Shown here piece by piece: positions 1 to 64,000 of a stretch of 64,000 nucleotides of DNA. The position numbers and the translations under genes were made by a program. This DNA is from Deltaproteobacteria bacterium (lineage in GTDB: Bacteria > Bdellovibrionota > Bdellovibrionia > Bdellovibrionales > JAMPXM01), in assembly GCA_017302795.1 (NCBI GenBank), contig JAFLCB010000009.1:1-64000 (forward strand), given 5' to 3'. Positions within the stretch are counted from its first letter, which is position 1. Every line of letters begins with the position of its first letter. The notes under the pieces were generated by a model that did no database searches, was not told where the DNA came from, and saw nothing but the letters and a program-made list of their open reading frames with translations.

Positions 1-114
1 AACGACATCGACCCGCGCTCATTTATTTTACTAAGCCTTCAGAAAGTCGCCGCCGGCGAAGAACTCGAAACGCCGATCGAACTAGCCCGCCGCCTTCGTC
101 AACACGCGAATTAG
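1..114 (+). CDS. 3' end of a gene cut by the window start
   Basis: The first frame is open from base 1 to a TAG at 112-114. It gives the last 37 residues of a protein, an acidic then Arg-rich helical tail ending RRLRQHAN. The part present is too short to assign a family. Codon choice resembles that of neighbouring genes, so this is probably a real C-terminus rather than chance, but the start and function lie outside the window. Confidence 0.5.
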   Translation, partial: NDIDPRSFILLSLQKVAAGEELETPIELARRLRQHAN

Positions 115-273
115 GCAGGGGTTACGTGACTCCAATCGGAACTGTCGCCACTGAAGCCTCTGGGTTGACCAAGTAACCGCTTCTGGACAGCGTTGGTCTA
201 GTTCCCGCACTCCAAACGGTTTGGAACCTGGCCGTAAGCCGCTTGTGAATAAAGGCCTTTCTGCCGATATGCT

Positions 274-588
274 ATGGTGAATGATTTTTGCACTGGTTTC
301 ATTGTCGCCTTGCTGATGTTGCTCGGGTGCGGGGCGGGCCAAGCTGCATCTCCTCAGGGCTGCCCCGGGGAATTCTCGCGACTTACCGCGCTCGTTCCTG
401 CGGACTTTAATTTCAGGAAAATTGAATCTGAGCTAGCGGATTTCGAAGAACGAATCTACCGTTCAATCAATGGCGATATTCCGAAGGAAAAGGTTCTTGG
501 CGAATTGTCCCGTCGCATAGATCCTCGAAGTGAACGCCAACTTTTTTTCGCAATATATTCCTTTTTCTCAGCATGGACAGACCCGTGA
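274..588 (+). CDS. Small putative exported protein or lipoprotein
   Basis: This is a 104-residue product of unknown function. Residues 9-18 are hydrophobic and run into LLGC (Cys19), which fits a lipobox, but the N-terminus (MVNDF) has no Lys or Arg, which is unusual for a signal peptide. The rest is charged and probably helical, with one further Cys at about residue 30. There is no clear Shine-Dalgarno. The start could equally be GTG at 277. The frame stops at 588 while weakly coding-like sequence follows, so a truncated or frameshifted gene is possible. It may be transcribed with the larger secreted protein that follows. Confidence 0.45.
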   Translation: MVNDFCTGFIVALLMLLGCGAGQAASPQGCPGEFSRLTALVPADFNFRKIESELADFEERIYRSINGDIPKEKVLGELSRRIDPRSERQLFFAIYSFFSAWTDP

Positions 589-1016
589 TAACATTTGGCG
601 ATTCGCGTTTGACGCTGGCCCCGAAATTCAAAGAGCTCTCCTTCTGTCGATGAAACTACGTGCATGATATCGTACATTGTCAGATGGCGTCCGATTTCAA
701 TTGCCAAAAAATCTTGCAACACTGTTTGGGGTGTTGGGAGATACACATAGAGAGTGAGTGATGACAACGGCGCAGTTTGGGCTTTAGAAGCGGCCAACTC
801 GCAATCATTAGCATGGGAAACTTCTCCGCCGCTTTACTGGCCGGAACGCTTCAAAAAATACTAATAATTGGTGGCGCATGTGGGGTCTTGCATATTGAAT
901 TCCTTTCAAGCGCTTGGGCTCACGTCAAATTGGATTCTTTGCTAATGGCAAGAGTGAGGGGGCGTTGTGGCATGTTTTTCGCTGACGCTGAATGGAGCCA
1001 CCTAACGAATGCCCGT
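589..1016 (+). other. Gap of about 430 bases with no convincing gene
   Basis: The frame of the next gene stays open back to a TTG at 777, which would add about 80 residues before its signal peptide. That extension has no good ribosome site and would bury the signal sequence, so I do not include it. A minus-strand frame at 456-797 overlaps the small gene upstream and shows no recognisable domain. I see no terminator, tRNA or repeat. Confidence 0.3.
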
Positions 1017-2366
1017 ATGAAAGCCAGTATGAAAGCCCCGGTGAATATGACTAATTTGGCGCCGCTACTTAATCTTATGCTTGTGGTGATTACTATGGCT
1101 GTATCGTCGGCAGTCAACGCTTCTGAAGCAGCCTCGCCCGACATTTCGCCTTCGGCTGAAATGTTTGTGATGTTTAATGACCCAGCCTGCGCGCTTGCGC
1201 CAAATTCAAATTCGACGCCGATGAAGAATCACGCGTATTTTTCATGCCTTAATGCTTATGGCAGAAGCCTGTTGGCAGATTCAAATACTGATCAATTAAA
1301 TCCTCTCGTAGCTGATTTGCAACTCAGCAGCCAACGGCGTCCCAGCCTCTCCGAGTTCTCGATTAAAATTCCTCTTCTCGACACCGACTGCATTACACAC
1401 CCCCACACCCGTGGAACCGGCAAGCTCATCTTAAGCCAGATGCGAAGTGCAGCTCTTTTCCTTCGTGAGTTTTATAAAAAAATGGACGGCCAGACAGTCG
1501 GTCCTTTGGTGGTGCGGAACGTCGAAATCTGCCGTGAAAGATCGATTGGTCGGGCACTAAAAATTGAAAATGACACGCTCACGATTGGTCTTCCAGACAA
1601 TAGGATTTATGGCCATCGAGAGTTGATGCGAATGTGGAACAATGGCGATGCCTATCACGACACAGATTTTCTTTCGCGTGTGAGTCGAAACTTCGACTTG
1701 GTCGCTGCCGCTACAGCAAAACTAGAATGGGCTGTACTGAACCCCATTAGCCCACTTCGCGCCGGTTTGCGATCGGCGCTGAAGGAAAAGGGCAGAAAAC
1801 TTGTCGATGATATCGGGCTTCGTTCTGCTCGTCTTTCTGATACTGATAAAATGTTACTGGAGCTTCGGCATTCGAGCCTGGTGCGCCGTGGGCTGGTCGA
1901 AGAAGGTATTTTGGACCAATTGACCGAGGAAGACGCGACCAGCCTAATGGCAGCGTGGAAGGCGAACTTACGTTCGGCGCAGGCAGCCGATGAGCTTGTG
2001 GGCGCACTGTTTGCTTTGCAGTCAAGAAAGGCGCGATTTTCAATCAAGCGCGACGTATGGGCGATTTTCTCTCACTCGAATTGGCATCATGTCGGGACAC
2101 GCGTTTCTTTCAAAGTCTCGCCATCGACTTCTTTTCTCTCACCAGATGTTTTAAACCGTCTCATTTCACAGCCAGGACGATCGGAAGAGGTAAATGTCCA
2201 GCATGAATATCGTTTCCGCGGGCTTTTGTCGTTCGATACCTTTGATCACATTCAAACAGATCTCGATGTCTTAATCGAAACAGCAGGTCAAAATGCACTG
2301 CAGATCCAAAAAGACGCAATGCTTCTTATGGCTCTTGAGGCCCATGGTTTAGTATCCATTTATTGA
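1017..2366 (+). CDS. Secreted protein of unknown function
   Basis: The product has about 449 residues. I chose ATG 1017 because it gives a Lys-containing n-region, then a hydrophobic stretch (LLNLMLVVITMAV) and a cleavage-like SSAVNA-SEA about 35 residues in. ATG 1047 is an alternative. The mature part has four Cys in its first 130 residues, then charged helical sequence. No catalytic motif was recognised. It is probably periplasmic or exported. It is followed by a minus-strand gene, so it ends its transcription unit. Confidence 0.6.
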   Translation: MKASMKAPVNMTNLAPLLNLMLVVITMAVSSAVNASEAASPDISPSAEMFVMFNDPACALAPNSNSTPMKNHAYFSCLNAYGRSLLADSNTDQLNPLVADLQLSSQRRPSLSEFSIKIPLLDTDCITHPHTRGTGKLILSQMRSAALFLREFYKKMDGQTVGPLVVRNVEICRERSIGRALKIENDTLTIGLPDNRIYGHRELMRMWNNGDAYHDTDFLSRVSRNFDLVAAATAKLEWAVLNPISPLRAGLRSALKEKGRKLVDDIGLRSARLSDTDKMLLELRHSSLVRRGLVEEGILDQLTEEDATSLMAAWKANLRSAQAADELVGALFALQSRKARFSIKRDVWAIFSHSNWHHVGTRVSFKVSPSTSFLSPDVLNRLISQPGRSEEVNVQHEYRFRGLLSFDTFDHIQTDLDVLIETAGQNALQIQKDAMLLMALEAHGLVSIY

Positions 2367-2457
2367 TCTCAGAAAGGATTCGCAGTCTCTAGAATTTGAA
2401 CATTAGGAACTCCTACTAAGTTCGGCGGGTCCAAACACGTTCCAAGAAAAGTGTTTT

Positions 2458-2829
2458 TCAGTTCTTTGAATGTATTCCGATCAGGTTTCCTTCGGTGTCA
2501 TGGATCAAGGCCATGTATCCGTACTGACCAATCCCGTATTTACTTTTATAGATCTTGCCGCCAACTTTTTCGGCGATCGCCTCTTCACGGGCGCAGTCTT
2601 CGCTTGCGAAGTAAACGACCGTATTGATTCCGCTTGGAACGAAATCCCGTCGCCACACAAGTGAACCAAAGCTTCGGCCATCTTCCGTTGTTGAAATGCT
2701 CCACATTTCAATGTCCCAGGATTTCGTATCCATTTTGCTGAAATGAAAACCAAAGGTTCTTTCGTAGAAAATCTTGGCCCGGTGCATGTCGGCAACGTAA
2801 ATTTCAAACCATCTAATTGGGCTGTCCAT
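2458..2829 (-). CDS. VOC (glyoxalase/bleomycin-resistance) family protein
   Basis: This is a 123-residue single-domain protein. The start MDSPIRWFEIYVADMHRA is typical of the first beta-alpha-beta unit of the vicinal-oxygen-chelate fold, and the C-terminal YMALIHDTEGNLIGIHS is the usual last strand with its His. Such proteins bind a metal or small ligand; the substrate cannot be predicted. The frame is open 77 residues further upstream, but that part is not VOC-like and overlaps the divergent DTW gene, so it is left out. It is divergently arranged with the DTW gene at 2909. Confidence 0.8.
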   Translation of the reverse strand: MDSPIRWFEIYVADMHRAKIFYERTFGFHFSKMDTKSWDIEMWSISTTEDGRSFGSLVWRRDFVPSGINTVVYFASEDCAREEAIAEKVGGKIYKSKYGIGQYGYMALIHDTEGNLIGIHSKN

Positions 2830-2908
2830 TTTTCGAGATTTAGCGCTTGTTTGCGTAAGGCACAAGCGATCAGATATCGCGAGAGGCAAAAAATTAAGGG
2901 GATAATCT

Positions 2909-3556
2909 TTGAAAAGCCGCGTTTTTCCAAGCCTTGCGCCAATTCGAAAGCCGGGAAACAAATTTCGCAAGCGAAAAACAACAGCTCCCTGCGCCGGCTG
3001 CTCAATGCACCCTGACCGATGCATTTGCCATTTGATCCCTTCACTGGATTTGAAAACCAAATTGAGCCTCGTTGTCCACCACCGCGAAATGAAACGAACG
3101 ACCTCGACCGGTAGGCTTGCTGTGAAAGCACTTGTGAACTCTGAACTTTACATTAGGGGACGGAAAGATGTTCCTCTGAATTTATCAGCGATCCTGGATG
3201 ATCAATATGAAACCTATATTTTGTATCCCGCCGAAGATGCGGTCGATATTGAATCCATCAAGCCAAATAAACCAGTTCAGCTGATCGTGTCCGACGGTAA
3301 CTGGCGTCAGGCAGGGAAGCTTCATCGACGTCACGAGGAACTTAAGCACTTGCCCCGTGTTTGTATTAAAATAAAAAATCACGCCGAACAAAACCTGCGA
3401 CGTGAGCACTTCGAAGAGGGATACTCGACTTTGGAGGCGATCGCTCTGGCGTTTGGATTTCTCGAAGGGACAGCGGTGCGAGATCAGCTTCTAGCACTTT
3501 ACCAACATAAGTTGAAGGCAACTCTTGAGGGTAGAGGAACATGGCAGGGTGATTAG
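2909..3556 (+). CDS. DTW-domain tRNA-uridine aminocarboxypropyltransferase
   Basis: This is a 215-residue TapT/Tsr3-type (DTW domain) protein, a family that transfers the aminocarboxypropyl group of SAM to uridine in tRNA (acp3U). An N-terminal Cys cluster, CAGC-x6-CIC at about 28-40, matches the family's metal-binding start. It is followed by HHREMKRTTSTGRLA, a strongly conserved family block. The signature DTW segment is present as SDGNWRQAGK (about 129-138), with Asn where Thr is usual. The TTG start at 2909 is supported by AAGGGG at 2896-2901, seven bases upstream. Confidence 0.85.
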   Translation: MKSRVFPSLAPIRKPGNKFRKRKTTAPCAGCSMHPDRCICHLIPSLDLKTKLSLVVHHREMKRTTSTGRLAVKALVNSELYIRGRKDVPLNLSAILDDQYETYILYPAEDAVDIESIKPNKPVQLIVSDGNWRQAGKLHRRHEELKHLPRVCIKIKNHAEQNLRREHFEEGYSTLEAIALAFGFLEGTAVRDQLLALYQHKLKATLEGRGTWQGD

Positions 3557-4008
3557 AAATCAATACTGTCACTTTGCCTGCAAGATAAAATTGAATTTTA
3601 CAAAGAAGTTTTTAGCAAAACTCTTTGATTCATCTCGTTTTTATCCCGCGTCTCAATTTGAGAATGCATTGTCGTACTCTCTTGATCCAAGCCAGTGAGA
3701 AAATTTGAACGAACGAAACCTTGGCGGTATTCTGACAACACTTCCAAACAAAGGGTGTGTATGAGAAGAGAGCTAGCGCTGTACACGTATGCTGAGATGT
3801 CGATTGATTCCGGTCTTTGCCCCTTAGCAGTTGGGATCATTCCCGCAGCACCGCCAGGCCTCAAGTAAGCGGTTGAAAATTGAAACAAATAGTCCGCATT
3901 TAAAAACCGCAGCGGTCATTTGAAAACAAAAAACTCTGATTTAAAGATTAACCTTACAAAAGCCGTGCTCGAAGAGAGACCGGCTTTTTTATTTTGTAAA
4001 CGGAAACC
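3557..4008. other. Gap of about 450 bases; possible small genes only
   Basis: A minus-strand frame at 3598-3888 (96 residues) and a plus-strand frame at 3761-3868 (36 residues, starting MRRELALYTYAEMS) are open, but neither has a recognisable domain or clear ribosome site. The two lie opposite each other, so at most one is real. The right end carries a hairpin terminator (see 3960-3995). Confidence 0.3.
3960..3995 (+). terminator. Rho-independent terminator
   Basis: AAGCCG (3960-3965) pairs with CGGCTT (3981-3986) and is followed by a T-rich run to about 3995. The loop is 15 bases. Read on the minus strand it also ends in TTTTG, so it may terminate the VOC gene at 4009 as well. Confidence 0.55.
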
Positions 4009-4728
4009 TCAGTCGCAAACGACCTCTACCTTTATTCCCTCGGGGTCTTCAAAGAAAACACCGTAGGAGGTGCCGCCTCCTGCATGGGGGAACCGATCGT
4101 GATAGAGAAGCTTGGTACCTCTGGCTTTGAGCAGTTCAGTCAGACGGTCAACTTGTTGTTGGCTACTTGCATGGAAGGCGAGATGGTTTAATCCTGGTTT
4201 CGCGCGGTGGTAGGGGGCATCTTTAAACTTGTCGACAGCCTGCACGAAAACAAGATAGGTCGATCCTAGACGCAGGCTAATTCCCTCTGGCCAAGTTTGA
4301 AAGGTCTTGTAACCAAGATGATTTAGAAACCATACCCAAAACTCTTGTGATCGTTTTAGATCCGAACAATAAACCTCCACGTGGTGAAGTTTTCCTGCGT
4401 CACTCAGCGAGCTTGTGACAAGCGACTGTTCTTCGATTTTGCCCATTTCGGGGTCGATGATCTCAGACATGAACCTCGCGAAAAGCGCACTTATTTCCGG
4501 ATCTGACTCAAGCGCTTCAAGAGCAATTTCGGGATCTGGTCCGCCGAAGCGCAGGATCTCTGTTTTAAACAGCGGATTTTCGGAGTCCTGAAGAAATTGA
4601 ACTTCGACGTCTATATGCCGACGATAGACCTCAAGAACCTGTTCTTGAAAGTTGCGATAAATGTCCATCGCTTCTGCACGAATTTGATAGCGATAGATTT
4701 TGGTCACGCGTTTATGCCATTTCCACAA
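4009..4728 (-). CDS. Two-part protein with C-terminal VOC domain
   Basis: The product has 239 residues. About 110 N-terminal residues form a charged alpha/beta region I do not recognise, possibly a dimeric alpha-beta-barrel type. The C-terminal half (about 112-239) is a clear VOC domain: it starts LHHVEVYCSDLKRSQEFW, has LNHLAFHA in the middle, and ends GVFFEDPEGIKVEVV, with the usual His and Glu metal-ligand positions visible. The start overlaps the end of elbB by 17 bases, so the two are probably co-transcribed and translationally coupled. The substrate is unknown. Confidence 0.75.
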   Translation of the reverse strand: MWKWHKRVTKIYRYQIRAEAMDIYRNFQEQVLEVYRRHIDVEVQFLQDSENPLFKTEILRFGGPDPEIALEALESDPEISALFARFMSEIIDPEMGKIEEQSLVTSSLSDAGKLHHVEVYCSDLKRSQEFWVWFLNHLGYKTFQTWPEGISLRLGSTYLVFVQAVDKFKDAPYHRAKPGLNHLAFHASSQQQVDRLTELLKARGTKLLYHDRFPHAGGGTSYGVFFEDPEGIKVEVVCD

Positions 4729-5344
4729 GTTCGCGAATCATTTTTCGAATGCCCGTGAAGACTTCAAAGGAACTTGCTTTGTCATACATGTAGGCGGGGG
4801 TCGATAAAACTTTATTGTCACGGTCGCTGATGTAATCCGTCACTGGGCACACCGTGTGTTGTGCTCCGGTTTTGGCGATTTCGGCGGCTGTCTCACCATT
4901 TTCTCCGACTGTCAGCTCGACCGATAGTTTTCCAAGCGTCAAAGCGATTAGCACCGGTGCAATACAAATGGCTCCGATCGGCTTTGATTGAGCATGAAAT
5001 TCGGCAATCATGCGCGTGACCTCGGGAATCGCGGTGGCCCTTGCGCCTCTCTCGGCAAAGTCAGAAAGGCGTTTCGCTGCGCCAGATCCGCCCGGGAAGA
5101 CGAGGCCATCAAAATCCGATGTCTTGAGTTTCGAAAGTGGTTGAACCTGCCCGCGAGCGATTCGCTTAGACATTTCAAGTGGAGTTGAATCACCAACTCC
5201 ACCCTCAGGAGCAAAACAGACGTAGCTTGCGCCCATCTCGGTGATCGCAATCAAAACCGAAATCGCTTCCGTGATTTCAGTTCCATCTGTGTGGCCGCAG
5301 CCCGAAAGTACGACAGCGATTTTTCGATCTAATTGATTTGTCAT
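4712..5344 (-). CDS. elbB: Isoprenoid biosynthesis glyoxalase ElbB
   Basis: This 210-residue DJ-1/PfpI-superfamily protein matches ElbB (sigma cross-reacting protein 27A, 'enhancing lycopene biosynthesis'). Family hallmarks are VVLSGCGHTDGTEITEA near the start, FDGLVFPGGSGAAK at about 78-91, and the nucleophile elbow GAICIAP with Cys127. Characterised members act as glyoxalases on small aldehydes; the in vivo role is unsettled. ATG 5344 was chosen because it puts the conserved N-terminus about eight residues in; the open frame extends 12 residues further. Confidence 0.88.
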   Translation of the reverse strand: MTNQLDRKIAVVLSGCGHTDGTEITEAISVLIAITEMGASYVCFAPEGGVGDSTPLEMSKRIARGQVQPLSKLKTSDFDGLVFPGGSGAAKRLSDFAERGARATAIPEVTRMIAEFHAQSKPIGAICIAPVLIALTLGKLSVELTVGENGETAAEIAKTGAQHTVCPVTDYISDRDNKVLSTPAYMYDKASSFEVFTGIRKMIRELVEMA

Positions 5345-5517
5345 GAACGGCAATTTAGCGAAATTTCGCCCGCCGAACAAACGAGAAAAGCGTCGGCACG
5401 GACCCAGTCGTTGAAAAAAGGCGTCGGTAAAGAATCCCGAGTTGCCAAAGACGGTTTGATTGCTGGCCCGATTTCAGCGATGACTAGCTGCCCAAACCCG
5501 AGGAGAAGCGCGAACAG

Positions 5518-8010
5518 ATGAAAACTTCGATTTTGCCTAAATTCTTTCTGGCCTTCGTGGTCCTCCTGTCTTCGCAATTTGCACGCAGTGCGGACTGCGA
5601 GTCGATGTTTAAATCGACCATTCGGTCCTCAGCAGGTGAGTACATTCGTATGGCACAAGGGCGGGCGTTGGGGGTAAGGCCGCCGCAATTTGCCAATCCT
5701 GTCTACGAGCAAAGTGCCCAAGGCACCTGGACAGGCGTCAATGGACCAAAGCTAGTTCAGGACTACCTGGTCCCTGGTACAAGTCTGATCGGTCATACTT
5801 TGAAGGGTGCCAACGAACCCGGCGTCGTAAAAACAACGACGGGCAATATGATTCACTTGCGTGCGGAAATCGCTGGGGAATCAACCAATATCGGCGTTAG
5901 CTATAACGCCATGAAAGAAAACTTCGGTCGAGAGGTAAAGTCTTACGTTAGAGAAAACGCTGAAGCTGTGGTCCTTTTCATCCACGGCGGCGGATCCAAC
6001 ACGACCGGACACCATGTTGCGGCAAATATCATGGACTTTCTTAACCCACGATCAGTCGATGTCATTTCTATTGATTTAAAATGGCATGGAGAGGGCTCGC
6101 GCAATTCCCCTGAAAGTGTGCGAAAGGAACTTGAAATTCTTCGTCAATACGTTCGCGTCTTAACGGGCAATACGAAAAAGCCGATTTTCTTGGTCGGTCA
6201 CAGCATGGGCGGCGTCGTGGCTGATCTTTACATGCGTCACTTTCCTAAGGACGACTTATTTGCCGGGGTAATTTCGCTTTCGACTGTCGCGGATGCAGCA
6301 CCGGGACAGTCTCTGGCAGTTAAGCGTCAACGTGAGGCTTCGGTAGAACGGCAAAATCAAAGTAACGAAATGATTCCTGCTGATGAACGAAACCTCGGGG
6401 CGATGCTAGCTCGGCAAGGGAAAATCTCTCCTACCTGCGGATTCTATTGCGATGTCATGATGACCGGCGTTGATTGGACGGTTCCAAGCCATCAAGGTGC
6501 TGATTACATACCGGCCCTCTATGTAATCGGACGTGGAGACGCGCTCTACCAAGGAAACGAGGCAGCCTTCACGACCGGAGTCGAGAAGCTTAAAAATGTG
6601 GAATTTGTTGTTTTCGAGCAACGACGCGATATCAAATCGAAAGACGGGCAGAAAATGACAATTGGCCATTTGATCTTTGATCACAAGCCCTTGGTCGAAT
6701 TTTCACCTGACGTTCCATTGGAAATTCAGCAAAAGGTTTTTGAAGGAAAGATTGAAAAAGCGGAATTTGAAAAGCTTCGCGCAGACGGGCGACTTTTAAT
6801 GGATCCGCAATTTATGTTCGAGGATTTGAAATCCCCTGAAATTTACGCGCGAATTCGCAATTTCATATCCCGAGTTGCTGGGCGCCCGCTGCCAAAAGTA
6901 GAACCAACGCGCGATCCGCTGGACGACATTGTTCAGGAGTATTTGAAGAACCTGGCCTTCCGAGAATTCGCCAAGTCTCATGCGTACCTTCATATGCGTG
7001 CCACTCAAAAGGGTACAGAGCTAGGTCAAGAAATCGGGAAAAACTCGAAAGCGATGGCGGTTTTGCAGGGCCTAGAAAAAAAGGGAACAATTTCTCCTGA
7101 ACAGAAAGGCGAGCTTGCGGAATTGCGGACCAAAAACCAAGAGCTCCTTGCGATCATGTCGAACAAGGGCACGGTACTGCCCAAGAACCTAGAGGCTTTC
7201 AAAGCGCTGCAGACTGAACTTGATGTGATTAAATCGAAGATGGTCGACCAGGCTTTGGGCCAAATGCCGCAAACGACGACGGCCTTAAAGCTTGAAGCCG
7301 ACAAAGTTAGGCAGGGGATCAATCAGCAACGGAAAATTGTCAATGAAGCGGAACTGTCGCTGACGTCAGAAGCGCTCAAAATTGCCCGCGTTGAAATAGA
7401 CGCCGCTTACGAACGTATGATGGCGCAAGATGCTTTGGTGCGGGAGCTTTCCGGTGGGTATCTTTCGAAAAATTCGGTCAATGGAAGGTTTCCGCCAGGA
7501 CTGTTTGAGAATCTACCGGTCAACATTCGTGAGGCCTACGACCGGTACGCAGAACTATCAGCGGGGTATCAAAAAGCTTTGCAAAAGTTCGACGCAAAGC
7601 TGCTGGAGGAAATCACAGCCGCTCGTGTGGTTTTAGCTGGAAGTTATTCAAGAAGTTTGGATGAAATCGTTCAAGCTGGCCGCGAGCTTAAAAGACTTAA
7701 TGATCAATTGCGGTCCATTCAGTCGGAACTTGAATTGCGGTCTCAAAATCGAGCACGCCTCTGGTCGCAGCAGTTCGAATTGCAAATGCGCATGGCAAGA
7801 CTAGTAGATCCCGGCTATTTCATACCGGAAATTTATACGATCGAGTTGCTCCTTTCAAAACAGCCAGATGATTTCATGGGAAACACACCGGAAGAAACCG
7901 CTGCCAAACGCAAAGACCTATCAAGTGTGTTGCAGAAAATCTGGTCGGATTGGAACTCGGTTTGGTCCGAACGCCCGCAAGGATCTGGCGACGCTGACGG
8001 TATGTACTAA
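5518..8010 (+). CDS. Secreted alpha/beta hydrolase with long helical C-terminus
   Basis: The product has 830 residues. A signal peptide (MKTSILPKFFLAFVVLLSS, cleavage near SA-DC at about 24) leads into an alpha/beta-hydrolase fold: oxyanion region FIHGGG (about 154-159) and nucleophile elbow GHSMGG (227-232, Ser229). His384 is a candidate catalytic His. From about residue 450 to the end it is charged, Gln/Glu/Lys-rich and heptad-like, suggesting coiled coil or a helical bundle, which is unusual for a lipase-like enzyme. GAGGAG at 5500-5505 precedes the ATG by 12 bases. It probably sits upstream of the large membrane protein in one unit. Confidence 0.8.
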   Translation: MKTSILPKFFLAFVVLLSSQFARSADCESMFKSTIRSSAGEYIRMAQGRALGVRPPQFANPVYEQSAQGTWTGVNGPKLVQDYLVPGTSLIGHTLKGANEPGVVKTTTGNMIHLRAEIAGESTNIGVSYNAMKENFGREVKSYVRENAEAVVLFIHGGGSNTTGHHVAANIMDFLNPRSVDVISIDLKWHGEGSRNSPESVRKELEILRQYVRVLTGNTKKPIFLVGHSMGGVVADLYMRHFPKDDLFAGVISLSTVADAAPGQSLAVKRQREASVERQNQSNEMIPADERNLGAMLARQGKISPTCGFYCDVMMTGVDWTVPSHQGADYIPALYVIGRGDALYQGNEAAFTTGVEKLKNVEFVVFEQRRDIKSKDGQKMTIGHLIFDHKPLVEFSPDVPLEIQQKVFEGKIEKAEFEKLRADGRLLMDPQFMFEDLKSPEIYARIRNFISRVAGRPLPKVEPTRDPLDDIVQEYLKNLAFREFAKSHAYLHMRATQKGTELGQEIGKNSKAMAVLQGLEKKGTISPEQKGELAELRTKNQELLAIMSNKGTVLPKNLEAFKALQTELDVIKSKMVDQALGQMPQTTTALKLEADKVRQGINQQRKIVNEAELSLTSEALKIARVEIDAAYERMMAQDALVRELSGGYLSKNSVNGRFPPGLFENLPVNIREAYDRYAELSAGYQKALQKFDAKLLEEITAARVVLAGSYSRSLDEIVQAGRELKRLNDQLRSIQSELELRSQNRARLWSQQFELQMRMARLVDPGYFIPEIYTIELLLSKQPDDFMGNTPEETAAKRKDLSSVLQKIWSDWNSVWSERPQGSGDADGMY

Positions 8011-8065
8011 GTCTCCAATTGAATTTGTGAGCTAAAATAATTTCACTCCGGTTCCGTTATCGTCC

Positions 8066-8094
8066 GGAGGTTCTCGACCTATCGAGAAACCTCC
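8066..8094. repeat. Bulged inverted repeat (hairpin 1)
   Basis: GGAGGTTCTCG (8066-8076) pairs with CGAGAAACCTCC (8083-8094) with a single bulged base and a six-base loop. No T-run follows, so it is not a classic terminator. It lies between the hydrolase and the 1352-residue membrane protein. Confidence 0.6.
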
Positions 8095-8143
8095 GTGGAT
8101 TTCGTTCGGTATTCCGGATACTTGCGTCGAATTGGAAAACGCT

Positions 8144-8172
8144 TGTCCGGTACGATCCGTGCTACCCGGACA
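8144..8172. repeat. Bulged inverted repeat (hairpin 2)
   Basis: TGTCCGGTA (8144-8152) pairs with TACCCGGACA (8163-8172) with one bulged base. Like hairpin 1 it lacks a T-run. It sits about 45 bases upstream of the next start codon, within the likely leader. Confidence 0.55.
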
Positions 8173-8218
8173 GAGTTGTTTCGACTTCCTGTTTTCGACA
8201 TAGCGTCCGGGGGTTTTC

Positions 8219-11200
8219 TTGTTCAAAGCTAAAGCGCGGTTCCAGGTCACGATACTCGTTATTTCGATTTTTTTGATAGAGAGTTTGGTTCAGCCGTTAT
8301 TGGCCCTCGAGTCCTCGGCATTCGGGCAACGCGCAAGCGCCGCTGAAATTTTCTCTGCTAGGCAGACGGTAGAACAATCGCGAAACGACTTTAAAGCTCT
8401 TCAAAATCAAGTAAGCCTACAAATGATCGAGGCGATGAAGACCGGCTTCGGCGGCAGAGACCCGATGCTGCGCGATTTGATGTCGGTCGACATGGGCGTT
8501 GTCGATGCCCAGGTTCCAGATTTTCGCAATGCCCCAGTGGATAGTGATCCCTTTTTCATGCGCTCACAAAAGTGGGTCGAAAGTCGCGAACAAGTCTCTG
8601 ATTACGCGGTGATCGGAACAGAGCAAACAACAGAGATTCTTCTTCCTGAAAACGATCGCAAACTTGTATTGGACATTCCGCTGCGCTCGTTGATCGCAAC
8701 GAGTGAATATCTCTTTTTTACACTTCACCCTAAAAGTGATTTATTTGACCGTCTTGCTGGCGAAAAAAATTCCGACGGTGAGGGGCTTTTTGTTGTCGAA
8801 ACTGCGCTTCTAGTTAGCCATGCGAAAAAGAACACGCCGGTGCCTGTCTTCTTTTTACCCATCATGGGACGAGGCTGGCGATCGGGTTTAACTGCGATCG
8901 AGGTAGTTCAGGGCGACATTTTGGCAGTGACCAACGGGCGGGAAGTCATTCCATTTGCGATGAAAGACATCCGTGAAATGGTACAGATCTCAAAAATCAA
9001 TTTGGATTTGTCTGTCATGATTAGCCTCACGAAGCGCGATGCCGACGGTATTGTTTCAGGGGACCGATTGATGCCGGCGCCTGGCTCAACGGCGCTACTT
9101 GGACTTGTGTTGACAGGTCTCGACACCCGTCGACCTGGCTACAATTTCTTTAAAGACTTTAAGGCTCTGGGCGTGCGGCGGGACGAATCCAAGTCGTTTC
9201 GTCTAATTGCAGAATCCTTGTTTATGAAAATCCTCGGCGTAGAAGTGGCTGAGGCACAAACAGAAGAAGATCCTGTTGCAGCAGCTATTAAACGAAGTGC
9301 TATTTTCGGGTCGATTGTCGGCATCACGATAATTACGGCATTTGTCTTAAAATATAAAGTCCCCTCAATTCGACTTCGACTTGATGAAATTCATAAGTAC
9401 CGACGCGCACTTGACCCGGAGACTGTAGACCGAGAAAAGATGAAGGGGTTTCGGGAATTCATGCGAATTGAAGGCTCGATTTTAGCTTCGATTGCACAGT
9501 TCCCATTGATCACTCCGGGGATCGCGGTCCAATACTTTGTCGATCGCCACCTGCCAAGTCTTGGCGCTGGTGATCACACGCTGATGCGAAAGGTATTGCA
9601 TCAAACTGTGTATCCAAATCTTCGCCACTTCGGAAAAATCTCCGTTAACGAAAAGGTGACGATTCTAGGGACGGGATATGCGGCAACTGCCGGAATTGGA
9701 TTGGGTGCACTACACTATTTCTATTTACTGCCGATGTTTATTCAGGCCGTCAGTCCATCTTTGCCGCCGGGCCTCAGTTATGCTTTGAATGAAAGCTTTA
9801 GCTCAGCCAACCGCCAGACTCAGGCAGTACTGTTCACTAACCTCCTAGTTGGTGCTTCGATAGGGATCCTTCGTGGCCCTGCCGATTTCACAATGGATGC
9901 AAAGAGCCAAGTTGTCGAAGAACTTTATGCAAGGGTTGATAATGATCTTCGCCGGCTAGGGCTAAATCCGAATGATCCGAAAATCCAGAGCCGGCGTGAA
10001 GAAATGCGAGATGCACTTGTCAACCTCACGCTGATTCAAAAAGGATTGCCATCAACGGCCGAAATTCTTTTTGATACGATGAGCCTTTATAGCTCAATTG
10101 CAAAGAGCCGGGGCTTTGCGGCGCCAAGTAACTCGACTTTGCTAGCGAACCTAAATCCGTTGGCGGCAGATACTGTCGAGTACGAAAAGGATAATGCCGG
10201 AAATCTGAAATTAGGCGAAGATGGAAAGCCAGTTATCAAAGAGGGAAGTTTTATTCTGTCCTCACGGCGTGGACTTTTACCGAACGTTCTAAGTCGTGCA
10301 CTTGTTCAAGCCAAAGCTTGGCACGAAGCAAGTCCATCTCCTGACACCGAGAAAGCGGTAAAGCTTGTCGAACTTTTAATCTCGGACTCCGAGCGCCTTC
10401 GAAAGTCTCTTCCAATTGTTGCGAAGGCGGTCCTTCGGTATCTGGAAAGCCCTTCGGCTTTGGTCGGTGGCAATCAAATCGAAAAAAGTGTGCGCGATCA
10501 GGACTTGCGACGTCTGAGAAACGAAATTCGTGAGATCAGTACTCGGGCAATGGCGTTTCGTCAGTTGATCGTCATGGCGAGTTATGAGGGCCCTACAGAG
10601 TACACTGCGCGCTACCTTCCGGTTACATGGACAAAAGAGTTTGGGAGTGGCGCAGCGAATATGGCGGTGCTTTATTTACGCCAAGCTGTCGCAAGCCAAC
10701 TGGATGGAGCCACGGTCGACAATCTAGTTGCAAAACGAGAAGATATTTTGCGCTATAGGAATATCGCAAAAGAAGAAGCACTTCAAAAGCTAAAAGAGGT
10801 TCGACCAGACCTTGCAAGCAAATCAGATGCGGAGATTCTTGATGATCCGAATTTGCAGGCAGAGCTGCTCCAGCGCGCAAACATTGCCGCCAAAGCGCAT
10901 GGGGATCAACAACGTGCGGAAGAAAACGCTAACCGGTTCAAGCCAGAATCTGGATGGATCGAACAGTGGCGACATCGTCAATCGTTGACCAGGGCAGAGG
11001 CACGTTTGGCGCAGTATGCTTTACAAAGCGCAGATAAGCCTGAGCTTTTGACGAAGGAAAATTTGGAGTTGCAGCTGCGCGACTTTTACACACATGAAAG
11101 TGGAAAGCAGATTGGTTTGCGAATTCAGGAGCTTGCCCCCGAGAGCGAAAAAGATAAACGGTCTGCTGGGCGTGCTCCATGGCAATCGGAAAACGAGAAA

Positions 11201-12277
11201 TACGAAACGATGCTCAAAGAAATCCAAGAGAAATCGGAACTGGTTGCAAAGCAACAGTTTGAAACTCTTGGTATGAAGACATACATGGCGAAGCTAAGTC
11301 CACTGGAGCAAACACGACTTCGGCTTCAAACACATGCATCGATCTATTTAGCAGCCTACCGAGATGCGACCACGATGACGGATATTGTGAGCGCTTTGGA
11401 TCCCGCTCAACCTGGCGTGACTCAGGGCTTGAGACAGGCTCTAACTCGTCAAACGGATAAAGATCTCCAAGTTTTGACGGATCTCGAAGCAGAGCGATCT
11501 TATGAGCTTGATAGAAAGCTTCTTCGGTTTCGGCGAGCGGTTGTGTCGACAGTTGCAAGTACTGCCAATCGAGGACTTCGAATCATCGATTCGATGTTTA
11601 ATGATCAGAGTATTGATCGTGGAGCACTTGGCGTCATTCAACGGCGAGTTCCATTTGCAGAAGAACTGGTCAGTGCAAACATTCGAAACTTGAAATTTTG
11701 GCCGGTAGCGTTCTCTGTCAGCTGGGCATGGAGCCATTTCGCGTTAGGCACTGGCATCGGGTATTCATTTTGGGTCACGTCGATTCTGACTCAAGGGATC
11801 TTTGTCATGGCGCCAGTTCAGTGGTTGTTTAGAAACTACCGAATGCAGTCTTTTAAACCCTATGACAGCAATAAGCCCGGGTGGTCTGGAGTGTTTCACT
11901 TAGGAGGGAAGTATGGCGTGGCAGAAATGCTGGCTTACTCGGTGACCTTTGTTGCCATCATGCCGGCGGTCTTGCTTTCGACGGATGTAGGAAGAATATT
12001 GACAGAACGGGTAGGCTCTCCGCTGATCCAATCAATGCAGTCGTTCTCAATGTTGGAAGTGTCGACGGCTCTGACGGTGGGCATTTTGTCTTACATTGCT
12101 GGAAGCAAAGTCTACGAAAACTGGAAAATGAAAACAGTCATGGCCCGTTTGTCTTTATTGAAAGAAGAGACGTCCACGGTGAACGTGGCGCGTGATACGA
12201 AAGCAGTCCAGACTTCCACCGAAGCAATTGGTTTCGGTGGTTCGTGCGAAGGAAGTTTTGTCGGTGTAGGTCGGTAA
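8219..12277 (+). CDS. Very large membrane protein of unknown function
   Basis: The product has 1352 residues. The TTG start at 8219 is preceded by CCGGGGG and gives a signal peptide or anchor (VTILVISIFLIESLVQPLLA). About 340 polar residues follow, then hydrophobic segments near residues 360-378 and 480-512, a roughly 650-residue charged helical region, and a C-terminal cluster of membrane segments (about 1165-1210, 1230-1260, 1280-1300). No known domain was recognised. The layout suggests an inner-membrane protein with large periplasmic or cytoplasmic helical parts. Its neighbours are a secreted hydrolase upstream and a small secreted protein downstream. Confidence 0.75.
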   Translation: MFKAKARFQVTILVISIFLIESLVQPLLALESSAFGQRASAAEIFSARQTVEQSRNDFKALQNQVSLQMIEAMKTGFGGRDPMLRDLMSVDMGVVDAQVPDFRNAPVDSDPFFMRSQKWVESREQVSDYAVIGTEQTTEILLPENDRKLVLDIPLRSLIATSEYLFFTLHPKSDLFDRLAGEKNSDGEGLFVVETALLVSHAKKNTPVPVFFLPIMGRGWRSGLTAIEVVQGDILAVTNGREVIPFAMKDIREMVQISKINLDLSVMISLTKRDADGIVSGDRLMPAPGSTALLGLVLTGLDTRRPGYNFFKDFKALGVRRDESKSFRLIAESLFMKILGVEVAEAQTEEDPVAAAIKRSAIFGSIVGITIITAFVLKYKVPSIRLRLDEIHKYRRALDPETVDREKMKGFREFMRIEGSILASIAQFPLITPGIAVQYFVDRHLPSLGAGDHTLMRKVLHQTVYPNLRHFGKISVNEKVTILGTGYAATAGIGLGALHYFYLLPMFIQAVSPSLPPGLSYALNESFSSANRQTQAVLFTNLLVGASIGILRGPADFTMDAKSQVVEELYARVDNDLRRLGLNPNDPKIQSRREEMRDALVNLTLIQKGLPSTAEILFDTMSLYSSIAKSRGFAAPSNSTLLANLNPLAADTVEYEKDNAGNLKLGEDGKPVIKEGSFILSSRRGLLPNVLSRALVQAKAWHEASPSPDTEKAVKLVELLISDSERLRKSLPIVAKAVLRYLESPSALVGGNQIEKSVRDQDLRRLRNEIREISTRAMAFRQLIVMASYEGPTEYTARYLPVTWTKEFGSGAANMAVLYLRQAVASQLDGATVDNLVAKREDILRYRNIAKEEALQKLKEVRPDLASKSDAEILDDPNLQAELLQRANIAAKAHGDQQRAEENANRFKPESGWIEQWRHRQSLTRAEARLAQYALQSADKPELLTKENLELQLRDFYTHESGKQIGLRIQELAPESEKDKRSAGRAPWQSENEKYETMLKEIQEKSELVAKQQFETLGMKTYMAKLSPLEQTRLRLQTHASIYLAAYRDATTMTDIVSALDPAQPGVTQGLRQALTRQTDKDLQVLTDLEAERSYELDRKLLRFRRAVVSTVASTANRGLRIIDSMFNDQSIDRGALGVIQRRVPFAEELVSANIRNLKFWPVAFSVSWAWSHFALGTGIGYSFWVTSILTQGIFVMAPVQWLFRNYRMQSFKPYDSNKPGWSGVFHLGGKYGVAEMLAYSVTFVAIMPAVLLSTDVGRILTERVGSPLIQSMQSFSMLEVSTALTVGILSYIAGSKVYENWKMKTVMARLSLLKEETSTVNVARDTKAVQTSTEAIGFGGSCEGSFVGVGR

Positions 12278-12343
12278 GTGAAAGGACTTCAGAACAAGGT
12301 GATCTATTTTGATACGCCTCTAAAAACCTGTAGAATAACTTGC

Positions 12344-12841
12344 ATGCGTTTTCACAAAGTCACTTCATTACTGCTTACAGTATTCTTGCCGGTCGCTTTG
12401 TTTGCTTCCTCTGTTTCTGCTGAAGAACTTCAGTGCTACGAAAAGGAAATCGACTACCGAACGTTTAAGCCGTTTGCTTCCAGCGATTTACACGCTTCGG
12501 AAAAAAGAGACTGGGACCTAGTAAGCCGACCACAGATTGGTATCATCGACCTAATGCACGCGTATGCAGTGTATAAAATGGAGCACACTCGCGCGCAGGC
12601 GCTAACGTCGGATAAAGCGAAGCACTGCTATATTGGCTGCGTCGTGAGTCTTTCAACAAGCGCAAAAGTTTCGGACTATTTGGGTTGGCTTAAAGAAGAT
12701 CTCGACTTATCTGACTGTCAAGCTGACACATTGTTCGAGCCAGCTGATCAAGTAGCGACTTCTCTGGGTGCAAGGCTTGGTGCACGCGACAAAAAAGAGT
12801 GTGCAATCTATTGCCGCGATCAGTTTTCGAAACGGCGATAG
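12344..12841 (+). CDS. Small secreted Cys-containing protein
   Basis: The product has 165 residues. ATG 12344 is chosen because it starts a standard signal peptide (MRFHKVTSLLLTVFLPVALF, cleavage after SVSA). A GTG at 12278, directly after the stop of the membrane protein gene, would add 22 residues before it. The mature protein has six Cys, including CYIGC and CAIYC, suggesting disulfides in the periplasm. No family was recognised. Its 3' end overlaps the convergent Ppx-like gene by 22 bases. Confidence 0.65.
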   Translation: MRFHKVTSLLLTVFLPVALFASSVSAEELQCYEKEIDYRTFKPFASSDLHASEKRDWDLVSRPQIGIIDLMHAYAVYKMEHTRAQALTSDKAKHCYIGCVVSLSTSAKVSDYLGWLKEDLDLSDCQADTLFEPADQVATSLGARLGARDKKECAIYCRDQFSKRR

Positions 12842-13890
12842 TACTTAGGAGTGAATAAGACGCCGTCAGTGAGGTTCGCCTTAAAGACGAGGACTTCTTT
12901 AATTCCAAGTCCTTTCATAAGACCAAGAACGAGGAGCAGATTTGTCGATTCGGTGTCTGCGTACGGTCCAACTAGATCTTTCGGTGTTCTCTGAATCAAT
13001 TTTGGAATTTCATTTTCTAGGGCTGTCGTCGTCAACGGATCTGCTTGTGATAGTCCCAGCTGATTTCTGATCGAGTTCCCAAACACTCCTCCAATTCCGA
13101 CAACAGTTTTCTTGATTTCAAAACCTTTTGCCGCCGTCGCAAGTCGACGGGCATATGCGGTAGCGTACTGAATAGCAGAAGAAGCGTGCGATTTTTGAAT
13201 CGGGTTAGGTGATTGGCCCGCCGTTCGGTTCTGTATTGTGGACAGTACGTGGTTTTTAAATGATACGGACGCAAGGTGTCCGCCTAGCATTTTAGCCGTA
13301 CCGCTATCGTTGACTAATTGGAAGCTTGCGCCGCCGATGTCGAAGGACGTGAAGTCACTTGTTTTCAACTGTGACGCGAATCCAGCGGCACGATGCCCAA
13401 GCTCGGCTTCCTCCTGCTGACTGATCACCGTAAAAACCATGTTTTTGCTCGCGAGGTTTGTTTTCAACTCGCTGATATTTCCCGCCTCTCGAGCTGCCTG
13501 AGTTGCCACAACGGCGAGTTGATTTAGTGAAATGCCGTTTAGGGTCGCGAGCTCGGCGAGCGCCAATATCTTTTCGCTGGCTTCGCTTATAAATTTCGAA
13601 TTCAGGTTTCCGTCTCTGTCGATATTCTCCTTGAAGGCGATCGCTATTTGATCTTCCGCGAGAACTTTTAAAATCTTAATTTCACAAATGTCGACGACAG
13701 CTACTTTGATCTTTGTCGACCCTGATCCGACATCCATCGCTCCGCGAACCAATTCGCATTTGGTGGCTGCTGAGCTTTGGTGTTTTTGTTCCGAACTTGA
13801 AGCGCAGCCAGTAAATCCGAAAGCCGATGTTAGGAGGCTGAGAAGGCAAATGATATAGCGTACTGAGATATTGTTTCGAAGTCGCGTCAT
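12820..13890 (-). CDS. Ppx/GppA-family phosphatase-like lipoprotein
   Basis: The product has 356 residues. ATG 13890 gives an n-region with Arg, a hydrophobic stretch and a lipobox GFTGC, predicting export and lipidation. The mature part shows the ASKHA-fold blocks of exopolyphosphatase/pppGpp phosphatases: MDVGSGSTKIKVAVVD (phosphate-1), QQEEAELGHRAA (equivalent of the family's catalytic SGxEEA block), SFDIGGASFQLV (phosphate-2) and VVGIGGVFGNSI. Known Ppx/GppA enzymes are cytoplasmic, so the export signal is odd. It could act on periplasmic polyphosphate or nucleotides, or be a non-enzymatic relative. Confidence 0.75.
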   Translation of the reverse strand: MTRLRNNISVRYIICLLSLLTSAFGFTGCASSSEQKHQSSAATKCELVRGAMDVGSGSTKIKVAVVDICEIKILKVLAEDQIAIAFKENIDRDGNLNSKFISEASEKILALAELATLNGISLNQLAVVATQAAREAGNISELKTNLASKNMVFTVISQQEEAELGHRAAGFASQLKTSDFTSFDIGGASFQLVNDSGTAKMLGGHLASVSFKNHVLSTIQNRTAGQSPNPIQKSHASSAIQYATAYARRLATAAKGFEIKKTVVGIGGVFGNSIRNQLGLSQADPLTTTALENEIPKLIQRTPKDLVGPYADTESTNLLLVLGLMKGLGIKEVLVFKANLTDGVLFTPKYYRRFEN

Positions 13891-13958
13891 CTTGCTATTA
13901 ATGACATTCGCCTTTGACGTTTTCAAGTCGAGAGATAAGCTATGATCGGGGGTTGACC

Positions 13959-14414
13959 GTGTATCCGCCAAAAAACTTCTGCCAATTGTTTTACCGCGCG
14001 ACTCTGTGTGGCCTCGTCTCGATGTTGAGCGGCTGCAGTTTAGGCCCATGGACTTCGGAACAGGCACAAGTTGATCGCTTCCGCCACGAGCTAGCGATGA
14101 CAAACTTTCGACTTCAACGCTCTCATTTTGATGAAGTTAAAAAAGCATTCGCCGACTCGAGGGATCTCGGGACCTATAGTGGCCTGGTAGGAGAATTTGC
14201 CAGTAGCGGGACGAGTCGCTTGAAAGAGCGACTGGACACATTTGAGGAAATCCAAGTTTTTGTCGGAGCGGAGACCTTCGCGGTTTGTTTTTTAAAGAAG
14301 ACGCCACCACTTTTGATTTGCGATACGTCAGAAACTCCCTATATCGATCGAATTCAAATAGATCACCCGCTGCCTGATTTAAAGTCGAGTCTCGACCGAG
14401 TCTCTGGTCGATAA
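13959..14414 (+). CDS. Putative lipoprotein
   Basis: The product has 151 residues. GTG 13959 is supported by GGGGG at 13948-13952 at good spacing, and it yields an n-region with Lys/Arg, a hydrophobic core and the lipobox MLSGC (Cys26). The mature part is charged, mostly helical, with two later Cys. No family was recognised. It is divergent from the Ppx-like lipoprotein gene (68 bases between starts), so the two may share a control region. Confidence 0.65.
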   Translation: MYPPKNFCQLFYRATLCGLVSMLSGCSLGPWTSEQAQVDRFRHELAMTNFRLQRSHFDEVKKAFADSRDLGTYSGLVGEFASSGTSRLKERLDTFEEIQVFVGAETFAVCFLKKTPPLLICDTSETPYIDRIQIDHPLPDLKSSLDRVSGR

Positions 14415-14423
14415 AAGGACATA

Positions 14424-14460
14424 AAAAAACTCAGGCCTGGAACTTCCAGCCTGAGTTTTT
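14424..14460. terminator. Bidirectional rho-independent terminator
   Basis: The arm AAACTCAGGC and the arm GCCTGAGTTT flank an inner CTGGAA/TTCCAG stem, with A-run on the left and T-run on the right. It lies between convergent genes ending at 14414 and 14483 and can serve both. Confidence 0.85.
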
Positions 14461-14482
14461 CTGAAGTGCTATTTACGTTGGA

Positions 14483-15088
14483 CTAGCGTCCACCCTCTAC
14501 AGCGATGCGACCTTTGGAACCGAAGAGGTTAGAAGAAACAGCTTCAATTGTGACCTTCGTAATTAGTCGGTCTTGGTCTCTTCCTCCACGGCGTTGTGGG
14601 CCATCGAAATCAAAATAAATTTCTTGGTTTTCAGAAAGTTTGAGATTCTGAAGTTCAACGTATTCTCCATTTCCGAAGTATACGCGAGCGATTCTTACTT
14701 CCACCGAATCATCTTTGGCGATGATTTTAATGCCGTCGAAACGTCCTTCTTGAATTCCAACTGCAATTTCTTTGTACTCAAAGCGGCTTTTGCTAAAGGT
14801 GTCAGTTCGACCGAGAGGCCGGAAAGTGAGTGGGCGCGGGCGCACAGGTCCGCCACCGACACCACCGCCGCCTGGTCCTGGAGGGCGACCACCGGGTCCG
14901 GCTCCTCCGCCAGGCACCGGAGGGCGACCTGGTCCTTGACGAGTGATGTAGCCGTCAAGCTTTACCCAGGCTGGAGGATCGTGTCGCTCTATACGACCTG
15001 GGCCTACAAAATCAGGAGTGTCGATGCCGTAGAAAGTAATAGTCTGAATGCAACGGCCATCAGGGAAACCATCCATCACGTCATCCAC
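14483..15088 (-). CDS. C-terminal part of a frameshifted secreted repeat protein
   Basis: The 201-residue frame has no signal peptide and its only candidate start is a GTG without a ribosome site. Its frame continues open upstream of that GTG with sensible sequence (IQLAPFQQSQWLNVDDV), opposite the end of the preceding frame. It holds the end of one beta-rich domain (CIQTITFYGIDTPDF), a Pro/Gly linker at about 50-85, and a complete second copy (FDGIKIIAKDDSVEVRIARV ... ITKVTIEAV). Domain copy 1 is therefore split across two frames. It most likely forms one gene with 15091-15534, separated by an indel that is either real or a sequencing error. Confidence 0.6.
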   Translation of the reverse strand: MDDVMDGFPDGRCIQTITFYGIDTPDFVGPGRIERHDPPAWVKLDGYITRQGPGRPPVPGGGAGPGGRPPGPGGGGVGGGPVRPRPLTFRPLGRTDTFSKSRFEYKEIAVGIQEGRFDGIKIIAKDDSVEVRIARVYFGNGEYVELQNLKLSENQEIYFDFDGPQRRGGRDQDRLITKVTIEAVSSNLFGSKGRIAVEGGR

Positions 15089-15090
15089 AT

Positions 15091-15534
15091 TCAGCCATTG
15101 TGACTGCTGAAACGGAGCGAGTTGTATTCCAGCGCCGGAGCTGCCATTGGTGGTCGATGTCGACCTGGGCGACCTGGCGGCGGTGCCATCGGCGGCTGAC
15201 CGTCGTTAAGGTCTAACATATCACCCATCTGACCGAATCGGTCAGCTCGGGCGTATTCGATGTAGGCACGCGTAAGCCAAACACTGTCGTTGGTGGCTGT
15301 AAACTTGATGTGGGAGAGATTGCACTGAAGTCCTGGGTTTTGCGACAAATCCAGTTTGTAAGAGGACTCGCCTCGGCGGCCATCGCCTATCTGTATGTGA
15401 CCGAGGTCGATCATTCGCCCCTGGCGCTGACGTTCGAGATTTCGTTCCCAGCGTTGAGCTTCTGCAGTCGTCGCAACTGAGCCTGTAATGACAAGTGCCA
15501 GAACGGCGAGTGTGGGTTTCGATATTCGGTTCAT
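15091..15534 (-). CDS. N-terminal part of a frameshifted secreted repeat protein
   Basis: The product has 147 residues. ATG 15534 has AAGGAG about ten bases upstream and starts a clear signal peptide (MNRISKPTLAVLALVITGSV, cleavage after AEA). The mature part begins a beta-rich domain (LSHIKFTATNDSVWLTRAYI) that resembles the later copy in the adjoining frame, then enters a Pro/Gly/Arg linker and stops at TGA 15091-15093. The C-terminal half of the domain is found in the other frame just downstream. The function is unknown; it is probably exported. Confidence 0.65.
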   Translation of the reverse strand: MNRISKPTLAVLALVITGSVATTAEAQRWERNLERQRQGRMIDLGHIQIGDGRRGESSYKLDLSQNPGLQCNLSHIKFTATNDSVWLTRAYIEYARADRFGQMGDMLDLNDGQPPMAPPPGRPGRHRPPMAAPALEYNSLRFSSHNG

Positions 15535-15804
15535 GTTAACCGGTCTCCTTGAAAGCTTTGTTTGTTTGAGATTCGAATTCTTGGAAATGTCAGCCCAGGC
15601 ATTGCAAATACAGGCCCAAGGCAAACTTCGAAATTGCAATCGCCTTTAGGCAGAGAAGGCCGAGCAGTTTGCCATGCCACATACCTTAATTCGTGGTCTT
15701 GGCGGAAGAAATCGGCGTCCTCGGATGAAGTTATTTCTTAGTGAACGGGATCGGCACAGATCGACAGTGTCCAATTGCACCACTTCGTGGGATTATCGGA
15801 CGCT

Positions 15805-16926
15805 ATGACATCTGATAACAAAAATGGCGGTCTACGATCATTCAACGATGCGGGTCTCTATCCTCCCATCGTTGAAGTTCTTAAAGCGATGAAAATTTCG
15901 GTTCCAACAAAAATTCAGGCAGAGATATTAGGCCCGGCGAGGGACGGTCTCGACATCATCGCTATTTCGGCGACAGGCAGCGGCAAAACTATTGCCTATC
16001 TATTGCCGCTTTTTGAAATGTTGAAACGAGATGAAAGAACTCGCGGCCTTATTCTGACGCCGACGCGAGAAACCGCGGATCAGATTTTGAAAGTACTTGA
16101 ACCGTTTGCGGACGAACTAGGTCTAAGTTTAAGTCTTGTTATTGGTGGTCGATCAGCTGCCAAGCAAGAAAATGAATTGAAAAGTCGCGCAAGAATCGTT
16201 GTTGCGACACCTGGTCGGCTAAATGATCATCTTTTAAATAACAAGCTGCTACTTCAGGAGACTAGATTTGTCGTCGTCGACGAAGCTGACCGAATGTTGG
16301 ATATGGGGTTTGCTCCGCAGCTTCAATTCATTCAGAAAACTATGCGCGGCAAATGGCAGACGATTTTGTGTTCCGCGAGCTCGTTGGAACAGATCCAAAA
16401 AGTTTCTCATGTATTTGCTCAGTCCGAGCCTGTTGTGGTCTCGTCTGGTTCCGTAGAAGCTCCAGTCGAAAAACTCAACCAGACAGTCGTTCGCCTTGAA
16501 AGAAAAGACAAAAGTCGGCGGCTTATGACGGATATTGAAAGTTGCAAAGGAAGTGTCCTGGTATTTGCGGCTAGCCAAGAACGCTGTGACTTAGTTCACA
16601 GATTTCTTAGTAAAGCGGGTGTGAATGTCGACCTCTTGCATGGAGGCCTACGTCAAGGTCACAGAAATCGAGTCATGCGAGATTTTCGCGGGAAAGTGAT
16701 CAAGGTTTTGATTGCCACCGATGTTCTGGCGCGTGGACTTGATGTCGATCATGTCGATCTAGTCATCAACGTCGATCTACCATATCACGCGGAAGACTTT
16801 CTTCACAGAATTGGGCGAACGGCACGAGCTGGCCGATCAGGCAGAGCGATCACCTACATCACCCCGGATGATCACAAAAAGCTTCCAGATATCGAACGAT
16901 ATTTGGAAGGAGCAAAATTTGAGTGA
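15805..16926 (+). CDS. DEAD-box RNA helicase
   Basis: The product has 373 residues, a minimal RhlE/SrmB-type core without a long tail. Visible motifs in order are: Q-motif region (FNDAGL ... PTKIQ, 13-38), Walker A ATGSGKT (56-62), PTRE (86-89), TPGR (135-138), DEAD (159-162), motif III as SAS (190-192) instead of SAT, then VLVFAASQ, ATDVLARGLD and HRIGRTARAGRSG. It unwinds RNA duplexes, with likely roles in ribosome assembly or decay. ATG 15805 is chosen; a TTG at 15775 would add ten residues. Confidence 0.9.
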   Translation: MTSDNKNGGLRSFNDAGLYPPIVEVLKAMKISVPTKIQAEILGPARDGLDIIAISATGSGKTIAYLLPLFEMLKRDERTRGLILTPTRETADQILKVLEPFADELGLSLSLVIGGRSAAKQENELKSRARIVVATPGRLNDHLLNNKLLLQETRFVVVDEADRMLDMGFAPQLQFIQKTMRGKWQTILCSASSLEQIQKVSHVFAQSEPVVVSSGSVEAPVEKLNQTVVRLERKDKSRRLMTDIESCKGSVLVFAASQERCDLVHRFLSKAGVNVDLLHGGLRQGHRNRVMRDFRGKVIKVLIATDVLARGLDVDHVDLVINVDLPYHAEDFLHRIGRTARAGRSGRAITYITPDDHKKLPDIERYLEGAKFE

Positions 16927-16966
16927 TCATTCCTTCAGCTAGTTGATTGGGACAGGAATGATTTTG
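16926..16966 (+). terminator. Possible terminator after the helicase gene
   Basis: ATCATTCC (16926-16933) and GGAATGAT (16955-16962) form a perfect eight-base stem followed by TTTTG. The loop is large (21 bases) and the T-run short, so it is a weak terminator at best. Confidence 0.4.
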
Positions 16967-16985
16967 ACAATCGGGAACTTACACG

Positions 16986-17084
16986 GTGACAGAATGCGGC
17001 GGTTCACCATGCTCGGTCTGCGGTAAAGTATGCTGCGAAGATTGCACTACCGAGCGGGGTGGAAACAGCTTTAAAGCCGATTAG
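16986..17084 (+). CDS. Possible Cys-rich micro-ORF
   Basis: A GTG-started frame of 32 residues contains six Cys within 17 residues (CGGSPCSVCGKVCCEDC), resembling a zinc knuckle or a metal-binding leader peptide. GGGA lies nine bases upstream. It overlaps the start of the downstream hydrolase gene by 26 bases in another frame, so it could couple to that gene. Chance cannot be excluded for such a short frame. Confidence 0.25.
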   Translation: MTECGGSPCSVCGKVCCEDCTTERGGNSFKAD

Positions 17085-18288
17085 TCGCCATCTTCAAATC
17101 AGCCTGCAACGGCTGAAGTCAGTTATTCTCGCAATAGCAATTCTCGTCAGTGTTTTGCCTACAGCGGCTTTTTCACAAGTGTTTCAAGTGGACATTGAAA
17201 TGCCATCGGCCGCTGAAGGCGGAGCGCCAACAGACTTCCGATTTCATGGTCGTCGATTTAATAGACAGTCGGCTCTCAATAATGAACCGGCTCGTTCAAG
17301 GCAGCCAGTCATCTTGGCTCATGGGATTTTGAACTCCTATGGCATTACGGAAAAGCTTGCACGATTTTTGGAAAGCCAGGGATTTGACGTTTGGGTCTAC
17401 AACCAGCCCGGATTCGGTCAAGAAGGCAAAGTGACCAAGGCTGTACAAAGCACGAGTGGGGATTATGGGCTGATGGCCCTCGTGAACGGCGTTGATAAGA
17501 TGGTCGAACACGTAACGAAAGCAACCGGACAGAAGCCCATTTTTGGTGGGTTTTCACTGGGCGGCATCGCACTGGAACTTTATCTTCAAGGTGTCGTCTC
17601 GATCGATGGTGAAGGCAACGCTGAGATCGATAAAAGAAAATCGGTTGAAAGACAAAAAAGTATTTCACGTGCTGTCTTTCTTGGTACCCCGGTCCTATCT
17701 TTCAATGAAATGACAAGAGGTCTAAAGCTGATATACGGCGCCGCCTATTGCGTTGGGTGTATCGTAGGCGATCGCGGTGGATTTTTAGATTTTGGACTAG
17801 GGAGAAAGGGATCGATTGTTGGTAAAGCGGCCGGAGTTTCTACGGCACTCACTCCCTCAGTTCTTTTGAACTTCTATTTGCAAGACGTAACCAACTATCA
17901 CAATCTCGATGCGGACTCTCGCTTAACAGAAAAGTACCTTGCTTCGCGGTTCTCAAATATTCACTCGGATCTCGTTCAAGATCTTGTCAAGGCATCTCGG
18001 AAATCAGATAATCTTAAATCTCTGCCGCTAGAGCATGTCGACGCGATCTATGTTGTAGGCACCAAAGACGGACTTGCGAATTACAAACAAATTCGAACTA
18101 TGTTTGAGAAAAGGCGCGAGTTCAATCCACATCACCAAATGATTACTGTTGAAGGCGCTGGTCACCTGGATCTTATGGAAAACAAAGTTATCGAAAGTAA
18201 GTTCGGCGAAATGCTAGGCGATCGGTTGAGGTCACCAAGCAATAAACAGTGGTTTTTGATGTGCAAAGATTCGTTCCGGGCCCTGTAG
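17059..18288 (+). CDS. Secreted alpha/beta hydrolase
   Basis: The product has 409 residues. An Arg/Lys-bearing n-region and a hydrophobic core (SVILAIAILVSVLPTAAF) with cleavage near FSQ mark a signal peptide. Fold markers are AHGI (His88, oxyanion region), the nucleophile elbow GGFSLGG with Ser166, and a late GAGHLDLM with His369 as catalytic His. The family includes lipases and esterases; the substrate is unknown. The GTG start at 17059 is the only one that keeps the whole signal peptide. It is distinct in sequence from the 830-residue hydrolase upstream. Confidence 0.8.
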   Translation: METALKPISRHLQISLQRLKSVILAIAILVSVLPTAAFSQVFQVDIEMPSAAEGGAPTDFRFHGRRFNRQSALNNEPARSRQPVILAHGILNSYGITEKLARFLESQGFDVWVYNQPGFGQEGKVTKAVQSTSGDYGLMALVNGVDKMVEHVTKATGQKPIFGGFSLGGIALELYLQGVVSIDGEGNAEIDKRKSVERQKSISRAVFLGTPVLSFNEMTRGLKLIYGAAYCVGCIVGDRGGFLDFGLGRKGSIVGKAAGVSTALTPSVLLNFYLQDVTNYHNLDADSRLTEKYLASRFSNIHSDLVQDLVKASRKSDNLKSLPLEHVDAIYVVGTKDGLANYKQIRTMFEKRREFNPHHQMITVEGAGHLDLMENKVIESKFGEMLGDRLRSPSNKQWFLMCKDSFRAL

Positions 18289-18302
18289 CTGAATCTAGCA
18301 TA

Positions 18303-18815
18303 TTAGTCAGCTCGAACTCGAAAAACCTGACTTTGCGGGTGCGACCCGTGAAAACTCATGACTACCCAGTGGTATTCACCGTTGTCAGAGGTCAGACCTA
18401 AATTCTTTAGCTCCGCCAATGTCACGTTAACAAGTCCGCCTTGCCGGGTGATCGCCGCGCCATTTGTGGGGACTGTAAGTTCGACTGAGTTTTCTGCAGT
18501 TGGAGGAGATCCAGCTGCCATGATTTTAAACGGCGTCTCGCAGCCCGTTCCATCGGTGGTCCATGCGAACTCGAACAGTTTTCCGTTAGTAAGATCTACT
18601 TCGGCGCAATCACTTGGTGTCACCATTCGAATTTGACATCCACCAGTGATGTTTGCTGCAAGCGCAGGTTGAGTGGAGCAAGTACCGCCGCCTGATTTTC
18701 CGAGGCCGCCTGGGCCTCCAGATCCGCCGCCACTTTGACTGCAGGAAACCGTGGCAATCGCCGCGATGAGCGAAACAAGTGCAAGCAGTGAGAGCTTCAA
18801 TTTTGGAGATCTCAT
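18303..18815 (-). CDS. Putative lipoprotein
   Basis: The product has 170 residues. The signal peptide MRSPKLKLSLLALVSLIAAI ends in the lipobox ATVSC. A Gly/Ser-rich linker (GGGSGGPGGLGKSGGG) follows, then a compact beta-rich domain with four Cys (about 46-92), and it ends in a strand pattern (YHWVVMSFHG ... VFRVRAD) reminiscent of fibronectin-like folds. The ATG overlaps the hflX stop (ATGA), so it is co-transcribed with hflX. No function can be assigned. Confidence 0.7.
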   Translation of the reverse strand: MRSPKLKLSLLALVSLIAAIATVSCSQSGGGSGGPGGLGKSGGGTCSTQPALAANITGGCQIRMVTPSDCAEVDLTNGKLFEFAWTTDGTGCETPFKIMAAGSPPTAENSVELTVPTNGAAITRQGGLVNVTLAELKNLGLTSDNGEYHWVVMSFHGSHPQSQVFRVRAD

Positions 18816-20281
18816 AGATAGTCCCTTTTAATTTTCGCTTTGATACGATCAACAAATTCCGCGGGGGCTAGAATCCGCAGCGTCACACCATTTTCGTCAT
18901 AGGATTCGTTCAAAACTTTCGCTTTTTCGCGAATTTCACCAATGATTCCCTGAGATTCGTAAGGAACAAGGACCGCTTCGTCCCGCATTTTAGCTTCGAA
19001 GTGGCGAATCAATGTTCCGCGAAGCTCTGCGACATGCTCTGGGTTTAATGCTGAGAGTAAGATCGCCCGAGGAAATTCACGTTTCAGAAAAACGACTTCT
19101 TCCGCAGGAACACGGTCGATTTTGTTGAGTATAAGGAAGCTCTCAACATCTTTTACGCCGAGTTCTTCCAATACTTTTTGAGTGACGGTTAGCTGACTAC
19201 GAAATTCCGGATCCGCCGCATCGACGATAAAAAGCAGAAGCGACGCATTCCCAGCCTCATCCAAAGTCGACCGGAACGAAGCGACGAGATTGTGGGGAAG
19301 CTTTTTGATGAATCCCACAGTGTCTGAGACCAGGACGCGAGGAGTGGTTTCGGGATAAAGCATTCGCACTGTTGTATCGAGGGTCGCAAAGAGTTTATCG
19401 GCAATGTAAACATCACTGCCAGTCAATGCCCGCATGAGAGACGATTTCCCCGCGTTCGTATAGCCAACCAATGCTACTGTGTTTTCTTGCGAACGACGCG
19501 ATCGACGTGTGTCTTGTTCTTGATCGATCGCAGAAAACTCGTCTTTCAGGGCCTTGATGCGATCCCGAATGGCCCGCCGATCAAGTTCCAGGGTGGATTC
19601 TCCGGCACCTTTTCCGCCCATTCCGCCAGCGCTTCCGCGGTCATCATCGCCGGAAGTTTCACGAAGCCTCGGGGCTACATAGGTCAGTCTTGCGATTTCA
19701 ACTTGAAGCTTCGCCGCGCGCGTTTTGGCATGTCGACTGAAGATTTCTATGATCACACCAGTGCGATCGAGCGCTTTTGCGGACGTCGCCTTTTCGAGAT
19801 TGCGAAGCTGTGAGGGTGAAAGCTCGCAATCAAAAACGACGTGTTCAGCAAGTTCCACGGGTGCGCCGTTTGCCGATTCAGGCGCATGACTGGGTCCGAG
19901 CTCTTCAACCTCGTCCTCATCGACGGCTTCGTGATTGGCCAATTCTTCCGCAAGTTCTTCGTCCTCAAGGCGCTTTTCTTCATCTTCTTTTTCTTTTCTC
20001 AGTGCGGCCTTATGTTTTTTCTTCGCAACATAAGGCCCTACTTCGCCCGGACCGCCGGTCCACTTTGCAAGTTCGCGAAGTTTTCCTTCGCCGAGGACCA
20101 CGGCGGAGTTCGTCGATTTACGCTTTTGCCAAAGTCGTCCAATGACTCGGTAGCCAAGTGTTGTAACGAGGCGTTCGAGTTCATCCAGCGAGCTTTGTAG
20201 CTCGTGATCGGTGAGGCCAGGAGTTTTAACTCCGACAAGAACAGCGGTGGGGATTTTAGGAGTCTGATCGTAAATGCTCAT
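18812..20281 (-). CDS. hflX: Ribosome-associated GTPase HflX
   Basis: The product has 489 residues, longer than the roughly 430 common for the family. The HflX N-domain (TAVLVGVKTPG ... GRLWQKRKSTN) is interrupted at about 80-145 by a highly charged Lys/Glu insert (KKKHKAALRKEKEDEEKR). The family block GGMGGKGAGES (219-229) and G motifs follow: GYTNAGKSS (273-281), DTVGF (320-324), NKID. HflX splits stalled or heat-damaged ribosomes. ATG 20281 is chosen; the open frame begins eight residues earlier. Confidence 0.93.
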   Translation of the reverse strand: MSIYDQTPKIPTAVLVGVKTPGLTDHELQSSLDELERLVTTLGYRVIGRLWQKRKSTNSAVVLGEGKLRELAKWTGGPGEVGPYVAKKKHKAALRKEKEDEEKRLEDEELAEELANHEAVDEDEVEELGPSHAPESANGAPVELAEHVVFDCELSPSQLRNLEKATSAKALDRTGVIIEIFSRHAKTRAAKLQVEIARLTYVAPRLRETSGDDDRGSAGGMGGKGAGESTLELDRRAIRDRIKALKDEFSAIDQEQDTRRSRRSQENTVALVGYTNAGKSSLMRALTGSDVYIADKLFATLDTTVRMLYPETTPRVLVSDTVGFIKKLPHNLVASFRSTLDEAGNASLLLFIVDAADPEFRSQLTVTQKVLEELGVKDVESFLILNKIDRVPAEEVVFLKREFPRAILLSALNPEHVAELRGTLIRHFEAKMRDEAVLVPYESQGIIGEIREKAKVLNESYDENGVTLRILAPAEFVDRIKAKIKRDYL

Positions 20282-20461
20282 CTGGGTGCCAGACCTAGCA
20301 TGCAAGTCACGGAGGGAGAAGCAGTCTCTGCTTGAAATCTTAGCAATGTCAGGATTTGCAATTGGTTTTCTGAACGGTTTCCTAACTCGATCCCAACTCG
20401 CATTTTAAACCGTCAGCGCGATATGAAACGCCTGCTCGTTAACAAAGTCATCGGAGGTTTC

Positions 20462-21805
20462 GTGAAGAATTTTACCAAGATTGCCGCTCTAGCGGCGGGT
20501 ATGATGTCGGTTTTCGCGCTGGGATCAACGGCTAGCGCCGCTTGTCCAGCGGGACTTGACAGTCGTGGAGTCGTTTCAGGCAAAGAGATCTGCGCTTTAC
20601 GCGGGAAATACCTTAGCCAACAACTGACACTTACGTCAGGTCAGGATTATGTTTTAGAAGGTGGCGTTTATATTGGTGGCGATAACGCGTCAAATTCCGT
20701 GCTCTATATCGAGCCGGGAGTAAAAGTCTTTGGCCAATCAGGTGCTGACTTCTTAGTTATCACACGTGGATCGAGAATTTACGCTCAGGGCACTGCTCAA
20801 TCTCCTATTGTTTTCACATCTGCAAAGACTTCGGGCCGCAAGCGCGGCGAGTGGGGCGGATTAGTACTCAATGGAAACGCGACAATCAATGCTTGCAAAG
20901 CGGGCGCAACGGTTTGTGAAGGTGAAGGCGAAGGCGGTACTGGCAAATACGGTGGCACAGACGACGACGACAGCACCGGTATCCTAAAATATGTACGTGT
21001 TGAATTCGCTGGCTTCCCTGTTTCGCCAGATAACGAGCTCAACGGAATCACTTTTAACGCCATTGGCCGAAACACGATCGTAGATTACATCCAGGTTCAC
21101 ATGAACGCAGACGATGGAATCGAGTTTTTCGGTGGTACAGTTGCGGTGAAACACGTTGTTCTGAGCGGCAACGAAGACGATTCTCTCGACTGGGATTTTG
21201 GCTGGCGCGGTCGCGCTCAATTCGTCCTCATTCAGCAGTACTCTGATGCTGCAGATAACGGCTTTGAATCTGACAACAATAAATCACCACAAAATGCGTC
21301 GCCACGATCTTTGCCAACTTTGTCGAACGTGACGATGATTGGAGCTGAGACAAAAGGTGCTTATGGTATGCTGCTTCGAAAAGGAACTGGCGCTCGTTTG
21401 TCGAACATGCTGATCACCGGCTTTGCAAAAGCAGGGATCGACATCGATGACACAGAAACCTTCAACCACGGTGCTTCGGCTACTGGCGCGACGCTTGTTC
21501 CGTCTGGGTTGACGATGACGAACTCAATTGTCTTCAACAAAAAGAACTTCGAAGTCGGCGAAACAGACTCTACTGGTGCATTGATCCAAGAGCCATGGCT
21601 GATCGAATCTTGGTTTAAAACACAGGATGGCAACATGACTTCGGATCCAATGCTTGCGGGTTGGTTCCCGAAAGCAGGTAGCCCTGCTATCGGAGCCGGT
21701 GTTGCTTCGGAAGATACTTGGTTTGATTTTGTTGATTACGTCGGTGCTTTTGCTGATCAAAAAGATGATTGGACAAAAGGTTGGATTCAAACGGCACGTG
21801 ACTAA
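20462..21805 (+). CDS. Secreted right-handed beta-helix protein, partner of TonB receptor
   Basis: The product has 447 residues. GTG 20462 has GGAGG at 20453-20457 and starts a standard signal peptide (MKNFTKIAALAAGMMSVFAL, cleavage after TASA). Repeating short strands (VLYIEPGVKVFG, IVFTSAKTSG, VDYIQVHMNADDGIEFFGG, AVKHVVLSGNEDDSLDWD) fit a parallel beta-helix. Asp-rich loops (GGTDDDDSTG; NADDG; NEDDSLDWD) could bind calcium or another metal. Its stop overlaps the receptor start, so it is probably a surface or periplasmic partner in uptake of the same ligand. Confidence 0.75.
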   Translation: MKNFTKIAALAAGMMSVFALGSTASAACPAGLDSRGVVSGKEICALRGKYLSQQLTLTSGQDYVLEGGVYIGGDNASNSVLYIEPGVKVFGQSGADFLVITRGSRIYAQGTAQSPIVFTSAKTSGRKRGEWGGLVLNGNATINACKAGATVCEGEGEGGTGKYGGTDDDDSTGILKYVRVEFAGFPVSPDNELNGITFNAIGRNTIVDYIQVHMNADDGIEFFGGTVAVKHVVLSGNEDDSLDWDFGWRGRAQFVLIQQYSDAADNGFESDNNKSPQNASPRSLPTLSNVTMIGAETKGAYGMLLRKGTGARLSNMLITGFAKAGIDIDDTETFNHGASATGATLVPSGLTMTNSIVFNKKNFEVGETDSTGALIQEPWLIESWFKTQDGNMTSDPMLAGWFPKAGSPAIGAGVASEDTWFDFVDYVGAFADQKDDWTKGWIQTARD

Positions 21806-24800
21806 TTCAAAGGTACAAGTAAAACTGCGGATAGCGGTAAACTTAGCGGTGCTCGCAAAGACCTTTTCAGGTCTTGCAGGCATTGCCCGTTTCGGAGCAT
21901 CAGCTCTGGTTTACACCTTTCTGGGAGCGGCATTTTTCAGTGTTGCTTCTTTCGGTCAAACGCCAAGTCCGACTTCAAAAACATCCTTTCCTTCGACTGA
22001 GTTGAAAGGAAATGGCGTTCTTGAAATCAGTGTCTTTCGAGAGACGAAGGATGGATCACTCGTAGTTCTTGGTCAGCAAGAAGTCCTTGTTGATGGCATT
22101 TCAGTTTTAGTCGGAGAATCGGGTTTCCTTCGATTAGAAGTGAGTCCGGGTTTTCATAAAATAGGGCTGCCTTTGATCGAAGGTGATGTTCAGGTGGAAG
22201 TGGACCGTGATCGAACCGCGGTTGCTGTACTGCGGTTACGAGAAAAGCTGATCGTTGCTGACGTTGAAAACGCGTCAAGCCGATCTAGTGAATCTCCGCA
22301 AATGGACCTTGCGGTCGGCGGGTCAGCCGACCCGCTGGCTGGCCAAAAAACTGGCAAGAGAAAAATTGTGTTCAAAAACGCCGACGGTTTTCCGATCTCA
22401 TCGGCGCGGGTTTTTCTAGATGAACCAGACCGTGCCACCGGAAAAGATATTCTCGAATCCGACTCCAAAGGTGAAGTGATCATCGAAAATTCCCTGGGAT
22501 CAGGTTTCACAGTTACTCACCAACAATTCGAATCTCAATCATTTATTCCAGCCGGAGTCGCCGGCAGCCAAATGCCAGAGATCTTACTTACGCTGAAAGA
22601 AGCGACATCTGAGCTTGAAGAGGTGCGAGTGCTAGCTCCCGTGATTCGCGGCGGAATAAGTGCGCTGGTGGAATTGCGACGAAAAAATCGAGGGGTGGCA
22701 GAGGTCCTTGGTTCCGAACAAATGGCACGCACCGGGGACAGTGACGCGGCAGCTAGTCTTCGTCGAGTGACCGGACTGACACTTGTAGCAGGAAAGTACG
22801 TCTACATCCGAGGCCTCGGTGAGCGATATTCGTCGATCCTTCTGAACGACTCGACTTTGTCTAGTCCCGAACCCGCAAGAAGGGTGGTGCCGTTAGATCT
22901 ATTTCCCACCAACGTTCTTGAGTCTGTAGTCATTGAAAAGTCGTATTCGTCCGAGCTTCCCGGCGAGTTTGGGGGAGGAACAATCAGGATCGGTACAAAG
23001 CCAATCCCTGATCGGTTTTCGGCGAAGGTTTCTTTGGGTTTGGGATTCGGCGCAGATTCGCAAAGCTTAAGCTACGATGGTGGCCAACTAGATTTTTTTG
23101 GAATCGATGATGGAACCAGGCAACTGCCATCTCTCATTTCGGATCAGACCTCCGACGGACGGCGTTTAAAGGAGCAAAATCCGCTTTTCTTAAATGGATT
23201 TACAGCGACCGAATTACAGGCGATGGGTCGCAGCTTTAAAAATACGTGGTCAGCAACAGAAGACACTGTCACTGCTGTACCCAGCCTTAGCTTGTCAATC
23301 GGCAACCGATTTCAGCCAGCTCCGCGTTTTACAGTCGGCGGTCAGCTGGGGGCACTATTCGGATCAGATGCGGATTTTTTGGAAAAAAAGTCTACGCGAT
23401 ATTCGATTGGAAGCGGGGGGGGGCTAGTTTCGGACTCGGACTCGGTGTCGTTAGAAGCGACGAGAGAAGTTCGTCTTGCCGGCACCACTGACTTCGGCGC
23501 AAGTATGAAAACAACGGCCGGTGAACAAAAAGTGTCCTCGTCACTTTTGATTCTTCGAAACTCCGAAGACTCGGTGGCCTCAAGTAAAGAGTCAAACTCC
23601 AATGGGCGCTATCAGACAACCGACCTCAATTGGGTTGAACGACAACTTTTCATTCGGCAATTGAGAGGCGAACACGAACTAAAGCCTTTCACCGTTAAGT
23701 GGCGACATTCGTTATCAGATGCCAGCCGAATCGCCCCCGATAGCAGGTCGCATCGGTATATCTTTGAAAACGGTCGCTACGTTTTTTCTACGCGGGCAGA
23801 TGGAAATCAGCGCAGCTTTTCGCAGTTGAACGATCGAACGGTCGAGTGGGGCGCAGATATTAAATCGAGTCTAGAGACTACTGACTTGGGTCGGTGGGAT
23901 CTTAGTCTTGGGCTCGTCAAGACAGAGCGCACTCGAGCGTCAGGACTTCGTAGGTTTCACTTTCGCGATGTTCGTGGTCCCGGTTCGAATTTAGATCTAA
24001 CAAAACCTGTCGAAGAAATTCTCAACGAAGAAAATATTTCTCCGAATTCATTTCAGGTATTGGAAACAACGCGCGAAACCGACAATTATCGCGCGGGTCA
24101 GACCGTTCACGGACGGTCGGCTACACTGGATTGGATTCCACGTTCAGGAATTCGAATCTCCTACGGGGTTCGTCACGAAACTTCGGAACAAGACGTCCTC
24201 ACTTATAATTTGTTTGATCCCGAAAATAAACCGGTTAGAGCGGGGCTTTTTTCAGAGGATATTTTGCCAGCACTAGGCGCCTCGTGGGAGTTTGCTGTGA
24301 GCGGGTCGAGTCGCCAACAGTTAAGAACCACTTATTCGGAAACGGTGTCGCGACCTGACTTTAAAGAACTATCGACCGCGCCTTATACTGACGAGGAAAC
24401 TGGCCAGGAGATTATCGGAAATAGTCGTTTGCGCGGAGCGATTTTGAAAAATACAGATGTTCGGTACGAATGGTACATGAATACTGAAGAGTCATTATCC
24501 CTTGCGGTATTTCGAAAAGAATTTCAGCACCCGATTGAGCAAATAATCCGGCCTGGATCAGATGGGACTATCCGCAGTTTCGACAATGCAGAATCGGCCT
24601 TGAATACCGGGGTCGAGTTCGAAACCCGGATCAAACTTCGCCGGATCAGCGATCTATTGCGACGTTTGACGTTCGCCACGAACATTGCCTTAATCGAATC
24701 AACGGTCGAGCTGAGCGCGGGCAATCAAGGTGTGCAAACATCCAACTCTCGGCCCCTTCAAGGGCAATCGCCTTGGGTGGTAAACCTTCAGCTCTTCTAT

Positions 24801-25079
24801 GATCGGCCAACATCAAAGATAAATGCAGGTCTTTTGTTTAATATGATCGGTCCTCGAGTACGAGAGGCAGCATCGGGGGGACTTCCAGATCTCTACGAGC
24901 AACCAATTCAACAACTCGACGCGGTTGCATCTTGGTCAATGGCTGATCAGCCGTTCACCTGGCAATTGCGACTAAAAAACCTTCTTGATCCTGAAACCAA
25001 ATTAACTCAGGGCGATCAAACGGCACTTAGTTACCGTCGTGGTCGTGCGCTCTCTGTTTCAATGTCGGCGGTGTTTTGA
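21798..25079 (+). CDS. TonB-dependent outer-membrane receptor
   Basis: The product has 1093 residues. GTG 21798 overlaps the preceding stop by eight bases and gives a long signal peptide ending near SFGQ (about 55). A PEGA-like beta domain (about 75-150) and a carboxypeptidase-regulatory-like domain (about 190-260) follow, then a TonB-box-like LEEVRVLAP (about 273) and the plug with YVYIRGLGERYSSILLND and FGGGTIRIGTK. A barrel of about 680 residues ends in SMSAVF, the C-terminal Phe expected of outer-membrane proteins. The ligand is unknown; no Fur-box-like sequence was seen upstream of the operon. Confidence 0.88.
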   Translation: MTNSKVQVKLRIAVNLAVLAKTFSGLAGIARFGASALVYTFLGAAFFSVASFGQTPSPTSKTSFPSTELKGNGVLEISVFRETKDGSLVVLGQQEVLVDGISVLVGESGFLRLEVSPGFHKIGLPLIEGDVQVEVDRDRTAVAVLRLREKLIVADVENASSRSSESPQMDLAVGGSADPLAGQKTGKRKIVFKNADGFPISSARVFLDEPDRATGKDILESDSKGEVIIENSLGSGFTVTHQQFESQSFIPAGVAGSQMPEILLTLKEATSELEEVRVLAPVIRGGISALVELRRKNRGVAEVLGSEQMARTGDSDAAASLRRVTGLTLVAGKYVYIRGLGERYSSILLNDSTLSSPEPARRVVPLDLFPTNVLESVVIEKSYSSELPGEFGGGTIRIGTKPIPDRFSAKVSLGLGFGADSQSLSYDGGQLDFFGIDDGTRQLPSLISDQTSDGRRLKEQNPLFLNGFTATELQAMGRSFKNTWSATEDTVTAVPSLSLSIGNRFQPAPRFTVGGQLGALFGSDADFLEKKSTRYSIGSGGGLVSDSDSVSLEATREVRLAGTTDFGASMKTTAGEQKVSSSLLILRNSEDSVASSKESNSNGRYQTTDLNWVERQLFIRQLRGEHELKPFTVKWRHSLSDASRIAPDSRSHRYIFENGRYVFSTRADGNQRSFSQLNDRTVEWGADIKSSLETTDLGRWDLSLGLVKTERTRASGLRRFHFRDVRGPGSNLDLTKPVEEILNEENISPNSFQVLETTRETDNYRAGQTVHGRSATLDWIPRSGIRISYGVRHETSEQDVLTYNLFDPENKPVRAGLFSEDILPALGASWEFAVSGSSRQQLRTTYSETVSRPDFKELSTAPYTDEETGQEIIGNSRLRGAILKNTDVRYEWYMNTEESLSLAVFRKEFQHPIEQIIRPGSDGTIRSFDNAESALNTGVEFETRIKLRRISDLLRRLTFATNIALIESTVELSAGNQGVQTSNSRPLQGQSPWVVNLQLFYDRPTSKINAGLLFNMIGPRVREAASGGLPDLYEQPIQQLDAVASWSMADQPFTWQLRLKNLLDPETKLTQGDQTALSYRRGRALSVSMSAVF

Positions 25080-25756
25080 TGAAGAGCTGGTTGGCAGCAA
25101 TTACGTTTGTATATGGAATGATTGGTTGTGGGTACCATGACTCACGCTCGATCCACGATGCTCCTTCTGAAAAGCTATCTGACTCGAGGGCACTGACAGA
25201 AAAAGAAGAAATTCAGTCGGAAATCCAATCCGGTCGGGTTGACCTTTTGTTCGCACGAATAGACAACGGAATGAGCTTAGATTTTCGAGTTTCAAAGGGG
25301 AAGACGCTGCTCATGGAGGCAGCCGTATGGGGGCAGGTAGAAATTGTACGTGGCCTTCTCGCGCGCGGCGCCGATCCGCTGGCCATAGATGACGACGGAA
25401 AAACTGTTCGTGATCATGCCCTCGGCAACACTGAAATTCTTCGCCTATTGCCAAACGTATTGGATGCAGAAACTGTCTTTCGTATTTTTCTGCTCGTCGA
25501 GAATGGTGACTATCGTAAATTGAAAGCCGAACTTGATTCGGGCGTTGATCCAAATTTAAGAAATTCGGTTGGTGATACATTGCTGATCCATTCTGTACGA
25601 CGTGGAGTCCGATCGGTCGTTGCGACACTTGTCAGGTATCCTGGAATTGCTATTCAGGAACGAGATCAAAGTGGAAAAACAGCTCTTAAGATTTCTCGTG
25701 AATTAGGAAATGCGCAGATAGAAAAAGAATTGCTTGCCCGTGGTGCAACTGAATAG
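25079..25756 (+). CDS. Ankyrin-repeat lipoprotein in the TonB operon
   Basis: The product has 225 residues. ATG 25079 overlaps the receptor stop (TGATG). The signal peptide ends in GMIGC (lipobox). The mature protein has two ankyrin blocks: GKTLLMEAAVWGQVEIVRGL with LARGADPLAIDDDG, and GDTLLIHSVRRGVRSVVATL with a final ELGNAQIEKELLARGA. Ankyrins bind proteins, so this may tether or organise receptor, beta-helix protein or TonB in the periplasm. Finding it inside a TonB operon is unusual. Confidence 0.8.
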   Translation: MKSWLAAITFVYGMIGCGYHDSRSIHDAPSEKLSDSRALTEKEEIQSEIQSGRVDLLFARIDNGMSLDFRVSKGKTLLMEAAVWGQVEIVRGLLARGADPLAIDDDGKTVRDHALGNTEILRLLPNVLDAETVFRIFLLVENGDYRKLKAELDSGVDPNLRNSVGDTLLIHSVRRGVRSVVATLVRYPGIAIQERDQSGKTALKISRELGNAQIEKELLARGATE

Positions 25757-25766
25757 GAGTGGTGGT

Positions 25767-26390
25767 ATGGAAGAGAAATTTTTTGAAGTCGCTCACTTGG
25801 CTGATCGAGGCGTTTTGTATTTGCTCGTCATTCTAAGTTTGGTCAGTCTCCTCATTATAGTTGAACGGTATTTGACTTTGACCAAAGCAGCGAGGCGAGC
25901 CAGCGATTTGAATGCTGGAATTCAAAAAGTTTTGGCCAGCGCAAATCTCGAAAGCTATAAATCACTATTGGGAGTCGGTGGTGATTTGGAGAATCGGTCT
26001 GTAGATCTCGGTATTCAAGCGATCCGAGTTTCAGGAGCCCGAGGCTTAAGAGAATCGTTTGAAACGTTGATTCTCCTTGAGAAACCGAAGCTCGAGCGGT
26101 CGCTTGGATTTCTAGCTACGGTCGGAGCAAACGCTCCCTATATTGGACTTTTCGGAACCGTGCTTGGAATCATGAAAGCATTTAAAGATCTCGGCGGCGC
26201 TTCGGAAGGTGGGCAAGGTGCAGTTATGGCCGGAATCTCTGGCGCGTTGATCGCGACCGCAGCCGGGCTCATGGTTGCGATTCCAGCAGTCTTGGCATTT
26301 AACTACTTTCAAAAGCTAGTAAAACAAGTCGTTACAACGATGGAAGCGATTCGTGAACTCGCAGTGATAGTGGCCGAAAGAGGCTCGTGA
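25767..26390 (+). CDS. exbB: ExbB/TolQ-type proton channel protein
   Basis: The product has 207 residues. AGGAG at 25757-25761 precedes the ATG. Three membrane segments in the MotA/TolQ/ExbB pattern are visible: about 14-34 (VLYLLVILSLVSLLIIVERY), about 125-148 (GANAPYIGLFGTVLGIMKAF) and about 160-185 (SGALIATAAGLMVAIPAVLAF). The family signature GLFGTVxGI is present. With ExbD it forms the proton-driven motor that energises TonB. Confidence 0.92.
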   Translation: MEEKFFEVAHLADRGVLYLLVILSLVSLLIIVERYLTLTKAARRASDLNAGIQKVLASANLESYKSLLGVGGDLENRSVDLGIQAIRVSGARGLRESFETLILLEKPKLERSLGFLATVGANAPYIGLFGTVLGIMKAFKDLGGASEGGQGAVMAGISGALIATAAGLMVAIPAVLAFNYFQKLVKQVVTTMEAIRELAVIVAERGS

Positions 26391-26800
26391 TGGCTAGCAA
26401 AGCTTCAAGTGATCAAGACGTCATCGCTGATATAAACATTGTTCCCTTGGTCGATATTATTCTTGTCGTTCTGATTATCTTCATGGTTACGGCGACCACG
26501 TTTTCTGGAAAGGAAGTAGAAGTCGAGCTTCCAAAGGCTTCTAGCGGAGGAGATACTTCAGCTGCGCCGCTAACGGTTCAAGTGAACTCGGTAGGTCGGT
26601 TTTTTGTTAATGGAATTGAGATTGATGAATCGGCCTTGCGTCTTGAAGCGGAAAAGAGATCCGCCCTGAACCCCGAGAGTCAGGCGGTAATTTCGGCTGA
26701 TACGGCTGCGGCACACGGCGCAGTAGTTCGAGCGCTTGATGCAGTGAAGTCAGGTGGAATAGCGAAACTTGCGGTTTCGGTTGAAGGAGAAAGCCAGTGA
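26390..26800 (+). CDS. exbD: ExbD/TolR-type biopolymer transport protein
   Basis: The product has 136 residues. ATG 26390 overlaps the ExbB stop (TGATG). One N-terminal membrane helix carries the family signature INIVPLVDIILVVLIIFMVT, with the conserved Asp (VDI) that relays protons. A short periplasmic domain with the typical ISADTAAAHGAVVRALDAVK block follows. It works with ExbB and TonB encoded next to it. Confidence 0.93.
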   Translation: MASKASSDQDVIADINIVPLVDIILVVLIIFMVTATTFSGKEVEVELPKASSGGDTSAAPLTVQVNSVGRFFVNGIEIDESALRLEAEKRSALNPESQAVISADTAAAHGAVVRALDAVKSGGIAKLAVSVEGESQ

Positions 26801-27549
26801 TTCGACTTTTATTGTTGGTCGTATTTTTGATTTCTGGACGTCCTGTGCAGGCAATGGATGGTGGAGGTTCGGCCGATTCATTGGATCAGATAATGAACCT
26901 TAGACTTGAAGTTGAAGAGAAAAATACTTTGTGGGAGCAGGAAAAAAAACGCCTTCAAGGCGAATACGAAACGTTGGTTAATAGGGTCAACGAAGTTCAA
27001 GCGGACGTGTTAAGAAAGCGCTCGCAGCTGGAAGTCTTACAGGCCCGTCGGGCATCATCCCAGAAAAGATCTGAACGTCGACAAACTGTCAGTGGGCTTG
27101 ATCGGAAAAACCTGGTTGACGCTGTAGCGGAATTCAAAACCGTGACAGACGGAAGCATGCCGTTTGGAAGAAGCGAACTGCGGATAAAGCTAAATGGTAT
27201 CGCACGGGACCTTTCTGAAGGGCGTGGATCGGTTGACGAAGTCGCGACTGACTTCGCTCAGCTCATAAAATCTGAATTGAAATTGTCCCGAGGGTTTCAT
27301 CTCGTAAAAGAAGAAATTCAAATCCAAAACGAAACCGTCGCGGTTGAAGCCGCTCTTGTAGGAAGCTACACGGCTTTCTTTGCTTCCGCGGATGGGCGAG
27401 TAGGTAAGTGGAATCGGGAAGAGCGCCGCGCACAATGGATCGATGACGAAAAAGAAAAAGTTAGTACGTTGAAGCGTCTAGAGATCGTAAGGCAATCTTT
27501 GCCCGGCAATCGGCCTGTCATCCTTGATCTTGATCTGGAGGCAAAATGA
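26797..27549 (+). CDS. DUF3450-like periplasmic coiled-coil protein
   Basis: The product has 250 residues. The GTG start overlaps the exbD stop (GTGA). The signal peptide is MIRLLLLVVFLISGRPVQA. Residues 25-100 are heptad-rich coiled coil; the C-terminal part holds VEAALVGSYTAFFASADGRV and RRAQW, which resembles the end of DUF3450 proteins. In marine TonB2 operons a DUF3450 protein accompanies TtpC, ExbB2, ExbD2 and TonB2, so the context supports this reading. It is probably an accessory of the TonB motor. Confidence 0.7.
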   Translation: MIRLLLLVVFLISGRPVQAMDGGGSADSLDQIMNLRLEVEEKNTLWEQEKKRLQGEYETLVNRVNEVQADVLRKRSQLEVLQARRASSQKRSERRQTVSGLDRKNLVDAVAEFKTVTDGSMPFGRSELRIKLNGIARDLSEGRGSVDEVATDFAQLIKSELKLSRGFHLVKEEIQIQNETVAVEAALVGSYTAFFASADGRVGKWNREERRAQWIDDEKEKVSTLKRLEIVRQSLPGNRPVILDLDLEAK

Positions 27550-28331
27550 AGAATACGTTGTTGGTTTCGTTGTTGTCCATTTTTGCGCTTTTTTCGTTTG
27601 GAATGATTGGTTCCGCTGGCGCGAATACTGGCAGTGAAAATTCTAGCCAAGCCCAAATTGTCGCAAAAGAAGCTGCAGCACTCCAGTCCTTGAAGCACGG
27701 CCTCGATTTACAGATTTCGCAACTTATACGGGCCCACGAACAAAAAATGCGGTCCAAACAGTCTCAGTTGCAAAGCCTGCAAGCCGAACTTAATCGACTG
27801 AATGTCGAATTTGACGATGCACAGAGTAGCTTCGATGAATCTGAAAAAAGGTCGAAAGCGCTGGCAGCTGGTGGCGGATTAGAGTCGGCGACGAAGGATT
27901 TACGCAAGACACTTGAAGCTTATGAAGCAAGAGCACGAAAGACGGCACTCTCTATTGATTCCATGCGGGCATTTCGCGATGAAGCATCCGAAGCGATTAA
28001 GATTTTAAAACGCTCAACACAAATTCGTGAAGAAGCCGGTGCTTTTAAACTTAAAGACGGAACGGTCACTCAAGGTGGTCTTAAATGGTACGGAGAAACC
28101 GCTGTTTTTGGTAAGTCTGAAAAAGGCTTATTTGCGCTGGGACCTGATGGCGTCGGCGGGTGGCTTGCGCTCGATTCTAAGGCAGCTGTTTTTTCTGATT
28201 TGCGCTCGAAAGTCGATGTTTCGATGGTAGCCACCACGTCCGACAAATTGGCGGGACTCATACCGATTCTTTGGCTCGGACTTTTGGGAATGGCCGTGAG
28301 TTGGCTGTTTGTATCGATTGCGAAGCATTAA
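27546..28331 (+). CDS. TtpC-like periplasmic coiled-coil protein with C-terminal anchor
   Basis: The product has 261 residues. The ATG overlaps the previous stop (ATGA). A signal peptide ends near AGANT; residues about 35-155 are coiled coil; a small beta region (LKDGTVTQGGLKWYGETAVF ... LFALGPDG) follows, and a final membrane helix (LIPILWLGLLGMAVSWLFVS). This is the architecture of the N-terminal periplasmic half of TtpC, which in Vibrio-type TonB2 systems is fused to an ExbB domain. Here ExbB is a separate gene, so this is the unfused module. Confidence 0.65.
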   Translation: MKNTLLVSLLSIFALFSFGMIGSAGANTGSENSSQAQIVAKEAAALQSLKHGLDLQISQLIRAHEQKMRSKQSQLQSLQAELNRLNVEFDDAQSSFDESEKRSKALAAGGGLESATKDLRKTLEAYEARARKTALSIDSMRAFRDEASEAIKILKRSTQIREEAGAFKLKDGTVTQGGLKWYGETAVFGKSEKGLFALGPDGVGGWLALDSKAAVFSDLRSKVDVSMVATTSDKLAGLIPILWLGLLGMAVSWLFVSIAKH

Positions 28332-28335
28332 AGCC

Positions 28336-28968
28336 ATGATGAATTTCCGCTCTCTCACCTTTGTTGGAAGTGCAATCGGTGTTCTTGCCATTGCAGCTCT
28401 GTGGATCGCACTGGATGTGAATCCTGTGACTCCAGGATTTTTGAAAGAGAAACCGTTTCTTAAAGCAGCTTCCAAGAAAAAAAAGCCAATTGAAATTGAA
28501 GAAGTGCATAAGCCAGCACCGAAAGTTCAGGAACAACTTGCCGCCCCTCGTTCAATTGCGAATTTGAGTCAGCTTCGGCCTCAGGTCTCTTCTGCGTTGA
28601 AAGGTTTTGGCGAGGGGAGCGGCGGATTCGGCGGCGATTTTGATGAGGCAGGTGGGCAGGGCGGAACAGCTAGTGCCGCGGTGGATAAGGCCGGAATTGA
28701 AAGATTGGCGAAGGTAATTAAGAGAGTCGAACCGCGTTTTCCTCAAGGTGCTCGCGAAAAAAATGTTTCGGGATTTGTTGTAGTTGAAGTGCAAGTATCG
28801 ACGGCTGGTCAACCAGTGAGAGTGCGTGTCGTCGAATCACAGCCGTCCGGCGTTTTTGATGCGTCGGCCATCGAGGCAATGCAGTCTTGGGTATTTGAGC
28901 CGGCAATGGTTCGTGGCCAGCCCGTTGCAAGTCAAGTTGTTCAGCGGGTTCGGTTTGATCTTGAATAG
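28336..28968 (+). CDS. tonB: TonB energy-transducing protein
   Basis: The product has 210 residues. The ATG at 28336 (or 28339) gives an N-terminal anchor (SAIGVLAIAALWIALDV) and a Lys/Pro-rich segment (KKKKPIEIEEVHKPAPK), shorter than in E. coli. A Gly-rich linker (about 95-120) leads to the TonB C-terminal domain: PRFPQGAREKNVSGFVVVEV, VRVVESQPSGVFDASAIEAM and W-F-EPA. It transmits ExbB/ExbD energy to the receptor encoded upstream. Confidence 0.92.
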   Translation: MMNFRSLTFVGSAIGVLAIAALWIALDVNPVTPGFLKEKPFLKAASKKKKPIEIEEVHKPAPKVQEQLAAPRSIANLSQLRPQVSSALKGFGEGSGGFGGDFDEAGGQGGTASAAVDKAGIERLAKVIKRVEPRFPQGAREKNVSGFVVVEVQVSTAGQPVRVRVVESQPSGVFDASAIEAMQSWVFEPAMVRGQPVASQVVQRVRFDLE

Positions 28969-28983
28969 CGGAACGGAAAAAAA

Positions 28984-30291
28984 ATGAATTTCCTGAAACT
29001 TTGTTCGTTATCACTTTTGGTCCCAGTGCTATTTGCTGCAACCATTGCGTCTGCCTTTGTTCGATCTGAGATTCCTGATAGTTATGATGACTATGAAGGT
29101 ATCGATCTCGCCGTCAAACTCGCAGAAGATGGAAAGTTTAAGCTCGCCGACAGAGTTTTAAAATCAACCACGAACGAAAAGAAAGATTCCGACCTCAGAT
29201 CGCAAGCCAATCGGGAACGAGTGCTTGGCCTTTTACTAGAAGAAAGTGCGAAGGGAAAAAGTGATCTTAAAAATGCATCGGTTCACTTTGAAAACGCAAT
29301 TAGGATGTTCGGGTCTCCAGTTTTTTACTTTGATCAGCAGCGAGTTGATTTGGCACGAATGGACTATTCGAGTTGTGTTGAAAGTGTTCGAGGGCTGAAA
29401 AGTCGTTTTCCGTCCGAATTGCCCAATGCCACGCCAACAAGAATTCGAACCGCAGTTAAGTGCTTTCGATTGGTGGCGGAACAAAGTGCGAGGAAGGATG
29501 GTCAGATTCTGCGCTCGGAAGCGCTCGCGCTGTTAGATCGCGCGGTAAAGCAAAATCCAACGCTTCTGTTGAATCCTGTGATCGCCTCAGAGCGAGTGGA
29601 AGTCCTAGCTGATCTCGGATTTAGGTATGTGTCTGCCGAATTGGCAATCGAGACGATGAAGGGAATGTCAAATGCTGGACAAAAGGGGATTTCTAATTTT
29701 GGCTTAGACATTGTCGATCGATTGAAGCTTGAGTCCGGATTTTTAGCTCGTCATTTTGCAGAAAAGATATTGCAAGCCGCGCTGGTCTACTCGCCCTCAG
29801 GTGAACAAGAAGATGTGTTAGCGGCGATGGCGAAACTTTCTTTTTCGAACGGCCAAACTTTGGCTAGCGCGACGGCGTTTGAAAAGCTTTCTAGCTACAA
29901 TTCAGAATCGAAGAGCCAGGTGTATCTTGCCTCAATAGAGCTTTATCGGCTGGCAGGGTGGCGAAGTCATGCGAATCAACTTGTTCAGCGAATCGAAGAT
30001 CCCAAAGATCGATTGCGGGCTCGTGTGTCAGGGTTTTTTGAAAGGGATGAGACGGCGAAGATCGCTGCTATGTTCCCTTCGCTTGATCGTCATCTCCTTA
30101 GTGACGAGGAGTGGGTTTATTTGGGTGCATTCGCAAGACTTCAATCCGGTGGCTGGCAAGAAGACGGTCCAAACGCACCCGTTAAATGGTTGGCCAGACT
30201 GAAGCGCCCCGAAAATCGTGAAAAAGCCGCGGTGCTTCGGCAGCTTGTCGCTGATTGTAAGTCGAACCAGGGACCAGCCTGCACCCTCTAG
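28984..30291 (+). CDS. Periplasmic helical-repeat protein of the TonB operon
   Basis: The product has 435 residues. The signal peptide is MNFLKLCSLSLLVPVLFAAT, cleavage after IASA. The rest is alpha-helical with repeat-like pairs (LAEDGKFKLADRVL; LAAMAKLSFSNGQTLASATA), consistent with degenerate TPR/Sel1 repeats. TonB2-type operons commonly end with a TPR protein, so position and fold agree. It is the last gene of the TonB operon; 155 bases separate it from the next start. Confidence 0.7.
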   Translation: MNFLKLCSLSLLVPVLFAATIASAFVRSEIPDSYDDYEGIDLAVKLAEDGKFKLADRVLKSTTNEKKDSDLRSQANRERVLGLLLEESAKGKSDLKNASVHFENAIRMFGSPVFYFDQQRVDLARMDYSSCVESVRGLKSRFPSELPNATPTRIRTAVKCFRLVAEQSARKDGQILRSEALALLDRAVKQNPTLLLNPVIASERVEVLADLGFRYVSAELAIETMKGMSNAGQKGISNFGLDIVDRLKLESGFLARHFAEKILQAALVYSPSGEQEDVLAAMAKLSFSNGQTLASATAFEKLSSYNSESKSQVYLASIELYRLAGWRSHANQLVQRIEDPKDRLRARVSGFFERDETAKIAAMFPSLDRHLLSDEEWVYLGAFARLQSGGWQEDGPNAPVKWLARLKRPENREKAAVLRQLVADCKSNQGPACTL

Positions 30292-30446
30292 GTTCAAGTA
30301 AAAAATTTCCTGTCATGGGTCTTCTGGGTCTAACCAACCAGTAAAAAGTCCCGTTACGCTTTGCGCATAAAATTGTCGGGAGCAAGTTTGGACGAAGCGA
30401 ACTACAACCAGGCCACTTAGTTCTAAATATCTTTTAGGGGGTCTTA

Positions 30447-31250
30447 ATGCGTTTAGGTTTAACGAAAGTTTCCAAATCGACTGCAGCGTTTGTTGCTGCG
30501 GCAATGTTTTCTACAGCGGCAGTCGCGGCAGTTTTCACAATTCAAGAAGTGAATCAAAAAGTTTCCGCGCTTACTGCTCCGTTCAACAACGCCAACACAG
30601 TGATGAACTTCGAATTCACATCGCTTGCTGTTGATGCAGTACGGGCGACTGATTTCGGTGTGAAGGGGTTTTATAAAAAAACGGAAGGCGACAACGAAGT
30701 TGTGCTCGATCTTAAATCGGCGCAATACACTTATGGCGACGGAAAGAATCCGACAGCGAATCTTGATCTTGGATTGAAATTCGATGTTGTTAAAGCAGTT
30801 GGCCAGGAAGTGATCAACGAGATCGCAAAAGAGATCGACAAGTTGGCGCTTGAGTTGGCTAGCGAACAAGCGGCCGAATATGGTGCTGCTGCGAAAATTG
30901 ATGCAAAGGTTACTGAAAACAAAGTTGATGCTAACGGCGATGTCGAGTCGATTAAAATGACTTTGTCAGCGTCGCTCGATTTGGCTCAGCTTCCAGCGTC
31001 AAAACCAGTGAACGAAGAAGAGTTTAAATCGATTGAGCTTTCTGTCTCTGCTGGACGTACAGGTTTTGAGGTCAAAGCATCTGTTGTTATGAACCCAGAA
31101 TATCGTCGGTTCAACACTGGTGATGATGGTTTGAAGGAATATGTAGAAAAGCTTTTGGCGGATGACGTCGACACTTACCAAGAACTTTCACAGTTCCTCG
31201 CAATTCTTGATTCGGGAGCCAGCTGGCTCCTCAATTTGAATGTAAAGTAG
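30447..31250 (+). CDS. Secreted protein of unknown function
   Basis: The product has 267 residues. AGGGGG six bases before the ATG is a strong ribosome site. The signal peptide runs to about AVAA (27). The mature protein is acidic, with alternating strands and helices (FEFTSLAVDAVRATDFGVKG; LDLGLKFDVVKAV; IELSVSAGRTGFEVKASVVM), suggesting a soluble periplasmic or surface beta-rich protein. No Cys. No family was recognised. It has its own strong terminator. Confidence 0.75.
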   Translation: MRLGLTKVSKSTAAFVAAAMFSTAAVAAVFTIQEVNQKVSALTAPFNNANTVMNFEFTSLAVDAVRATDFGVKGFYKKTEGDNEVVLDLKSAQYTYGDGKNPTANLDLGLKFDVVKAVGQEVINEIAKEIDKLALELASEQAAEYGAAAKIDAKVTENKVDANGDVESIKMTLSASLDLAQLPASKPVNEEEFKSIELSVSAGRTGFEVKASVVMNPEYRRFNTGDDGLKEYVEKLLADDVDTYQELSQFLAILDSGASWLLNLNVK

Positions 31251-31292
31251 GCGTTCAATTCGTCTATTGCGCGGTTTCAGTCGACTGTGCCG

Positions 31293-31323
31293 AAAAACCC
31301 GTTCCTTTGCGAACGGGTTTTTC
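31293..31323 (+). terminator. Strong rho-independent terminator
   Basis: AAAAACCCGTTC pairs with GAACGGGTTTTTC around a six-base loop. It lies 43 bases after the stop of the secreted protein gene. Confidence 0.9.
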
Positions 31324-31872
31324 ATTTCCGATTCTTGGATTCTTATTAGGCAGTCGACCGGCTCTGCTGGTGACTTCGAGTATCCACTCAGAGTTCGAAA
31401 GTTTACGCTTCGAAGTATTGCTTTCTCTTCTTCCACAATCTAGCTAGCCGCAACTTCTGCACCAAATCAGTAAGATATTCCTGATTTTTCTTGGCTGCCG
31501 CTGTGCTGATTAAAAAACGAAGGGTGGGCCTTGATCATTGGCTATAGCAACTCTTTAAATTGTTCTGGCCCTGGAACATTTGGGTTAAACCGCTGAATGT
31601 TGGAGATACCATTTTTTGCTAAATTTAAATCGAACTCGAAGTGGATTCATCATTCGAAGTAGTGGTGAGCTTTTGGGGGCCCCTCGGTAAGCGGCTTGGC
31701 TGCACGAGAGAGGGATTAGCCCTAGTTAAGCTTAGCCACGGGTATCCACAATGCGGCTTTTAAAATGAAATATGAATAGACTGTTGTTACTGCAATTGTC
31801 TCATATTGAGATTCTGAACTGTTTTGAAACAATGTCCCCTTTGGCAGGGTTACCTCGAGAACGGGGGGGAAT
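31324..31872. other. Gap of about 550 bases, apparently non-coding
   Basis: Only short frames are open on either strand and none resembles a domain. It probably contains the promoter of the caspase-like lipoprotein gene, but no clear -35/-10 pair stands out. A loose dyad, GTTCTGGCCCTGGAAC, lies at 31562-31577. Base composition is somewhat more AT-rich than the genes around it. Confidence 0.4.
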
Positions 31873-32790
31873 ATGCGATTGACGAAGATGGCGACAGTTT
31901 CTTTGACGGTGCTTTCGGTCATTCTGTTTCAGAACTGTGATGGTGGGTTTGCTGCGAAATCATCAATAAATGCAGGCATTGACGATCACAGCGGCGAATC
32001 TGTTTTTTCCGCTGACGGGGATCTCTACTTTTTTGGATTTGCGAAATCAAAGATCGATGATCCTACGGTTCAGCAACAGCGTGCGGTTGATGCAAACACC
32101 AGGGTGGCGGGTGCGATCTCCACGTGGGATCGTTTTGCAATGGATGTTCTAAGTGAGGTTGTCACAAGTGATCAGACCCAGCTGACAGTCGACAAGAGCG
32201 TCGTCACAGATCGATTGAGGTCTTATGCAGCCGACTTGAAGTCTGACGACACGCTCGTTGTCTATTCCCACTCACACGGAGTTAAAAATCGAATTGCAAA
32301 CAATGGCACTCTCGTTGAAGGCGGATTATTGGTGGGCATCGAACAAGGTGTCGGAAAGATGACTTGGTCAGAATATGCCGAACTTCTTTTAGACCTGCCA
32401 GCTAAGAACGTGATTGTCTTCACGATGGCTTGCTATTCCGGCAGTCTGGTTGATGTTTTGAAATCTCCAACTTTTAAGTCGCGCTGGGAAAACAGACAAA
32501 AAGAAGGAAGAAGTTTCGTTCTTGTTACCGCCCAAAATTCTGACTTATTATCTGGGCCGGCGAACATCAATGGCGTCATGATCAATGCGCTACCCTACGC
32601 CATCGAGCAAGCTTTTGCCGGTAAAGCCGATGGACACAAAGATGACCGCTTTCAGGGGATCGCTGACCAGCGGCTGACGCTGGGTGAACTCGTGTACTAT
32701 ACTCTCTACACCTCGCGAACAGCTGGCATCGGAAATACTAACGATTCACAGATGATTGGTTCATTTAACCCGGACCTTTTTCTGAAGTGA
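31873..32790 (+). CDS. Caspase/legumain-like (clan CD) lipoprotein
   Basis: The product has 305 residues. A run of G before the ATG is the ribosome site. The signal peptide ends in a lipobox, LFQNC (Cys23). The mature part shows the clan CD cysteine-protease pattern: hydrophobic strand then His (DTLVVYSHSHGVK, about residue 137) and hydrophobic strand then Cys (NVIVFTMACYSGSLVDVL, about 187). C13 (legumain) and caspase-like families share this His-Gly / Ala-Cys-x-Ser-Gly layout. It is a predicted outer- or inner-membrane-anchored peptidase; substrates are unknown. It is convergent with the kinase gene. Confidence 0.75.
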   Translation: MRLTKMATVSLTVLSVILFQNCDGGFAAKSSINAGIDDHSGESVFSADGDLYFFGFAKSKIDDPTVQQQRAVDANTRVAGAISTWDRFAMDVLSEVVTSDQTQLTVDKSVVTDRLRSYAADLKSDDTLVVYSHSHGVKNRIANNGTLVEGGLLVGIEQGVGKMTWSEYAELLLDLPAKNVIVFTMACYSGSLVDVLKSPTFKSRWENRQKEGRSFVLVTAQNSDLLSGPANINGVMINALPYAIEQAFAGKADGHKDDRFQGIADQRLTLGELVYYTLYTSRTAGIGNTNDSQMIGSFNPDLFLK

Positions 32791-32869
32791 TCGACGATGT
32801 TCACAAATTGATAGGGTACGGTTTTGACCAGGCGTTCTTCGTTGGCGGACTATTTGGACTGCATCGCCG

Positions 32870-32915
32870 GCTCAATGTCTTATTCGAGGTAGAGATGTCG
32901 AATAAGACGCTGAGC
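32870..32915. repeat. Long inverted repeat between convergent genes
   Basis: An 11-base perfect arm, GTCTTATTCGA (32877-32887), pairs with TCGAATAAGAC (32898-32908), with outer GCTCA/TGAGC pairing after a two-base mismatch. The loop is ten bases and no T-run follows. It may be a transcription end or processing structure for the genes that converge here. Confidence 0.6.
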
Positions 32916-33002
32916 TATACTCTGGATGTTAGACGAGCCCTGCGACGATCGATCAGATTCCTTTCCGGCGGCGCAAACGTGAACCGCGCCGGATCGTTGA
33001 TG

Positions 33003-35171
33003 CTACCTCTTAAAGGTGGAAAGCTGAGTGTTCAGATTGCCGGTTCTTGTGTACTTGCGTCCGGGCGAGGATTTGGATTTAAATTCTTCGACTTGAATTT
33101 CATAACTTGTGAGAATACCGCCTGCGCTTAGGTATCCGTAAGATTCTTTGATTCGATGGGTAAGGACACCAGACCCATCAAACACCTCGCGGTCACATTC
33201 TATATACCAAAGCGGCTGATTCAGATCCTGAAACTTTATTGAGGTCATAGTAGTGGGGCGGCAGGAAGTGTTTTCTGTACTTCCAGTAACTGTGTCTTTC
33301 ACTTTCCAAAGTCTTGTTTCTCCGACTTCAATACGTTCAGGACGCAAAGTATTCGAGCTTTCAGCTATGTTAGTTTCCGACACCGAATTGATAGGATTAA
33401 AAAAACCGTCAAGCGGCAACGCCTGAATTGACATGGAGACTCTTCGCCTCTCGTTGTGCATCCAAAGAAGTCGGCCGTTCTGAATATCAATTAAGTCGCG
33501 CCGTTCTTGAAACTCTTGGGAGGGCTGGTTGTTGTCAGTCAATTTAGCGTCGTAAACAAGCCGAAGGCCAGGTTTCAAAGCCCAAAAATGTTTCAGGATT
33601 TCGTTAACGCGATTTTGACTGGGTGGCGAAATCAATACCGGCCGGCCGTCCTCTGCAGGTTTGCGCGTGCGGATCGTTTCACGAAACTTTTGAGTGAAGT
33701 AAAAGATCGCTCCTGCAGTTATCGCTATGAAGACAGACCCTGCTAGCAGACGTTTGATTACTGTCGGACTTTCGCTGTTTTGATTGAGTGGTGTTTTTCG
33801 CGATTGCGTTCCGTTCGTTGCGCGGACACGGTCGCTAATAGCACTTCTTTCAATCGGCGTCGTAACTGGGGGCGGTGTACCCATCAGCGCTGTCTTCGGT
33901 TTTCGGTTCGCACGATCGATTGACGTGACTGGACTTGCGGCGGCCGCAAGCATATCTGTTTTTAGCCGTGCTTGACGTGCCATCGCCGCTTCATATCTCG
34001 CGCTCTTAAATGCACTCAGAGTCTGCGAAATGACGCTTTCTTCGACGTCTATCGGCAGACCCGATTTTAGTCGATTGTCTTTTTCAGTTATCAAGTAGTC
34101 TTCGACACCTTGTAGAACGAAAATCAAATCCTCATCGGCAATCAAGTGAGCTTTTAGCTTCTCCAGCAAATCTTTAGACCACATGACATTCAAATCAAGG
34201 CGGGACTTTCGGTTTAGTAGGGCCGGCCACTGTGCGTCTGCGCGCACCTTTAAAAGTTTCTGTGAAAGCTCGGATGCAGAAGTTGGACGTTTAGCGGGAT
34301 CCTTTGAAGTAACCTGATTGATGAGTTTTATAAAACCAGGTGGAGCGATATCGAGGGCCGCATCTGACCATGCTAGAGATTCTTCGGAAACTCGTCGCAT
34401 CGTTTCCGCAAGGGAGGGCGTCTTAAATGGTGTGGCGCCATTGATAATTTCCCAGATAATCAACCCGACCGCATAGAGGTCGGTTTGCACGGAGGAGTGT
34501 GCGCCAAGAAGAGTTTCTGGAGCAAGGTAGTTGACGGTACCGATGATCATGCCGGTCTTCGTTTTGAAACCGCGCTCAGCGGTTTCAGATTCGTTTGTCC
34601 CAAGGGAGCTTGGTTTTGCGATACCGAAATCGATAATTTTTGCTACGCCATCGTGAGTGATCATGATGTTTGCGGGCTTCAGATCTCTGTGTATCACACC
34701 GTGTTTGTGAACTGCATCGAGACCCTCACAAATCTGAATTGCAATGTCGATAACATCTGGAAATGATAGTCGTCTTAATCGGCCGAGCTTGTGGAGAGAA
34801 ACACCTTCGATGAACTCCATTGAAATGTAGTGTTGCCCGCTCTGTGCGCCACCTGTGAACTGTCCCCAGTCAAAGAGACGAACGACGTTGCGATGTTGAA
34901 TGGGGGAAAGGGCTCGAGCCTCGGCTTCAAAACGTTTAAGGACCTCTTTGTCCTGCATGAGGTCAGGGGACAATGTTTTTACTGCGACGGTTCGTGGCTC
35001 TTTGCAATGCGGATCTTCGGCATCAAAGAGTGGATTGAGGCAAAGAAACACTTCCCCCATTCCGCCCTCGCCAAGGTGACGGATGATTTCGCGCGGCTCC
35101 TTGGAAACCGGAAGTGCCTGAATGCTCGAGGCATCCATGATCGTCGTTTTAACATCGTCAGCTGTAGACAT
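33003..35171 (-). CDS. Membrane Ser/Thr protein kinase
   Basis: The product has 722 residues. The cytoplasmic kinase domain (about 28-310) has GEGGMGEV (34-41), the VAVK lysine (Lys65), HRDLKPAN (161-168), DFG (181-183) and APE (217-219), so all catalytic residues are present. A roughly 20-residue insert separates the glycine loop from the lysine. After a linker, one membrane helix (about 475-493) leads to a C-terminal region of about 230 residues, predicted periplasmic, beta-rich, with two Cys. This is the PknB-like receptor kinase layout; the signal sensed is unknown. Confidence 0.9.
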   Translation of the reverse strand: MSTADDVKTTIMDASSIQALPVSKEPREIIRHLGEGGMGEVFLCLNPLFDAEDPHCKEPRTVAVKTLSPDLMQDKEVLKRFEAEARALSPIQHRNVVRLFDWGQFTGGAQSGQHYISMEFIEGVSLHKLGRLRRLSFPDVIDIAIQICEGLDAVHKHGVIHRDLKPANIMITHDGVAKIIDFGIAKPSSLGTNESETAERGFKTKTGMIIGTVNYLAPETLLGAHSSVQTDLYAVGLIIWEIINGATPFKTPSLAETMRRVSEESLAWSDAALDIAPPGFIKLINQVTSKDPAKRPTSASELSQKLLKVRADAQWPALLNRKSRLDLNVMWSKDLLEKLKAHLIADEDLIFVLQGVEDYLITEKDNRLKSGLPIDVEESVISQTLSAFKSARYEAAMARQARLKTDMLAAAASPVTSIDRANRKPKTALMGTPPPVTTPIERSAISDRVRATNGTQSRKTPLNQNSESPTVIKRLLAGSVFIAITAGAIFYFTQKFRETIRTRKPAEDGRPVLISPPSQNRVNEILKHFWALKPGLRLVYDAKLTDNNQPSQEFQERRDLIDIQNGRLLWMHNERRRVSMSIQALPLDGFFNPINSVSETNIAESSNTLRPERIEVGETRLWKVKDTVTGSTENTSCRPTTMTSIKFQDLNQPLWYIECDREVFDGSGVLTHRIKESYGYLSAGGILTSYEIQVEEFKSKSSPGRKYTRTGNLNTQLSTFKR

Positions 35172-35330
35172 TGCTAACGTGTCGGCTAATCTGACGAAAT
35201 GTTTGAAAATTTATCTGTTCGTGTTTCAATCTGGAACGACTGTTTGGCCTCTATCCTTTAGATTGTATGAATATGGTTCGTTAACGGTATTTAACGTTTC
35301 TGGACCAAGACCAAGGAAAAGTTTTGAATT

Positions 35331-36692
35331 TTAGCGGCGCACCTGGCCGTGCCCGTCGATCAGCCACCTGGTGGAAGTAAGTTCGCGCAATCCTACCGGT
35401 CCGCGAACGTGAAGCTTTTGAGTTGAAATTCCGATTTCTCCACCCAGGCCAAATTCAAAACCATCAGTGAATCGCGTGGACGCATTCCAATACACGCATG
35501 CTGAATCGACAACGTTTTGAAATTTTCTGGCCGCCGCTTCGTCCTTTGTCACGATCGTTTCTGAATGATTAGAACTATGGACCTCGATGTGGTGAATCGC
35601 AAGGTCGATATTTTCCACGATTTTCAAATTCAATTTTAAGTCCAGATACTCCGTATCGAAATCGGTGTCACGCGCCAATTGAATTGCCTGTGCCCAGGGA
35701 CTTTCGACACCATCTGATTTTGCTATCGAGTTAGGGTCATGTTTCAACAATTTCAGCGAGTCCTCGCAGCCGAAAAACAAAACACCTTTTGCGAATAGCT
35801 TGGGAATCGCAAGCGAGAAAAATTCTCGAGCTATCTTTCGGTCCACGATCAGCGTTTCGATTGCGTTGCAGACACTTGGTCGGCTGGTCTTCGCATTGAC
35901 TGCAATTTCAACTGCCATGTTTAAATCCGCACTTTCGTGGACATAAAGATGACAAAGGCCTCGGTCATTTTTAATGACCGGCATTTTAGATTCGCTGACC
36001 ACTCGTTTGATAAGTTCATCACCGCCGCGAGGGATACAGACGTCGAAGAGATCGGATCGTTTCAATAATCGCCCAACTAATGCGCGATCGTAATCCTGGA
36101 TACCTAGAAACGGCGATGGTTTATTGGAAGAAAGTGTTTCGCCTACTGAGTTTAGTGGCAGTAGATCGCTTAGAACTTTGTCGATTACTTTGTAAATTAC
36201 TGCAGACGTATTTTGCGATTCAGATCCTCCGCGAAGAGCCACTGCGTTGCCGGACTTAAACGCCAAAGAAAAAACCTCTGATATGACGTTGGGTCTAGCT
36301 TCAAAAATGATTAACAAAGTGCCGAGCGGTGATCGGACACGCCGAGCCTTTAGTCCGCTTTGCAGCGTTTTGGTTTCCACAACTTCACCGACTGGATCCG
36401 GAAGATTCGCCACGGCCAATACTGCTTCAGCCATTTTTTCAATGCGCTCTTTTGACAAAAGTAATCGGTCGCGAAATGAGGCCGGGCGAGAGTTGTCGAG
36501 ATCGAACGCTTGAAGATCAAGGCCATTTGCAACGAGAACTTCCGCTTGTGCTGCGATCAAGCCGTGCGCGAACTCCCGCAAAATAGTGTTCTTCTCCTCG
36601 CTGGAGAGATGAACGATTTTTCTGGATGCACGTTTCAGTCCGACCAGATCATTTTCGAACGCCGTAGCCGCTTGTTGCCCATTTAAGTTCAT
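35331..36692 (-). CDS. proA: Gamma-glutamyl phosphate reductase
   Basis: The product has 453 residues, slightly longer than the usual 415-430. It is an aldehyde-dehydrogenase-fold enzyme that reduces glutamyl-5-phosphate to the semialdehyde in proline synthesis. Visible blocks are PLGTLLIIFEARPNVISEV, ALRGGSES, VIKNDRGLCHLYVHESAD, RPSVCNAIETLIVD (catalytic Cys) and FGLGGEIGISTQKLHVRGPV near the end. The ATG overlaps the proB stop (ATGA), so the two are translationally coupled. Confidence 0.95.
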   Translation of the reverse strand: MNLNGQQAATAFENDLVGLKRASRKIVHLSSEEKNTILREFAHGLIAAQAEVLVANGLDLQAFDLDNSRPASFRDRLLLSKERIEKMAEAVLAVANLPDPVGEVVETKTLQSGLKARRVRSPLGTLLIIFEARPNVISEVFSLAFKSGNAVALRGGSESQNTSAVIYKVIDKVLSDLLPLNSVGETLSSNKPSPFLGIQDYDRALVGRLLKRSDLFDVCIPRGGDELIKRVVSESKMPVIKNDRGLCHLYVHESADLNMAVEIAVNAKTSRPSVCNAIETLIVDRKIAREFFSLAIPKLFAKGVLFFGCEDSLKLLKHDPNSIAKSDGVESPWAQAIQLARDTDFDTEYLDLKLNLKIVENIDLAIHHIEVHSSNHSETIVTKDEAAARKFQNVVDSACVYWNASTRFTDGFEFGLGGEIGISTQKLHVRGPVGLRELTSTRWLIDGHGQVRR

Positions 36693-37486
36693 CGCAACGT
36701 TCCCTTTTTGGATTTGGGGTCGATTCTGGTTCCGGAAGGCAGGGACGCAATGTCAATAAGGGCATTCGGAAGATCGCCCTTAACCAGATGGCAAGTAATG
36801 CCCTTCGAATTCACCATCTTTGCGGCTAGGAGCTTGGAATACATTCCGCCTTTACCCATTTCGGACTTGGACGACTTTGAAAGGCTCTTTAACAGCGACG
36901 CTTTGACGCTGGTCAAATGTGGAATTAAATTTGCGGTTTCATTTTTCTTAAGCCTCTTTGGATCTTTGTCATAAAGGCCATCGACATCTGTTAACAGTAT
37001 CAATCGCGATGCTTTCATGTGAATTGCAACGAGTGCAGAAAGCCGATCGTTGTCACCGAACTGAATTTCCTCAATTGAAACGGCATCATTTTCGTTAAGG
37101 ATGGGAAGATATTTCCATTTGAGAAGTGTCCTGAGAGATCTCGACAGGTGACGTCGTCGTTTGGCGCTTGCGATGTCATCAGCCGTCAACAATATTTGGG
37201 CACCTTTTCGCCCGCGTTCTCCGAGTGCAACCAGATATTGATGAATGACGTGAGGCTGACCAATAGCTGAAAGGGCCTGTTTTTCGGCGATGTTCAAGGC
37301 CGACTTCCCAGAAATTTTTTTCGCCGAAGCGATTGCGCCAGAAGTAACCCAGATAATATCGATATTTCCGGATTTAGCTAGCTCATCGACTTGATTCATC
37401 CAGCTGCGGATCAACATTGGTCCGCCATCGATCACCATTTGGCTTCCGGCTTTGATGATCCAAAGTTCTTTATTTTTTTTCTTCAT
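36689..37486 (-). CDS. proB: Glutamate 5-kinase (no PUA domain)
   Basis: The product has 265 residues. The amino-acid-kinase fold is complete: WIIKAGS start, VTSGAIA, ALSAIGQP, PILNENDAVS, FGDNDRLSALVA, LLTDVDGLYDKDP and GKGGMYSKLLAAK. The roughly 100-residue C-terminal PUA domain of the E. coli enzyme is absent; this short form occurs in other bacteria and the core is sufficient for the kinase reaction. Its start overlaps the end of the asparaginase-like gene at an A8 run (minus strand; T8 at 37473-37480). Confidence 0.93.
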   Translation of the reverse strand: MKKKNKELWIIKAGSQMVIDGGPMLIRSWMNQVDELAKSGNIDIIWVTSGAIASAKKISGKSALNIAEKQALSAIGQPHVIHQYLVALGERGRKGAQILLTADDIASAKRRRHLSRSLRTLLKWKYLPILNENDAVSIEEIQFGDNDRLSALVAIHMKASRLILLTDVDGLYDKDPKRLKKNETANLIPHLTSVKASLLKSLSKSSKSEMGKGGMYSKLLAAKMVNSKGITCHLVKGDLPNALIDIASLPSGTRIDPKSKKGTLR

Positions 37487-37958
37487 AAAATTCGCCTGTT
37501 ATCTTGTTTTTTCGGACGGTCTTCCAGCTGAACCATCGCCCGTTCATCGCGACGTACACCCCGTTTGGTAATGTTTGCGCGAAGGCGATTGCCGATCCTA
37601 GGTTAAAAAGTCCGTCGGAGCTGCCAAATTTGTAAGGCACCATTGCACCGGTTAGCACAATCGTCTTTCCGCTAATCTTAGCTTCGCCAAGAGCGCGTGC
37701 CGTGTGTTCCATCGTGTCAGTTCCGTGGGTCACGACGATTTGATGGTCATTTGAGGTCTGGCAACTAGCTACAATCGCCGCACGATCGCGGTCGGTGATT
37801 TCTAAGCTATCGATCATCATCAGTGTTTCTACATCGATCGCAACTGCAGAGCGCCCCAGGCGAAGCATCTCTGCGACATGAGTTTCTTTAAAAAAAAGGC
37901 GCCCCGAAATCTCGTCGTATTCTTTGTCGAAAGTTCCACCTGTCACGAGAAGCTTCAA
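37470..37958 (-). CDS. Short asparaginase-domain protein
   Basis: The product has 162 residues, corresponding only to the N-terminal domain of type I/II L-asparaginases, which are normally about 330 residues. The active-site blocks are present: LLVTGGTFD (Thr9 as nucleophile candidate), VVTHGTDTM (77-83) and TIVLTGAMVP. The C-terminal domain that completes the dimer active site is missing, so activity is uncertain, though stand-alone short forms are known. It heads the proB-proA unit, which would supply acidic amino acids near proline synthesis. Confidence 0.8.
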   Translation of the reverse strand: MKLLVTGGTFDKEYDEISGRLFFKETHVAEMLRLGRSAVAIDVETLMMIDSLEITDRDRAAIVASCQTSNDHQIVVTHGTDTMEHTARALGEAKISGKTIVLTGAMVPYKFGSSDGLFNLGSAIAFAQTLPNGVYVAMNGRWFSWKTVRKNKITGEFYEEKK

Positions 37959-37973
37959 GTCACTGCCTTTCGT

Positions 37974-38249
37974 TTACCGAACCGGGTCTTTTTCTTTTTT
38001 GCCGGTCTCGGCTTGGTTCACGGCCTCAGTTTCTGGCTCGGAAGCTGTCGGTTGTGAAGGCGGCTTGGGAGTGGATTTTTCTGAGTTTGGTTCTGGTTTA
38101 TTGATTTCATTATTCATGTCGGACATTGCGCCCTTAAATCCACGTATAGCTTCGCCGATTGACTTACCCAATTGAGGAAGCTTTGCGGGACCAAAAAACA
38201 AAAGTGCAATCGCCGCCAGCATCGCAAGTTCCAGTGGTCCCAAGCTCAT
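37974..38249 (-). CDS. tatA: Twin-arginine translocase subunit TatA
   Basis: The product has 91 residues. A short N-terminal membrane helix (PLELAMLAAIALLFFGP), the family FGPAKLPQLGKSIGEAIRGFK amphipathic segment in two parts around the hinge, and a polar Lys/Pro/Glu-rich tail define TatA. No tatB or tatC lies nearby. It is the pore-forming part of the Sec-independent export system for folded proteins. Confidence 0.95.
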   Translation of the reverse strand: MSLGPLELAMLAAIALLFFGPAKLPQLGKSIGEAIRGFKGAMSDMNNEINKPEPNSEKSTPKPPSQPTASEPETEAVNQAETGKKEKDPVR

Positions 38250-38274
38250 ACGTTTACCCCGTCAGTCGTGTTTT

Positions 38275-38313
38275 ACAGGCAAAGATTGCACTTGCTGCTG
38301 TCTCTTTGCCTGT
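38275..38313. repeat. Perfect 11-base inverted repeat before tatA
   Basis: ACAGGCAAAGA (38275-38285) and TCTTTGCCTGT (38303-38313) form a strong hairpin between the OmpA-lipoprotein stop and the tatA start (both minus strand). No T-run follows on either strand. It may separate expression levels of the abundant lipoprotein and tatA. Confidence 0.6.
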
Positions 38314-38332
38314 CTTCACTATGCTACGAGAT

Positions 38333-39001
38333 TTACTTTTTTGGAACCTTCGATTCGTCCACAGCGATTTCAATTTCGACGCGGCGATTTTGAGCGCGGC
38401 CATCTTTTGTCGAGTTGTCGGCAACTGGACTATCTGGCCCCATTCCAACAATTGAAATCGTAGCAGATGGTATTCCGCCAGCGATCAATTGGTTTTTCAC
38501 AGCTGCCGCGCGCTCTTCCGACAAAGTCCTGTTTCGATCGGCTGACCCTGTGGTGTCGGTGTAGCCCTTTACCGTCAGGACGTTCTCTGGGTATTTCTTC
38601 ATGATCTCAGCCATTTTTCCAAGATTTTGCGACGCCGTGGGCTTGAGGGCTGCTTTGCCTGAATCAAACAAAATATCGCTTTTCAATTTCGACACGAGAC
38701 CATTTTCAGTACGTTTAGTTTCGGCAATTTGTTCGAGTTCTTTTTTCTGTTTATCTAGGCGATTGCCAACGAGACCGCCGAGTCCGCCGCCGAGTGCGGC
38801 GCCAATGAGAGCGCCTTTGCCACGATCGCCCGACTGATGGCCCACGATCGCTCCTATCGCTGCTCCTGCAGCGGCGCCGACACCCGCACCAACCGCGGTG
38901 TTTTTGCCAGCCGAACTGCATCCGAGTGTACCGCCGATTAAGGTCATGGCGGTGACGGCTGTGACGAAATTGCGCTTTCGAAATGTCATTTGTTGGGTCA
39001 T
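38333..39001 (-). CDS. OmpA-family lipoprotein with glycine-zipper
   Basis: The product has 222 residues. AAGGA precedes the ATG by seven bases. The signal peptide ends in the lipobox GTLGC. A glycine-zipper region (AVGAGVGAAAGAAIGAIVG and IGAALGGGLGGLVGNRL) is followed by an OmpA/MotB peptidoglycan-binding domain: ILFDSGKAALKPTASQNL, VKGYTDTTGSADRNRTLSEE and DGRAQNRRVEIEI. It resembles YiaD-type proteins that tie the outer membrane to peptidoglycan. Confidence 0.93.
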   Translation of the reverse strand: MTQQMTFRKRNFVTAVTAMTLIGGTLGCSSAGKNTAVGAGVGAAAGAAIGAIVGHQSGDRGKGALIGAALGGGLGGLVGNRLDKQKKELEQIAETKRTENGLVSKLKSDILFDSGKAALKPTASQNLGKMAEIMKKYPENVLTVKGYTDTTGSADRNRTLSEERAAAVKNQLIAGGIPSATISIVGMGPDSPVADNSTKDGRAQNRRVEIEIAVDESKVPKK

Positions 39002-39167
39002 GGAAAAGTCCTTTTCGTTGAAAAAATGAGGGACTTTTAGCGTAAGTATTTGATCCCATGATCGTCAAAGCCCGTGTCAAACTGTTCAAACAATGACCAG
39101 CTGTGAATTCTTTATGAGAGACATGATAAACCTCGTGCAACACTATGATTTTCCATATGAAACATTC

Positions 39168-39173
39168 TATAAT
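39168..39173 (+). promoter_or_regulatory. Consensus -10 element (TATAAT)
   Basis: A perfect TATAAT lies eight bases before GTG 39182. Transcription would start at about the start codon, so the mRNA would be leaderless. The -35 region is weak. Confidence 0.4.
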
Positions 39174-39181
39174 TGTGCAGC

Positions 39182-39943
39182 GTGAAGCCCTTTTCGACCC
39201 CTTTATTTGATCATCTCTTTTTGTCTGGCCGTGGACGCGAGTGCGTTAGTGAACGGTCCTTGATCGTCGTTTTCCATGGAAAAGGCGACAGCCTCGAGGC
39301 CTATCGCGAAATACAAAGTGAGATCGGCCTCACACGGTTTGACGCCCTTTTGCTGAATGGTCCCATGAAGTTTGCCGATGGATTTAAGTGGATGCACGAT
39401 GAGCCACGGCACGAAAAAAGTCTTAGCGTCGTCCGCGATCAGATTTTTACTCTTCTAGAAGAGCTTAAAGAGTTCGGCTATCAAACCGAAAATATTTTGC
39501 TGCTTGGTCACTCCCAGGGTGGTCGGGTTGCCGCCGATATCGTGTTGAATTCACCAGACGCCTTCATGGGCATAATAGCGGTCTCAAGCTATGTCGGATT
39601 TTTCGATGGCTGGATGGATTCTACTTTGAGCGGCGCGTGGAAAACGCCTTGGCTTGTTACTCATGGGACACACGACAGAGTCATTAAACTACGAGAAATT
39701 CGTCAGGATATTCGCGAGCTAACGAAGGGTAAAATACCTCTGACCTACAAAGAGTTTCGTAAAGGTCATGATTTTGATCACGAAAACGAACTCCCTTTTA
39801 TCCGGCGTTGGGTTGAGCGCCAGCTGATTCTCGAGAAAGTTGCTAAAATGCCCAGCCACCCGATTGAAATATCCGGCAATAAAAAATCTGAAGATAAAAG
39901 CCAATCCCAACGGCCAAACCCGTCAGGATCTCCTTGGCTTTAA
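39182..39943 (+). CDS. Cytoplasmic alpha/beta hydrolase (phospholipase/carboxylesterase type)
   Basis: The product has 253 residues. No signal peptide. VVFHGKGDS is the oxyanion region; LLLGHSQGGRVA is the nucleophile elbow; GTHDRVI supplies the Asp and GHDFDHENE the His of the triad, the order seen in the YpfH/carboxylesterase group. GTG 39182 is chosen because a TATAAT ends at 39173, eight bases before it, which rules out an earlier start. The last 101 bases overlap the convergent membrane-protein gene; the C-terminal tail there (KKSEDKSQSQRPNPSG) is low-complexity. Confidence 0.8.
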   Translation: MKPFSTPLFDHLFLSGRGRECVSERSLIVVFHGKGDSLEAYREIQSEIGLTRFDALLLNGPMKFADGFKWMHDEPRHEKSLSVVRDQIFTLLEELKEFGYQTENILLLGHSQGGRVAADIVLNSPDAFMGIIAVSSYVGFFDGWMDSTLSGAWKTPWLVTHGTHDRVIKLREIRQDIRELTKGKIPLTYKEFRKGHDFDHENELPFIRRWVERQLILEKVAKMPSHPIEISGNKKSEDKSQSQRPNPSGSPWL

Positions 39944-41066
39944 AGCGGCTAAGTGTCGTCGACGGATGACTGAGCCAAATCCATGACAGCATTGGGTAGA
40001 CAGGGAAAGCGTAACGAACGGTTGAACGCCAAAATGCTTGATTGTGGGAAATCAAAGTGATTCCGGCAATGAGAAGACTGAGTTCCCGCTCGCCTTTTCT
40101 CCAGCTCCAAACCGAAAAGCCGATACTTGTGAAAAAAACTGCCAGTGGCAAAAAACCGAAATCGAACCAGTAGATAAAGTAATCGTAGCCTCGTACCGCC
40201 AGGCCATCCAGCCCTTGTGCAAACACGTTCAGCGCGTACCAAAGTCCGTCGAGAAGGTTTCCCTCGGGCATTTGAAATACACTTTGAGCCATTAAGAAGA
40301 AAAACGGGTCGCCAGTTCTTACCCAATAGTAAGTTAAAAACGAAATCAGCCCGAGGACACAAGCCAGAACCTCTTTCCGTTTTAGAATTCCAAAAATCGC
40401 AAAGGCGAACCCTGTGAGACGAAACCAGGGCGCAATGAAAAGAATTATTGCCAACGCCCATTGTGAAACCCGTCCGTAAGTTTGTTGGTAGGAGAGTAGT
40501 CCCCAGGCTTCGGCGCGGGGCGAAGTCATTATCACAAGCAGCAGTGTCATCATTGTGATCAGATAGAAAACGATGTCTGAGTAGGGAGTAAGCGCAAAAT
40601 ATCCGACGGGATTGCTAAGCGCCAACAGCCAAAGGCGAGGTCTAGATATCGCGAATTTCCGAAAACGTTTTTCTGCCAGTCTGACAACAATTATGTTGGC
40701 AATGACGTAGCAGAGAAAATTCAGAATGATCGACACAAATGAGAACACATCGACCCATTTTGGCCGCAAGTCAGCGGCCCACAGGACTTGAAAAAATACT
40801 TCAGTGATTGATCCAAAAAACCAGCCGTGAGCAGGTGCAAAAACAAAAGTTTGCGGCAAAAAGCCGTGTCCGTTCATCCCGATGCTCGCGTACCAGCGCG
40901 CGTCCCATTGGTTGAACGATTGAACCCACGGGACGGGTCCGAGATTTAAGCCATCTGTCATGACGTAAAGGAAGATGAGCCACGATAAATGAAAAGCAAT
41001 AGATTCAACCACCAAGCGACGCATAGCGTGTCTATCGTCGAACGTCCCCATTGATCGGTCAACCAT
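39843..41066 (-). CDS. GT-C type membrane glycosyltransferase
   Basis: The product has 407 residues with about nine to ten membrane helices. FNQWDARWYASI in the first loop resembles the PIG-V-type mannosyltransferase motif (WDxxWY), with ALSNPVGYFALTPYSDIVF as a later family-like block. Such enzymes transfer a sugar from a polyprenyl-phosphate donor on the outer face of the inner membrane. The acceptor is unknown. Starts further in (ATG 41051 or 41024) are possible. It is divergent from the lipoprotein at 41114. Confidence 0.75.
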   Translation of the reverse strand: MVDRSMGTFDDRHAMRRLVVESIAFHLSWLIFLYVMTDGLNLGPVPWVQSFNQWDARWYASIGMNGHGFLPQTFVFAPAHGWFFGSITEVFFQVLWAADLRPKWVDVFSFVSIILNFLCYVIANIIVVRLAEKRFRKFAISRPRLWLLALSNPVGYFALTPYSDIVFYLITMMTLLLVIMTSPRAEAWGLLSYQQTYGRVSQWALAIILFIAPWFRLTGFAFAIFGILKRKEVLACVLGLISFLTYYWVRTGDPFFFLMAQSVFQMPEGNLLDGLWYALNVFAQGLDGLAVRGYDYFIYWFDFGFLPLAVFFTSIGFSVWSWRKGERELSLLIAGITLISHNQAFWRSTVRYAFPVYPMLSWIWLSHPSTTLSRFKAKEILTGLAVGIGFYLQIFYCRIFQSGGWAF

Positions 41067-41113
41067 CCATCTATAGGCTTCATGATGAACAATTCTGAAG
41101 GGGGACCAAAGTC

Positions 41114-42082
41114 ATGGCCAAAATTCGAGAACTCTCTGGTGTTCTAGCTGCGATTCTTACTGCAAGTTTAGGTTTAAGTTTAAGCGCATGCTCAGGGTTG
41201 AAGATCAAGCGGTCAAGCGATGGGAGCCTCGAGGCGCCTCCACCTGCTGATTCGCCAGCTGTGGTGGCCGAAGCAAGCGATTCCTCGCCAGACATTCAGT
41301 TTCCCGCAGTCGACGTAAGTCAGTGGTCGGCAAGTGATATGGCAAAAACGGGTGTGATTTTTGCCTGGTCTCTGGCTGGCTCGAAAAAGCTAGTAGGCGA
41401 TTCTGGTTGCCGGCTGCGAATGCGACAACGGGAAACCGGCGACACGGTCTTAATTAAGATCGACACTAAGAATCCGGTTTCAATTCAGGCCCTAAAGCCC
41501 GGGACTTGGGACGCGAAGCGACTCGGTTGCGGAGTCACGCGTGTTTGGGATCTCGAGGGTCTTATGCGTGAAGGGTTTGTCGTTAAGCCTGGCGCAATGA
41601 GCGTGATCGGCTGGTTTCTTTTCGAATTTGATGATCGTCGCCTCGTCACAGTGCGTGAAGGCGGACGTAAGGAAAACACCGCGATGGTGGTACAGTTGAG
41701 GACAGTGGCGGGAGGGTGGCCATCAAATGCCTCAACTTTGATTTCTGGATTTTCCGGGAAGGCCATTCCGGTCGCTACTAAGCTTGAAGTGCGCGATGAA
41801 GTCGTTCGCGTAAAGGCGCTTTCGCTTCGCGATTCCGACGCCAAGCTTTTGCCTTTGCTAAATCGATTTCAAGGTTGCGCATCGCAAGGAATGAAAGTTG
41901 ATCCATTGCGTGCAGGCACTTTGAAAATCGAAGTCTCCTACAAAGGGGGGAAATATGCCGGTTCAAAAACCTCTGGCGCGGATCACGCGCTTCGTGATGA
42001 TCTCGTCCAGTGCATCCTACAGGCGCACGAGAACTTTGTGCTCGATTCAGGCGGGGACTTTACCCTGGAAACAACCTATTAA
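41114..42082 (+). CDS. Lipoprotein with AgmX/PglI-like C-terminal domain
   Basis: The product has 322 residues. GGGGGA lies eight bases before the ATG. The signal peptide ends in the lipobox SLSAC, followed by a Pro-rich linker. The middle region is beta-rich with Cys at about 94 and 136. The last 75 residues (FQGCASQGMKVDP ... GTLKIEVSYKGGKYAGSKTS ... LVQCILQAHENFVLDSGGDF) match the TonB-like AgmX/PglI C-terminal pattern with its paired Cys. Function is unknown. Confidence 0.75.
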   Translation: MAKIRELSGVLAAILTASLGLSLSACSGLKIKRSSDGSLEAPPPADSPAVVAEASDSSPDIQFPAVDVSQWSASDMAKTGVIFAWSLAGSKKLVGDSGCRLRMRQRETGDTVLIKIDTKNPVSIQALKPGTWDAKRLGCGVTRVWDLEGLMREGFVVKPGAMSVIGWFLFEFDDRRLVTVREGGRKENTAMVVQLRTVAGGWPSNASTLISGFSGKAIPVATKLEVRDEVVRVKALSLRDSDAKLLPLLNRFQGCASQGMKVDPLRAGTLKIEVSYKGGKYAGSKTSGADHALRDDLVQCILQAHENFVLDSGGDFTLETTY

Positions 42083-42106
42083 TTTTCAACATCGAATGGA
42101 TCGAAG

Positions 42107-42559
42107 ATGACAGTCAGTGAACGAATCGAAAAATGTCGGCAGGGAAGAGAGCCGTCGTTCGTGGCTCGCGTTCCTTCAGGTTGGTTTTGTTTGGCAGATA
42201 TTCAGCCCGTGACCGGTCACATTGCCTACGGCGTTTTGTACGCGGACCCGATCGCGCGCGGCTACAATTCTTTGACATCCTCGCAGCGGGCTCAATGGGG
42301 CATCGATTGTGGAACTTGCGGTGATGCACTCATCGATGTGCTGGGCGCTTTGAGAGCAAACTATGAAACATGGGGAAATGTCGATCCCGCGCTACATACA
42401 CACATCACAGCGCGTTTTGAAACTGAACCAGCTAAGCTACGGGTAAAAACTCCTCGCGAAGCCTATGACTGGTCAAAAGGACAAGCCCTCGACTTTTCAG
42501 AAAGTAACGTCCAGCAGCTAGTGCAAAAGCTGAAATCATTTATTGAGAGCCGAACATAA
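42107..42559 (+). CDS. HIT-like (histidine-triad-type) protein
   Basis: The product has 150 residues. GWFCLADIQPVTGHIAYGVL and the block NYETWGNVDPALHTHITARFE align with HIT-superfamily proteins in which a strand ending LHxH binds a nucleotide phosphate. The triad is incomplete: HTHITA replaces HxHxHxx, as in a subgroup of short HIT proteins. It may hydrolyse dinucleoside polyphosphates or AMP conjugates, but loss of the third His makes this uncertain. It lies 24 bases after the lipoprotein gene and probably shares its transcript. Confidence 0.7.
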   Translation: MTVSERIEKCRQGREPSFVARVPSGWFCLADIQPVTGHIAYGVLYADPIARGYNSLTSSQRAQWGIDCGTCGDALIDVLGALRANYETWGNVDPALHTHITARFETEPAKLRVKTPREAYDWSKGQALDFSESNVQQLVQKLKSFIESRT

Positions 42560-42655
42560 TCTGTGGCTGGGCAGGCCAGAACTTGATCTAGAAGATCGAA
42601 GGGTCAGGTCATTTGCCGATCTTCCTATGTCAAACTCCTCTAACGAGGTCAGACT

Positions 42656-43468
42656 ATGCGAACGGCATCCATAAAACTTGCTCTTATTATTCTAGTTTTT
42701 ATCGTCGGTGGCTTTACGCCGGAACGGGCATCCTCAACTTCCTTGGAAGTTCATGAACAAGAATTTCAAAATCTGATCTGGGAAGGCGACCAATGGGAAG
42801 AGGAAGTGGACGCTGAAATCGCTTACGGACTTCAAGATCCCGGTATGTATCTTGTTTGGAAGAAGCCATTTCCCAAGCCGCCCGACTTGTCGAGTTCTGA
42901 TATAAAGTCGGTTGATCGAGCACTACAAAGTTCTAACCTCGCCCCCGATTCGGAATGCCGATTATCTCGCGAACAAATTGAATTTTCAGAAATCGAACTC
43001 TCTAAAGTCGATCGCGGTGTGTGCCAGACCGCAGCTGGAGTGCGAACAAAACAAATCGTTTGGTTAAAAGCCACTCAAGGTCTTTACGCCTGTGAAGATG
43101 GGAAAGTTGCCCTGGCGATAAAAAGTTCCATCGGCTCGAACGGCCTCCATAAGGAGAAAGAAGGCGATCGAAAAACGCCGGTGGGTTCTTACTGGTTAGG
43201 GCTTCCGCGTTCGTCGGAAAAGTTTGGTATTTTTATTCCCGTTGGCTACCCGAATGCGAGCGATGTGAAGGCCGGAAGAACGGGCAGTGCAATTGGCATT
43301 CATGGTCCGCTTCGCTACGGAATATTCGCGTCTCCATGCGCAGTGGAAAGCAGTCTCTCGCGAAATTGGACAGCCGGCTGTTTAGCTGCCGGCCGTGATA
43401 CTCAAGTTATGAACTTGTCAAAGTGGATGGTGAGGAATTGGCCGATTCAGCTGATCGTCTTACCTTAA
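42656..43468 (+). CDS. L,D-transpeptidase (YkuD family)
   Basis: The product has 270 residues. The signal peptide covers about 1-28. The C-terminal catalytic domain (about 125-270) shows KTPVGSYWLG, IGIHGP (His216) and NWTAGCLAA with catalytic Cys242, the HG...(S/T)xGC pattern of YkuD enzymes that make 3-3 peptidoglycan cross-links or attach proteins to peptidoglycan. The usual SHGCIR is here WTAGCLA. It is convergent with the SNF2 helicase gene, only three bases apart. Confidence 0.85.
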   Translation: MRTASIKLALIILVFIVGGFTPERASSTSLEVHEQEFQNLIWEGDQWEEEVDAEIAYGLQDPGMYLVWKKPFPKPPDLSSSDIKSVDRALQSSNLAPDSECRLSREQIEFSEIELSKVDRGVCQTAAGVRTKQIVWLKATQGLYACEDGKVALAIKSSIGSNGLHKEKEGDRKTPVGSYWLGLPRSSEKFGIFIPVGYPNASDVKAGRTGSAIGIHGPLRYGIFASPCAVESSLSRNWTAGCLAAGRDTQVMNLSKWMVRNWPIQLIVLP

Positions 43469-43471
43469 ATC

Positions 43472-46400
43472 CTAGCTCAGTAAGAATTCGAAATCTTTCT
43501 GGCTTAGGCGGCTACTGACCTGAAGCATGTCGGCATCCGTTTCCACTGCAGTGGTTCCGGGTTCGCCAAAAAGCGCATCAAATCGTTTGCTCTTAAGATC
43601 TTTAAGTACCTCGATCTTTTCTTCAACTGAGTCGCGAATGATGTAGCGATACACTTGCACGGCTTTCGTTTGTCCAATTCGGTGGGCACGATCGGTCGCT
43701 TGATTTTCAACGGCAGGATTCCACCATGGTTCGATATGGAAAATGTAACTTGCCTTGACTAAATTTAGACCGACGCCACCGGTCTTAAGTGTCATCAGCA
43801 TAACAGCGCCACCTTTGTACTCATCAAAGCCACGCAGTTTTCTTTCTCGTTCAACGCGAGAGTCCGATCCGCTCATTTCAAAGAAGGGTACACCGGCCGC
43901 TGTAAGTGCAAGACGAATTCGCTCGAACGTGGCTAGGAACTGCGTAAACACCAGTGCGCTAGAACCTTCTTGAGTGATTTCTGTAAGCGCTTCAACGAGA
44001 GTCGAAATTTTCGGTGGCTCTCCGTCGTACTTTACGCCTGGGATTCCGCGTGGATCCGAGCAGACTTGGCGCAAGCGCAAAAGTGCCGTCAACATTTGCA
44101 GCTGCGTTTTTCCTTCACCTTCTTTTGAAATCTGATCGCGAATCTGCCGGTTGTAGCTGGTTGCGATGTCGCGATAGATCTTTCGCTGTTCATCATCAAA
44201 CGGAAGTCGCATCGTCGTTTCTGTTTTCTCTGGCAGCTGATGCATGACTTGCGATTTTGTGCGACGAAGCAAAAGAGGTTTTGTTTTAAGTTTCAGCTCG
44301 TCGAGATCTTCTCGTAAAACTCGAACAGGGTTGACGAAGCGCTCGCGGAAAGTAGGCAGATCGCCTAAAGCCCCAGCCACACAAAGATCAAACAGCGAAT
44401 AGAATTCACCGTAATGGTTTTCAAGTGGTGTTCCAGTGAGGCAGAGTTTGAAATCTGCCCGAATTTTCCTGGCGGCGGTTGTCCGCTTCGTCGTGATCGT
44501 TTTCAGTGCTTGGGCCTCGTCGAAAATCACCACATCCCACGCGACCTGTTCAAACAGCTCAACGTTTTCTTGCAAAAGTCCGTAGGTGCAGATCACAATC
44601 CCTGCATCTCGAGATTTCGTGAAATCAAGGAAAGCCTCTGGTTCGCGGGATGAGAAAAGGTGGGCTTTAAACTCTGGCGCGAACCGAGTCATTTCTGCCA
44701 TCCAGTTGTACGTGAGTGATGTCGGAACTAAAACCAAGGTTGGTCCGAGTTCGCCTTTCGCACGTAGCTTTTCTAGAAATGCGAGACTGGTTACGGTTTT
44801 TCCAAGCCCCATGTCATCCGCTAAAATTCCACCAAGGCCCAGCCGACGGATATCCAAAAGCCACTGCACCCCGGTCTCTTGATAGGGCTGAAGCGTGGTC
44901 TTAAAGGTGTCAGGTAATTCAAGTGGTTCTCTATTTTTATCTAAGGAATCATAAAAGGCACAGATCGCCTGCCATTTTGGTCCGCCTTGAATTTCAATTC
45001 CGGAGGCGCGAAGCGCCAATAGCTCTAACGACCGTGCACGGGGAAGTTGAAAGAAAGTCTCCTCCGTTCGTCGCCGTTTATTTTTATCTGCTAAAAGTCC
45101 TTGGCCATCGCCATGAAGACTTTCCCAGAATCGAGTCAGTCGTTTAAGACTTGGAAGTTCTTTGGGTTCAAGCAGAAAGTATCGACCTTCATGTTCGATG
45201 ATTCCTTCACGCGAAAGACGAATGGCTTCGTCCGGGGAGAGTTCTTTTCCTCTAAAGAAAAATCGAGGATGCAGTTCGAACCAGTCGATTTTTCTGTTTC
45301 CAAGCGGAAGGCTTTCAAGCTTCGAATCAGAAACGCCTTCTTTGAGAGTAAATTCCGGACGGAATTCCCCTTCTTTAACAAGCTCGATGGTTTTACCATC
45401 CATCGTGATATGAAAGCCTTTGTGCGCGAGAGCTAAAAACTGTGCTCCACGAGGTGGAAGTTTCGCAGTTGGGATCACGAACCGTTCATTGATTCCCGGT
45501 TCAAAAATTCGATTCCGATCTTCTTCAGGCTCAAGTTCTTCACGAACTACCAAGTCCTCTCTTGCAAAGCCTTCTCGTTTGTTCGTGAATGCTTCAAACC
45601 AAGTGCCTCGTACTTTAGTGAAACAGGCACCCTCGGTTTCGCGAGCTAGGTCCGCCAACAAGGCGTGCATGAGGCGCATGGTTTGAGTCGAGAGTCCCCG
45701 AGCTCGAACTTCTCCGCTTGGCAAATAGAGACGCGTTTCGCGCCGATCTTTGCAGTCTTCGATGATCTGATTCATCAAGCCATCGAGGAGGCTGACGATT
45801 CCTTCTGAAACCATTGTCTCGAACGTGGTAAACGGGTCTAAGTGTTCTTCTTCTGCCTCTTCAGCGCCATTTTCGCCTCGCGCCTGATCGATCCGAGATA
45901 AAAAGCTCGCAAATTTCCTAAACAGACGAGCGCGCATTTCTAAAAATGATTCAGGTGTCTCGCCGTCGGAACCGGGCAATCGAAATGCAAACGAGCAGGC
46001 TTCGTAAAACAGCAGGGACGCGAATCCGATGTGGCGTAAAAGTTTTAAATCACGTTCTCGTTTGGGGCCGCGGCGGTTGTGGGCAAGTTGAGTGTTCGCA
46101 ATGCCGGTGGTAGCTCCAAGTCCCCCCTGGAGAAGATAAATCACGTATTGGAGGGCTTGAGGGAATCCATGTGCTTCAAGTTCCCGGCCATCAAGCTCCG
46201 CACCAAGAGAAAACTTCAATCGAAAGCTGCCATCAGTAGTCACGGCCAAATTAGTTTCAAGATCTTGCGGCTCTACGATGACAGATTTCGGCTGAACGAC
46301 GACGCGGTCTTTCGCTTCGCTTTCTTCTGCGGACTTGCGGTTTTCAATTTCTTCAATAAGTGCTTGAATCTGGCCGTGACCTTTGATTTCAAGGCGGCCG

Positions 46401-47272
46401 TTTTGGCCACTGGCTTCTGGACCGAGGTTAGAAGACAAGAACGCGCGAACGCCGTCCAATCGGTCGCGCCACGAGTGGAAAACAAGGTGATGCGACTTCT
46501 CATCAAATCGATAAGTTTCGGCGGCATCGGGAACACCGCTGGAAGAAGCCTTTATGTTCACAGCGCCTCTAAGCGCGTACTCAGGTTCTTCGACAGACTG
46601 AACAACCCATTCGATTCCTCCAGCCGAGGCATCGTTCTGTTCAACGCTAACGCCTTCAAAGCGAATGGCTTTTCGCAGACTATTTTTGTCTGAAGTTGTC
46701 GTAAACAGTAAATTAATCGGGGTGCCATCATCATCAGCCATGAGGCCGCGATTTACGCGCTCTGTGGCGAGAAGCACAGTGGCAACTACCTGATCACTGT
46801 GGATCAGCCATTGGGGACGCATGTTGTGCGGCCGATGTGCGAGGCTTGCGCCTTGTACTTCGGGGCGGATCTGCAATGCGAGTGGCAGCAAAAGCCTTGG
46901 CACCTGGCGCCCGCGCGGATGGCGCAGAAGTTCTCCCGCCGTTAAACAGAGCCCGTCGACGAAGAGATACTGAAGAATCGCGCCCTCCTCGTTGACCCAG
47001 TCCATCATGCTCATCATAGAGCGGGTGGAGAGTGGAGTTTGGTCGGAATGAAATGTGAGTGGAACGTCACTTGCGCGCCAAGCGGGGCTCACCCATTGCT
47101 CTAAAAGTTCGCCTTCGGAAAGTGGTCGCGAAGGCGGAATTTCTGTCCATCGTTCGCGCCAGGTCGGTGAGTCAGGTAGCGAAAATGGAACGCCCGAACC
47201 AAAAGTCCGGGCGTTAGGTTGAACCAATAAAATCGCTTTTAAGTCAGAATCGGAAGGCGAGCTCGAAACCAT
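43472..47272 (-). CDS. SNF2-family DNA-dependent ATPase/helicase
   Basis: The product has 1266 residues. About 780 N-terminal residues are poorly conserved and charged. The SNF2 ATPase follows: DDMGLGKTVTS (Walker A, about 820), VIFDEAQALK (Walker B, about 916), LTGTPLENH, then the helicase C half with GGVGLNLVKA and DRAHRIGQTKAVQVYR, ending DSVEEKIEVLKDLK. This is the HepA/RapA-like bacterial SNF2 group that moves along DNA and remodels protein-DNA complexes. No nuclease or methylase domain or restriction gene lies next to it, so a defence role is not supported by context. Confidence 0.92.
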   Translation of the reverse strand: MVSSSPSDSDLKAILLVQPNARTFGSGVPFSLPDSPTWRERWTEIPPSRPLSEGELLEQWVSPAWRASDVPLTFHSDQTPLSTRSMMSMMDWVNEEGAILQYLFVDGLCLTAGELLRHPRGRQVPRLLLPLALQIRPEVQGASLAHRPHNMRPQWLIHSDQVVATVLLATERVNRGLMADDDGTPINLLFTTTSDKNSLRKAIRFEGVSVEQNDASAGGIEWVVQSVEEPEYALRGAVNIKASSSGVPDAAETYRFDEKSHHLVFHSWRDRLDGVRAFLSSNLGPEASGQNGRLEIKGHGQIQALIEEIENRKSAEESEAKDRVVVQPKSVIVEPQDLETNLAVTTDGSFRLKFSLGAELDGRELEAHGFPQALQYVIYLLQGGLGATTGIANTQLAHNRRGPKRERDLKLLRHIGFASLLFYEACSFAFRLPGSDGETPESFLEMRARLFRKFASFLSRIDQARGENGAEEAEEEHLDPFTTFETMVSEGIVSLLDGLMNQIIEDCKDRRETRLYLPSGEVRARGLSTQTMRLMHALLADLARETEGACFTKVRGTWFEAFTNKREGFAREDLVVREELEPEEDRNRIFEPGINERFVIPTAKLPPRGAQFLALAHKGFHITMDGKTIELVKEGEFRPEFTLKEGVSDSKLESLPLGNRKIDWFELHPRFFFRGKELSPDEAIRLSREGIIEHEGRYFLLEPKELPSLKRLTRFWESLHGDGQGLLADKNKRRRTEETFFQLPRARSLELLALRASGIEIQGGPKWQAICAFYDSLDKNREPLELPDTFKTTLQPYQETGVQWLLDIRRLGLGGILADDMGLGKTVTSLAFLEKLRAKGELGPTLVLVPTSLTYNWMAEMTRFAPEFKAHLFSSREPEAFLDFTKSRDAGIVICTYGLLQENVELFEQVAWDVVIFDEAQALKTITTKRTTAARKIRADFKLCLTGTPLENHYGEFYSLFDLCVAGALGDLPTFRERFVNPVRVLREDLDELKLKTKPLLLRRTKSQVMHQLPEKTETTMRLPFDDEQRKIYRDIATSYNRQIRDQISKEGEGKTQLQMLTALLRLRQVCSDPRGIPGVKYDGEPPKISTLVEALTEITQEGSSALVFTQFLATFERIRLALTAAGVPFFEMSGSDSRVERERKLRGFDEYKGGAVMLMTLKTGGVGLNLVKASYIFHIEPWWNPAVENQATDRAHRIGQTKAVQVYRYIIRDSVEEKIEVLKDLKSKRFDALFGEPGTTAVETDADMLQVSSRLSQKDFEFLLS

Positions 47273-47321
47273 CGGGCAAGATTAGCACTGATCAGCCCAA
47301 TGGACAATTGGTCGTTTTGGC

Positions 47322-48260
47322 CTACGGAGCGAACCAACATCGTGGTCGGAACCCTACTTTTGCTACATTCTCAACACAAGATCCTTGACGATAATCAGTA
47401 TTTGAGACTGGCAAAGTCACGTCGACGTTGCAAACTGCGCCTGCGAGGTAGGTGTCCATTCGGCATTGTGTTGCAGGATGCTTATCGTCGGTTTTGGCAA
47501 CTCGGCGAGTGTCTGGTTTAGCAAAATCTGGAGCCGTCGGTTCTTTGCGAAGATCTTGGAAGAGGCCCGCAACTGAAGTGCCGCCGATACTTGTACGTTT
47601 GCAAAGAAGTTGATCTTCCGTTTTCGAAAACTCTTGATCGCAAAGTGCTTCCGCAACCGCCGACAATTTGCCGTCAGTTTTCGCTTGAGCGACGATCGCA
47701 GCGTTGTCATCTTCTGCGAAGAAAACACGCAGACATTTTAGACCAGCATAATAGTCCGATCCGCCTTCATTAGTTGCCCAGTCGCTTGACCCGAAAAAAC
47801 CTTTGATTTTCGGTGCTCCACCAAGGTGATGACCAAGTTCGTGGCAGACCACCAGAGCAAAACCTTCGACAGAAGTCGCTTGATGGCGGGCGAGACCGCC
47901 ATACATGTTCACAAGCCAGGTCGATCCCATTTGTTGCGCCGACGCGTTGACTGTTGCGTCTGTCCATTTGCGATTGAATTTTAGTGTCGCGCCCTGCTTA
48001 GCCACAACAGAAGCAAAGATTTTTTCAGCGCGGTCAATGACGGCATTGAATTGCAATTCTGTGATTCCGCCACCAGCCAAGGACTTAAACCCAACGGGAA
48101 TTTGCATGTCGTTGTCGGGAAGAAAACCGGTGCACAGCTCTTTGGTCTTAGTAGCTGTATGATTGTCGGCGCTATGGGCAAGCGCTGCAGTCGAGACGAC
48201 CGAGAGAGTTGCAGTCGAGACGACGAGGTACTTCGTAAAAACAGAAAATAAATTCGCCAT
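47322..48260 (-). CDS. Secreted zinc metallopeptidase
   Basis: The product has 312 residues. ATG 48260 has AAGGAAGGAA seven bases upstream and starts a signal peptide (LVVSTATLSVVSTAALA, about 13-29). VVCHELGHHLGG (HELGH at 140-144) is the zinc site; NEGGSDYYA with Glu165 or Asp169 is the likely third ligand, as in gluzincins. Nine or more Cys suggest disulfides outside the cytoplasm. The family was not recognised beyond this. A palindrome nearly identical to one before the aminopeptidase gene at 55255 lies 85 bases upstream. Confidence 0.82.
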   Translation of the reverse strand: MANLFSVFTKYLVVSTATLSVVSTAALAHSADNHTATKTKELCTGFLPDNDMQIPVGFKSLAGGGITELQFNAVIDRAEKIFASVVAKQGATLKFNRKWTDATVNASAQQMGSTWLVNMYGGLARHQATSVEGFALVVCHELGHHLGGAPKIKGFFGSSDWATNEGGSDYYAGLKCLRVFFAEDDNAAIVAQAKTDGKLSAVAEALCDQEFSKTEDQLLCKRTSIGGTSVAGLFQDLRKEPTAPDFAKPDTRRVAKTDDKHPATQCRMDTYLAGAVCNVDVTLPVSNTDYRQGSCVENVAKVGFRPRCWFAP

Positions 48261-48345
48261 GCTTGTTCCTTCCTTGGACAACGGCTTTTTAAATCAGTGG
48301 TGCAGGGAAAGTTTCACCTTTAGTTTGATTAGCCGGTAGGCAAAA

Positions 48346-48361
48346 GTTCCAAAATGGAACC
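48346..48361 (-). promoter_or_regulatory. Candidate operator palindrome upstream of the zinc peptidase
   Basis: Read toward the gene it is GGTTCCATTTTGGAAC: arms GTTCCA/TGGAAC around three bases. The same 16-mer with one change lies at 55297-55312 before the other secreted metallopeptidase. It is probably a binding site for a dimeric regulator; the regulator is not identified. Confidence 0.55.
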
Positions 48362-48427
48362 AAGGTCTGGGTCATTAGATCGATAAGCCCCAGTCTTGAA
48401 CGGGACAAAGGTCTAGGGCTGACCGAG

Positions 48428-49075
48428 TTAGCTGATTTTTGAGGGAGCGTTAAGGGTTTTGCAAAGCTCGCAGGTTTTTCCATCGCATCCGCGGGCCGAG
48501 CAGTATTCTCGTCCGTAAAAAATGATTTGCAGGTGAAGCTTGTTCCATTTTTCGACTGGAAAAAGATCTTTTAAGTCGCGCTCCGTTTGGACGACATTGT
48601 TTCCGCGAGTTAATTTCCACCGTTTCGCCAGGCGGTGTATGTGGGTATCGACCGGAAAGCTTGGTATGCCAAATGCCTGAGCCATCACCACTTGAGCAGT
48701 CTTGTGGCCGACACCAGGGAGTTCTTCCAGTTCCTCTAAGGATTTTGGGACTCGACCTTTGTGAGACTCAATCAAGATTTTTGAAAGTCCAACGATCGCT
48801 TTCGACTTTTGTGGCCCCAAGCCACAGGGCCGTACAATTTCAAGAACCTCAGCTGGAGTTTTGAGAGACATTTTCAAGGGAGTGTCGGCCAGTTTAAATA
48901 ACGCCGGTGTCACTTCGTTCACCCTTTTGTCGGTGCATTGTGCCGATAAAAGTACCGCGATCAGAAGCGTAAATGCATCTTTATGGTCCAGGGGAACATG
49001 AGTTTCTGGATAGAGCTCTTCGAGACGTTCTTGAATGAAGACCGCACGAGCAAGTCGAGTTTTTCGGCTAAGCAT
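48428..49075 (-). CDS. nth: Endonuclease III
   Basis: The product has 215 residues. It is a base-excision-repair glycosylase/AP lyase for oxidised pyrimidines. The helix-hairpin-helix block LEELPGVGHKTAQVVMAQAF carries the catalytic Lys, and FPVDTHIHRLAKRW the catalytic Asp. The C-terminal Cys set CSARGCDGKTCELC has spacing C-x4-C-x4-C-x2-C, unlike the C-x6-C-x2-C-x5-C of E. coli. ATG 49075 is chosen; upstream open sequence belongs to the divergent control region. Confidence 0.92.
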   Translation of the reverse strand: MLSRKTRLARAVFIQERLEELYPETHVPLDHKDAFTLLIAVLLSAQCTDKRVNEVTPALFKLADTPLKMSLKTPAEVLEIVRPCGLGPQKSKAIVGLSKILIESHKGRVPKSLEELEELPGVGHKTAQVVMAQAFGIPSFPVDTHIHRLAKRWKLTRGNNVVQTERDLKDLFPVEKWNKLHLQIIFYGREYCSARGCDGKTCELCKTLNAPSKIS

Positions 49076-49123
49076 GGGGTCAGTTCTATCAGACCAACTG
49101 CAGATTCGGGTAGACTGGTTTCG

Positions 49124-50164
49124 ATGGCAAACATGAAATCTGGAAATAAAAAACAAATTTATGCGATCGGCGACGTGCATGGTTGCGCCACCGAACTTGA
49201 AAGCTTGCTCGCGCATTTATCGATCGATCGAGAAACACTGATAATATTTTTGGGTGATTATGTTGACCGAGGTTTTGATTCCCGACGTGTCATTGATATT
49301 GTTGTCGATCTGAAAAAGCGCTGCGAGGTAGTTGCTCTCATGGGAAACCACGAGGCGATGTTTTTAGATTTTCTCGAACGACCTGAAAGTATTGGGTCAG
49401 GGCTGTTTATACTTAATGGCGGAGGTTCTACTCTAGCCAACTACGCCGGCCCCAATGGCTCGTTCGAGGTTCCTCAGTCACATGTCGAATTTCTTAAGAG
49501 CTTAAAGCTGTTTTACGAAACAGAATCGCATTTTTTTGTTCATGCAGGCGTTCCATTGAAGAAAAAGCTTCGCGATCTAGATCCTGTTTTGGATCGAGAA
49601 ACCTTTTTGTGGACTCGGGGTCCGTTTCTGACAACGTCTGAAAACTGGGGCAAAATTGTCGTTCACGGCCACACTCCAAACGATCAACCTGAGCGTCGGC
49701 CCAATCGCGTGAATATCGATACCGGCTGTGTATTTGGCGGTCATTTAACCGCGTTTGATGTGACCGGCGACAAATTTATTTCTGTCGAACGAATTCCGTT
49801 CGAGGAAAAGGCAGCACCGATGTTAACGGAATCAGGCTCGCTTCGGATCGCAGTTCGTTTTAATGGGCGAATGCCTGTTACTGCTTCGAAGCCCGGGCAG
49901 CGTCGCATCGAATTTGAAACCCTCAATTACAATCAATTTGGCCTTTTATTGCGCGAACTCAGTCCTGCCGACATGTCCGCATTTGAAAACGGGGACGTGA
50001 TTGAGGGGACGATCGGAGATGATCATCGGACGGCCGTCCAATTTGAAGGTCAGATTGTCCGCGTTGAAAGTCGCCACGGGTTTTCGCTTTACGGAGTCAA
50101 GATCGAAAAGATTTCGACGGCCAATGACACGGGTAGTGGTGGGTGGCTCAATCGGCCGGCTTGA
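49124..50164 (+). CDS. PPP-family phosphatase with extra C-terminal domain
   Basis: The product has 346 residues. The calcineurin-like PPP core has YAIGDVHGC (Asp17, His19), FLGDYVDRG (GDxxDRG, 44-50), MGNHEAM (74-77) and VVHGHTPN, which supply the metal ligands; relatives are ApaH and bacterial Ser/Thr phosphatases. After GGHLTAFD, about 120 residues form a beta-rich domain (RIEFETLNYNQFGLLLRELS ... VQFEGQIVRVESRHGFSLYG), possibly PilZ-like. It is divergent from nth with 48 bases between starts, and in the same frame as the next gene. Confidence 0.82.
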   Translation: MANMKSGNKKQIYAIGDVHGCATELESLLAHLSIDRETLIIFLGDYVDRGFDSRRVIDIVVDLKKRCEVVALMGNHEAMFLDFLERPESIGSGLFILNGGGSTLANYAGPNGSFEVPQSHVEFLKSLKLFYETESHFFVHAGVPLKKKLRDLDPVLDRETFLWTRGPFLTTSENWGKIVVHGHTPNDQPERRPNRVNIDTGCVFGGHLTAFDVTGDKFISVERIPFEEKAAPMLTESGSLRIAVRFNGRMPVTASKPGQRRIEFETLNYNQFGLLLRELSPADMSAFENGDVIEGTIGDDHRTAVQFEGQIVRVESRHGFSLYGVKIEKISTANDTGSGGWLNRPA

Positions 50165-50188
50165 TCTAACATCTGGGCTTTCGGGGGT

Positions 50189-52807
50189 ATTATCCGACAG
50201 CCACTCTTTAAGCGCATTCCATCTTTCAGTGAGCTTTCCAGCGGGGATCCGCAGGATCTGATTCTCGATCGCTTCTTAAACTATCTTTCAGAAATCGGCT
50301 TTGAACTTTACGCCGCACAAGAAGAAGCGATTCTTTCACTCGTTGGTGGGGACAACGTCATCCTCAATACGCCAACGGGAAGCGGAAAAAGTCTTGTTGC
50401 AGAGGCTCTGATCTTTAACTCGATGGCTCTCGGTCGAAGGTCCGTGTACACCTGTCCCGTAAAAGCCCTGGTAAACGAAAAGTTTTTAAATCTCTGTAAG
50501 CTCTTCGGTGCCGAAAGCGTAGGCCTGATGACAGGCGACGGATCAGTAAATCACGACGCTCCCATTCTCTGTTGCACGGCCGAGATATTGGCCAACATGG
50601 CGCTTTGTGATGGTGCAGATGCCAAAGTCGATGACGTGATTATGGATGAGTTCCATTACTATTCCGATCGCGAGCGCGGAATGGCGTGGCAGATTCCGCT
50701 TCTTGAACTTTCCCGAGCCCGATTTCTATTGATGTCGGCCACTCTTGGAGACATGACTTTTTTCCAAGAGGTTATCGAAAAGCTAACCGGTAAGTCTACG
50801 CGACTCATCACAGGGCTTGAGAGACCTGTACCGCTGGAATTTGAGTACCGTGGTGAAACGCACCTTCATGAAACCATCACGGACCTCTTAAAGTTAGGGC
50901 GAGCACCAGTTTACCTCGTCAACTTTACGCAGAATTTGGCGGCCGAAGAAGCACAAAATTTGATGAGCGTTGACATCATTACGAAAGAGCAAAAGAAAGC
51001 GATTCTTGAGCGACTGAAAGATATTCCGTTTCGCTCGCCTTACGGCAAAGAGATTCAAAAGTACCTGAAGCATGGAATAGGCGTCCATCACGCGGGACTT
51101 TTGCCGAAATATCGGATCTTGGTGGAAAAGCTCGCGCAAGAGGGCCATCTGAAAGTTATCTCTGGCACAGACACTTTGGGGGTTGGGGTCAATATCCCAA
51201 TTCGGACGGTCTTATTCACGAAGCTCTGCAAATACGACGGGGAAAAGACGGCGATTCTTTCCAGCCGAGATTTTCATCAAGTGTCAGGCCGCGCCGGGAG
51301 GCGGGGATTTGATGAACGCGGGTTTGTGGTTGCGCAGGCGCCGGAACATGTCATTGATAATGTGAAGCTAGATCGCAAGGTGGCACTCGATCCCAAAAAG
51401 TCGAAGAAGATTGTGAAGTCGAAACCCCCCGAGAAAGGTTTTGTCCACTGGGATGAATCGACTTTTATGAAGCTTACGAAGTCGATTCCTGAATCGCTTC
51501 AGTCGCGGTTTCACGTTGATCACGAAATGGTTCTTTCGGTGCTGATGCGGAAGAACGAAGACGGTTGCGAGTCGCTTCGAAAACTAATTCGAGTTTCGCA
51601 TGAGTCACTGGCGGCAAAACGAAAGCACCGAAAACGAGCCTTTGAATTATTTCGGTCGTTACTCGATCGAAACTTAATTACTCTCAGTCCTCTGCAAGTG
51701 CATGGCGATCTGCAAACCGATTTTTCGCTTCACCAATCGCTTTCGCTATGGTTGATCGACACTTTGAAGCTTTTAGATCCTGCAAGTGAAACCTATTCGC
51801 TAGATGTCGTAACCTTATGTGAGGCAATCTGCGAATCCCCGGACTTGATCATTCGCAAACAAACCGATCGCGCGCGCCAAGAGCTTTACCTGCAATTGAA
51901 ATCCGAAGGGGTTGAGTTCGAGGAGCGACAAGAAAAGCTTGAACTCGTCGAGCATCCAAAGCCGCTTAGAGATTTTATTTATCAAACCTTCAATGATTGG
52001 TCGGAGAAGCATCCTTGGGTGGGTACCGAAAATATCCGGCCCAAGACGATTGTTCGCGAGATGCTTGAAAAGGGACTTAGTTTTTCAGACTACATTCGCG
52101 AGTACGATATGAGTCGGGGCGAAGGTGTGCTTTTGCGCTCGATCAACGATGTTTTCAAGGTCCTGGTAAAGACAGTTCCCGACAGTTTTAAAAATGACGA
52201 GATTTTGGAATTTGAAACTGAAATCGCTCTCATCTTGCGGTCTGTCGATTCTTCCTTGATGGACGAATGGGATCGCTTGCGCTCTGACTTTGTCGAACTT
52301 GGTGGCGCGGTACGAATTGCCACAGGTGACGCCGACAAAGCGGCACTGAAACTTGATACTGACGCGAAAGCGGCCATGGACCAGAAGTCGCGGCAAGCGG
52401 AGCTTCGAAGGCGAATCCGTGCTGAGGTGTTTCGTTTCACCAGGGCGATGGCATCCGGCGATTCGGAAGAAGCCTTCAATATTGCTTCCGAGTGGAAAGC
52501 GTTGAAGTTAAAGCGGTTGTCGCTTTCGTTTCAGGATCTCCTCTTGGACGTACCTGGTAATTCATGGTGCTACGCGGACGCACTCGCGCCGGTCTATTTT
52601 TCTGATAGTCTTTTGAAGCTTAAATCCGAGGGCTTCACGGGCTTGAAAACAGATCTTTCTTCGCGAAACGCCAATTTAACAAACATTCACTTCGGCGATA
52701 CGGTGACTGTCGAGCATCGGCTTTTGGATCTAGGCGGAAGCGACAATACATTTTGGCTACGGCTAGAAATGAACTTAGAACTAGGCCGAGAAGAGCGCAC
52801 GACATGA
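50189..52807 (+). CDS. Ski2-like DExH helicase without a standard start codon
   Basis: About 872 residues if it begins at ATT 50189. The Walker A motif TPTGSGKS (50369-50392) lies before the first ATG (50423), and no ATG, GTG or TTG is in frame between the phosphatase stop (50162-50164) and it. GGGGG at 50183-50187 could serve ATC 50192 or ATT 50189; CTG 50258 is another option. Later motifs are MDEFHYYSD (DExH), [17 protein letters not shown] and [10 protein letters not shown], giving a Ski2/Mtr4-type RNA or DNA helicase. The long C-terminal region is helical. Confidence 0.82.
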
Positions 52808-53907
52808 ACCAGGTATCGCAATCGGATCGACTTAAAAAGTTTGTCTCAGAAAATGAAACGAAGCTCGAAGTTGGGTTTTTTGTCGGTGGCTTCCTTTTAG
52901 ATATTTTTCTCTTGTCGACGCCGGACGATTTCTTTGGAATTCTGCAGCAGCTTTTTTACATGACCGTCGTTGCCTCACTTTTGCATTTTGAAATTCTCTA
53001 TCGGCTGCGAAAATACAAGCCAGGTCGCCGAATGCGAAAGTTTTGGCAGTATCGCAGTCTTTTGCTGCATTTTTCACTTGGGGGACTTTTAAACGTCTAT
53101 TCTCTATTCTACATAAAAAGCGCCTCTCTGATGAGCAGCTTTTTGTTTTTGATCTTCATGCTGGCACTCGTCTTGGCGAATGAATTGCCATTCGTGAAAA
53201 AAGCGAATGTATCTTCTAAAGTGGCGATGTACGCGATCTGTCTTTTTTCGTTTTTCTCGATTCTGCTGCCCATCGCTTTAGGATTCGTGGGCTGGATTCC
53301 GTTTCTATTGGCCGTCGGTTTTACAGGGTTGGCGTTTTACCTTCACGTACGATTGCTCGAAAGATCGTTTACTGATCGGCGAATTCTTCACAAAGCCATG
53401 CTCTATCCAAGCGGCGCGATCTTGACGGTTTTCACTTTGTTCTATGTGCTTGGCTGGATTCCGCCTGTTCCCTTAAGCGTGGTCGAACAAGGCGTTTATC
53501 ATTCTATCGAAAAAAAGTCGGGTCAGTATTTCTTGAGTTTTGAAAAGCCCTGGTGGAAATTTTGGCAAACCTCCGATAGCCCGTTTCGTGCGCAGGCCGG
53601 CGATCGACTTCATTTTTATGCGCAAATTTATTCTCCCACTAGAATTTCCGATTCTGTGGTCATCCACTGGTTAATGAAAAACCAAAAAGGGAACTGGATC
53701 TCAAGCGACAAAGTCCCGATGAGCATTCAAGGCGGAAGAGAGATGGGATTTAGAGGGTTTTCCTATAAGTCCAACTATACACCTGGCGAATGGCAGATCC
53801 GGGTCGAAACTTCAGGTGGCATCGAGATTTCACGCCACTATGTCGAAGTAGAAGTCGTATCAGACGGTAACGCAGAACCTCGTGATTTTGTTCAGGTGGT
53901 TCGCTGA
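52804..53907 (+). CDS. DUF2914 integral membrane protein
   Basis: The product has 367 residues. The ATG overlaps the helicase stop (ATGA). About six or seven membrane helices fill residues 20-235 and are followed by a roughly 110-residue soluble domain with the DUF2914 pattern: [32 protein letters not shown] and [15 protein letters not shown]. The end is predicted periplasmic and beta-sandwich-like. The function of DUF2914 is unknown. Confidence 0.8.
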
Positions 53908-53968
53908 TCAAAGTTTGTGTTTTTTGGAAATCGAATTCAATCTTCACCCTCATTGGGAAAATACTGAC

Positions 53969-55255
53969 CTACAGGCTCATTAGAAAAGCGACAGCGATTT
54001 TAGTGAACATCGCAGAATGTCGAAAACTTGATTGCGCATTAACAACGTCGCGTTCGCTGTGGATATTTCCATTCATTCGTTTTTTTGTCGCTTCGAAGGG
54101 CATCAAAGTAGGAAAACCGTTTTTATACCAGCTGGCATGGTCCGAGCAGCCGTAACCACACTTGTCCTCAATGATAGTAGCGCCAATGTAAGTCGAATTG
54201 ATTTTCGCTAGGTGTTCGCGCATTGAAAGTGAAGTGAAGTCCGTCATGCTGCCAAGCTTAAATTCACCATCACCAGGGTGGAGCGTCATATCAAGTTGCA
54301 GGACTCCGATCACATTCTTTGCTTTTGCTTTTGCATCAGCTGCGATTTCAGCCGAGCCCAAAAGCCCGCCTTCTTCCCCGGCGTACCAGTAGATCTCGAT
54401 TGTTTTGGCTGGCTGCCGTCCCTTTAGCAGTATTCGCGCTGCTTCCAATAGGTTTGCAGATCCCGATGCATTGTCATCGGCTCCCGGAGCTTTCTTTCCG
54501 CCTCCGAAAAATGATTGCGCAATTGAATCGATGTGTCCGCCCGCTACTATAACTTCGTTTGGATTAAGTGCACCTGGGATTGTAAGTCTCAAGCTATTCA
54601 TCGGAGTATTGCTATGAGGAATCAGATCAAGTTTAAAAGGTACTACGGAATCCTTAAGAACTCGCTCGATCTCAGCTTTGAATGCAAGTACTGCTGTTTG
54701 TCCGTCACCGTTTTTATGGTTCCGGGAGGTGAATTTTGAAAGGAAGTCGACAGTTGTTTTCAGATTGGTTTCTGAAACTTCAAGAACTGCTTTTTCGATT
54801 TCAACATCTTTGAGGGCAGGTTGGTTCGGAACTCCTATTTCCACCATTGAGCGAAGTTTAAATTCTTCGTCGCGTTTTGCTTGACGATCAAACTCCCCAA
54901 AAACAGTCAATGCGTGGGACTTAGCCATTTGCAAAGTGGACTTGTTGCTCAATTCTCCTAAAAGTTCATGCCCTCCGCATCGACCATTTTCGTGGGCGTG
55001 GTGAGCAAGCTCTTCACGTTCTTTTTCCGTCAGCTTCAGGAGTACAGTCCCAGTCGCTTCATGTGTGAGAATTGGATCCGCGCGAAGTTCTTTTGCAAGT
55101 GCCGCGTCCGTAAGGACATAGCGCGCCGGTGAGTCCGCAGGTCTTTCGGACGCGTTAGCTTTAAAGTTGGCTTTGGTGCTGGCGTTGGCCGCTAGACCCA
55201 CGAGTGCGATCGAGAAGAAAAGTGTGCCGGTAAAAGTCTTCGCTGTATTTTTCAT
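53969..55255 (-). CDS. Secreted M28-family aminopeptidase
   Basis: The product has 428 residues. A signal peptide (MKNTAKTFTGTLFFSIALVG, cleavage after ANA) is followed by a pro-region of about 130 residues. The catalytic domain (about 165-428) carries the two-zinc set of Vibrio leucyl-aminopeptidase-like enzymes: VAGGHIDS (His241, Asp243), GADDNASG (Asp260), YAGEEGGLLGS (Glu294/Glu295), LQLDM (Asp322) and GCSDHASW (His). It removes N-terminal amino acids outside the cell or in the periplasm. ATG 55255 is chosen for the signal peptide. Confidence 0.92.
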   Translation of the reverse strand: MKNTAKTFTGTLFFSIALVGLAANASTKANFKANASERPADSPARYVLTDAALAKELRADPILTHEATGTVLLKLTEKEREELAHHAHENGRCGGHELLGELSNKSTLQMAKSHALTVFGEFDRQAKRDEEFKLRSMVEIGVPNQPALKDVEIEKAVLEVSETNLKTTVDFLSKFTSRNHKNGDGQTAVLAFKAEIERVLKDSVVPFKLDLIPHSNTPMNSLRLTIPGALNPNEVIVAGGHIDSIAQSFFGGGKKAPGADDNASGSANLLEAARILLKGRQPAKTIEIYWYAGEEGGLLGSAEIAADAKAKAKNVIGVLQLDMTLHPGDGEFKLGSMTDFTSLSMREHLAKINSTYIGATIIEDKCGYGCSDHASWYKNGFPTLMPFEATKKRMNGNIHSERDVVNAQSSFRHSAMFTKIAVAFLMSL

Positions 55256-55296
55256 TAAAACAGCGTCGGTCTTCGCGATGAAGAGTGTCGAGTCGA

Positions 55297-55312
55297 GTTC
55301 CAAATTGGAACC
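55297..55312 (-). promoter_or_regulatory. Candidate operator palindrome upstream of the M28 aminopeptidase
   Basis: Read toward the gene it is GGTTCCAATTTGGAAC; the inner 15 bases form a perfect seven-base-arm palindrome. It is 15/16 identical to the site at 48346-48361 and lies 41 bases before the start codon. Confidence 0.55.
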
Positions 55313-55397
55313 GAAAACACGACAAAGAGGAAGTCGAGGTCGAGCTCTGCGAGTGCGACCATTGTCTTGTGTGTCGTCTCGCTAATTTATAAAAAAC

Positions 55398-56183
55398 TTA
55401 AAAGTGAATCGGCGGCACGTCTTGGCAAAGAATTTGAATTCCTTGCGATTGAATCGGCGCTGCCAGGGTGTCGAGAGCGACTGATTCGGGTAGCATCAAA
55501 AGATGCGCTGCGATCATTGAGTCCGACAAATGTGCGGGAGATTGCACTCCGCGTTTCGCAGCTTTACGAATGTGGCTCGGTGCTAGCTTTGCAATTCTGC
55601 CGACAGATTCCAGTAAATGCCTGGTCATGCAGTTGAAGCGGGCATCTGACTTCTTGATCATAGAAATCCAATGTTTCGCCGCCGCAACAGTTTGCGGGTA
55701 CCCCTCGTCGATCGCACGCACCAAACTTCTGCCAAGAATGTAGGGATCTAGCTCTTGAAATCGACGTAAATCTGGATGGGGAAGCGGACCGTATGCTTTG
55801 AATTTAGGGGTGAGACTCATTGAAACAAATTCGTCGCAGACGATATTGATACCTTTTTCTTGATAGCTCTCTGCCTGGGCATCGAAGTTGTGAAAGAGAT
55901 AGCTAGCAAACTTCGCCAATTTTTCTCCTGCAATGAGCCGGTCAGAAATTTCGTTCGATTGGAAATTGGAAAGTCGCGCGTAGAACGGGCGTCTTGCCAT
56001 GTTAATCGCGATAGCTTCGCGCAAATGTTCACGAAAGCATTCTTTGGTCTTCGAAACTTCCTTGAATTTAGGAAAGGTATTCAAGCCGTCTTTACCAAGT
56101 TCATAAGATGCAACCACAGGATTGAGAAATCCGAGCGTCGCGAGTATAATCGCGGCTGTGAATTTTTTTGAGCTGGGCTTCAT
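55398..56183 (-). CDS. Secreted protein of unknown function
   Basis: The product has 261 residues. The signal peptide (MKPSSKKFTAAIILATLGFL, cleavage after VVAS) fits export. The mature part is alpha-helical, basic, with four Cys (KECF, NIVCDEF, NCMTRH, ILCQD) likely forming two disulfides. Repeated His/Arg-rich helices are present but no motif was recognised. Its 5' end overlaps the start of the divergent membrane-protein gene by 26 bases, and that gene's promoter lies inside its signal-peptide codons. Confidence 0.65.
   Translation of the reverse strand: MKPSSKKFTAAIILATLGFLNPVVASYELGKDGLNTFPKFKEVSKTKECFREHLREAIAINMARRPFYARLSNFQSNEISDRLIAGEKLAKFASYLFHNFDAQAESYQEKGINIVCDEFVSMSLTPKFKAYGPLPHPDLRRFQELDPYILGRSLVRAIDEGYPQTVAAAKHWISMIKKSDARFNCMTRHLLESVGRIAKLAPSHIRKAAKRGVQSPAHLSDSMIAAHLLMLPESVALDTLAAPIQSQGIQILCQDVPPIHF
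56122..56150 (+). promoter_or_regulatory. Sigma-70-type promoter for the AMP-ligase operon
   Basis: TTGAGA (56122-56127), a 17-base spacer and TATAAT (56145-56150) form a near-consensus promoter. The expected start of transcription is at 56157-56158, which is the GTG start of the first gene, so its mRNA would be leaderless. Confidence 0.75.
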
Positions 56184-56568
56184 TACTTACCTCTTGGTCC
56201 TGATCGTTCACTTCGTGTGGGCCGCCTATCTGCTGGCCAGGCGTCTTGCTCCACTTGGCGTGGGGCCAATCCAGCATCCCGGACTCATCCTAGCCGGTTT
56301 AGTCGTCCTCAATGCACCGTCACTTTTAGTGTTCGTTGAAGGTTCTATTTTCCATTCTAAAAACATGGCGATAGCCCACGCAATTTACCACATAGTCTTA
56401 GCGCTTGACGAGGTTCTTCGTCTTCGAAGGGATCCTGTCAGAGGAGTCTTTCTTGTAAACCACCTCTACTGGGCAGCGGTCATTTTCGGGTTTGTATATT
56501 TTAACAAATTTCCTCGAGTGGAAAATCTTTCGACAGTCTATGAAGCGGTGATCGGATGCTGGGTATGA
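56158..56568 (+). CDS. Small integral membrane protein
   Basis: The product has 136 residues. GTG 56158 is chosen because the promoter just upstream places +1 there; no ribosome site exists. Four membrane helices are visible (about 5-25, 40-60, 70-88, 100-118) with short loops. No family was recognised. Its stop overlaps the next start (ATGA), so it is the first gene of the AMP-ligase/UbiA/PEP-synthase-like operon and may form part of a membrane complex. Confidence 0.7.
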   Translation: MNFFELGFITYLLVLIVHFVWAAYLLARRLAPLGVGPIQHPGLILAGLVVLNAPSLLVFVEGSIFHSKNMAIAHAIYHIVLALDEVLRLRRDPVRGVFLVNHLYWAAVIFGFVYFNKFPRVENLSTVYEAVIGCWV

Positions 56569-58028
56569 GTACTCAGAACGGGGTTCTGCCGGTGATGGAA
56601 GCCATAAGTCGGAATGGCGATAAGCCGGCACTGATTTTTCCGGACCGGAAGCCGGTCACTTTTGGTCAGCTTGAAATTCAAGCGGTCAAATACCGGAAAA
56701 AACTTAGGCAACTCGGCCTTCAAAAGTCTGACACGATTCTCCTTGGTGAGGCGCCTTCTCCTGAACTGTATGCAATTGTCTTGGCTGCTCTTGCAATGGG
56801 CGTTGCCGTAGCCGTTATTGAGCCTTGGATGCCAATCGCGGAAATCGAATCGGTCGCTCGAGGCTTAAACCCGAAACTGTTTTTGACAGGCCTTCTTGGT
56901 CGATTCTGGGGATTTCGTGTTCCCGCGATTCGCTCGATTCCGATTTGGAGCAGCACTTCAAAACTTCTTTCCAGCTGTCCTGATTTGCAGCCCGGCGATT
57001 CGCTCGAGGTGACGGACTTGCCAGATCATCATTTGGGCTTGGTTGCGTTTACAAGCGGGACGACGGGGCTCCCAAAAGGAGTACCTCGCCGGCATGGCTA
57101 TTTACGGCATCAGCATCGCGTGCTGAAGTCAGCACTTCATCACGAAAGTCATGAAGGCCCAGAGCTTACGATTTTCACGAATTTCGTATTCGCAAATCTC
57201 GCAAGCTGTCGCGCATCTGTTGTGATTCCTTCTACCTGGAAAGCCAACGACCTTAAATGGGCATCCAGTTTGTCAGAAAAACTTCTTGCGCCCGAGACTG
57301 CTACAGTAGGACCAGCCTTCTTAAGACGCCTTTCGGTCGAAAGCGGTTTCGAGCGCCTTAATTCCATTCATGTCGGTGGTGCACTGACTGACGTTTCAAT
57401 TTTTGAAGCGGCCTTTGGGAGATTTCGCGATGCTGAATTTCTTCACGTTTACGGAAGTTCGGAAGCAGAGCCAGTCGCGACTATGGGAGCGAAAGAAGCG
57501 GTGGAACTAAGTCGTGAAAGTGGCTACTTTCAAACTTTGGCGCTGGGGCGTCCAATTTCTGAAATCAATTCGAAGCTTGAGCTTTCGACGACGTGGGTAT
57601 CGGGGGATCATGTTTGTCCGCTTTACATCGGTGCACCTGAAAATATTGAGAACGAAAACCGTTTAAATAAGCGAGTCGATGCCGATGGCACCGTCTGGCA
57701 CGCGATGGGCGACCGGGTTAGATTAAGAGCAGGCGTTTGGTGGTATCTCGGACGAAGCTCACAAAGTGAAACTGATTTCATTCGCGAACAAGAATTGGCA
57801 TTCGCGATAGATAGCAGCAAAGTCTTCTTGAATAGATCTATAGAGGGGCGCTGTGAGGTCTATTTTGAAGGGCTGCGTGAACGGCTTGTACGAGTTCGCG
57901 CAGAGGTCGAAAAATGGAAAGAGTCGGTCGACATTTATCATACGACAATTGTTCGTGACAGACGACACCGCGCTCGCATTGATCGAGAGTCTTCGAGAAA
58001 AAAATCTAAACTCATTGTGAGGATCTAA
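56565..58028 (+). CDS. AMP-dependent synthetase/ligase (OleC-like)
   Basis: The product has 487 residues of the ANL superfamily. The phosphate-binding loop VAFTSGTTGLPKGVPRRH is complete (about 160-177); VYGSSEAEPVA matches the aromatic/adenylate motif and MGDRVRLRAGVWWYLGR the hinge. The C-terminal end, IVRDRRHRARIDRES, resembles the RHNAKI block of OleC/fatty-acyl ligases, but Arg stands where the catalytic Lys is expected. It probably activates a carboxylic acid with ATP. No acyl carrier protein or CoA-transfer gene is adjacent. Confidence 0.8.
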   Translation: MSTQNGVLPVMEAISRNGDKPALIFPDRKPVTFGQLEIQAVKYRKKLRQLGLQKSDTILLGEAPSPELYAIVLAALAMGVAVAVIEPWMPIAEIESVARGLNPKLFLTGLLGRFWGFRVPAIRSIPIWSSTSKLLSSCPDLQPGDSLEVTDLPDHHLGLVAFTSGTTGLPKGVPRRHGYLRHQHRVLKSALHHESHEGPELTIFTNFVFANLASCRASVVIPSTWKANDLKWASSLSEKLLAPETATVGPAFLRRLSVESGFERLNSIHVGGALTDVSIFEAAFGRFRDAEFLHVYGSSEAEPVATMGAKEAVELSRESGYFQTLALGRPISEINSKLELSTTWVSGDHVCPLYIGAPENIENENRLNKRVDADGTVWHAMGDRVRLRAGVWWYLGRSSQSETDFIREQELAFAIDSSKVFLNRSIEGRCEVYFEGLRERLVRVRAEVEKWKESVDIYHTTIVRDRRHRARIDRESSRKKSKLIVRI

Positions 58029-58904
58029 GTGAAGTCTTGGCTCATTTATCTAAAAGAACGTTTTCCGCTTCCGGTCTATTTTCTTCTTAGCGGCGGACTT
58101 GCTGCCTCGGGATCGGTTCTGGTTGGTCGTCCAATTATGACAATTCCGACTATGTACGCGTTTGGCTACGCTATGTGGTTGTTTGCGACTTTGAGGTTGA
58201 TGGACGAGTTGAAGGACTATGACAAAGACGTTATTGCCCATCCTACGAGACCTCTACCCAGAGGGGTTTTGAAGGTCGGCGTCGTTGAAAAAGTCATCCA
58301 TGGATCAATGATAGCGGGTGTCGCACTCAGTTTCGGTTTTTTCGTTTTCGATAAAATGGCTGCGATATTAGCACTGATAACCACTGCTTGGCTTTGGTTG
58401 ATGTACAAAGAATTTTACCTGGGCGAGAAGCTTTCTAAGAGGCCGATTCTGTATGCGATCACTCATCAAATTATACTTATTCCCTTTTGTCTCGCGCTGT
58501 CCGCTGCACCCATAGAAGACGGGAACGTGAATTACTTTGTGTTTTGGTGGTCGATTGGCGTTTTGGGTTCTTTCTTTACCTATGAAGTTAGCCGAAAGCT
58601 TGATCCCAAGGCGCACGCAGTCCTTGGCACGTATTTAAGTGTATACGGAAAAGCGGGATGCATGGCTATCGTGATAGCGCTATTCATGTTGTGCTTTTTT
58701 TCTGGAATCAATGTCATGTTGCCGTTTTGGACGATTCCTTGGGCCGTTTTGACAGTGTTAAGCTACGGGCTTCTATGGACGCAAAACACTGATAAACCAG
58801 GAAAGATGCATAAAGTAATTGAAGGCTTCGCGACGCTGTCTCTTTTCTTTTTCATCTGGTCGCCCGCGCTATTCAATTTTTACGCGAAACTTGTAGAGCT
58901 TTAA
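58029..58904 (+). CDS. UbiA-type membrane prenyltransferase family protein
   Basis: The product has 291 residues, eight or nine membrane helices. The first Asp-rich motif appears as RLMDELKDYDKDVIAHPTRP with LPRG, the usual UbiA NDxxDxxxD-then-RP pattern. A second motif, SRKLDPKAHAVLGTY, sits at about 185-200. UbiA enzymes join a prenyl diphosphate to an aromatic or lipid acceptor. The GTG start directly follows the ligase stop, so it is co-translated. Which acceptor it uses is unknown; the ligase may make it. Confidence 0.8.
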   Translation: MKSWLIYLKERFPLPVYFLLSGGLAASGSVLVGRPIMTIPTMYAFGYAMWLFATLRLMDELKDYDKDVIAHPTRPLPRGVLKVGVVEKVIHGSMIAGVALSFGFFVFDKMAAILALITTAWLWLMYKEFYLGEKLSKRPILYAITHQIILIPFCLALSAAPIEDGNVNYFVFWWSIGVLGSFFTYEVSRKLDPKAHAVLGTYLSVYGKAGCMAIVIALFMLCFFSGINVMLPFWTIPWAVLTVLSYGLLWTQNTDKPGKMHKVIEGFATLSLFFFIWSPALFNFYAKLVEL

Positions 58905-58920
58905 GAAAGCAGGATTTCTA

Positions 58921-61758
58921 ATGAATCACGTTTGCATTACTCGAAACGAACTAGAGATGCTTAGTAAAAGTGATCGGGAAAAGCTTTTACTTCATGAAGC
59001 GGGTGGAAAGGGGAAAAATCTTTGGCGAATGACGGAGCTTGGGGTTCCCGTACCGCCATGGTTTGTGGTGCGAGCGTCAAGTTTCGAGCTATTTTTAGAG
59101 AAAAATGGCTTGCGCGAAGTTATTGAAGAAGAACTCGAATCCCTACAGGCGGAAAGCGCAGGTGGAAAAAAAATCGAACCGCAGCGGTTTGATTCCGTTG
59201 CCGCTTCGATCGAAGCCATGATCCTAAAAGGTGAATTCGATCGCAGCTTCTTAAGTGAATTTGAAAACGCGTTTACTGGCTCAAGGCTTTCCGAAGGAGA
59301 CTGTGCCGTCAGATCTTCTGGTCTCGATGAAGATTCAGCTTTAAATTCATTTGCGGGTCAGTTTTCGAGTTTTCTCTTTCAGAGCGGAATGGTACAAATT
59401 CTTGAATCGATAAAGAAGTGCTGGGCATCTGGTTTTTCTGGCCGAGCACTCAGCTACCGGCTTGAACGCGGTCTTGGATTGAACGGTATCTCTGTGGGAG
59501 TCGTCGTTCAAAAAATGGTTCACGCAGATCGTGCAGGTGTTGTGTTCAGCCGCAACCCCATTCGAGCCTTGGATCGCGAATCGTTACTGATCGCTTCTGT
59601 CTTTGGATTAGGAGAGGGTCTCGTTAGCGGTTACCTTGAGAGTGACAATTATGACGTGGTTCGAGATTCAGTTTCTGCCGGGGCACTGAAGTACAAAGCT
59701 GAACTAGTGATGAAAGATCAAGCCTTTCGCCGAGATCAAGTGGGGGGCCTGAAGATCGAAAGTGTGGACGACACGCTCCAAAAAGTTTCGTCGCTCAATG
59801 ATCAAGAGGTAAAGACGATCGCCAAAATAGCTCTCGACCTCGAAGCGAGACTCGGAACTCCGCAAGATTGCGAATGGGCCATCGAGAATGGCGAAGTTTA
59901 CTTTGTCCAAACTCGGCCAGTGACCAGTCTTCCGCCAGAGACTTATTTCCAACCAGCGGTTCGCGGACAAATGGCGACACTTTGGGACAATTCAAACATT
60001 ATCGAAAGCTACTCCGGGGTCACTACGCCGCTGACATTTACTTTTGCGTCGCGGGCGTACCGACAAGTTTACATTCAGTTTTGCGAAGTGATGGGAATCC
60101 CGCAGGCATGGATCGACGAACGCGAAGAGGTGTTTCGCAACATGTTGGGCCTGATTCGTGGTCGCATCTATTATAACCTCGTCAACTGGTACAAGCTGGT
60201 TTTGCTGCTACCTGGGTCTGCGAACAATAAAAGTTTCATGGAAACCATGATGGGAGTAAAACAGGGTTTAAAGCCTGAGGTGACAAAGCTTTTCGAGTTC
60301 GTCAGTGATCCACCTAAATACAGCGTTACTCAAAAAGCCACTTTGCTTGTGATGACTTTCATTCGGTTTATCCGCATTGATGCTTTGGTTGCAGAATTCA
60401 ACCGGAACTTTGTCGTGACCTATGAGGATGCGCGGAAACGACCTTACCGCACTTACAGCTTTGATCGGCTGGTCGAAGAATATCACAGGTTAGAAGATCG
60501 ATTTTTAAAGCGATGGCAAGTACCGATCATCAACGACTATCTTTGTATGATATTTTTTGGACTTCTAAAAAAGTTAACAGAGAAGTGGGTTGCCGCAGGC
60601 GACGTGGGTAGTTCGCTGCAAAATGATCTCTTGTGCGGCCAAGGGGATCTTGAAAGTACAGAGCCAACGAAGACGTTGATGAGGATTGCCGCGACCATAG
60701 ATACGCCAACTGCCATCTCACCGAAGTCGGCCACCGGAAATGCGGCTCTTCGTGAATGGTTCTTGATGGAAAAGCCGGGCGCCATTTGGAAAAGTTTAGT
60801 TCAAGGTGATAAACCCGAGATCAAAGCGCTGTTCGATCGCTTTTTAGATCTCTATGGATTTCGCTGCATCAACGAATTGAAACTCGAAGAAAGTGATCTG
60901 CATGACGATCCGACGTTTGTCGTTGGAAGTGTGCAGAGCTACGTACGATCGGGCTCCTATGACATTGCTAAAATGGAAAAGCGCGAACAAGAAATTCGAG
61001 GCCAAGCCGAGATCACGCTGAAAACAAAACTGTCAGGTCCAAAGCTTTGGATTTATCGCTGGGTCTTGAATGAAACTCGTCGCGCGGTCAGAAACCGCGA
61101 GAACCTAAGATTTGCCCGTACCAAGGTTTTCGGTGTCGCGCGCAACATTATCCGCGCGATGGGGCTTAAGCTATTTGAATTAGGAGTTCTAAAAAACGAG
61201 CGCGATGTTTTCTTTCTTACGATTGAAGAGCTAATTGCTTTCAACGAAGGCAGAACAGTGACGTTGAATATCGCAGAACTCACGGCTATTAGAAGACGAG
61301 AATTTGCGCAGTTTGATAAATCTCCGCCTCCTCCAGACCGATTTCTGCTGGAAGGGGCCGTCGCCATCAGTCTTCCGTATGCGCAGATTCTATCGGAACT
61401 GGATTTACTTCGATCCGAACGACCGAAGTCGGACGATCCCAATGTTCTAATTGGAACGCCCTGTTGCCCAGGGATCGTTGAGGGTGTTGTCCGTGTTGTA
61501 AAAGAAATGAAAGACGCGGAGGGCATCAATGGTGAGATTCTTGTGACAGAACGCACAGATCCAGGTTGGGTCCCGCTTTATCCAAGCTGCTCTGGCCTCT
61601 TAATAGAGCGCGGAAGTCTTTTGTCTCACTCTGCGGTGGTCGCTCGTGAACTCGGTTTACCGACAATTGTTGGAATTTCTGGTGGGCTACTGAAAAAGCT
61701 TAAGACGGGTGACCGGGTCCGAGTTGATGGCGCAAAAGGCGAGGTTAGAAAACTATGA
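58921..61758 (+). CDS. PEP-synthase/rifampin-phosphotransferase-like enzyme
   Basis: The product has 945 residues. The N-terminal ATP-grasp part (GGKGKNLWRMTELGVPVPPW; AVRSSGLDEDSALNSFAGQF; DCEWAIENGEVYFVQTRPV) spans about 1-340. A roughly 480-residue middle region follows, then the swivelling phospho-His domain at the end: TERTDPGWVPLYPSCSGLLI and GSLLSHSAVVARELGLPTIV with His903. There is no C-terminal PEP-binding barrel, so the layout matches rifampin-phosphotransferase-type enzymes, which transfer the beta-phosphate of ATP to a small molecule. The substrate is probably the operon's product. Confidence 0.82.
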   Translation: MNHVCITRNELEMLSKSDREKLLLHEAGGKGKNLWRMTELGVPVPPWFVVRASSFELFLEKNGLREVIEEELESLQAESAGGKKIEPQRFDSVAASIEAMILKGEFDRSFLSEFENAFTGSRLSEGDCAVRSSGLDEDSALNSFAGQFSSFLFQSGMVQILESIKKCWASGFSGRALSYRLERGLGLNGISVGVVVQKMVHADRAGVVFSRNPIRALDRESLLIASVFGLGEGLVSGYLESDNYDVVRDSVSAGALKYKAELVMKDQAFRRDQVGGLKIESVDDTLQKVSSLNDQEVKTIAKIALDLEARLGTPQDCEWAIENGEVYFVQTRPVTSLPPETYFQPAVRGQMATLWDNSNIIESYSGVTTPLTFTFASRAYRQVYIQFCEVMGIPQAWIDEREEVFRNMLGLIRGRIYYNLVNWYKLVLLLPGSANNKSFMETMMGVKQGLKPEVTKLFEFVSDPPKYSVTQKATLLVMTFIRFIRIDALVAEFNRNFVVTYEDARKRPYRTYSFDRLVEEYHRLEDRFLKRWQVPIINDYLCMIFFGLLKKLTEKWVAAGDVGSSLQNDLLCGQGDLESTEPTKTLMRIAATIDTPTAISPKSATGNAALREWFLMEKPGAIWKSLVQGDKPEIKALFDRFLDLYGFRCINELKLEESDLHDDPTFVVGSVQSYVRSGSYDIAKMEKREQEIRGQAEITLKTKLSGPKLWIYRWVLNETRRAVRNRENLRFARTKVFGVARNIIRAMGLKLFELGVLKNERDVFFLTIEELIAFNEGRTVTLNIAELTAIRRREFAQFDKSPPPPDRFLLEGAVAISLPYAQILSELDLLRSERPKSDDPNVLIGTPCCPGIVEGVVRVVKEMKDAEGINGEILVTERTDPGWVPLYPSCSGLLIERGSLLSHSAVVARELGLPTIVGISGGLLKKLKTGDRVRVDGAKGEVRKL

Positions 61759-62774
61759 GTTATTTGATTCGTGAAGTTACGCCTCAGGAATTTGTTGAAT
61801 ATTACGGCGAACCGAGTCGCGATCGACTTGCGCGTTTTGTTTTGGCACCAGTCACATTTCCTCGCGGATTTTTCTTTGCCTGCCGGGAAGGAAACTCGAC
61901 GCCAGTTGCACGAATAGCGGTCTCAAAGTCCGTGGAGCTGGAAGGCAGTAAGTCAGGAGCGGCCGTTGGTTTTTTCAGTGGAAACACCGACGCGATGGGT
62001 GAACTTCTAACTCATGTGGATCTTTGGTCGGAGGCCAACGGAGTGTCGAAGATCTTTGGGCCGATGATTTACAACACTTGGTTTCCCTATCGCGCGAAAA
62101 TGTACAGCCATCAAGTCGGCCCAAGCGGCGATGGTCAGATTGATTACACTTGGGAGCCTCACCAGCCGCGAGGTGACGAAAATGCTTGGCAAGCTCATGG
62201 CTATAAGGTCATTGAAACTTATGCGACGCGCGCGCTTAATGGACTTTCGGAATTTACCTCACGTCAACTTCCAGCCTTGGACCATTCAATTGAGCAGGGA
62301 TTCACATCCCATTCATTTTCTTCTTTGATGAGTAAACCCGCCGATCGAATTCGGCTCTTGAATGATTTGTTTGATTTGACGATGGAAAGCTTTAAGGGTG
62401 CCTTCTTGTTTTTGCCGATTTCAAGAGAGCACTTTCATCAGCTTTATGTTGCCGGACTTTCAGAGATCAAAGACCTTTCTATGTCGTTCCTCATTCGATC
62501 GAAGGACGGAAAACCTGCAGCGTTCAGTTTTGCTTTTCCTGACGGTCGTTACATCGTTGTTAAAACGCTAGCCGTGGGTGAGGAATTCAGGGGCAAAAAG
62601 CTTTCCAATGCCGCAATGGCACTTTCGTGCCAAGTGGCTTTGGGTCAAGGTTTGGACAAGATGATTCACGCGCTTATGCGGCGAGGCAATATAAGCGAAA
62701 ATTTTGGTGGGAAATCTGAACTTTTGTGGGAGCACCAATACGCACTCTTTGCCAAAGAGCCGAAATCTCGCTAG
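61755..62774 (+). CDS. GNAT-like acyltransferase
   Basis: The product has 339 residues. The ATG overlaps the previous stop (ATGA). The C-terminal half has AAFSFAFPDGRYIVVKTLAV followed by GEEFRGKKLSNAAMALSC, the acetyl-CoA-binding pattern (V-x-EEFRGKKLS) of GNAT folds, with a late N-x-S-x-x-F-like region. The N-terminal half (IFGPMIYNTWFPYRAKMYSH) resembles a second, degenerate GNAT unit. It is the last gene of the operon and may acylate the product or a partner. Confidence 0.7.
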   Translation: MSYLIREVTPQEFVEYYGEPSRDRLARFVLAPVTFPRGFFFACREGNSTPVARIAVSKSVELEGSKSGAAVGFFSGNTDAMGELLTHVDLWSEANGVSKIFGPMIYNTWFPYRAKMYSHQVGPSGDGQIDYTWEPHQPRGDENAWQAHGYKVIETYATRALNGLSEFTSRQLPALDHSIEQGFTSHSFSSLMSKPADRIRLLNDLFDLTMESFKGAFLFLPISREHFHQLYVAGLSEIKDLSMSFLIRSKDGKPAAFSFAFPDGRYIVVKTLAVGEEFRGKKLSNAAMALSCQVALGQGLDKMIHALMRRGNISENFGGKSELLWEHQYALFAKEPKSR

Positions 62775-62786
62775 CAGTCATTCACA

Positions 62787-64000
62787 ATGAAGAATCGAAT
62801 TAATCTGCTTTTGTCTTTTGCCCTAGCGCTCATATTTCTCACAGGTTCAACACTCACTTCTGTGGTGGCGTTGGCGTCAGGCGCACCGACCAGTTTTGAG
62901 CGTCATCAGCTTCGGCCGAAATTGATTGTCGTCCTTGTAATTGATCAATGCCGCTCTGACTTTTTAACTCGTTTTGCAAAACGAATGGAAGCTAGTCGGT
63001 CGCGCGGCCTAAGCTATCTGATGAAAAATGGCGCCTACTACCCAAATGCGAAATACGACATCTTGCAAAGTATGACTTGCCCTGGTCACGCCACGGTTTT
63101 GACCGGCGCCTATCCCAATCAGATGGGGATTCCGCTTAACGAATGGTACGACACATCGATTAAAGAAGAAGTTTATTGCGCCGCCGATCCGTCAAGCCCG
63201 ATCGTTGGGCGAGAGGCCCCTGCCAAAGAGGGAATGAGTCCGCGCCGTCTTGTGGGATCGACTGTTGGAGACGAACTCAAGATTGCGGGTTATGGCACTA
63301 GAACGGTCGCGATCGCTTTGAAAGATCGATCGGCGATCATGATGGGCGGGCACTTAGCGAATCTTTCGCTGTGGGTTGAAGATGGAAAATGGGTTTCCTC
63401 GAAGTACTATTTAAAAGACGGAAAGCTTCCGGATTGGGTCACGCAATTAAATAAAAAAATTGAGAGCGAACGTGGACAAGTGTTTGAATGGGAAGTCCCG
63501 GGCGCACCGTCGGGTTTGACGTCTCCGTCTTCCTCGGCCAAAAAGAAAGTGAAAGTCGTGATTGATGCAAAGGAGGCCTTTGCGACTCAATACGGAGTGA
63601 AGGTGACAACCGATGCGGCGATAAAAGCGGTCGCAGAATTTAAACTTGGTAAGGGTCCGCACACGGATATTCTGGCCGTTAGTTATTCGTCCCACGATCT
63701 CCTCGGTCACCAAAAAGGTCTTCAGGCTCCCGAGATGGAAGACCTTACTATGTACGAAGATGAGAGCATTGGGCTTTTGATCGAGGCCATTGATTCCGCT
63801 GTCGGTTTGAAAAATGTAGTTTTCGCTATGACAGGTGATCATGGAGTTGCGCCGGCCGTGCAGGTCGTGAAGCCATTGGGAATAGATGCAGGCACTTTTG
63901 ACAAGTCTCTTGTTCAGGAGGCCGGCGAACATTTGGAAAAGAAGTTCGGAAAGAGTCGACTTGGTCCTTTCATTTTACGAGTACGATCGTTTAACTTCTA
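62787..64000 (+). CDS. Secreted alkaline-phosphatase-superfamily phosphodiesterase, cut by window end
   Basis: At least 404 residues, open at the right edge. A signal peptide (NLLLSFALALIFLTGSTLTS, about residues 6-25) fits export. The family blocks are VVLVIDQCRSDFL (metal Asp), MTCPGHATVLTGAYPNQMGI (nucleophile Thr after CPGHA), TVAIALKDRSAIMMGG, VSYSSHDLLGHQKG and MTGDHGVAP. This is the PafA/type-I phosphodiesterase group, which cleaves phosphomonoesters or diesters in the periplasm. It starts 12 bases after the GNAT gene, so it may belong to the same operon. Confidence 0.88.
   Translation, partial: MKNRINLLLSFALALIFLTGSTLTSVVALASGAPTSFERHQLRPKLIVVLVIDQCRSDFLTRFAKRMEASRSRGLSYLMKNGAYYPNAKYDILQSMTCPGHATVLTGAYPNQMGIPLNEWYDTSIKEEVYCAADPSSPIVGREAPAKEGMSPRRLVGSTVGDELKIAGYGTRTVAIALKDRSAIMMGGHLANLSLWVEDGKWVSSKYYLKDGKLPDWVTQLNKKIESERGQVFEWEVPGAPSGLTSPSSSAKKKVKVVIDAKEAFATQYGVKVTTDAAIKAVAEFKLGKGPHTDILAVSYSSHDLLGHQKGLQAPEMEDLTMYEDESIGLLIEAIDSAVGLKNVVFAMTGDHGVAPAVQVVKPLGIDAGTFDKSLVQEAGEHLEKKFGKSRLGPFILRVRSFNF

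Follow-up and report, generated by a model that had tools for sequence, protein, structure and literature searches.

The window analysed here, a stretch of 64,000 nucleotides, carries nine open reading frames at 20462-30291, all on the forward strand, and a set of tandem repeats upstream of them. Open reading frames, Pfam searches and an AlphaFold model of the beta-helix protein confirmed the gene identities and the gene order given in a preliminary description of the locus. The features are as follows.

20370..20398, forward strand: Pho-box-like tandem repeats CTGAAC-N5-CCTAAC-N5-CCCAAC with an 11-bp period, upstream of the operon (EM motif, PWM)
20462..21805, forward strand: 447-aa protein of the ElpS/Fjoh_0546 type, secreted and folded as a right-handed beta-helix (Shine-Dalgarno GGAGG before a GTG start)
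21849..25079, forward strand: TonB-dependent outer-membrane receptor (two N-terminal beta domains, TonB-box-like segment, plug, barrel)
25079..25756, forward strand: ankyrin-repeat lipoprotein (Pfam; lipobox-like N-terminus)
25767..26390, forward strand: ExbB-type stator subunit, TolQ/ExbB-like, of a non-TonB2 type (Pfam, tree)
26387..26800, forward strand: ExbD-type stator subunit (Pfam, tree)
26797..27549, forward strand: TtpB-like (DUF3450) exported coiled coil (49.1 bits)
27546..28331, forward strand: TtpC-like protein without the MotA/ExbB channel core, consisting of a signal peptide, a coiled coil, a beta linker and a single membrane helix at the C-terminus (alignment)
28336..28968, forward strand: TonB (TonB_C)
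28984..30291, forward strand: TtpD-like repeat protein (profile kinship with TPR proteins in the same position)

The genes had been described as mostly overlapping, which is slightly generous: four of the eight joints overlap (a TGATG at 25077-25081 and 4-base overlaps at 26387, 26797 and 27546), and the other four are gaps of about 5-45 bp. The receptor likely starts at the GTG at 21849, not at the mechanical TTG at 21654; for the ankyrin lipoprotein, the mechanical start is a TTG at 25076. Scans for sigma-70 promoters and terminators gave chance-level signals only.

The TonB2-like gene content proposed earlier was borne out by Pfam and by profile comparisons. ExbB matched MotA_ExbB (3.5e-32), ExbD its Pfam family (3.7e-26) and TonB the TonB_C family (8.4e-19), while the first coiled-coil protein belongs to DUF3450, the TtpB family (49.1 bits vs. 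a cut-off of 32.6). The second, TtpC-like coiled-coil protein matched no Pfam family, MotA_ExbB included, and gave only coiled-coil noise below the cut-offs. The last protein matched no Pfam family either, TPR included; it has a profile in common with proteins in the same position that do match TPR. The Vibrio TonB2/TonB3 systems (TtpB-TtpC-ExbB2-ExbD2-TonB2-TtpD; PMC6957404) likewise bring together in a single operon DUF3450, a TtpC-type coiled coil, a repeat protein, TonB, ExbB and ExbD; the TonB3 operons also contain a receptor gene, which comes first. In contrast to Vibrio, the window operon has a different gene order, one ExbB of another lineage instead of two channel proteins, a TtpC without the channel domain, built-in genes for the receptor, the beta-helix protein and the ankyrin lipoprotein, and a promoter motif common to pst rather than a Fur-type setting.

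To describe the motors, we refer to the form found in the window as the A type and to the canonical form, with its two channel proteins, as the B type. In 11 of 11 A-type rows, the TtpC-like protein aligned with the N-terminal half of the fused TtpC and stopped after the first membrane helix. In the ExbB tree, the A-type ExbB joined an orphan TolQ/ExbB-like stator from the same genome (94), and a 98* branch separated the two from TtpC/ExbB2. Grouping the A-type ExbB with TtpC was rejected by the AU test (p 0.0007), grouping it with ExbB2 gave p 0.034, and two of the three ExbB tests reached just p 0.03-0.04. The A-type ExbD shares 41% identity with the ExbD of the orphan vs. 23% with the B-type ExbD; the ExbD tree parts the two types, with a single A+B clade not rejected (p 0.37). 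The A-type motor has a single origin (97*) nested within the canonical form, and the ancestral motor is the canonical TtpB/TtpC/ExbB2/ExbD/TonB/TtpD operon.

Judging from these sequences, the motor looks like a hybrid of two known types which arose once within the phylum. The TtpC-like module does lie apart from ExbB, as had been observed, and this separation is best read as the loss of the TtpC channel domain combined with a different ExbB, rather than as a simple split of one gene. A simple fission, which would make the window ExbB a detached TtpC channel domain or the old ExbB2 and would involve no foreign stator, is rather unlikely. It draws on the modest p-value against ExbB2, on the ExbD clade that was not rejected and on the retention of all the other TonB2-type genes in the operon, but it has to face the rejected union with TtpC, the orphan from the same genome as the partner of the A-type ExbB, and the matching ExbD identities.

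The beta-helix protein matched no Pfam family. Its AlphaFold model (pLDDT 89.6) matched right-handed beta-helices among the solved structures, and its acidic ladder is found without change in 79 of 79 distant relatives. The relatives keep Cys28, yet the position just before it can be E, D, N, V or A; this is a poor fit to a lipobox, and the window protein has no conserved one. The receptor matched the Pfam Plug family (4.4e-8), and Foldseek matched it best to transporters of iron, haem and copper, which predominate among the solved structures. A sequence search of both proteins against solved structures gave no match at E 1. In the third protein, Pfam recognised ankyrin repeats (3.7e-15), and a lipobox-like N-terminus is present in 17 of the 18 rows listed. 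No SusD-type family was found among the ten proteins scanned, so the system appears to be without a SusCD-like lipoprotein lid.

The beta-helix gene is carried by 41 of the 368 genomes of the phylum, and the motor genes lie in the same cluster in 40 of 40 carriers inspected (G094 was left out); because of this recurrence, the gene set is more than a chance assembly. The comparison of gene order across Bdellovibrionota revealed no cluster with an unlinked receptor and motor among these 40, which upholds the earlier proposal of a motor dedicated to the built-in receptor. The receptor and beta-helix genes are indeed built into the operon, but this is not special to the locus, as they recur with TtpB/C/D motors elsewhere: in gamma-, beta- and deltaproteobacteria as well as in other groups, the pair is joined to such a motor with canonical gene order, and a TonB-dependent receptor gene lies near the beta-helix gene in 68 of 79 distant loci. 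In several phyla, phoB, pst or phoU genes adjoin homologous clusters, with neighbours above the cut-off for PhoB (L066, L084, L111), PstA (L071) and PstC (L121, L127). On the Alteromonas macleodii plasmid pBGP9 (NZ_OX359244.1), phoB, phoR and a pstS-like gene for a phosphate-binding protein are followed consecutively by the beta-helix gene, the receptor gene and a full TtpB-TtpC-ExbB-ExbD-TonB-TPR motor. Unlike the window, this cluster has the canonical fused TtpC, two channel proteins, a beta-helix protein of 1356 aa and no ankyrin gene.

The repeats upstream of the operon point in the same direction. The phylum motif, derived by EM from 22 upstream regions, reached an LLR of 115 vs. 57.6-68.5 across eight shuffled sets, and it was found in 11 of 16 previously unseen loci (5 failed). 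The same beta-helix motif occurs at the genome's own pstC (p=0.002) and in 11 of 20 longer pst upstream stretches at p<=0.05, one from each of 20 genomes, the other nine being non-significant; when pstC upstream regions alone were scanned, 1 of 30 was significant (L203, same genus), since in the majority of these genomes another gene precedes pstC. Conversely, a pst-derived PWM placed a site at 20381 (p=0.004 in its own upstream region; rank 5 of 127,966 placements across the window) and was positive in 17 of the 22 beta-helix upstream regions, with 5 failing, although the two comparisons are not fully independent because this PWM was built from sites chosen with the beta-helix PWM. An exact-pattern scan of the genome gave six sites vs. 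three with the reversed control, of which the pst site alone is interpretable. Pho boxes of the E. coli type were found in 27 of 94 upstream regions at p<=0.05 (about 5 expected) and in none across the phylum, the window included (p 0.88). The best PhoB-like regulator of the genome scored 201 bits, under the PhoB cut-off of 296; the PhoB model was uninformative on relatives, with matches in 98 of 98 genomes and none above the cut-off.

Two systems described in the literature come close to the receptor and beta-helix pair. Caulobacter crescentus produces and secretes ElpS when starved of phosphate (PMC2996285); the protein leaves the cell through the type II secretion system and stimulates alkaline phosphatase, cc0171 is reported as constitutive, and ElpS production persists after its deletion. 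As in the window, the gene for the extracellular protein adjoins a TonB-dependent receptor gene, but the neighbours described there are type II secretion genes instead of a dedicated motor, and ElpS is a lipoprotein. The likeness to ElpS is one of gene arrangement, with T2SS-linked alphaproteobacterial homologs, which reproduce the elpS-cc0171-gsp order, standing in for CC0170. In Flavobacterium johnsoniae, Fjoh_0545/Fjoh_0546 of the phoBR operon pair a receptor with an ElpS-like lipoprotein and are strongly induced by phosphate depletion (PMC8115612); the available text names no TonB motor genes alongside, and the receptor is of the Bacteroidota type with a carboxypeptidase-type N-terminal domain (pf13715). 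Among the titles and abstract openings covered, none ties a TtpB/C/D motor to phosphate, and TonB is not mentioned in the accessible part of a B. fragilis PhoB paper. Given the likeness to the ElpS and Fjoh_0546 pairs, the Pho/Pst neighbours and the upstream repeat common to pst promoters, the ligand class is likely phosphorus rather than metal. The metal or nutrient limitation suggested earlier thus narrows to phosphate starvation on promoter, neighbour and kin evidence.

An Oar-like exporter or anchor, in which the receptor and the motor secrete or display the beta-helix protein as a phosphatase activator or depolymerase and import no nutrient, seems improbable. Such a role has a precedent in Oar, a Myxococcus TonB-dependent receptor reported to be required for PopC secretion, and it would agree with an extracellular phosphatase stimulator such as ElpS and with beta-helix and receptor genes that are always adjacent or nearly so. 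A TonB export route is, however, unneeded, since ElpS uses type II secretion, homologous pairs adjoin gsp genes and the genome itself encodes a GspD. Still less probable is an import system for polysaccharide carbon sources (phosphorylated or anionic), with the beta-helix protein as a lyase or binding protein: the closest solved beta-helices do include alginate lyases, pectate lyases and epimerases, but likeness of fold does not establish what a protein does, phosphate-linked loci of different phyla preserve the acidic ladder, and no carbohydrate genes were recognised by eye among the recurring neighbours. An iron or metal uptake operon with a siderophore or metal-chelate receptor, induced by iron or metal limitation, is very unlikely, as the service of the same TonB2 components (TtpB, TtpC, TtpD, ExbB, ExbD, TonB) in Vibrio iron uptake (PMC6957404) and the Foldseek matches of the receptor are set against the pst-type promoter motif, the Pst/Pho neighbours in several phyla and the phosphate response reported for known relatives of the beta-helix partner.

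Taken together, the results make it fairly probable that the operon encodes an outer-membrane uptake system which is induced by phosphate starvation and has a hybrid motor of its own, in which the TtpC channel domain has been lost and the ExbB comes from a foreign lineage; transport, ligand and regulation are deduced from context. At low phosphate, a PhoB-type regulator would act on the repeats at 20370-20398 and switch the operon on, as the common motif suggests. The beta-helix protein would be exported, possibly via the type II secretion system of the genome, and once outside it may capture a ligand that contains phosphorus, perhaps through metal ions bound by the stack of acidic residues. 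It would then deliver this ligand to its neighbour, the TonB-dependent receptor; the conserved linkage indicates this pairing. ExbB-ExbD would use the proton gradient to drive TonB, and the TtpB-, TtpC- and TtpD-like proteins, by analogy with Vibrio genetics, may form a periplasmic scaffold linking stator and receptor; the imported product would then go to Pst. This motor probably originated once in the phylum, retaining the TonB2-type accessory genes, while an ExbB of another lineage replaced the TonB2-type pair of channel proteins.

More tentatively, TtpB/C/D TonB motors may include a large phosphorus-uptake branch that powers ElpS-type pairs in many phyla and to which Vibrio TonB3 may belong, TtpC being at heart a non-channel scaffold; we regard this wider view as possible, somewhat short of probable. 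Phosphate is usually taken to cross the outer membrane via porins. An energised, motor-dedicated phosphate route, if true, would alter this picture and explain the role of the ElpS/CC0171-type pairs, and it offers a concrete hypothesis for the Vibrio TonB3 cluster, namely phosphorus uptake. The candidate Pho box for Bdellovibrionota, CCTAACANAATCCTGACA, could serve to map phosphate regulons. If the proposed history is correct, TtpC lost its channel domain in the course of evolution, the scaffold that was left came to sit on a standard ExbB-ExbD stator, and the resulting machine persisted in at least five families. A natural system without the channel half of TtpC would make the idea of TtpC as a scaffold directly testable.

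Nine genes, scanned with Pfam and NCBIfam models, lie on the plus strand at 20462-30291, with overlaps at four of the eight gene joints. Their DUF3450 gene is the only one in this genome, which encodes 12 MotA/ExbB-type proteins and holds four plug-domain matches, three of them above the cut-off. Some 90 kb downstream, the contig carries another TonB cluster, of ordinary make-up (receptor, TonB, ExbD, ExbB; L143, 1387-5483), and tolQRAB-like genes, identified via gene order and sequence, are found elsewhere (L145). Downstream of the operon we noted by eye a lipoprotein-like ORF of caspase-like appearance (31873-32790) and, on the minus strand (33003-35171), a serine/threonine protein kinase with an extracytoplasmic C-terminal part.

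Of 98 near genomes, 20 have the receptor, the window's own counted, while none of four congeners does. Across 368 genomes of the phylum, 41 carry the beta-helix gene. We inspected 40 of these 41 clusters (the window's, 16 and 23 others), leaving out the genome G094. The motor genes share the cluster with the beta-helix gene in all 40, as far as the contigs extend (a contig end cuts L252, L254, L255, L259 and L262), so that neighbouring genomes provided no case of an unlinked receptor and motor, and the linkage proposed in the preliminary description held. Three receptor loci from the first round, L045-L047, stop short of the beta-helix gene; the beta-helix contigs of those genomes are L259-L261. 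The clusters fall into two architectures.

Operon, 20462-30291, plus strand: exported beta-helix protein, TonB-dependent receptor, ankyrin lipoprotein, ExbB, ExbD, DUF3450 protein, coiled-coil protein with one C-terminal membrane helix, TonB, repeat protein
Architecture A, 17 clusters, window's included: beta-helix, receptor, ankyrin, ExbB, ExbD, DUF3450, coiled coil, TonB, repeat protein
Architecture B, 23 clusters: beta-helix, DUF3450, TtpC (coiled coil fused to channel domain), second ExbB, ExbD, TonB, TPR protein, receptor, then mostly an ankyrin gene

One B cluster, L249, runs motor, receptor, beta-helix, ankyrin. B follows the gene order given for the Vibrio TonB2 operon in PMC6957404, and the Pfam assignments concur. 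Outside the near genomes, a named-genome scan found 585 relatives, from which 79 distinct loci were retained. The receptor lies near the beta-helix gene in 68 of them and a complete motor in 19, 16 of type B and three of type A (L049-L051, which duplicate contigs already in the near-genome set); type B also occurs on two plasmid records. The ankyrin gene was found only in loci of the Bdellovibrionota type, and a lipobox-like N-terminus marks its product as a lipoprotein in 17 of the 18 rows listed. In Poribacteria (L093, 11175-11705; L095, 13216-14091; kin in 13-14 loci), a conserved 176-aa protein without a family assignment comes after the beta-helix/receptor pair, and a TonB/TolA-like protein lies nearby, possibly a further motor arrangement.

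A 50-row receptor tree grouped A as one clade (support 97) nested among the B rows of the phylum (99), with the B rows L033/L034 as its sister (95), and a tree with 17 A rows again placed A on one side of a branch (97). This nesting indicates that B is ancestral and that A arose once. In all 11 A rows aligned, the match of the coiled-coil protein to TtpC spans the coiled coil, a beta linker and the first membrane helix, where the protein ends; judging from this alignment, A has lost the TtpC channel domain. The N-terminal half of an Alteromonas TtpC (L227, 16302-17666) weakly matches DUF3450 (31.3 bits, under the 32.6 cut-off), so that TtpB may be a paralog of the coiled-coil part of TtpC.

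The ExbB tree comprised 65 rows, including TtpC (23) and ExbB2 (21), after removal of the short ExbB2 rows L048 and L057. A branch supported at 98 separated TtpC and ExbB2 from the TolQ/ExbB side, where the A ExbB paired (94) with an orphan ExbB encoded in the window's genome. Constraining the A ExbB with TtpC (p 0.0007) or ExbB2 (p 0.034) was rejected; with both together, p was 0.043. The orphan ExbB-ExbD pair (L144, 4589-5728), the closest kin of the operon's ExbB, lacks adjacent TonB or Tol genes. The ExbD tree agrees with the ExbB tree, yet a single clade of A and B ExbD was not rejected (p 0.37); A ExbD is 41% identical to the orphan's ExbD vs. 23% to that of B. From the ExbB tree and the constraint tests we infer a foreign origin of the stator, likely for its ExbB subunit and possible for ExbD. 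The operon would work like a TonB2-type system, yet it misses defining features of that family.

The model of the beta-helix protein (pLDDT 89.6) matched right-handed beta-helices, among them NosD of NosDFY (Z 23.3, rmsd 3.5, 282 aligned), AlgE4, AlgG and Pel9A. Seven acidic residues (D217, D218, E221, D239, D240, D243, E269), spaced about one coil apart, are the same in all 79 distant loci, which leads us to guess at a metal-bridged anion site. In L068, L070, L073, L089, L092, L096, L120, L226 and L227 (Idiomarina, Aliidiomarina, Marinobacter, Alteromonas and others), this protein reaches roughly double the score or two to three times the length, which looks like a repeat of the domain. The receptor model (pLDDT 79.0) has a pair of beta domains at its N-terminus, a flexible stretch with LEEVRVLAP, which we take to be a TonB-box-like motif, a plug and a barrel; its solved structural kin are ordinary TonB-dependent transporters.

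Known pairs of this kind point to phosphate. In Caulobacter, elpS (cc0170) and cc0171, which encodes the receptor, precede the type II secretion genes; ElpS is produced and secreted upon phosphate starvation, and a functional ElpS/CC0171 pair was proposed although cc0171 was constitutive (PMC2996285). In Flavobacterium johnsoniae, the receptor Fjoh_0545 and the lipoprotein Fjoh_0546 of the phoBR operon are strongly up-regulated upon phosphate depletion, and homology between such lipoproteins and the Caulobacter protein was remarked (PMC8115612). Seven alphaproteobacterial loci carry the beta-helix and receptor genes followed by recurring neighbours, with GspC, GspD, GspE and GspF confirmed in sample proteins; their likeness to elpS-cc0171 is one of gene arrangement. 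The window's genome encodes a GspD, and the beta-helix protein could therefore leave the cell by type II secretion.

Among the 79 distant loci, family models above their own cut-offs revealed PhoB in L066, L084 and L111, PstB and PhoU in L066, PstA in L071, and PstC in L121 and L127; PhoB-like regulators fell under the cut-off in L074 and L087, and similarity marks neighbours in L074 as Pst-like. These loci belong to gamma-, beta- and alphaproteobacteria and one acidobacterium. An Alteromonas macleodii plasmid is annotated with phoB, phoR, a phosphate-binding protein, an oxygenase, a hypothetical protein (the beta-helix protein), receptor, DUF3450, two MotA/TolQ/ExbB proteins, ExbD, TonB and TPR. 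The window's genome has pstCAB-phoU and, on the same contig, a response regulator/kinase pair (pstB, phoU and the pair identified by eye).

The E. coli Pho consensus was scored against dinucleotide shuffles in 94 beta-helix upstream regions and reached p<=0.05 in 27, several from related Idiomarina and none from Bdellovibrionota. An unsupervised search of 22 Bdellovibrionota upstream regions yielded CCTAAC-N5-CCTAAC-like direct repeats (LLR 115 vs. 57.6-68.5 across eight shuffled sets). Against mononucleotide shuffles, the motif was found at the genome's own pstC (p 0.002; congener site, 22.2 bits); of 20 longer stretches upstream of pst, 11 carried it at p<=0.05, nearly all directly ahead of the operon's first gene. 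A pst-derived matrix, its sites having been selected using the beta-helix matrix, recovered the motif upstream of 17 of 22 beta-helix genes (p 0.004 for the window) and at 11 of 16 previously unused loci, again against mononucleotide shuffles. The window's site ranks fifth of 127,966 placements across the whole window. By these sequence scores, the operon and pst have a promoter motif in common.

Candidate Bdellovibrionota Pho box, CCTAACANAATCCTGACA, 11-bp direct repeat unlike the E. coli box: L138, 5826-5843; pst upstream stretches L206-L208, L211, L213, L218, L219

The box resembles those of Bacillus PhoP and cyanobacterial SphR.

Taken together, these data suggest that PhoB would control the operon and that phosphorus would be the ligand, handed over from the beta-helix protein to the receptor for energised import. 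In Vibrio, the TonB3 operon opens with a receptor gene (PMC6957404) and the function of the cluster is stated as unknown (PMC10734418). We hypothesize that the Vibrio TonB3 cluster belongs with such phosphate-linked systems.
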